Positions 1-25,782 of a stretch of DNA of 25,782 nt are shown here, piece after piece. The position numbers and the translations under genes are program-made. The DNA comes from a virus: IMG/VR virus record IMGVR_UViG_3300017773_000120, positions 1 to 25,782 of that record; one strand, written 5' to 3'. Each line of letters starts with the position of its first letter. The first letter of the stretch is position 1. Under the pieces are notes generated by a model. It ran no database searches. It was not told the origin of the DNA and worked only from the letters and a program-made list of their open reading frames with translations.

Positions 1-327
1 TCCCTCTTTAGCTGCTTTACGTGTGTTAGCTGCAACTACTCTACCTGCTTTCTTTGCTACAGGAGCTCCTTTTTCTGCTGCAATCTTAGCTCCTGCTTTA
101 GCTTTTTGTGCAGTTGTCTTTGCTGCTTGCTTTACTACAGGAGCTGATTTAGCCGCTGCAATCTTAGCTGCAATCGCAGCTTTTTCTTTAGCCGTCTTTG
201 CTAGTTTCTTTGCCTTCATAAGAGCGTCAATAGTCTTCTTAGCCCTTGCCGCTGTCTTCACTGCCCGAACACCAGTCCCTACGGTTGCTGCTGCTTTTCC
301 TAATAATGCTAATGCTGGTAATGCCAT
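1..327 (-). CDS. Lys/Ala-rich protein, C-terminus cut by the window edge
   Basis: The reading frame starts at an ATG at 327 and stays open to base 1 (109 codons, no stop), so the gene is truncated by the left edge. It begins with a short hydrophobic stretch (MALPALALLG). From about residue 22 it becomes almost entirely Ala, Lys, Thr and Val in AAK, AKKA and KIAA patterns, with APV elements near residues 63 and 90, resembling histone H1-like or amphipathic-helix tails. It lies 6 bases after the stop of the preceding gene in the same operon. No enzymatic motif is visible. A DNA-binding, membrane-active or minor virion role is possible, but the composition alone cannot decide. The plus-strand frame over the same bases is judged a shadow because every neighbour is on the minus strand. 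Confidence 0.7.
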   Translation of the reverse strand, partial: MALPALALLGKAAATVGTGVRAVKTAARAKKTIDALMKAKKLAKTAKEKAAIAAKIAAAKSAPVVKQAAKTTAQKAKAGAKIAAEKGAPVAKKAGRVVAANTRKAAKEG

Positions 328-333
328 AATATT

Positions 334-738
334 TTATTTAACTTGAGATGATCCAAAATAGAAACCGACGATAGCCAATGCTGTCTGTCGAACTTCTGGT
401 AAAATTACGTAACCTGTTACAGTTTCCCACTTTGCACCCTTGAACAAGCCGAACAAGAAGCTAGTGTCTTTTTGGATAGTAACTCCAAAATCTGTAAATG
501 CAAGCACGAATGGGGCTGCTATGACAGCAAACATCGTACTTACCACGATAAAACGTCGTATCCACGCTCCACCGTCACCGCCACGCTTCTCAGCAGCGTC
601 AGCAGATGCATCGGCAGTCTGTTGTTTCTTGATTGTCTGCTCAAATAAACGAGCTTGGTTTTGGGCTTGGGATGCCATAAACTTCATAATGAAGCCACTA
701 GCTCCGCCACCTAACATTGCTATAAGTTCTGGTGTCAT
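334..738 (-). CDS. Small membrane protein, holin-like candidate
   Basis: This 134-aa protein has a hydrophobic, Gly-rich N-terminus (residues 4-20), a charged and polar middle (22-58, rich in Gln, Ala and Lys) and a clear membrane segment at about 62-82 that follows WIRR. A second weaker hydrophobic segment lies at about 113-129. Size and topology recall phage holins or small membrane proteins encoded at the end of podovirus late operons. It sits with a single-TM coiled-coil protein upstream (4-base ATGA overlap) and a second tiny membrane protein two genes further up, a grouping consistent with a lysis cassette. No endolysin is visible in the window. The lysis assignment rests on topology and position; the existence of the gene is well supported. 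Confidence 0.75.
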   Translation of the reverse strand: MTPELIAMLGGGASGFIMKFMASQAQNQARLFEQTIKKQQTADASADAAEKRGGDGGAWIRRFIVVSTMFAVIAAPFVLAFTDFGVTIQKDTSFLFGLFKGAKWETVTGYVILPEVRQTALAIVGFYFGSSQVK

Positions 739-1016
739 TCTATTATATTCTCTATTTTAAGAACCCTGCTTTCAAGGAACTCTATTTTATTATTTTGTAT
801 GATGTCAGCAGGTAGTAGACCTTCTTTCTCCCAGTCTACAATCCACTGCTTATTATCAATTACCTTATTTCGTATCATAGACAACTCATGCTCAAGCATT
901 GTAACACGCTCAGTAACATGGAAATATCCAGTCACAGCTATTGCTGTACCAGCTACTAATGCAAGCAAGTTGCGTAGCGGTATAGTAATAGTAGTGTTAT
1001 CGTTTATACTTGGCAT
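735..1016 (-). CDS. Single-TM protein with C-terminal coiled coil (spanin-like or anchor candidate)
   Basis: This 93-aa protein has one predicted membrane segment at about residues 13-32 (LRNLLALVAGTAIAVTGYF). A heptad-like helical region follows (about 35-55 and 75-92), separated by a Trp-containing linker with WEKEGLLPADI. An N-terminal anchor plus a periplasmic-type coiled coil resembles i-spanins, but there is no partner lipoprotein and the length is short, so this is only a suggestion. The start overlaps the previous stop by one base (TAATG) and the stop overlaps the next start by four bases, so translation is probably coupled. No Shine-Dalgarno sequence is seen. Confidence 0.75.
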   Translation of the reverse strand: MPSINDNTTITIPLRNLLALVAGTAIAVTGYFHVTERVTMLEHELSMIRNKVIDNKQWIVDWEKEGLLPADIIQNNKIEFLESRVLKIENIIE

Positions 1017-1903
1017 TATGTAAGATTGTTAAAGTTTCCTACAGATACTCTGTAAGTTCCTGAAACTGAGTTATCGCTATTTATTTGTGCAATAGCGTTA
1101 TTAAGTGTTTCATCTGCAACGTAATAACCATAATACGGACCAGCTCCGCCTCCGCCAGTAAGATATGTAGACACCAACCATAATTCACCTTCTACCGCCA
1201 TCCATATAGGATTTGATGAATCATTTAAAACTATAGCCTCGTACAAAGCTAATCTATCAGGATCAGTAGGTGTTCCAAATGTTACTGATTCCCCTGAATT
1301 AGTAAAGTTACCTATGTCCCTGCAATGTAATTTACGCTCTTGGTCTGTAGATATAAGAGCATAATCTGTTGCGCTTAAGGTATTAAACTCATGAGGGGCA
1401 ATCTTACATGGAACAATAGCACTAGGTAAGTCCGAATCTAACAATACAATAGCTCCATCTTTATCACTAAGTATATCAACATCTGTAACTGTTCGAGATA
1501 TAATTGTATTGTCTTCAGTTACAAAATACAACGTATCCCCATTAGATGGTTTGAAATGCCAAGCAGTAACGCAATGACGCTTAGTAATTGCAGTACAAAG
1601 TTTTTGTTCAGCTGTGCTACTAGTTCCGTTTGCAGCAGTCAGACAGGTCAACGCCTCAGTGTAGTCAACCATCCAGTTATTCACATTACGTGTATAAGCT
1701 GGTGTAGATTCATCTACGGACGAGTACAGTGTAATCTGTGTAGATACATTAGTAACCTTAGTGCGGTTATCTATATCTTGAGATATACGATTAGCTAATC
1801 CAGTGTAAGTAAAGACATTTGTATACTCAGCATTAGTCTGGCTCACGTTTTCGTTTTTGCCATACTCTTGTGAACTAGACATAACTGTCTGGAGTGTACT
1901 CAC
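1016..1903 (-). CDS. Tail-region protein with trypsin-like serine protease domain
   Basis: This protein has 295 aa from GTG at 1903 (288 aa from the ATG at 1882). GTG is chosen because it overlaps the upstream stop by 4 bases (GTGA). Residues 105-260 look like a chymotrypsin-fold domain: CVTAWHF around H116 matches the catalytic His motif (TAAHC in trypsin), DGAIVLLDSDLP places an Asp at 149, and LNDSSNPIW places Ser at 229 where GDSGxP is expected. A beta-strand (GELWLVSTYLTGG) follows, as in trypsins. The first Gly of GDSG is Asn and the last is Ser, so the oxyanion loop is altered and activity is uncertain. No signal peptide is evident. It sits among tail or adsorption candidates, so it may be a structural or receptor-modifying virion protein. 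The fold call is from motif order only. Confidence 0.75.
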   Translation of the reverse strand: MSTLQTVMSSSQEYGKNENVSQTNAEYTNVFTYTGLANRISQDIDNRTKVTNVSTQITLYSSVDESTPAYTRNVNNWMVDYTEALTCLTAANGTSSTAEQKLCTAITKRHCVTAWHFKPSNGDTLYFVTEDNTIISRTVTDVDILSDKDGAIVLLDSDLPSAIVPCKIAPHEFNTLSATDYALISTDQERKLHCRDIGNFTNSGESVTFGTPTDPDRLALYEAIVLNDSSNPIWMAVEGELWLVSTYLTGGGGAGPYYGYYVADETLNNAIAQINSDNSVSGTYRVSVGNFNNLT

Positions 1904-2064
1904 TTATTCAATAATTCTCTTATTACTTTAATAGCACTTGATGCCATATACAAAAATGTAGCAACACCAACACAAAATCCTAAGACTTCATTCACAGGCG
2001 ATAATCCAATTGTGGCAAAAAAACCAGTAGTTCCGATAAACGACCTGAAAATAACATCTTCCAT
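1900..2064 (-). CDS. 54-aa membrane protein, holin-like candidate
   Basis: A short frame with ATG at 2064 and TGA at 1900 fills the gap between two larger genes, starting 1 base after the upstream stop and overlapping the next start by 4 bases. The protein has two hydrophobic stretches, about residues 9-21 (FIGTTGFFATIGL) and 27-47 (EVLGFCVGVATFLYMASSAI), joined by a short polar turn, and a basic C-terminus (IKVIRELLNK). This two-helix hairpin with a charged tail fits small class II holins or similar phage membrane peptides. The tight packing strongly supports that it is translated; the holin role is inference. Confidence 0.65.
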   Translation of the reverse strand: MEDVIFRSFIGTTGFFATIGLSPVNEVLGFCVGVATFLYMASSAIKVIRELLNK

Positions 2065-2065
2065 T

Positions 2066-2605
2066 TTAAATGTCTCCGCCTACAAAACTGCCAAAGCTCA
2101 TTGCTGAGTAATCATTACCACCAAATCCCTCAGACCATGTAATTAATGAAGACCAAGGAAACGTGTAATCATACTTCCATTGATTCTTTTCAAAGTTAGT
2201 ATCAGAAAATTCGTCAACTAGTGTTGACTCAAAAAAGCCGCCTGCATTAGTACCAGTTGCATTCGGGTTAAAATCTGCATCATAAAGTGACCACTTCAAA
2301 GATGCATCACTACCTGATGCTGCAACAGAAAATTCATGTCCGTTGGCACCAGTTGCATATAGTAAATTAGCATCACCTGCACCGCCAGCTCCATATGGTC
2401 TTGTAATTGTGTAGGCTCCGTTTATGTCATCTTGACCTCCAGCAGTAGAAACGCCACTAACGGTAAATGCAGTAATTAAATGTGGGCAGACTGAGTGACT
2501 GCCAAAGGGAGCACTGTACTCTTGTCTAGTTTCCCGAGAAGTATTTGTACCAGCAGTAACGCCAGTCTCTAGTGCCGTAGCACGTGTAGTTTCATATTTG
2601 GACAT
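2066..2605 (-). CDS. Probable tail-associated beta-rich protein of unknown function
   Basis: This 179-aa protein is rich in Gly, Ala, Ser, Thr and aromatic residues. A central stretch at about residues 44-110 (FTVSGVSTAGGQDDINGAY, later LLYATGANG and SLKWSLYD) has the alternating pattern of a small beta-sandwich module of the type found in phage tail and adhesin proteins. The C-terminus is acidic, aromatic and Gly-rich. It lies directly downstream of the gp16-like gene, where T7 carries its tail fibre gene 17, but no long coiled-coil or collagen-like fibre is present. The start codon is preceded by ACCATATATATTTACT, a close relative of the repeated start motif seen in the plus-strand genes. 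No named family is recognised. Confidence 0.7.
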   Translation of the reverse strand: MSKYETTRATALETGVTAGTNTSRETRQEYSAPFGSHSVCPHLITAFTVSGVSTAGGQDDINGAYTITRPYGAGGAGDANLLYATGANGHEFSVAASGSDASLKWSLYDADFNPNATGTNAGGFFESTLVDEFSDTNFEKNQWKYDYTFPWSSLITWSEGFGGNDYSAMSFGSFVGGDI

Positions 2606-2661
2606 AGTAAATATATATGGTTTATAAGTGTATTAAGTAAGCTAAAGTATATAGTGTCAAG

Positions 2662-5600
2662 CTACTCTGCGGTTGTTCGTCTATCAATTTCCTGCCTGAG
2701 TTCTTCAAAATCAGTTATTTCGCCAAAACGAGTTAATTCGTCACCAGCAATGTTGTTTAAGGTCTCACTAGCAACAAATGACACCTTCTTCATTAACGGT
2801 CCAATGATTGGATAGTTTGTACCTAGAAGGGGGTCTACAGCCTGTTTAATGTCTCCTGAGAGTACATCCTTACCAGCACCCACAAGCGGAGCAAACGCAG
2901 CGTCTGCACCAAATCTCTGGGCGTTAAGAGGTAGTTCTAACACACCAAGTACACCTGACTGGCTGAGCAATCGCAACATGTCATTCTCAGACATATCTAG
3001 TGGGCTAATTGGTTCTTTAAGTCGAGACAAGTCCTTGAGTACGGTTGTCATATAGGCAAATGCTAATGCAGTTCCCAAGTAAGTAATAAGGTGAGCGTTA
3101 CGCATAGCCTGTTGTTTCTTGTCGCCTGTGTAGCCGTTCATAAATCTACGATACACCACACGAGACATACCAAGCATAAAGCTTGAGTACTGAAACGCTA
3201 TACGAGCTGATTCACCCGCAAACGTACCAGCTTGCAATCCAAGACGTGTTATTGCTTGTGCGCCAGCGTCTGGCTCAATAACTGCCTCTTTCATGTAGTG
3301 TCCATAGAAAGTGCTAAGCTTACGCTGTAGTTTAGTATTGTCTCCAATGTTAGACGGACCAAGACGATATTTACCATCAGGAGTCTTCTGTACATACTTT
3401 GCAAGTGACATAACTTCGTCAGGAGTAAATCCAAACTCGGTCATGCGGAGCATAGTAGTGTCGTTCATCTTGCCAGTACGTAACTGTTTTGCTATTCCAG
3501 CGGATAGGAAATCAAGAAAGATTTGTTGATGAGCTGCTGTAAACCTGTTAAGACCGTTAAGCTCAAACATTGCATTACTACCAGCATCAATCCAGCCCAT
3601 ACCCTTACTTTCATCGGTAACAACACGACCTGCAAATGTTCTCATAACAATATCATAGCCAGCACCTTGAGCCTTATACCAAGCATTCATAGCTTTCTGG
3701 TCGCCCTTAAACTGTCGAGATACCGCTTCCTTGTAAGATTTTACAAAGCCTGCAAACCCTTTACCATCAATTCCCATAAAGCTTAACGTAGCTAAGGACA
3801 GTGGTATGTCTGACAAAGTTGATAGTCCAGACCCTGATAAGTAAGCTAAGTTTGATATACTACGTGCTTTCTTAAATATTGAGGATAACTGTACATCTGC
3901 AGGGTTATCTAATACACCTGAGACTTGATCAACTGTACCTTCAAAAATCCTGTAGGACAACGAGCCATCATTAAGGTTGTTATCCCTAGCAATCTTCTTA
4001 ATGTTACCACCTACATCGTGACCTAAGTGTTTGACTAAAGATATGCGTTCTGAACGACCACGAACCTGTTCAAGCATTAAACGTCCAAGACTTTGGTAAT
4101 TACCAAACTCAATACGTGCTTCTATTTCAAAACGTGGCTTAAACGCAATCTTCATAGATTTACGGAACGCACCAACTGCTGATGGATTTGCAACGTCTGG
4201 ATCTAACTCAAACTTACCATTAACAATCTCGTTGTACATAGTTGAAAGCATAGCTCTGTGATTAAACTTAACATATGCCTTCTTCTTAACATTCTTAGCC
4301 TTATCAACTGCCGAGACAGGTGGCTCCATAAGCCCGCCATGTAACATAAAAGTTTTACTCAGATCCATCATGTTCATCATTTTACTAATGAACTCTTTCT
4401 CTGTCATCGAAGCTACAACCTGACGATCATAACGCATTGTGTAACCAGAGAAACCTTTGCGTTCACGCATGTTAACACCGAGATAGTTAATCTCAGCCAT
4501 CTGACCTTTGTTAATCTTACGGATAACATCAACTAAGCCTTCCCAAACTGGGATACCTTCCCAACGCTTGGGCATCTTACCAGTCGTCATTGCTGTCATA
4601 ATGTCAATGTGCATCTGCTTAGACGCAGCTTTTACATCATTACCATATGTCTTTATTAGTGCTGGATTATCAAACGAAGCTTTCTTATACGAACTCATGT
4701 AATGAGATACATCTTCGCCTAAGAATATAATTTCTAAATCATGTTGTGTTAAATAGTCCAACAACGGTAGTTGGTCTCTACGAATCTGCTCTTCAACAAG
4801 ACGTTGCACAGACGGTCCTAAATCTACACCAGCTCGGCGGTTGCCGTCTAACAAAGTCTTAAGCTGTGCAAGTTTAGCCTTAGCAGTCTTCTTACCCGCA
4901 ATCGCTTCAGTAAGCTTACCACGTATTGATGCATCGTGAACAGTACGTAGAATCATAGCGTGGTCTTCCTCAACTAAATACTTACGTGCATCTGATAATT
5001 TCTCAACTGTAGTCTTCTTCTCCTGTAATAATATTGTTCCTAAACGCTGAGCAGGATCTAATGGCAGACCTTTGTCTTTCAACCCTGCAAGTGCAGCTAA
5101 GATTTGATTAGGGTCATTAAGCTTAGCTATCTTGTAAATGAGCCTAGAGCGTTTCATTGAAGCGTCTAGATTAATTACCATGTTGTTTACATCCGCAGTA
5201 GTAAGCGGAATGTTTAACTCAAAAGGACCCTCAACAAGGTCAGCTATTGCTTTCTGGCGTTTAGCTTTTTCCTTTATCTTAGCTATCTCCAGAATCTTAG
5301 GTAACAATGTGTCATCCTGTGCAAGACGAGCAATTGTATCTTCTAAATATTTTTTAGGGTCAGCTTGATATTTGTCATTTTCGTTAGCACGATTGTTGAA
5401 GTTATCATTCTGATATGTTTTAGATAATGAAGCTCCGTAAGGAGGTAGCGCATCATATACATTCAAAGATGTTATGTCAGACGGTGATGGATTATCTTCG
5501 TAAGCTTTCTTTAGCTTACCACCTAAAGACATATCCTTCTTAATTTCAGACATTATTTTACCTACTTCATAAGCTATACCTTCTGGATCTAATCGTTTAT

Positions 5601-7575
5601 CAAAAACAATATCCTTACCAAGATAGCGAACAATGCCCTTTATAAATTCAAGCATCTGCTCAAACAAAGTCTTGTCTCCCTTTTTCAATGCTTTCCAGTA
5701 ACCCTCCTGACCCATAGCCCACTCCAGTAAATGGGCTGGTCGTTCTTTTTTAAGAGTTTCTAGGTCTACATCCTTCTTACCTGTCAGGTACCCCTGCTCA
5801 GTTATAAACTTATTCAGCCCCTCAGCAATTAAAGGACTATCTGCATATTCAACAAGTTTAGCCAACACATCGGGTGCGAAGTCTTGAAGCACGTGAATGG
5901 ACTCATGCATTATTGTTGAGTACATCTGGGCATGGAGTGCACTATCAACACTCTGTATAGTTAATGGGTCACCACGCCGAAGTGGAGCTACCCTAGCCTC
6001 CTCAAATAACCTATGTGGTACTTCGATTCGTATTACAGGATCGCCTTTAAGCACAGCACCTTTAGTCAAATACCCCTTTTGAATATCTTCTATAGCTGAT
6101 AAGACTCGTCTACCTTTCTTAAACTGCTTACCTTCAATTTTTAAGTTAAAGGTCTCATTGACCATATTTATGGATTCTTGCTCAACCTGATCAAAATACT
6201 TACCATATCTGTTGTAATACGCTGTAAGAGCCGCTTGGAGTTCAGCCTCCTTCTTTGTTACATTATCTACCACTTCTGAAGTAATAGGACGTCGATTACC
6301 ATTCTCGTCAAAAATTGCATCTGCCAACTCACGCTCTAACCTATTAACATCAAAAGTCTCTTTTAACATCTCATTAGAGAAAGCATGTTCTGCTGCAGGG
6401 TTATTAGATGGAACTTTTTTAATCTTAGAGCGGTGTACAACTATGCCAGTTTCATCTAATTCAATATCATACTTTCTGAGTAATTCTATGTCAGCATCTG
6501 AAAGTTGTTTAGTAACTTTACCACTAAGTACAGCTTCAACAATTCCACCCATTCTGTCAGTCATAGCTTTACGACTTTCAAGTATAGGTGTATTAGCGTA
6601 GTCCTTACTATTTAAAATTTGATTAGCAACATCTTGCTGCAATGCAGATAACTTTCTGTGGTTCTCAAAACCACTAACTATTCTCATAGCTAAGCCTATG
6701 TCACTTTCATTAAGATTCTTCCCATCTGGATCCTTACCTGATATATAATCAGATAAACGTGGGTTTTGACTGACCATCTCTCTAAGTGGCACATTCTCAT
6801 CAATAGCCATTTTCAATGGTGTTGCAAAGTCATCAGCTTCCATTAAAGTGTTAAAATCATTTAACTGCCTACGCATATTGCGAACCTTAGCTGCTTTACG
6901 ACTAGCTAAGTATCCGTGACCACCGCCCATAACACCACCTAGCAGTAAATTCATACCAATAGACATTTTTAAATGATCTTCAGTGTATCGTTCAACACCT
7001 ATGTCATTTGTCATTAAGGCATATGGAACTTCCATGCCAGCATTGACTGCCAAAACATTTCTAAACGTAAGCTTGCCTTGGTGGTATGCAGTAGCTGCAC
7101 GTCTACCAGCAGCAGCATTCATAGCAACCGCAGCTCTACCTGCCTTGGCAGGAAGTGCAAATGGTATTAAATTCACAGGGTCAATTATACCAGCTCCAAA
7201 GCTTGCAGCAAAGTTAGAAAACATACGTTCCTGACCTTGAATCATTTCATTCTGTCGTGCAAACCTAGCAGCTTGCTGGATTCGAAAATCTAACTGTGCT
7301 TGGTTTTCATCTTTAAATTCAAGTCCCAATACATTTCCATAGGAGCTGTCAAATTGTTCTTGAGTAACCCTTGGGCTGTCATCTGACAAAGCCTTTGTCT
7401 TTACCCAGTTAGATGCCGTCATTGTTATATTACGATCCCACGCAGCTTGCGCTGAGTAAGCCATGCCAACAACTCTGCCGTAATCAGTGTAACTGTAGCC
7501 AGCTTGTTGTGATTGCTGACGTAACGTTGGTCGGTTAAACTGTGCCTCGTAATTTGTTTGTTCTAATGATTGCAT
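2662..7575 (-). CDS. Large internal virion (ejection) protein, T7 gp16-like, with HExxH motif
   Basis: This protein is 1637 aa, somewhat longer than T7 gp16 (about 1300 aa). Position after the gp14- and gp15-like genes, size and composition identify it as the largest internal core protein, which is ejected to help form the DNA channel across the envelope. Hydrophobic segments occur near residues 122-152 and 205-222, and close to the C-terminus (HLITYLGTALAFAYMTTV). T7 gp16 carries an N-terminal transglycosylase. Here no such motif was seen; instead HESIH at 557-561 forms an HExxH zinc-protease signature, with a candidate third ligand in HLLEWA near E618. The start overlaps the previous stop by one base. 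The structural role is well supported by synteny; the peptidase activity is inference. Confidence 0.85.
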   Translation of the reverse strand: MQSLEQTNYEAQFNRPTLRQQSQQAGYSYTDYGRVVGMAYSAQAAWDRNITMTASNWVKTKALSDDSPRVTQEQFDSSYGNVLGLEFKDENQAQLDFRIQQAARFARQNEMIQGQERMFSNFAASFGAGIIDPVNLIPFALPAKAGRAAVAMNAAAGRRAATAYHQGKLTFRNVLAVNAGMEVPYALMTNDIGVERYTEDHLKMSIGMNLLLGGVMGGGHGYLASRKAAKVRNMRRQLNDFNTLMEADDFATPLKMAIDENVPLREMVSQNPRLSDYISGKDPDGKNLNESDIGLAMRIVSGFENHRKLSALQQDVANQILNSKDYANTPILESRKAMTDRMGGIVEAVLSGKVTKQLSDADIELLRKYDIELDETGIVVHRSKIKKVPSNNPAAEHAFSNEMLKETFDVNRLERELADAIFDENGNRRPITSEVVDNVTKKEAELQAALTAYYNRYGKYFDQVEQESINMVNETFNLKIEGKQFKKGRRVLSAIEDIQKGYLTKGAVLKGDPVIRIEVPHRLFEEARVAPLRRGDPLTIQSVDSALHAQMYSTIMHESIHVLQDFAPDVLAKLVEYADSPLIAEGLNKFITEQGYLTGKKDVDLETLKKERPAHLLEWAMGQEGYWKALKKGDKTLFEQMLEFIKGIVRYLGKDIVFDKRLDPEGIAYEVGKIMSEIKKDMSLGGKLKKAYEDNPSPSDITSLNVYDALPPYGASLSKTYQNDNFNNRANENDKYQADPKKYLEDTIARLAQDDTLLPKILEIAKIKEKAKRQKAIADLVEGPFELNIPLTTADVNNMVINLDASMKRSRLIYKIAKLNDPNQILAALAGLKDKGLPLDPAQRLGTILLQEKKTTVEKLSDARKYLVEEDHAMILRTVHDASIRGKLTEAIAGKKTAKAKLAQLKTLLDGNRRAGVDLGPSVQRLVEEQIRRDQLPLLDYLTQHDLEIIFLGEDVSHYMSSYKKASFDNPALIKTYGNDVKAASKQMHIDIMTAMTTGKMPKRWEGIPVWEGLVDVIRKINKGQMAEINYLGVNMRERKGFSGYTMRYDRQVVASMTEKEFISKMMNMMDLSKTFMLHGGLMEPPVSAVDKAKNVKKKAYVKFNHRAMLSTMYNEIVNGKFELDPDVANPSAVGAFRKSMKIAFKPRFEIEARIEFGNYQSLGRLMLEQVRGRSERISLVKHLGHDVGGNIKKIARDNNLNDGSLSYRIFEGTVDQVSGVLDNPADVQLSSIFKKARSISNLAYLSGSGLSTLSDIPLSLATLSFMGIDGKGFAGFVKSYKEAVSRQFKGDQKAMNAWYKAQGAGYDIVMRTFAGRVVTDESKGMGWIDAGSNAMFELNGLNRFTAAHQQIFLDFLSAGIAKQLRTGKMNDTTMLRMTEFGFTPDEVMSLAKYVQKTPDGKYRLGPSNIGDNTKLQRKLSTFYGHYMKEAVIEPDAGAQAITRLGLQAGTFAGESARIAFQYSSFMLGMSRVVYRRFMNGYTGDKKQQAMRNAHLITYLGTALAFAYMTTVLKDLSRLKEPISPLDMSENDMLRLLSQSGVLGVLELPLNAQRFGADAAFAPLVGAGKDVLSGDIKQAVDPLLGTNYPIIGPLMKKVSFVASETLNNIAGDELTRFGEITDFEELRQEIDRRTTAE

Positions 7576-10385
7576 TATTTATTTAATCCCCAGAAATCAA
7601 TCCACTCCTCTAGTGGTGTGAACTTATCTCTAAACTGTTCGCCATGTATCTGCTCGGTTAAGCCAATCATAGCCCCCTCAGTCATACCAACAAAATCTCT
7701 TAAATAGTATCTAGCCCCTTCGCCAGCAGGTCTAAGTTCCTTAAAGTGGAAAAAATCCATAACCCTAGGCATTACTTTTTTAACTGTATTTGATGCCTGA
7801 GTTACTGAAAAACCCATCGGTGTTTTATCTCTGTCAGTAGTTGGAACTTTCACATAACTTCCATCTTTTGTCAACGCTAGGAGATATGCTCGTTGCTCTA
7901 AAACACCATCTGAGTTTCGAGCGTACTCAGGAGCACTAATTCTAACTAAAGGCTTGCCGTCTTCATCGGTGGCTTCCATCATAGCTTTAACAAAGGCTCG
8001 TGAGTCTCGGTCACGTAGCTGTTCATCTGACATTTCGGCTGTCCCTCCCATAGCTCCAAGATTGGTAAATGCCTGCCCCCCAGCTAAAGTTTTAGCATTT
8101 GGAACTAAATTTTCTATGTTAAGGAAATACTCTCTAAGATTTTCAGTTTTACTGAAATTATCAAATATCTGATTAAAGGCAGCGGCTGAGTAAGCTACAC
8201 CTACATTCTTCAAGCTTTCTTTATCACCCATAACACGAGAAAAGAAATTAGGTATACCTATAAAGTTTCTGAATATACCACGAGTACCTATGTTTTCATC
8301 TACATATCCAGCAAGCTGAGATGGTAATGTGCCCATTGCTCCGCTCTCGGTCATATACACTTTAGGTATTAGTAATGGATCCTCACGCATTTTTTCTTGT
8401 ATAAATTCATAACGTTCATCCTGATCTTTTCCACGCAGTGTTTCAAAATTCTTATAAACTATACCTCTAAATATAGTTCGATACAGCTCAGACTTTTCAT
8501 TCTCACCTAAATTCCTTAAAGAACTTATTTGGTTGAGTATAGGCAATCCTTTTTCAAAATCTGAAAACTCATACTTATTATGCTCTATCTCCATCTCCCT
8601 AACATATCCGTCTACTGTCAGGTCACCTATAGTGCCTGATTTGTAAAACTCAAACATAGTTACAAGATTATTCTGAACCTCTTCCATAATGCCAGCTTTT
8701 CTTTGAGGGTCTGCTTCATTATAACCTAACTCAAGCATTCTGTTAGCACCTGTACGTAGAGCTGTAAAGTTTAACAATTCCATGTTAGATAAATCAGCTC
8801 GCTCTATCATATAATTAGCGTGATTTATTGTGTTTTCAGGTAAGTTTGTTTCAAGATTTGTTTTTACTCCAATAACTGTATTAACAACACTACCAATAGA
8901 ACCCGTTGGAGGTTCAACTTGCTCAACATATAAAACAGATGATTTATCCTTTATGTTCGGATTTGTTTTAACAAACTTAGTATACTCAGAAGAAAGTCTG
9001 CTCATAGCTAACTTGTCACCAGCCTTAGCCTTCTGTACTAATTCTGAATGATATTCAGATAAGAAAGCTATATTAGCTGGAGATCTTTGAACATTATTTA
9101 ACGCTTTAACATTATTTGAAACCCAATCATTTAGCTTTGTTAGGTCAGATGGGGTCAACACAAACGAATCGACATTACCACCACCTACCGAACTTAAGAC
9201 ATCAGCTACACTTTGACGTTCGTCAGCAGGGCTATATACAATGTTTTGTAAGATTGAATAAGCTATTGCTTCTGGAGACTCCTTAGTCTTCGTAAACATC
9301 ATCGCTAAATTAAACGCAGATTGTTTTGTACGTTTGTCAGTAGCAGTAGTTAAATGACGGTCAGGTATTTCTAATATATTCTGAGCCAACTTCATTGCAT
9401 CTGCATTTGAAATTGATGTTTGATCCATTACCCGATTTAAGCTTTCTGTTTGATTCTTTAAATTTACTTTTGCAAGGTCTTCTTGGTAATCTGCGTCTGT
9501 AACTTCTCGTGTTTTTTCTTTATATAGTTTACGTATTGCTACTAAGTTTTCAGGTGATAACGACAAAGCATCTGAGTGCTCATCAAAAACCTGTTCAACT
9601 GCGTCAATTCTATCTTTAAGCTGATCCTCTGTAAGGACTACATCTTCAGTAAACTGATAATTTAAATATTCCATTACGTCACTTGTGACTGAATTATCAA
9701 AAGCTTCTTTATCAGTAGCACCCATTCGGGCATGCTCTAACACTGGATTGCCAGATACTGATTCTACAAAGTCAAGGATTCCATAACCGTTCTCACCGTC
9801 AGGGAAGTTGTCTATTCTGCTAAGAACCGATTTCTCAAGAGATTCTAATGTCTCCACCTGAGCTTTAAATACATCTGCTTCCGCTATTTTAAGCTTACTT
9901 TTATTTCTGTAAGTTTGAAGCTTAGCGTCTAACTGAATATTAGCTTTTTGTATTTTACTCTGATCAGTAATCTCAGTGACCGTACCTTGGGCTCTGTGAT
10001 CATTTAAGTTAAGGTTGCTTAGGTCGTATGAGTCAAGTTCCTTTTGAAGTTTAAGAGTCCCGTCTACATCTCCCGAATTAATAGCAACTTGAAGCCTGTC
10101 AAAAGTGTCATCCATTTTTACAGACAAACCACTCGTTGCTCCAAATATAGCTAAGTCCTGAGCAGCATCAGACTTTCGTTTTAATTCATCCTTGACACGA
10201 GTAGCTTCTACCTCTGCACGGGCAGCTTCTACCTCTGCACGTTTTTCAACACGAGCCTGCCCAGCACCAGCTTGTTGAAGTGATTGACCCACTTGAGTAA
10301 GTCCGCTTTGAAAGCCAGACGATGTATCAAAAGCACTAAATGATGCTTTTTGTTGTTGAGGAGTTCCTGAAAGTCTAATAGCCAT
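7575..10385 (-). CDS. Internal virion protein, T7 gp15-like
   Basis: This 936-aa, mostly helical protein is rich in Lys, Glu, Asp, Leu and Asn. Residues about 40-80 form a strongly charged helix with repeated AEVEA and RVEKRAEVEAARAEVEATR elements, probably coiled coil. No signal peptide or membrane segment is obvious. T7 gp15 (747 aa) is the middle component of the ejected gp14-gp15-gp16 core, and this gene lies exactly between candidates for gp14 and gp16, two bases after the former and overlapping the latter by one base. The identification rests on synteny, length and helical composition rather than on a specific motif. Confidence 0.8.
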   Translation of the reverse strand: MAIRLSGTPQQQKASFSAFDTSSGFQSGLTQVGQSLQQAGAGQARVEKRAEVEAARAEVEATRVKDELKRKSDAAQDLAIFGATSGLSVKMDDTFDRLQVAINSGDVDGTLKLQKELDSYDLSNLNLNDHRAQGTVTEITDQSKIQKANIQLDAKLQTYRNKSKLKIAEADVFKAQVETLESLEKSVLSRIDNFPDGENGYGILDFVESVSGNPVLEHARMGATDKEAFDNSVTSDVMEYLNYQFTEDVVLTEDQLKDRIDAVEQVFDEHSDALSLSPENLVAIRKLYKEKTREVTDADYQEDLAKVNLKNQTESLNRVMDQTSISNADAMKLAQNILEIPDRHLTTATDKRTKQSAFNLAMMFTKTKESPEAIAYSILQNIVYSPADERQSVADVLSSVGGGNVDSFVLTPSDLTKLNDWVSNNVKALNNVQRSPANIAFLSEYHSELVQKAKAGDKLAMSRLSSEYTKFVKTNPNIKDKSSVLYVEQVEPPTGSIGSVVNTVIGVKTNLETNLPENTINHANYMIERADLSNMELLNFTALRTGANRMLELGYNEADPQRKAGIMEEVQNNLVTMFEFYKSGTIGDLTVDGYVREMEIEHNKYEFSDFEKGLPILNQISSLRNLGENEKSELYRTIFRGIVYKNFETLRGKDQDERYEFIQEKMREDPLLIPKVYMTESGAMGTLPSQLAGYVDENIGTRGIFRNFIGIPNFFSRVMGDKESLKNVGVAYSAAAFNQIFDNFSKTENLREYFLNIENLVPNAKTLAGGQAFTNLGAMGGTAEMSDEQLRDRDSRAFVKAMMEATDEDGKPLVRISAPEYARNSDGVLEQRAYLLALTKDGSYVKVPTTDRDKTPMGFSVTQASNTVKKVMPRVMDFFHFKELRPAGEGARYYLRDFVGMTEGAMIGLTEQIHGEQFRDKFTPLEEWIDFWGLNK

Positions 10386-10387
10386 AA

Positions 10388-11044
10388 TTAACGATATGCT
10401 TGTCTACCTAATGTTGAATAGTTTCCTACTGTGGGTGTTTTTGATTGAAACATCGGTCCCTTACCAAAATTGTTACTCATCTCAGCTGCACTGCCAAATC
10501 CTGAAATACCAGTAGCAACTGCACTAAGCTTAGCTTGACTAGCTTGTTGTCTAAACTGAAATGCTTTATTAGCTGCCGATGCTAAAGTTAAATCACGATC
10601 TGCCATACCAAGAGAATACGCAAGACCCATTTGTCTGCCAGCATCTTGGTACTGTTTAAATCCTTCGTAAGTTTTTTGCGATGAATCAAAGTCAAACTCA
10701 GCAAGTTGAGTGTTAGCTTGGTATTCAGCTGCTTTAAATACATCTGTAAACGAACCACCAAATGTAGGTCGATTACGAAGCTTACCTAACTCACCAGTAA
10801 GTTTCTGAGATAAAGCCTTACGTGCAACAAGAGATTGTTGCATTATTGTATTCTTTTCTAACTGACTAGCACTTTGTTGGAACGCTATGTCATTCTGACG
10901 ACCAACCATATTGTTGGTAGCAACCTGAGCATTATAACGACCCTGAGCCTCTGCTGCTTCCGCTGCGTTTTTCGCAGCAGCAGCTTGGTCAAGTTGTCCT
11001 TTTACGGAGACTGCTGTCCCCACGAGCATTAGTGCAGTAGCCAT
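10388..11044 (-). CDS. Internal virion protein, T7 gp14-like
   Basis: This 218-aa protein (T7 gp14 is 196 aa) has an N-terminal hydrophobic segment (ALMLVGTAVSVKG) and long Ala/Gln/Asn-rich helices (AAAAKNAAEAAEAQGRYNAQ, later FRQQASQAKLSAVATGISG). This is typical of the small ejection protein that inserts in the outer membrane. The C-terminus is Gly-, Ser- and Thr-rich. It follows the tail tube B gene with a one-base stop/start overlap (TAATG) and precedes the gp15-like gene by two bases. No Shine-Dalgarno sequence is seen upstream of ATG. Confidence 0.8.
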   Translation of the reverse strand: MATALMLVGTAVSVKGQLDQAAAAKNAAEAAEAQGRYNAQVATNNMVGRQNDIAFQQSASQLEKNTIMQQSLVARKALSQKLTGELGKLRNRPTFGGSFTDVFKAAEYQANTQLAEFDFDSSQKTYEGFKQYQDAGRQMGLAYSLGMADRDLTLASAANKAFQFRQQASQAKLSAVATGISGFGSAAEMSNNFGKGPMFQSKTPTVGNYSTLGRQAYR

Positions 11045-14001
11045 TAATTTAAGTCGGTTTTAGTAGTAATTGATGCAATTGTCAACGGATATGGCTCGGA
11101 ATGTTTGATTGTTGGTACATTATCTACACCAAACGTAGAACCTGATACTGGGTGTTCTTTATCGAACCCAGTAAATCCTGTTGAACCATATGATGTAAAT
11201 ACACGTTTTGTATCGAACGAATCTTTAATACCGAGCTTATAGCTCCATGAGTTAATTAAGAAAGGCTTGAGTGATATAATACGAGCGTTGTCCGAACCGT
11301 AAGCTGGTTTGTTAGTACCGTCCCACGTTGGGAACATCATCTTGAGTTCACCCTCGTACTTATTACCAACTACTAAGTCTTGAGTAGTTGAGCGATTTGA
11401 AATTGTAATAACACCACCAGCTACAGTCTGCTCACCAATGTATTCACCGTCCTGTATGACTGACACAGATGTGCCATCACTAAACCGTGAGCTTACTGTC
11501 ACACTAATATCTGAACCATCTGTTGGTTTAGTCATTGTTAGGTGACTATCAAGGAATGGGTACACAGTCTCTTGGAGTGGATCAGTTTGAGATAATGCTT
11601 CGTTGTAGACTGAAGATCCACGTCGCACGACTACCCAGAGTTGGTCTAGTTCTGACTGTGCACCCCTATGCATTACTGATATGTCATATATAGCATCAGC
11701 TGATATATCATGTTCAGACCAAGCATAGAATTCTTCCTGTCTGTGATAGGACAAGCAAAAAAGTTTATTTCCTGCAGTACGCACCCACAACCTCGGCTGT
11801 GGTGTGTGTTGATACGCAAGCTGTTTGATCGGATCCTTCAGGAAGGTGGGGTAGATCAATTTGGATACATCATTAGATGATGCGCTTGTAATATTAACGT
11901 CGTACTTATATTCCATCAATCGAGTACCCGACTGGTCAGGATAGAATATAGATGAACCAACAACTTCAGATTGTTGACTACATGGCTCTTCTTCTGTCAA
12001 TTCAATACGAATTGTTTTCGGACTAATACCATATTGATATTGGTTAGGTACAATGCGGTAGATGCCGCCTGTAGTTCCGATAACTAAATCACGAGATGCA
12101 CTCAACCAACGGATACCTGCTGTAGAGTTATCTAACTCATATGTGATTGCATCTGTGTCTAATACAGTTCCGTCATTCTGTACAGTTGAAAAGTTCTCTT
12201 CATCTGCATTACGACTAAAGAATAAGTTATTAGGGTTAGCGTAAGTGCCACCAAATATTCTACGCTGTTCAAACTTAGCTACAGTACGTGGGTAATTATC
12301 TGTATACCAAGCTCCAAAGTTAAACTCTGTAAAGTCACCGTCATTCTCATACCCCAGTGTACGTGTATCTTTTGGCACTGGAGATAACAACTCAGCAGTT
12401 ACTTGTGTGCCTGAGTCCTGTGATAAAATCTTCATGTACACAACTCCAGACGGTAAACGACCACGTACATAACGACCAATGTCGGATGCAACAAATGACC
12501 CTCCCTTGGTGTTAATCTTTACATCGTTAGCTACGGCTGTGATTGTTAATGTACCTGTAGGTATAATCAACTTATCACCACTTTCAATCTTAGGTGTAGT
12601 CTCACACTCAACTACATCAAATTGTTTTGATGTAGTTAGATTGCCAATTAAGACAGTTCCTGTGAGGATTGGAATATTACTATCACCTAGTGTGTGACTT
12701 CCAGCACTACTAATAGCTGTAGATAGTCCATTAGAAAACGTATATGTTCTATTGCCAATGTCTTGAATTATACCTGTGACAACTTGAACTTCGCCATCAG
12801 TATTAGGACCTACTGAATAGTAGTTAACACCAGATCCAATAGCGTTGTACATTCGATATATACTTCCTGCTGTATAATCAGTATTATCGTAAGTACCTCT
12901 GTAAAACTCAACAGGGTGGTCTTCAGTGCCACGATGTTCTTTAATCTTCACCCAGCGAGTTGAAGTTCTAGCTTGACCAACTACCACGTTGTCATTCCTG
13001 CGATCGCTACCAACGCGAATAAAAGAACCTTCGTAACCTTTATTAAATACTGTAGTGTCACAGCGTAAATGTATCTTGTTGTCGGGAACACCGTCAAAAC
13101 CTAACGCAGCAATGTCAGCTGCATCAGATGTTTCCTCTGCATCTAGTAAATACAATTGAGCTGCGTTGTCTTGAATATCAACAATAGATTCAACGGGCTC
13201 CACATATACAACTGTGTTTGTAGGATCTGCAATAGTGTAATCGCCACCGAGTGCGGCATCTAATACCTTGCCCAAGAACTTCTCACCCTCGACTTCATAC
13301 TCTACGTAATAAGATTCCCAACTACCATCACCAGCAGCCACAATTGCTGAGAATTGACTTGTACTGCTTTCAATCTTAACAATCCGTTTGTTAGTTGAGA
13401 TGTTAAATAATTTAGTCTCAGGCTCGGGAGCTAAGATTGGTTCAATATCAAACGGTAGATCCGATAGAGTCCACGATGTATCACCCTGCACTTCAAGGTT
13501 AGCTGTTAGTGTGAGCCCGTCGGACGATACAAGATTCTTCTGAGAACCCCCATCATCAGCTGTAAGTATTTGATTAACTGTTATTAAGTCAGCAGTTAAT
13601 TTAGCTGGTCTATAAAGACCGTGCGCAATGTATAAAGCATCTGTCTCTGAGCTAAACCGAAGATCTGGTATAACTGCTGCTGAATACGGTGATGGTGATA
13701 TAGTGTCTTTAAGTGTACCAAGCGCATCATACACCTTTATATTCTCAGGAGTAAATACTACTCGGTAAGGTACGTCAGTAGCTAGAGTTACATCAATACC
13801 TCGTGCTGCCTCAGTAGTTGATGTGTGGTTACTAGAATGCTGGAAACCAGATCTAAAGATAGCTGGTCCTTGTAGGCTTGGAAAGAAGTTCTTAAATGTG
13901 CGAGCTGAGTTAGCTACACGTTTAATATCTAAACGCCCTAAGATGTAGTCACTAATTAGACCACCTGAGAAATCTGATTGTACGTTACTATACCTTGCCA
14001 T
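11044..14001 (-). CDS. Tail tubular protein B (T7 gp12-like nozzle)
   Basis: The protein has 985 aa against 794 in T7 gp12, so it carries extra material. The N-terminus shows the family hallmark: an opening that runs from FSGGLISDYILGRLDI through NSARTFKNFFPSLQGPAIFRSG. A mid-region segment (YPRTVAKFEQRRIFGGT, then NLFFSRNADEENFS) is also characteristic of the gp12 nozzle. The rest is predicted beta-rich. Gp12 forms the hexameric distal tail through which DNA leaves. The gene overlaps the end of the tail tube A gene by 14 bases and the next gene by one base, so gp11-gp12-gp14 order is conserved with T7. Confidence 0.93.
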   Translation of the reverse strand: MARYSNVQSDFSGGLISDYILGRLDIKRVANSARTFKNFFPSLQGPAIFRSGFQHSSNHTSTTEAARGIDVTLATDVPYRVVFTPENIKVYDALGTLKDTISPSPYSAAVIPDLRFSSETDALYIAHGLYRPAKLTADLITVNQILTADDGGSQKNLVSSDGLTLTANLEVQGDTSWTLSDLPFDIEPILAPEPETKLFNISTNKRIVKIESSTSQFSAIVAAGDGSWESYYVEYEVEGEKFLGKVLDAALGGDYTIADPTNTVVYVEPVESIVDIQDNAAQLYLLDAEETSDAADIAALGFDGVPDNKIHLRCDTTVFNKGYEGSFIRVGSDRRNDNVVVGQARTSTRWVKIKEHRGTEDHPVEFYRGTYDNTDYTAGSIYRMYNAIGSGVNYYSVGPNTDGEVQVVTGIIQDIGNRTYTFSNGLSTAISSAGSHTLGDSNIPILTGTVLIGNLTTSKQFDVVECETTPKIESGDKLIIPTGTLTITAVANDVKINTKGGSFVASDIGRYVRGRLPSGVVYMKILSQDSGTQVTAELLSPVPKDTRTLGYENDGDFTEFNFGAWYTDNYPRTVAKFEQRRIFGGTYANPNNLFFSRNADEENFSTVQNDGTVLDTDAITYELDNSTAGIRWLSASRDLVIGTTGGIYRIVPNQYQYGISPKTIRIELTEEEPCSQQSEVVGSSIFYPDQSGTRLMEYKYDVNITSASSNDVSKLIYPTFLKDPIKQLAYQHTPQPRLWVRTAGNKLFCLSYHRQEEFYAWSEHDISADAIYDISVMHRGAQSELDQLWVVVRRGSSVYNEALSQTDPLQETVYPFLDSHLTMTKPTDGSDISVTVSSRFSDGTSVSVIQDGEYIGEQTVAGGVITISNRSTTQDLVVGNKYEGELKMMFPTWDGTNKPAYGSDNARIISLKPFLINSWSYKLGIKDSFDTKRVFTSYGSTGFTGFDKEHPVSGSTFGVDNVPTIKHSEPYPLTIASITTKTDLN

Positions 14002-14599
14002 AGTTCTGATGTCCGCCTAAGAACTGAGAGTTCTCTTCGTTAATATATGTTTGAGCTGGTCCTTGACGACCCTCCAATACTCGTGCTCGCTTAAGAGCTT
14101 TCTGATATTGTACATATAGTATCTCGTGGCGATTCTCAGAACCTGACAACTCAATAGCCATGTTCTGTGCCATATGTAGTGTGAGAACACGAGTCAGAAA
14201 CTCTGGCAACGCAGATGCCGAGGCGAGGTCAGGAACAAAGGTGTAAGTTATCTTTAAGGATGTCTTATCTGCGTACAGCAGACCATTTACAATCCTGTAT
14301 TCTCCGCAAAGATAATCATCTTCATCCTCAATAATAAGGATGATGTTTAAATCTGATGGCAGTGTGTATGAGTGACTAAACTTTTTGAACTCAGTACTGC
14401 CCGATACACCTGTAAGCGTAGAACGCTTGGTGTTGTAGTTAAATATATTGTCGCCAAACAATTCCGTAACAGCTTGTTCGTAAGCTCTGTTGGCGATCTC
14501 GTAGGTTGTACTAGTCTCATCACTAGCTTCAATGTGGTAACTGCCCACCATACGAAGGGCAGAATTGAGTATCTTTAGCTTGGTTGCTTCTGTAGCCAT
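13988..14599 (-). CDS. Tail tubular protein A (T7 gp11-like gatekeeper)
   Basis: This 203-aa protein is close to T7 gp11 (196 aa) in length. It has the typical opening (KLKILNSALRMVGSYHI, then YEIANRAYEQAVTELFGDNIFNYNTKR), a central beta region and C-terminal helices (LTRVLTLHMAQNMAIELSGS). Gp11 forms the ring between the portal and the nozzle. The gene follows the major capsid gene and precedes the gp12-like gene, as in T7. Its ATG lies only two bases beyond the U-tract of the strong terminator that follows the capsid gene. Expression therefore depends on readthrough of that terminator. Confidence 0.9.
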   Translation of the reverse strand: MATEATKLKILNSALRMVGSYHIEASDETSTTYEIANRAYEQAVTELFGDNIFNYNTKRSTLTGVSGSTEFKKFSHSYTLPSDLNIILIIEDEDDYLCGEYRIVNGLLYADKTSLKITYTFVPDLASASALPEFLTRVLTLHMAQNMAIELSGSENRHEILYVQYQKALKRARVLEGRQGPAQTYINEENSQFLGGHQNYGKV

Positions 14600-14601
14600 A
14601 T

Positions 14602-14642
14602 AAAAAAAGAGTAGTCTCCCCCGAATATACAGGGGAGACTAC
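14602..14642 (-). terminator. Intrinsic terminator after the major capsid gene
   Basis: On the minus strand the 11-base arm GTAGTCTCCCC (14642-14632) pairs perfectly with GGGGAGACTAC (14621-14611) around a 10-base loop. One base pair of TC then leads into seven U residues (14608-14602). The hairpin lies 8 bases after the capsid stop, and the U-tract ends next to the start of the gp11-like gene. T7 has its late terminator at the equivalent place, after gene 10. Confidence 0.9.
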
Positions 14643-14650
14643 GAATAGAA

Positions 14651-15697
14651 TTAACTTTCGTTACAGCGGATCTCGCCAGAAACCTCACCCCACATACGAG
14701 ATGCTTCAGCGCAAAGCTTGAAGTATACGTAAGGAATGTTTTTCTTAGCAGGAACGCGCCACACGTCACCCTTAAGGGCTGTACCTGTAGAGAGCTTAAG
14801 TGCTTTCGGTGTAGAGATGATACAGCGACGCTCATCTCCGTCACTACCAGTAGATAGCGGAAGACGCTCGGTGTGGATGAAGCGGAAGCCCATGAATGTA
14901 GTTACGCTACCTTCTGCGAGGGATTTGCGAACTGCGAAGTCAGAGCTAACAACTTCAGTAATGCCGAGTAGATCATCAAGCTGTTTTGCAGAAACAAAGC
15001 AGTTAACGATTTCGTCTTGGTCAATAGCGTGGAGACGAAGCATTGTGCGACGTGCTGCACGAAGTTTAGCAAGAGTAAGACCAGAGCTAGCAGCACCGAA
15101 GTCACCACCAACAGAGAAACCTTCAGTTTCTCCACCAGCGACAACATAGTCACCAGCAGCTGTGATATCGCCAGCAGACTTAGTACCAACAACGATGTTA
15201 GAGCGATTCTCATCGCCAACACCTTCTGCGAAGGTACGAGGAGTTCCACCAGACTTACCAACGTAAGCTTCACCGAAGAACTTGTCAATAATGATGTCGT
15301 CAATCTTACGGCGACCAGAAGCAAGAAGTGCTTGTGTGTAAGCATTCATTGGATCTGTAAGTACGCGTTTTAGATCTTTCTCATCAACATACTTGCCAAG
15401 CTCATAGTCTTTAAGACCAATACGACGGCGATCGTGTGTGATTTCACTGTTAGGGTTGTCCGCATAACGACTTACGTCCTCAGACATCGCTTCAGCTACG
15501 CCGACGCGATCGAAATATTGGAACTCTTCGTTTTGGGTTTCTTGTTCAAAATAAGGCTGTAGTTTAGACTCACTTTGTTGAAAAGCTTGCTCGAAGCCAG
15601 CTTTGTACGCTTGTACATAAGCGTTAGTAATTGTAATACCGCCAGCTAGAGCTCCTGCTCCATCAGCGGATTCAAATGCAGGATTTGAATATGCCAT
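14651..15697 (-). CDS. Major capsid protein (HK97 fold)
   Basis: This 348-aa protein matches T7 gp10A in length (345 aa). It has an N-terminal arm, a helix with YKAGFEQAFQQSESKLQPYF, the segment DRRRIGLKDYELGKYVDEKDL, a spine-like helix (TQALLASGRRKIDDIIIDKF) and a C-terminal beta region ending in MWGEVSGEIRCNES. These follow the layout of podovirus HK97-fold capsid proteins. It lies directly after the scaffold gene and before tail tube A. Terminators on both sides (15811-15847 and 14602-14642) and a 174-base leader suggest a separately controlled, highly expressed transcript. The ATG has no Shine-Dalgarno sequence; the leader just upstream is all A/T-rich. Confidence 0.92.
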   Translation of the reverse strand: MAYSNPAFESADGAGALAGGITITNAYVQAYKAGFEQAFQQSESKLQPYFEQETQNEEFQYFDRVGVAEAMSEDVSRYADNPNSEITHDRRRIGLKDYELGKYVDEKDLKRVLTDPMNAYTQALLASGRRKIDDIIIDKFFGEAYVGKSGGTPRTFAEGVGDENRSNIVVGTKSAGDITAAGDYVVAGGETEGFSVGGDFGAASSGLTLAKLRAARRTMLRLHAIDQDEIVNCFVSAKQLDDLLGITEVVSSDFAVRKSLAEGSVTTFMGFRFIHTERLPLSTGSDGDERRCIISTPKALKLSTGTALKGDVWRVPAKKNIPYVYFKLCAEASRMWGEVSGEIRCNES

Positions 15698-15810
15698 AAT
15701 AAATAATAAGTTAAGTTATAGTAGAAGTTTGTTTTTCGACGAGCTACCCTCACGGACTCTTCTAGTTGTACGTAACCAACGACTTTCCTAAAAAGCTTGT
15801 ATTCGGACCT
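15698..15810 (-). promoter_or_regulatory. Structured leader of the capsid gene, possible promoter
   Basis: This 113-base stretch is bounded by the terminator upstream and the capsid ATG. The transcript can fold GAGU-CC-GUGA-GG-GUA-GCUC (15759-15741), a hairpin with a GNRA-type tetraloop and a 3-base bulge. A second small hairpin, GUUG...CAAC with an internal TACGTA palindrome (15780-15765), lies before it. A TATAAC element near 15719 could be a -10 box, but no convincing -35 is visible. The presence of a terminator just before implies that a promoter or processing site lies here; its exact place is not resolved. Confidence 0.35.
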
Positions 15811-15847
15811 AAAAAAAAGGCTACCCCAATACCACTGGAATAGCCTT
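15811..15847 (-). terminator. Intrinsic terminator between scaffold and capsid genes
   Basis: Minus-strand AAGGCTA (15847-15841) pairs with TAGCCTT (15823-15817), with a small inner CCA/TGG pairing, and is followed by a run of U that continues to 15811. It lies 25 bases after the scaffold stop. Together with the terminator after the capsid gene it isolates the capsid message. Confidence 0.8.
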
Positions 15848-15871
15848 GTTAAAGGTAATTGTCAAGTAAAA

Positions 15872-16765
15872 TTACACAGTTGGATATAACTTGTTATATA
15901 AGTTAGCCCGTTTTTCTATTAATTCCTGACGTTTACTGCGATCTCGCATGTTTAGACCCGATGGATCCGACATAATAAGTTGAGCATTGCCCTCGTCAAT
16001 CTCAGCAATCTGCGCTTTAATACCGTGAGTATTCTCATTAGCAAAACCACTAGCTGGGTTGTTCTGCGCCATAGGTAGTGTATCACCTGATACTTCAGCT
16101 AGACGATGAAATAACTTCAACACTGCTGGGTGATTGGCTACCATTGGATCAGACTCAACTAACTCTTTAATCTCAGGGATTTCAGATGCCATAGCCTCAT
16201 ACGCTTGATTGGCTAGGGCTAGGTTAGTATTGTACTGGTCGCCCCATTCTAGTTGAACTGCTTGACGTAATTCACTAATTGAACTCTCATACTCTTGAAG
16301 GCTTTGATCTTCACCCTCAGCGGATAAGTTTACATAACGATCGTACAAAATATCAAACTGTTTCTGGGATAGTCCCATCTCAGCTGCAAAATCAACAAGC
16401 TCTTGTGCTTGTTCATCTGGCATTTCATATTCTTCACCATCTTCTGTTGCTAGTTCTGGAATTGAGTACTCGTCATCTTCTGGACGAAGCTGATCAAATA
16501 AACCATTCCATTCTTCATCACCCCAGTCTTCTTGTGGTGCTTGAAGTCGTTTAGTACCTAATGCGCTTTGAGCATTTACTAATTGACCCGCCAACGATTC
16601 TAAGTCCTTGGTGTTTTTAATTGTCTCATTGCTTTGCAATTCTTCAGGCAGTGAGTCATAAAACGACTGGTATACGTCGTTGCTCTCAGGTTGTTCTGCT
16701 ACTGGTTGTTCTGCTAAACCGCCACCCAGACCACCTGTTGATTCTTCTTCATATTCTTCAGACAT
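15872..16765 (-). CDS. Scaffolding (capsid assembly) protein
   Basis: This 297-aa, strongly acidic protein (T7 gp9 is 307 aa) has a disordered Glu/Gly-rich N-terminus (MSEEYEEESTGGLGG). An acidic middle with SIPELATEDGEEYEMPDEQA follows. The C-terminus is helical and basic (MRDRSKRQELIEKRANLYNKLYP), typical of the capsid-binding end of scaffolds. It acts as an internal template for procapsid assembly and leaves before DNA packaging. It lies between the portal and capsid genes as in T7, overlaps the preceding gene by 8 bases, and is followed by a terminator. Confidence 0.88.
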   Translation of the reverse strand: MSEEYEEESTGGLGGGLAEQPVAEQPESNDVYQSFYDSLPEELQSNETIKNTKDLESLAGQLVNAQSALGTKRLQAPQEDWGDEEWNGLFDQLRPEDDEYSIPELATEDGEEYEMPDEQAQELVDFAAEMGLSQKQFDILYDRYVNLSAEGEDQSLQEYESSISELRQAVQLEWGDQYNTNLALANQAYEAMASEIPEIKELVESDPMVANHPAVLKLFHRLAEVSGDTLPMAQNNPASGFANENTHGIKAQIAEIDEGNAQLIMSDPSGLNMRDRSKRQELIEKRANLYNKLYPTV

Positions 16766-17033
16766 TTTTCTTATTCTCTAATTCTAGTTTGTTGATTAAT
16801 TGCTGAGGGTCGTCTTGACCAATCAGCGTTAGGAAACTCATAGCTAAACGTCTGCGTCCTTCACACTCACGAAGCTTAGCCTCGTCTGTGTGGAATACAG
16901 GTTTAGTTACGTGACATTCACGAAGTAGTATACTAAAGAACCTCTGCCCAGCAGGAGTCTCTAGTATGTTAATAAGATCATTACGAAGTTGCGATTTCTC
17001 ACGCAACCTCCCAAGGGAGTCCATTACTTTCAT
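16758..17033 (-). CDS. Bbp19-like phage protein
   Basis: This 91-aa protein contains the pattern ETPAGQRFFSILLRECHVTKPVF (about residues 25-47) followed by the stretch from KLRECEGRRRLAMSF to LIGQDDPQQL. This is the signature of the small Bbp19-like domain found next to portal and scaffold genes in many podoviruses, first named in Bordetella phage BPP-1. Its function is not known; position suggests a virion or assembly role. It starts one base after the portal stop and overlaps the scaffold start by 8 bases. The family match is from memory of the motif. Confidence 0.75.
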   Translation of the reverse strand: MKVMDSLGRLREKSQLRNDLINILETPAGQRFFSILLRECHVTKPVFHTDEAKLRECEGRRRLAMSFLTLIGQDDPQQLINKLELENKKNV

Positions 17034-17034
17034 A

Positions 17035-18669
17035 TTAAATATTTAGCAGCTGACCAACACCTTCAGGGTCGATCTGCTTAGCCTGTGCAATATCTTTCAT
17101 TGCACCTCCGAGTTGCGGAGCGGCTTGCACTTGCATCATTTGTTCTTTTTGTTGATTTGCTTTATCCATCTGAGCCTTCACTTCTTCAGCAGTCTTAACA
17201 ACCGCTGGATCAATATTACGATACTTAGCATAGCTCGCCAGTAAAGTCTGCTCATTGATCGCCCCCATAACTTCAGGTTTAACTTGAGCAAGAGGAGCGA
17301 TGTCTCGCATGAAAGAACTAATATCTGATAGACGTGTCGCATATTGTGATTGGGAAGCTGGGCTAGAGAATGAAATTTCTAGCGAACCACCATTCAACGA
17401 CTCAGGTCTTTCAGGTAACTGACCTTGACGCTCAAGTAACTCAAAGGTTGCTTCAATCGCAGGGCATAGATATTCAGTCTCCATACGATTAAGTAGCGGT
17501 GCAAGTTGGTTCAACATCTGTCCACGCACGTCTTGGATCTCGGTAACACTCTGACGTTCCTTCTTCTCTTGTCGAATAATCTGATCGACAAAGAATGAAC
17601 GGTTAATGCTGTCACGATACATACGAATCATTTCCATTACATACTGTGGCTGATTGCCTGCCAAGATTGGCGACGGCTTCTCAGACCCAGCTTCGTGGAA
17701 CATAATCTGACGTGACCCGTACTTCATCGGAAGCATGATGCTATCTTCCTCTGCAGTAAGGGTTGGGAAATTTAAATACTCAGCAGAGATCAAGGCTTCC
17801 TTGACCATCTTGTTGAGTGCACGGATTTGAGACAAGCATGAGAATGCTGGTCCACGTCCGTGTACCTCGTCAGCCAACTTAGACCAACGCGGTACTAGGA
17901 AAGTAAAGTAACTAGATCCGCTTTCTTGAATTACATCCTTAAGTTGCGGACTCCAGTAAGTAACCTTATAAGGGCGACCCTTACCTACACGTCCACCTTT
18001 CTTAGCAGCTGGATCGTTATTAGGTTCGATTGCGTATACAAGTTCAAATTTATTGTGAACTGACGCGTTCTTGTCGAAACCATCCATGTCAGCTATTTGT
18101 GGGAACGCCTGCATCATCTGACGTGCTGTCTTATAGCAACGATAGAATACAGTGTCTACAGTACCATGCTGATCTGTATCGAAAAATACATCAGCAAGAG
18201 GGCGAGACCTAAAGTTAATAACCCCATCGACATCAGTGATCTGTACAGGAGAAGTACCGTAAGCCCCAATATCAAGGAAACACTCGTGACTTGAGCTATA
18301 AAACTGTGATTTAGGAAGACTAAATTCGTGAAGAATTCTGTCTGCGACTTGCTGAAGATATGCAAGTTCATCTGATGATAACTCTCCTGTTGGCTTGTCG
18401 GTTACTTTTAAATAAAACCAGCGATCTGCTTTTGGTATTAAGTTAGAACTTAAACCATTCGCGAACATCTGATTACACCACACTGCGGTGTCATCAAAGA
18501 TCTCACGTGAGCCATCGTCTTGAAAGGGTGTATGTCCGTGATCAAACTTGTTAGAGTTTGGTCGGACATACTTTTGGGCATCAAGAAACATGTTATCAAG
18601 GTGAGACCTTAATAACTTTAGCTCTTCATACCGCTGACGTAATGCGTTAACCATATAAGTTTCCGCCAC
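17035..18669 (-). CDS. Portal protein (head-tail connector, T7 gp8-like)
   Basis: This 544-aa protein equals T7 gp8 (536 aa) in length and belongs to the podovirus head-tail connector family. The N-terminus has the typical LRQRYEELKLLRSHLDNMF followed by DAQKYVRPN, then DTAVWCNQMFANGLSSNLIPKADRWFYL. The middle has ALNKMVKEALISAEYLNFPTL. A helical region with VTEIQDVRGQMLNQLAPLLNRMETEYL corresponds to the wing and stem. The C-terminus is Gln-rich. The dodecamer forms the DNA channel and docks the terminase. The gene overlaps the upstream small Pro-rich gene by 23 bases. GGCGGA about 10 bases before ATG is one of the few plausible ribosome binding sites in the operon. Confidence 0.95.
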   Translation of the reverse strand: MAETYMVNALRQRYEELKLLRSHLDNMFLDAQKYVRPNSNKFDHGHTPFQDDGSREIFDDTAVWCNQMFANGLSSNLIPKADRWFYLKVTDKPTGELSSDELAYLQQVADRILHEFSLPKSQFYSSSHECFLDIGAYGTSPVQITDVDGVINFRSRPLADVFFDTDQHGTVDTVFYRCYKTARQMMQAFPQIADMDGFDKNASVHNKFELVYAIEPNNDPAAKKGGRVGKGRPYKVTYWSPQLKDVIQESGSSYFTFLVPRWSKLADEVHGRGPAFSCLSQIRALNKMVKEALISAEYLNFPTLTAEEDSIMLPMKYGSRQIMFHEAGSEKPSPILAGNQPQYVMEMIRMYRDSINRSFFVDQIIRQEKKERQSVTEIQDVRGQMLNQLAPLLNRMETEYLCPAIEATFELLERQGQLPERPESLNGGSLEISFSSPASQSQYATRLSDISSFMRDIAPLAQVKPEVMGAINEQTLLASYAKYRNIDPAVVKTAEEVKAQMDKANQQKEQMMQVQAAPQLGGAMKDIAQAKQIDPEGVGQLLNI

Positions 18670-18874
18670 CGCCTAGTGGCGAGCGACCTTGAGTCTTCTT
18701 AGTTTGGTTTTTATTTCTTCGCGGTAAAACACTACCCATTCCAAACAACGTACCAGCAGTCAACTTCCGAGTCGGACGAGCTGCTTTCGCAATCGGCTGA
18801 CGTGCCACAGGTGTGGGTGGAGGAGGTGGTGCTGGTGGAGCTGGAGGAGGTGGTGGCTTAGGTGAAGAGCCCAT
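18647..18874 (-). CDS. Small Pro-rich basic protein, T7 gp7.3-like candidate
   Basis: This 75-aa protein opens with a near-continuous polyproline stretch (residues 6-21, PPP and PAPP blocks). A basic middle (KAARPTRKLTAGTLFGMG) and a C-terminus ending GRSPLGGGGNLYG follow. T7 gp7.3, a small virion and tail assembly protein encoded just before the portal, is also basic and ends in a Gly-rich motif (SSGGGINI). Genes of this type are common immediately before podovirus portal genes. It overlaps the genes on both sides (17 and 23 bases). Function is inferred from position and terminal motif; the polyproline segment is unusual. Confidence 0.65.
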   Translation of the reverse strand: MGSSPKPPPPPAPPAPPPPPTPVARQPIAKAARPTRKLTAGTLFGMGSVLPRRNKNQTKKTQGRSPLGGGGNLYG

Positions 18875-19253
18875 ATTTAGATATACGTTTGAAAGTTTCC
18901 CACTTATATTGCTTAAATGGATTAGTACTGTTCATCTTGTGATAGCGACAAAACTCTATCCTGTCAAGCGGAAATGGTGCAAGTTCCATAAACTTACTAG
19001 ATAAATACTCAGGATTCCTGTGAGCTGCGTAGCATATGTGCCAGAACATGCCATCCTCATCTTCCTTGACCAAAGCTAGCAGTAAGTAATCGGGACCTCC
19101 GAAAAAATATTTCTGTTCGCCATTAGGGGAATTCACTATGTTGTTAAACAATGCAGCAAAGTCCTGACCCTGCGTATTGTACAGGACACATGCTTCATCG
19201 TACATCGACAACCTGTGGTCTTCACCAATTAAGACTTTTGACTTGGTACTCAT
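18858..19253 (-). CDS. Conserved-type hypothetical protein between terminase and portal
   Basis: This 131-aa, probably globular alpha/beta protein has aromatic and Cys-containing strands (GMFWHICYAAHRNPEYL, later RIEFCRYHKMN). The C-terminus is basic and aromatic (FKQYKWETFKRISKYGLFT). Podoviruses often carry a small GNAT-like protein (T7 gp13 type) in the structural region and this gene could be such a protein, but no acetyl-CoA binding motif is clear. It overlaps the end of the terminase gene by 32 bases, so it is co-translated with it. Function unknown. Confidence 0.7.
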   Translation of the reverse strand: MSTKSKVLIGEDHRLSMYDEACVLYNTQGQDFAALFNNIVNSPNGEQKYFFGGPDYLLLALVKEDEDGMFWHICYAAHRNPEYLSSKFMELAPFPLDRIEFCRYHKMNSTNPFKQYKWETFKRISKYGLFT

Positions 19254-20535
19254 TCGTTTGTTTGTGTTTGCTAAAGCTTGGTTGTTTTAATCCTACAGCC
19301 AGTGTACGGAATGCGTCAGCTCCGTGAGAGTTCTTATCGTGGACAGGTGTCTTACGAAAAACTCCTCGACTAGAATCAAACTCTTTGTGGTAACCCTTGA
19401 GTGCTTCAAGTCCTGCGTAGCATCCATCCTTTGCAAACCAGCAACGGTTTAAGATATTACGCACGGCTTCAATGCCATCAATGATCGCCAGCTTCTTTAC
19501 TGTTACAAATTTTAAACCTAGACCTCTGGCAGTCTCAAGTCGTGACTTACCAGTTCCTAACTCACGTACCTTAATATCGTGCGGTGCGTAGTGTTTGCCG
19601 TAGGTCACGTCTTTCTGATTAGACCACACATGTAAGTATCTTGCATAGTGGGGTAATCCTTCTCCACTGTTCTCGTAGTAGTGTACTACACGGATCTCAT
19701 TCTTGAACAGCTGGACAAACCAAATGGTAGTAGCGTCATCCATTCCCAAGTCCCACGCCGTGTGAACTGGCAACATCGGATCTACTGCAATTGTATCCAT
19801 CACACGTTTCTCCTTGTAAGCCTTGTTGATCTGCGCTCCGTAGTACGCGCCCTCGACTGGAGTCTTGAACGAACACATGTACTCCGATTGAAAGCGTGCT
19901 TCGTTGTTCAGTTCGTTTCGAGCTTTACGAAGTTCATCGGCAGGTATCACCTTTGTGTCTTTGACCGACAGGTGACTACTATACCAGTCACCCTCCGACT
20001 GAGCTCGCAGTAGTACTTTGTAGAAATGGTTCTCGCCACGTGGCGTTCCATTAAACAATGCCCAGCCTCCGTTCTCCGCAAGAATCGGATTGATTAACTG
20101 CCACGCAGACGGATCTGAAATACTATACTCAGAGAATACTACGCCGATTGGATTCGCTCCCACCATTTTATCTGGGTCGTCAGATCCCATCAGTTGAATG
20201 ACTGAGCCATTCTTCAGGTGAATACGCATCTCCTGTTCGCTCTTCTTCTCAACTACCTCCTTGGGGAAGTAGTCAATAAACTTCTTACCCTCACCTGTCA
20301 TACCATTCCAGACAATACGTCGGGCTTGGTTGGCATACGGTAAAACATACCAGTACGTGCCAACACGTTGGAATGCTTTGATCGCCATGATATTGACGCA
20401 CGTCAAATCTTTCCCAGCACGTCGATGCCATGCGACTACCGCACGTAACGACCGTTTCTTCTGAGACATATACTTCAGTAGCGGAAGCTGATACGGTCTC
20501 GGCTCCCAACCCTGTGCAGGTATTCTAACACTCAT
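19222..20535 (-). CDS. terL: Terminase large subunit
   Basis: This 437-aa motor and nuclease packages DNA into the prohead. The ATPase domain shows a Walker A-like WHRRAGKD at 36-43 and a Walker B strand with acidic end, IGVVFSEYS at 130-138, followed by the coupling motif region FNGTPRG (161-167). The nuclease domain of RNase H fold has candidate metal-binding aspartates D262 (AWDLGMDD), D320 (YAPHDIKV) and D407 (SHGADAFR). The length is shorter than T7 gp19 (586 aa). Its position upstream of the portal differs from T7, where terminase genes close the operon. The start overlaps the preceding gene by 11 bases. Confidence 0.95.
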   Translation of the reverse strand: MSVRIPAQGWEPRPYQLPLLKYMSQKKRSLRAVVAWHRRAGKDLTCVNIMAIKAFQRVGTYWYVLPYANQARRIVWNGMTGEGKKFIDYFPKEVVEKKSEQEMRIHLKNGSVIQLMGSDDPDKMVGANPIGVVFSEYSISDPSAWQLINPILAENGGWALFNGTPRGENHFYKVLLRAQSEGDWYSSHLSVKDTKVIPADELRKARNELNNEARFQSEYMCSFKTPVEGAYYGAQINKAYKEKRVMDTIAVDPMLPVHTAWDLGMDDATTIWFVQLFKNEIRVVHYYENSGEGLPHYARYLHVWSNQKDVTYGKHYAPHDIKVRELGTGKSRLETARGLGLKFVTVKKLAIIDGIEAVRNILNRCWFAKDGCYAGLEALKGYHKEFDSSRGVFRKTPVHDKNSHGADAFRTLAVGLKQPSFSKHKQTNEYQVKSLNW

Positions 20536-20791
20536 CTATTTCTTCATCATCCTCATCGTCCTTCACTTCTTCCCATTCCCACTCATCGTCTTCGTGGATT
20601 GCTGTAGTGCCTCCAGCTAGATAAGTGTCGTGGTATTGTAGTGCTGATTTTAATAATCCTTGTGCTGCGTAAGGGTCACTGAACCTCACGTCATATGCTA
20701 AGGGGTCTTCATCGTCAGACGCAATGATCACATAGTTGCGGAAATGTTCCCCAAGTATCGCCTGTGCATCTGAGATTGGTTCGTTGCTCAT
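20525..20791 (-). CDS. Small acidic hypothetical protein
   Basis: This 88-aa protein has an extremely acidic C-terminus (residues about 66-88, with DDEWEWEEVKDDEDDEE). The N-terminal half looks globular, with VIIASDDEDPLAYDVRFSDPYAAQGLL. It is encoded between the two terminase candidates, overlapping the small subunit gene by 4 bases (ATGA) and the large subunit gene by 11. It may assist packaging, but no family is recognised. Confidence 0.7.
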   Translation of the reverse strand: MSNEPISDAQAILGEHFRNYVIIASDDEDPLAYDVRFSDPYAAQGLLKSALQYHDTYLAGGTTAIHEDDEWEWEEVKDDEDDEEIDEC

Positions 20792-21330
20792 GTTTGTTCT
20801 TCGTCACTTACAAACTCATCATAGTCTCCCTCATTGTCAATCACCTCCGCCTCAACTATGTCTTTTATCTGACTCTTAGATACAGCACTGTAGTCCACAG
20901 TCATGATCTTCATCTCGCCAGTTATGTTCTGTTGGACATCTACACTCTTCAACTTTGGCTGTGTGTAGCTCGCTAGTTCCTTCCAAATTGCTATTTTCTC
21001 TTTTACGGGAACTTCCTCGTCCTTTGTAAAACTCATCAACTCTTCAATGGGGTTGACTCCTCTATCAGCGAACATTGCAAGAAGTGCCTTACGTTGCTCA
21101 GCTGGAGTAGGGGCTCTGCTCATCATATCAAGAAACTGTTGCTTGATACCCAGATCCTTTTCGACCTTAGCTAACTCCTTCTGCGCATCTTTCATGTCTA
21201 CCTCAGCTTTCATTCGCTTACGATGACACCGAGATCTCTTCGCTGCCTGTTGCTTAATTACTTGCTTGGGAGTCTTCCCAGAAGCATACGTTCGTTTATC
21301 TGTTACTTTATCTTTCGTTTCGTCCACCAT
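20788..21330 (-). CDS. Probable terminase small subunit
   Basis: This 180-aa protein has a basic N-terminus (KQVIKQQAAKRSRCHRKRMK), a long helical region at about 45-110, then the segment EKIAIWKELASYTQPKLKSV followed by an acidic tail. A KYxxPKLK-type segment preceding a short beta region (DVQQNITGEMKIM) is common in small terminase or DNA-packaging proteins that sit directly before terL. It is the first gene of the leftward operon. A weak promoter-like sequence lies immediately upstream, leaving almost no leader. The call rests on position and helical layout; no enzymatic motif is expected. Confidence 0.65.
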   Translation of the reverse strand: MVDETKDKVTDKRTYASGKTPKQVIKQQAAKRSRCHRKRMKAEVDMKDAQKELAKVEKDLGIKQQFLDMMSRAPTPAEQRKALLAMFADRGVNPIEELMSFTKDEEVPVKEKIAIWKELASYTQPKLKSVDVQQNITGEMKIMTVDYSAVSKSQIKDIVEAEVIDNEGDYDEFVSDEEQT

Positions 21331-21333
21331 TTA

Positions 21334-21363
21334 CATATAGAATCCTTCCATACGCTGTGTCAA
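21334..21363 (-). promoter_or_regulatory. Candidate sigma-70-like promoter of the leftward structural operon
   Basis: On the minus strand a perfect TTGACA (21363-21358) is followed after 18 bases by TATATG (21339-21334). The ATG of the first gene begins only 3 bases beyond it, so transcription from this promoter would start at or just inside the gene and give a leaderless message. The -10 match is weak, so the call is tentative. The iteron-like repeats lie directly behind it. Confidence 0.4.
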
Positions 21364-21375
21364 CTTAAAACAGGA

Positions 21376-21625
21376 TGGAACACTTGGTACACCTATGGAA
21401 CACTTTTTTCGGGGGGGTGTACCCAATTCTATTATATGATTATTAAGGACTTACAGAATCTGGTACACTTGGTACACTTTTTTCTGGGAAAATTTTATTT
21501 TTTATTTTTTTGTCTAGAAAAAGCGTACCTTCTGTTCCATATTTCATAAGTCGTTGATAAAGCTACAGACTTATAACATTCAAAAGTGTACCAAAAGGTG
21601 TGTCCAAGGTGTACCAAGTGTACCA
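21376..21625. repeat. Array of about ten 9-bp repeats TGGWACACY in facing clusters
   Basis: Forward-oriented copies are at 21376-21384, 21385-21393, 21396-21404, 21461-21469 and 21470-21478. Inverted copies (AGTGTACCA and GGTGTACCA types) are at 21416-21424, 21585-21593, 21597-21606 (degenerate, one base longer), 21608-21616 and 21617-21625. Several are directly tandem. Between the clusters lies an A/T-rich stretch. The arrangement matches an iteron-type replication origin or a multi-site operator for a phage regulator, placed at the divergence of the two transcription blocks. No coding frame here looks real: the frames translate the repeat itself. Confidence 0.8.
21479..21530. other. A/T-rich core between the repeat clusters (possible unwinding element)
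   Basis: A run of T- and A-rich sequence (TTTTTTCTGGG, then long T tracts interrupted by A) spans about 50 bases between the forward and inverted repeat clusters. In iteron origins such a segment is where the duplex opens. This role is inferred from position and composition only. Confidence 0.35.
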
Positions 21626-21639
21626 CAATTGTCTCTTTT

Positions 21640-21984
21640 GGACTACAACTACCATAACACCCCCTGAATCTGTTGAGCATTATCCCCCAAATTCCTGAAA
21701 ACTGAAAATTGGATACGCAGGTAGGGACTCCTTGTGTGTCCCGATTCGTGAGCCCCCCATGCCCCCCCCCATGTTCATGTGCCGTGCCACATGTTCGGGG
21801 ATTCACAGTACATCGTAGCCTTCAGCCTAATCCACATGCACCTCAAGTCCCCCCGATCATTACTCACGCAACCTGCGGAGGATAAATCGTTGGGCTAGAG
21901 GAGCTTACAGGACATATGCTACACCATACACGACTGACGCACGATGACATACCCTATCGACACGCAAGAGACCAAAAAAACCCA
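21640..21984. other. Gene-free, C-rich stretch of the control region
   Basis: No convincing gene was found. The plus strand holds unusual cytosine runs (six C at 21753-21758 and nine C at 21762-21770). It also has a hairpin, CATGTG (21776-21781) with CACATG (21788-21793), inside an outer CCCC/GGGG pair (21767-21770 with 21797-21800). A smaller GGGAC/GTCCC pair lies at 21724-21742. Frames crossing this region lack starts with convincing context and have low-complexity translations. It may be part of the origin or an untranslated RNA; the sequence does not decide. Confidence 0.5.
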
Positions 21985-21987
21985 CCC

Positions 21988-22017
21988 AAAAAGAACCGAG
22001 GGCTGTTGCCAACCCTC
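21988..22017 (-). terminator. Terminator of the left-arm (decayed) gene
   Basis: On the minus strand GAGGGTTG (22017-22010) pairs with CAGCCCTC (22005-21998) around a GCAA loop. GGTTC and five U residues (21992-21988) follow. It is the inverted counterpart of the terminator at 22595-22630, with which it shares a 20-base identical core. Confidence 0.75.
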
Positions 22018-22028
22018 CACCTCATGGC

Positions 22029-22253
22029 TTATCCGACGACAAACGCCTCGGGGGTCGTTCAAACCCAAACGATTGTCTCGGCTCTCACCTGTTATCCGCA
22101 ATGCTTGTAGTGGCTCCCACCCCAAGTCCTTGTGGTAGTTCGCACCGTCCTCGTCACGGAGGTCTGAGATGATCGTCGCTGCATTGGCTGATTGCAGGAC
22201 ATAACAAATGCTGTCGGGCGTTCTGGGCACGGCTGTCTTGGACATTTGCTCAT
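22029..22253 (-). pseudogene. Frameshifted inverted copy of the 76-aa gene
   Basis: Read from ATG at 22253, the first frame gives MSKCPRQPCPERPTAF then VMSCNQP, matching the intact copy at VMSCNQP. Homology then moves to another frame (DLRDEDGANYHK against VLRNEEGDYHK), back again (WGGSHYK against WGGTHYK) and to a third stretch (ETIVWV, stop, PEAFVVG against ETIVWENGHPDAFIVG). At least three indels and one in-frame stop therefore separate the segments. A 108-residue frame crosses the region starting at 22245, but it matches the intact protein only in the middle and runs past the terminator, so it is probably not a genuine product. The intact homologue is at 22357-22587. Confidence 0.75.
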
Positions 22254-22286
22254 ATTGCTATTTTATCGGAACCTTGGTTTTTTTGA

Positions 22287-22318
22287 CAGATGTGCCAGCA
22301 GAGCTGTGAGCACATCTG
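22287..22318. repeat. Central palindrome of the inverted duplication
   Basis: CAGATGTGC (22287-22295) and GCACATCTG (22310-22318) form a perfect 9-base inverted repeat. Inside it CAGC (22296-22299) and GCTG (22303-22306) pair around AGA, leaving TGA unpaired. The whole could extrude as a cruciform or be a dimeric protein's binding site between two divergent genes. CGATAAAATA elements lie on both sides, about 24-35 bases out, and may be part of facing promoters. Confidence 0.75.
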
Positions 22319-22356
22319 CTCAAAAAGAACCAAGAACCACGATAAAATAACACAAT

Positions 22357-22587
22357 ATGCCAAAAGTAACCAAAGACAAACCCGCACCTCAGATCACCTC
22401 GTCAGCATGGATTGTTATGTCCTGCAATCAGCCAAAAGGCATGGACGATTACATCACAGTCCTCCGCAACGAGGAAGGTGACTACCATAAGGCTTGGGGC
22501 GGAACCCACTACAAGCGCGGAATAACGGTGACAGTCGAGACAATCGTTTGGGAGAACGGTCACCCCGACGCGTTCATCGTCGGATAA
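22357..22587 (+). CDS. 76-aa protein of unknown function, intact member of an inverted pair
   Basis: The protein contains ITSSAWIVMSCNQPKGMDDY, then VLRNEEGDYHKAWGG, then ETIVWENGHPDAFIVG, a compact alpha/beta pattern without an obvious family. ATG follows GATAAAATAACACAAT with no Shine-Dalgarno sequence. Its stop is 7 bases before a strong terminator, so it is a self-contained unit. A degraded inverted copy lies on the other side of the central palindrome. Comparison of the copies shows that many aligned differences fall where the amino acid is kept (YHK, WGG, ETIVW), which supports this frame as the true one. Function unknown. Confidence 0.7.
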   Translation: MPKVTKDKPAPQITSSAWIVMSCNQPKGMDDYITVLRNEEGDYHKAWGGTHYKRGITVTVETIVWENGHPDAFIVG

Positions 22588-22594
22588 GCTCATC

Positions 22595-22630
22595 GAGCTG
22601 GGGGTTGGCAACAGCCCTCGGCTCTTTTTT
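22595..22630 (+). terminator. Strong intrinsic terminator after the 76-aa gene
   Basis: GAGCTGGGGGTTG (22595-22607) pairs along 13 bases, with G-U wobbles, with CAGCCCTCGGCTC (22612-22624) around a GCAA tetraloop, followed by six U residues (22625-22630). Confidence 0.92.
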
Positions 22631-22665
22631 CCGCCACACACAAACAAAAAAAGAAACCAATATAT

Positions 22666-22680
22666 ACCAATATATACTAT
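22666..22680 (+). promoter_or_regulatory. Start-codon motif ACCAATATATACTAT, copy 1
   Basis: This is the first of four identical 15-base copies. Here it is preceded by a partial tandem copy (ACCAATATATA, 22656-22666) and lies 7 bases before ATG at 22688. Whether it is a promoter element or a translation signal is undecided; the A/T-rich TATACT core could be a -10 box. Confidence 0.7.
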
Positions 22681-22687
22681 AAATAAC

Positions 22688-22831
22688 ATGGAAACAGTAA
22701 TCAACATCATAACATTAGTACTAACAATAACAGCAACGCTAGGATTTATTATCGCAGTGTATGCATCGTATCTCATTATTACCTTCAATCGTGAACACAA
22801 GAAGTTCATATCCAAACACGAAATCAAATAA
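22688..22831 (+). CDS. 47-aa single-pass membrane protein
   Basis: The short frame METVINIITL... carries one long hydrophobic segment (about residues 4-32, with LVLTITATLGFIIAVYASYL) and a basic C-terminal tail (FNREHKKFISKHEIK). It is the first of three similar tiny membrane proteins in a row, each with an N-terminal helix and a Lys-rich cytoplasmic-type tail. The start is supported by the repeated leader motif 7 bases upstream. Possible roles include modifying the host membrane or blocking superinfection, but nothing specific is recognised. Confidence 0.65.
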   Translation: METVINIITLVLTITATLGFIIAVYASYLIITFNREHKKFISKHEIK

Positions 22832-22836
22832 TCAAA

Positions 22837-22851
22837 ACCAATATATACTAT
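22837..22851 (+). promoter_or_regulatory. Start-codon motif ACCAATATATACTAT, copy 2
   Basis: Identical to copy 1 and preceded by an extra A as in copies 3 and 4. It lies one base before ATG at 22853 and begins five bases after the previous stop. Confidence 0.7.
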
Positions 22852-22852
22852 T

Positions 22853-23044
22853 ATGGAAAACAAATCTAAATCATATGTTCTCGACTACCAAGTCAAAAAC
22901 AATCCAAATTATAATTACAAAGAAGAGTTTGACACTGTTAAACTGGCTATGGAACGAGCAATGTTTGTTCAGAACATGTTCAACGTAGACGGTGTAGTAA
23001 CTGTCTTGGATGATGATGGTGATATCGTAGTTGAAGTCGAATAA
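22853..23044 (+). CDS. 63-aa acidic soluble protein
   Basis: The protein begins MENKSKSYVLDYQVKNNPNY and contains a helix (EFDTVKLAMERAMFVQNMFN), then a hairpin of beta strands with VVTVLDDDGDIVVEVE at the C-terminus. A small alpha/beta regulator or adaptor is possible, but no family is recognised. It is the only non-membrane member of the four-gene run and shares the identical leader motif. Confidence 0.7.
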   Translation: MENKSKSYVLDYQVKNNPNYNYKEEFDTVKLAMERAMFVQNMFNVDGVVTVLDDDGDIVVEVE

Positions 23045-23052
23045 CCCCCAAA

Positions 23053-23067
23053 ACCAATATATACTAT
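23053..23067 (+). promoter_or_regulatory. Start-codon motif ACCAATATATACTAT, copy 3
   Basis: The last two bases of the motif are the first two of the ATG at 23066, so the motif abuts and overlaps the start codon. Confidence 0.7.
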
Positions 23068-23167
23068 GTTAGAAATAATCGCATTAATATTACTCATATC
23101 TTACGTCACAACCTTCGTGGGGATGTTCGTGTACCTTTATGTTAAACTCTCTAAGTTAATCAAATAA
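23066..23167 (+). CDS. 33-aa membrane peptide
   Basis: MLEIIALILLISYVTTFVGM and the following FVYLYV make up an almost entirely hydrophobic helix, with a short basic end (KLSKLIK). It would be too small for confident calling alone, but the conserved leader motif at both ends of the frame and the similar layout of its neighbours support translation. Confidence 0.6.
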   Translation: MLEIIALILLISYVTTFVGMFVYLYVKLSKLIK

Positions 23168-23182
23168 ACCAATATATACTAT
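23168..23182 (+). promoter_or_regulatory. Start-codon motif ACCAATATATACTAT, copy 4
   Basis: The motif starts directly after the stop of the 33-aa gene and overlaps ATG at 23181 by two bases, so it fills the entire space between the two genes. Confidence 0.7.
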
Positions 23183-23351
23183 GGAAAATATAATCATAAC
23201 TATTCTTGCAATGTTCACAGCATTCCTAATATTCGGATGTTTTGTTACGTCATGGTTGTTCATCAAACAAGCGTGGAACGAACATCAATTCGAAAAACGT
23301 GTACGCGAAACTAAAAAGTTTCAAGAAATGCTTAAAAAAGTTAAACTCTAA
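23181..23351 (+). CDS. 56-aa membrane protein with basic coiled tail
   Basis: An N-terminal hydrophobic helix (about residues 4-28, IIITILAMFTAFLIFGCF onward) is followed by a highly charged helical tail (FEKRVRETKKFQEMLKKVKL). This single-anchor topology is the same as in the 47-aa protein upstream, suggesting duplicated or functionally similar genes. No family recognised. Confidence 0.65.
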   Translation: MENIIITILAMFTAFLIFGCFVTSWLFIKQAWNEHQFEKRVRETKKFQEMLKKVKL

Positions 23352-23364
23352 ACAAATAATTTAT

Positions 23365-23414
23365 ACCCGTAATAGCACGAGCCCCGTTGGGGTGTAGCTC
23401 GTGCTAATACGGGT
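23365..23414 (+). promoter_or_regulatory. Large near-perfect hairpin upstream of the 310-aa gene
   Basis: The arms ACCCGTAATAGCACGAGC (23365-23382) and GCTCGTGCTAATACGGGT (23397-23414) pair along 18 bases with a single A-A mismatch. Inside, CCC and GGG pair further around GTT. No U-tract follows, so it is not a typical terminator; an RNase III processing site, mRNA-stabilising structure or operator is more likely. The gene starts 27 bases later. Confidence 0.85.
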
Positions 23415-23441
23415 TACAAATTCACATCAACACAAACACAT

Positions 23442-24374
23442 ATGTACAATAAAGACTATATCTCATCACTAATAACTGATATCCACAATACCGAACGGTA
23501 TTCTGTTGAAAACAAAATGCTCTGGCGCAATCTGTACTCATCGGCTCGTCAACACGCTAAACACCTGCAACGCGACACTGCAGATACAGTGTTCGAACGT
23601 GAGCCTGACGACACAATGGTTCAGATAATCGTTGATCAATGGCTTGCTGATAACGAATCCAGTTATCAAGCTCATTCCAATCCCAACGATGACAAGCAAG
23701 CTGGTGACATGTCATGTGTACAAGCTATGGAAAGCAAAGCCAAACAAGATGCCATCGACGCCATCCAAGAGATATTCGGCGAAACCAGCTTCGACAACGA
23801 ACTACGCATTACTGTTCGCGAACGTATCTACGATCAAGTTGCTGGCTCATCCCCACGACTTGCTGAGTTCCTACGTCACGCATCTGACCAATGGTTGTCA
23901 GATAACGCAACTGAAATAGTAGACAAATCAATCAAATACACTAGTTGCGATATCACAACCTATATCGATTACGGTCAACAACACGAACGTACCAACATAT
24001 CGTTCTTCGAACATGATTCGCTTGACCAAGCTGATCAACAGGCTATACAACGTGAGTACGATGAATCGTTCTATCAATCACCTGAATGTGATCCTGACAA
24101 TGCACGTTACATCGGCACACCACCCAAATCAGATAGCTGGGATGACAAAATGAAATCCGATTACACCGACCTTGGACGTGGAGCTGAGGGTGTGCTTGGT
24201 GGCTTGTACACCAACACACGTCCCGAACCAACCTATCGTACACCTGATCAAAAGCGCACGTTACGTAAGACATTGCTGTCCAGCGATAGTCATGCGGATC
24301 GTATGCTCGGTGTGTATATGGTAGTTGGTAACAACTCAGAAGCACGTCAACGCCTCAAAAAACGAATCAAATAA
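23442..24374 (+). CDS. 310-aa protein of unknown function with a repeated DQWLxDN element
   Basis: This acidic, mostly helical protein has no membrane segment or signal peptide. DQWLADN at 65-71 and DQWLSDN at 149-155 sit at the ends of similar helical segments (DTADTVFEREPDDTMVQIIV and the region from VRERIYDQVAG to FLRHAS), which suggests an internal duplication of a roughly 85-residue unit. The C-terminus is basic (ARQRLKKRIK). No catalytic motif was found. It lies behind a strong hairpin and is followed after one base by a membrane protein gene. It is the longest gene on the plus strand here, but its function is unknown. Confidence 0.85.
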   Translation: MYNKDYISSLITDIHNTERYSVENKMLWRNLYSSARQHAKHLQRDTADTVFEREPDDTMVQIIVDQWLADNESSYQAHSNPNDDKQAGDMSCVQAMESKAKQDAIDAIQEIFGETSFDNELRITVRERIYDQVAGSSPRLAEFLRHASDQWLSDNATEIVDKSIKYTSCDITTYIDYGQQHERTNISFFEHDSLDQADQQAIQREYDESFYQSPECDPDNARYIGTPPKSDSWDDKMKSDYTDLGRGAEGVLGGLYTNTRPEPTYRTPDQKRTLRKTLLSSDSHADRMLGVYMVVGNNSEARQRLKKRIK

Positions 24375-24375
24375 C

Positions 24376-24711
24376 ATGGAACTAGTAATATTCTCATTCT
24401 TCTCAGCTTTCGGTATTATCCTGTTGTTCACACGAACAATTGGGATACGCCGAACACTAAAAATACGTAAACCACTTGACGTAATAACAACCCTCGGACT
24501 ACCTATACTATTTATAGGTACGTTCGCTGGGATGATTACTGCGTTCTTCACAGGTTTATGGATTACGCTAATGACAAGCATTCTCAACATGTTCTTCAAA
24601 GCACCGAAATGGGCTAAAAAGATCTATCATGATGAAGAAACGAGTAATGCAAACAATGTTAGTGGCAATTGTCCCTCTCGCCCTAGACGTAATAAAGTGC
24701 GCCCTCACTAG
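24376..24711 (+). CDS. 111-aa membrane protein
   Basis: The start at ATG 24376 (MELVIFSFFSAFGIILLFT) is preferred to an upstream in-frame ATG at 24325, because the latter lies inside the preceding gene and this one follows its stop after a single base. There are two or three membrane segments: about residues 2-18, 37-60 and possibly 61-76. Between the first two lies a basic loop (RTIGIRRTLKIRKPLD). The tail (from about 77) is polar, with KAPKWAKKIYHDEET, and ends in an Asn/Arg-rich stretch with RPRRNKVRPH. Role unknown. Confidence 0.75.
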   Translation: MELVIFSFFSAFGIILLFTRTIGIRRTLKIRKPLDVITTLGLPILFIGTFAGMITAFFTGLWITLMTSILNMFFKAPKWAKKIYHDEETSNANNVSGNCPSRPRRNKVRPH

Positions 24712-24760
24712 ATATACGTATAAGGTTCTAAGAGATGTTGAACGTCGGAGACAACCCTAA
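24629..24760 (+). CDS. Possible overlapping 43-aa gene with an N-terminal membrane helix
   Basis: In another frame, starting at tandem ATGs (24629 and 24632), is a 43-aa product: MMKKRVMQTMLVAIVPLALD then VIKCALTRYTYKVLRD and a basic end. It resembles a signal peptide or a single membrane helix with basic flanks. It overlaps the last 83 bases of the 111-aa gene and ends 14 bases before the hairpin region of the next gene. No lipobox is present. Small overlapping membrane genes are common in phages, but only frame length and hydrophobicity support this one. Confidence 0.35.
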   Translation: MMKKRVMQTMLVAIVPLALDVIKCALTRYTYKVLRDVERRRQP

Positions 24761-24774
24761 CAAAAATGCCTCAA

Positions 24775-24812
24775 ACGGGGCAGTGCCCTCGTTCCCAAAT
24801 GGAGCGGGGGCA
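24775..24812 (+). promoter_or_regulatory. Mutually exclusive hairpins before the sigma-4 gene
   Basis: The segment TGCCCTCGTTCC (24784-24795) pairs with GGAGCGGGGGCA (24801-24812) around CAAAT, a 12-base stem with G-U pairs. The same TGCCCTCGT can instead pair with ACGGGGCA (24775-24782) just upstream. The two structures compete for one strand, as in attenuators and switches. ATG begins 14 bases after the second hairpin. No U-tract follows, so any control would act on translation or RNA stability. Confidence 0.6.
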
Positions 24813-24826
24813 CACAATTTATACTT

Positions 24827-25129
24827 ATGGATTTAGATTTAGATAAAGCACTCAACTTACTCAGTCCAATGGAGCGTAACATTCTATACTTACGCTACGG
24901 TCTTGACAATGGTAATCCACAAACATTGGAAGACATTGGTGCAGAGTATGGTATTACTCGTGAACGTATACGTCAGCTCGAAGCCAAAGCATTACGTAAG
25001 CTTCGTCAACCTGACATGGTTCGCATCATCATCAAACATGTAGACAGCCTCCCCGTACAAGACGAGGAGGCTGAACACAACAACAATACGAATGATAACA
25101 ATAAACAACACCGAGTGGATGGGTTGTAA
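24827..25129 (+). CDS. Stand-alone sigma-70 region 4 protein (transcription regulator)
   Basis: This is a 100-aa protein. Residues about 11-62 match region 4 of primary sigma factors very closely: LSPMERNILYLRYGLDNG, then TLEDIGAEYGITRERIRQLE and AKALRKLRQP, including the helix-turn-helix that reads the -35 box. Regions 2 and 3 are absent, so it cannot act as an ordinary sigma factor. The C-terminus (from about 75) is acidic and Asn-rich with no structure. It could bind the RNA polymerase beta flap in place of, or together with, host sigma and redirect transcription to phage promoters, or act as a DNA-binding regulator. It is the likely transcription controller in this window. Confidence 0.9.
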   Translation: MDLDLDKALNLLSPMERNILYLRYGLDNGNPQTLEDIGAEYGITRERIRQLEAKALRKLRQPDMVRIIIKHVDSLPVQDEEAEHNNNTNDNNKQHRVDGL

Positions 25130-25212
25130 TGATATGTTGGTATTGAAAATCATTTATGTCAAACACTTTCTCGCTCATATGAGCACAACACAACAACAAA
25201 CCAAATATAAAA

Positions 25213-25437
25213 ATGGCTAATGTAACAATCCGCTACGGTCTTACAAACTCTGTAACCCGTAGCTTCGACGACGGCGTCACCATCGGTGATGTACTCTCGG
25301 ATCGTTCGATCCGCATGGCACTATCAGCTCCAGAAGCTGTAGTTGCTGTATCCAACGGTGAGACACTCTCATCGTCTAGCATGATTGAGAATTATGACTC
25401 AATCACTCTTGAGCAACAAGCCTCAAGCAAAGCATAA
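25213..25437 (+). CDS. Beta-grasp (ubiquitin/ThiS-like) protein candidate
   Basis: This 74-aa protein shows the beta-beta-alpha-beta-beta pattern of the beta-grasp fold: strand VTIRYG and strand VTRSF, then DDGVTIGDVLSDRSIRMAL (helix), EAVVAVSNGETLSSS (strand and turn) and MIENYDSITLEQQ (last strand), with the VxNG and xxYDxI spacing seen in ThiS, MoaD and TGS domains. The C-terminus ends QASSKA and lacks the terminal Gly-Gly required for conjugation or sulphur transfer unless processed, so a binding or regulatory role is as likely. The leader ACCAAATATAAAAATGG resembles the repeated start motif. A terminator follows. The fold is inferred from pattern only. Confidence 0.7.
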   Translation: MANVTIRYGLTNSVTRSFDDGVTIGDVLSDRSIRMALSAPEAVVAVSNGETLSSSSMIENYDSITLEQQASSKA

Positions 25438-25480
25438 CTTTCTACGTATACCGTAGTAGTTAGTATATATTATATGTGTT

Positions 25481-25515
25481 ACCTGTCACCTCACACGAGG
25501 TGGCAGGTTTTTCTT
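25481..25515 (+). terminator. Intrinsic terminator after the beta-grasp gene
   Basis: ACCTGTCACCTC (25481-25492) pairs with GAGGTGGCAGGT (25497-25508) along 12 bases with one G-U pair, around an ACAC loop, followed by TTTTCTTT. The next gene starts 8 bases further, so it must depend on readthrough or on its own promoter. Confidence 0.93.
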
Positions 25516-25522
25516 TATCATT

Positions 25523-25782
25523 ATGTCCGATCCAATCACACAAGAAATCATATTGCAGTCAGACGGCAACTTCTACAAACGTACAGTTGTTACTACACTG
25601 CTCAAATCACAGGCTGACGCTATACAACGTGTAAGGGCAAAACCTGCTTTCCAAGTTATAGACATACCTGTTGCACCTAATACACGCATCGCATCATTTG
25701 CTGGTGGCGATGACGACAGACATTACGTATTTAGAGAAGTGCCATACTTCCCGTTTCGTGGTGCTGTGCTACACCCAAACGA
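25523..25782 (+). CDS. Unidentified protein, cut by the right edge
   Basis: The reading frame starts at ATG 25523 and is open to the end of the window (86 codons). The visible part has an N-terminal strand region (ITQEIILQSDGNFYKRTVVT), a helix (LLKSQADAIQRVRAK), then FQVIDIPVAPNTRIASFAGG and an aromatic stretch with HYVFREVPYFPFRGAVLHPN. The last stretch is loosely reminiscent of the region of ubiquitin-conjugating (E2) proteins that reads YPF...HPN, but the catalytic cysteine region would lie outside the window, so this is speculative. It follows a terminator and has no Shine-Dalgarno sequence. Confidence 0.6.
   Translation, partial: MSDPITQEIILQSDGNFYKRTVVTTLLKSQADAIQRVRAKPAFQVIDIPVAPNTRIASFAGGDDDRHYVFREVPYFPFRGAVLHPN

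Follow-up and report, generated by a model that had tools for sequence, protein, structure and literature searches.

An uncultured podovirus-like phage and many of its relatives probably carry, at the point where early and late genes diverge, a structured RNA of ~0.6-0.87 kb that is rod-shaped, comes from the minus strand and is antisense to the gene for a small OB-like protein, with which it is paired. The plus strand has a small early gene for a protein of 76 aa, predicted to be an OB-like beta-barrel; in the terS/terL (late-gene) direction, a long minus-strand RNA would be transcribed, fold back on itself over its entire length as a bulged rod and act as RNA. The 5' half of this RNA would be antisense to the gene, and its 3' half would be a non-coding arm in which compensatory changes preserve complementarity and specific bulges and internal loops break up the pairing. 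The proposal draws on fold, strand polarity, covariation and recurrent loops, as compared across related viral contigs.

Architecture of the inverted repeat

The stretch analysed (hereafter the window) is a 25.8-kb IMG/VR contig from an uncultured podovirus-like phage, in which portal and TerL are recognisable. Late genes are read leftward and small early genes rightward from 22357, with the inverted repeat sitting where the two sets diverge. A 180-aa ORF at 20788-21330, which no profile names, is presumed from its position to be terS. Self-matching in inverted orientation recovers 21988-22629 as an imperfect inverted repeat of 642 bases at 78% identity (E 5e-118), and local alignment of one arm against the other scores 283, where the maximum over 200 shuffles of one arm is 26. 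As the initial annotation had described, the repeat contains a 24-base block of perfect identity (22184-22207 / 22412-22435), a central palindrome (22279-22295 pairing with 22310-22326) and mirrored outward terminators, all of which are present. The terminator stems (21988-22015 / 22602-22629) are 96% identical, and terminator-like sites lie on both strands and point outward.

The putative rod-shaped RNA, ~640 nt in the window, would occupy the minus strand of the whole repeat (21988-22629), running in the terS/terL direction and antisense to the 76-aa gene. The right arm (22309-22629), whose plus strand carries the protein gene as an intact ORF (22357-22587), would supply the 5' half of the RNA; the left arm (21988-22308, minus strand), a frame-broken complement of the right, would supply the 3' half. 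The predicted apical hairpin (22279-22326, minus strand) is a minimal apex, and relatives have larger conserved apical domains at the same place. An intrinsic-terminator-like site stands at the end of the protein gene (22595-22624, plus strand), and its mirrored counterpart (21998-22017, minus strand) would mark the 3' end of the RNA. A search for minus-strand promoters in the window and related loci gave no well-conserved one: sigma-70-like sites number 6 against 3.7 expected, and the weak candidate TTGATT-17-TATAGT (22676-22704, minus strand) is conserved too little to be claimed.

The flanks of the repeat hold further recurrent sequences. At 21951-21958 (minus strand GATAGGGT), just past the rod, lies GATAGGGTG; most of the loci examined, among them one that has no rod (L004), conserve it on the minus strand a short distance beyond the rod, mostly ~20-80 nt downstream. 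To the right, CCAATATATACTA is found on the plus strand at 22658, 22668, 22839, 23055 and 23170, immediately 5' of successive small early ORFs, and no Shine-Dalgarno sequence was seen at these sites in the window; related loci have motifs resembling it, in L032 one of them as a tandem array. Further along, 24827-25129 (plus strand) encodes a 100-aa protein that has sigma-70 region 4 only (Pfam E 5.5e-19) and is possibly a phage transcription switch factor.

Occurrence and exchange among related phages

Relatives were gathered by a TerL search of IMG/VR, which gave 80 loci; several are near-duplicates, and the counts that follow are not all independent. Self-BLAST found the mirror upstream of terS in 34 TerL-related loci, and of 43 loci whose upstream sequence was long enough, folding of the region showed a rod in 36. 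Precisely these 36 also have the 76-aa family, each with both arms, and the remaining seven (L004, L047, L055, L065, L070, L076 and L077) have neither gene nor rod. Single-copy relatives without a palindrome, the contrary case that the initial annotation had set for itself, were thus not encountered. In a forward test, six contigs were retrieved through the protein alone: all six have the mirror and a lower minus-strand fold energy, and five have the mismatch polarity described below. Altogether about 40 contigs carry the mirror cassette, with inferred rod lengths of 600-870 nt in relatives. Among cultured or annotated relatives, no such repeat was found in MW202510 (the late-gene half, L096) or in the whole records of BUCT708, ZP6 and Greip, and the replacement regions in two rod-less relatives have structured folds but no rod. 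The 50.8-kb contig of L051 (G002) bears structural genes at both ends, from two related phages, which suggests that a genome of roughly 41 kb was assembled as a chimera.

L003 matches the window at 99.1% identity over 19157-22049 and at 97.5% over 23049-24303, and both arms between these stretches differ; L004 is 97.3% identical to the window up to 21958 and then has no cassette. Since both arms changed at once in L003 and the cassette is missing from L004, phages seem to exchange or lose it whole, and such swapping among near-identical genomes suggests that it matters in competition, either among phages or with hosts.

A frame-broken arm matched to its own partner

Only the right copy of the gene keeps its frame, as first noted, and the claim that the left copy needs at least three frame changes is more than borne out by the 14 frame-breaking indels that separate the left CDS-equivalent in the window from the right gene. 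In relatives, too, the left arm is always frameshifted, a point that the initial annotation had proposed to check: at least four frame-breaking indels were counted in 35 of 35 loci measured, with a median of 12. A second functional protein in the left arm is ruled out by these counts; open frames across the left CDS-equivalent occur, by chance, in the window, L028 and L082 only. The right gene has a dN/dS of about 0.2 in relatives (medians of 0.16-0.25 in four groups), indicating purifying selection.

The description of the left copy as decayed did not hold, for it is broken in all relatives measured, yet it co-evolves with its own right arm. Identity between the left and right arms of one locus averages ~0.77 where the right arms of different loci stand at 0.57 (shuffled 0.59), and own identity exceeds cross identity in all 216 of the 216 locus pairs whose right arms are at background. 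Judged from these sequence comparisons, the left arm is probably no dying gene copy but the complementary half of a fold conserved on the minus strand. The earlier surmise that retention of the repeat implies a role for the nucleic acid itself has gained from this conservation and arm co-evolution in relatives.

Strand polarity, fold energy and covariation

Evidence for a fold specific to the minus strand is of several kinds. Firstly, mismatches between the arms have a direction. Counted at loci with diverged arms, which were aligned as DNA with no folding model, right A/left G outnumbers its reverse by 249 to 45 and right C/left T by 210 to 44, such that mismatches giving G.U on the minus strand number 459 against 89 in reverse; G.A and G.G on that strand also outnumber C.U and C.C. 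The observed polarity ratio is 5.2, where four-fold sites and local non-coding composition predict about 1.05-1.5. A neighbouring imperfect inverted repeat of ~250 bp (21376-21625, upstream of terS and 0.4 kb from the cassette), which holds many TGGTACACTT/AAGTGTACCA copies and is present in the window and most related loci, gives 167 against 108 in the same genomes, in the opposite direction. This opposite tendency makes regional strand-biased mutation an unlikely cause of the polarity, and base composition contradicts it as well. As the neighbouring repeat is without minus-strand polarity, it is more suggestive of a DNA-binding array, such as an operator or a packaging site. It is worth noting that nearly the same polarity in the cassette would also result if the minus strand folded as single-stranded DNA. 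Five rods (L006, L007, L028, L032 and L128), with arms about 88-93% identical, have no polarity (15 against 22 in four of the five, 3 against 5 in L128) and still have many bulges; recent re-copying of one arm in these five is possible.

Secondly, the minimum free energy of the minus strand lies below that of the plus strand in 34 of 35 rods. In the window, the minus strand folds into one near-continuous rod at -442.6 kcal/mol (z -42), and the plus strand reaches -408.3 kcal/mol (z -26). Thirdly, 69 of the 181 pairs in the consensus fold of 13 loci have compensatory changes, a count reached by 0 of 500 shuffles and compared with at most 15 in slid controls, and the window's own group has compensatory changes in 95 of 302 pairs, both counts being favourable to structure because the consensus was derived from the same alignments.

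Lastly, internal loops of the minus strand (GGAU bulges, CUU/UA, GAA/GUA and A/GUUAA) recur at matching positions in diverged rods, the A/GUUAA loop four times within one rod. Apices are of two kinds: type II is a conserved three-way junction, the sequence of which is found in nine viral contigs, eight from this set plus L108, which is cut near the contig end. Mirrored TTGACA-like boxes (CTCCACCTTGACAG / CTGTCAAGGTAG) occur in many apices and are absent from type II.

The 76-aa protein

AlphaFold2 predicts a five-strand all-beta barrel (pLDDT 86) for the protein, which is charged and predicted to be soluble. Ribosomal proteins and the OB domains of tRNA synthetases and RPA are among its top fold matches, of which none is significant at E<=0.001. 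Searches of Pfam and PHROG gave no match of note; Cpn10 (Pfam) is matched weakly by 5 of 21 family members (best E 0.0056), the window's protein being unmatched, and no credible match to the protein was found among 50,697 phage records and none in the genome collection. Nucleic-acid binding by the protein is plausible.

Possible functions and competing explanations

Tentatively, we regard the rod itself as the functional product, perhaps an RNP scaffold or a regulator that works together with the 76-aa protein; shutting off the early gene by antisense would be a side effect or an additional role. Such a shut-off would come when leftward transcription starts; an end-to-end paired rod is, however, a poor antisense agent, which favours the rod as product over simple antisense control. 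It is less likely that the cassette is a determinant of immunity or incompatibility, in which gene and self-complementary antisense rod RNA co-diversify as a swappable unit and the resident RNA hits only same-type relatives, or that it supplies the RNA of a gene-specific RNP.

The likeness of the arms might instead be mechanical, with gene conversion or quasipalindrome template-switching recopying one arm onto the other and no RNA or DNA fold under selection. Mutation by template-switching at quasipalindromes is known to occur (PMC7202029), and the five non-polar rods look as if they had recently been re-copied. We nonetheless consider this explanation improbable: it predicts neither the five-fold strand polarity, which the neighbouring inverted repeat lacks, nor the recurrence of loop sequences at matching positions, nor the conserved apical junction, and it should sometimes restore the left frame, which is broken at every one of the 35 loci.

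A further explanation, which we judge decidedly improbable, is that the fold works at the DNA level: a cruciform, or the single minus strand folded on itself, would be a replication origin or a signal for packaging or recombination where early and late genes diverge. Its location between divergent operons and beside terS fits a cis-acting DNA site, and G.T and G.A mismatches are favoured in folded DNA too. Against this, single-strand specificity demands a long ssDNA stage; seven related phages are entirely without the element, which is therefore not needed for origin or packaging function; terminator-like sites that face outward fit transcription; and it is the small adjacent repeat, with no polarity, that resembles a DNA-binding array.

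Very improbable, in our estimate, is an arrangement of two divergent units starting near the apex, the left one a sense-like decoy of the protein mRNA that competes for its regulator: the mirrored boxes of many apices and the outward-facing terminators would suit such units, but type II apices have no mirrored boxes, and local similarity would suffice for a decoy, leaving end-to-end complementarity with recurrent bulges unneeded. A plain inverted duplication with one decaying copy, which the broken left frame of the window would fit, or an assembly artefact, which the initial annotation had named as its other contrary case, is practically excluded, since about 40 contigs, many from independent samples, conserve an architecture whose arms co-evolve, and with arms 78% alike an MDA chimera is ruled out as well.

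Significance and comparison with known systems

A minus-strand rod RNA paired with a small protein gene is thus the reading we prefer. If it is true, a protein gene and a large structured RNA lie on opposite strands of the same DNA, and a dedicated non-coding arm evolves to stay complementary to coding sequence, which would provide a clean natural system to separate selection on protein from selection on RNA. The rods would constitute an unregistered large phage RNA family, one that intergenic-only searches would overlook, since a gene covers half of it, with the attendant warning that what passes for 'decayed inverted gene copies' in phage genomes may be arms of an RNA. At the gathering threshold, Rfam, with the GOLLD, ROOL and OLE families included, gave no match in the window and nine loci (tRNAs at the locus were covered through the Rfam scan only), and a relaxed scan of the locus gave a generic long-hairpin (microRNA) match and others, far under gathering scores. 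No description of this design was found in the literature searched, the coverage of which excludes most subscription papers.

The design is that of none of three comparable groups: GOLLD/ROOL, phage cis-antisense RNAs and obelisks. GOLLD and ROOL, the large ornate RNAs that phages and prophages encode, often in the vicinity of tRNA islands, form nanocages (PMC12286853). The putative rod is like them in being large (0.6-0.9 kb), extensively structured, phage-encoded and found by covariation. Whereas GOLLD and ROOL are multi-branched with pseudoknots and often lie near tRNAs, here the predicted fold is a single long bulged rod, capped by an apical hairpin or junction, which lies antisense to a protein gene and has terS/terL and small early ORFs as neighbours. 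Phage cis-antisense RNAs, such as c4 of P1/P7, sas of P22 and STnc6030 of BTP1 (786 nt), are sequence-specific and determine immunity or exclusion (PMC12197685). Similarly, the predicted minus-strand fold covers the whole 76-aa gene on the opposite strand, and STnc6030 is of similar length; c4, sas and STnc6030 pair with a target, whereas here the antisense half would pair with a dedicated, co-evolving complementary arm.

Obelisks are ~1-kb rod-like RNAs with an ORF, apparently circular replicons encoding Oblins, and are common in the ocean (PMC11922315, PMC13096302). The predicted fold is likewise rod-like over its whole length and overlaps a protein-coding frame; unlike obelisks, it lies within DNA phage contigs between phage operons, its protein is encoded opposite the rod strand, and that protein, a five-strand barrel, is not an Oblin by any match seen in the Pfam and PHROG searches. 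A fourth comparison is with type I toxin-antitoxin systems, the toxins of which are short hydrophobic (membrane) peptides. The cassette shares with these systems a small protein gene that lies opposite a cis-antisense RNA, here a putative one; it differs from them in that its protein is a charged, predicted soluble beta-barrel and in its self-complementary arm, which is without counterpart there.
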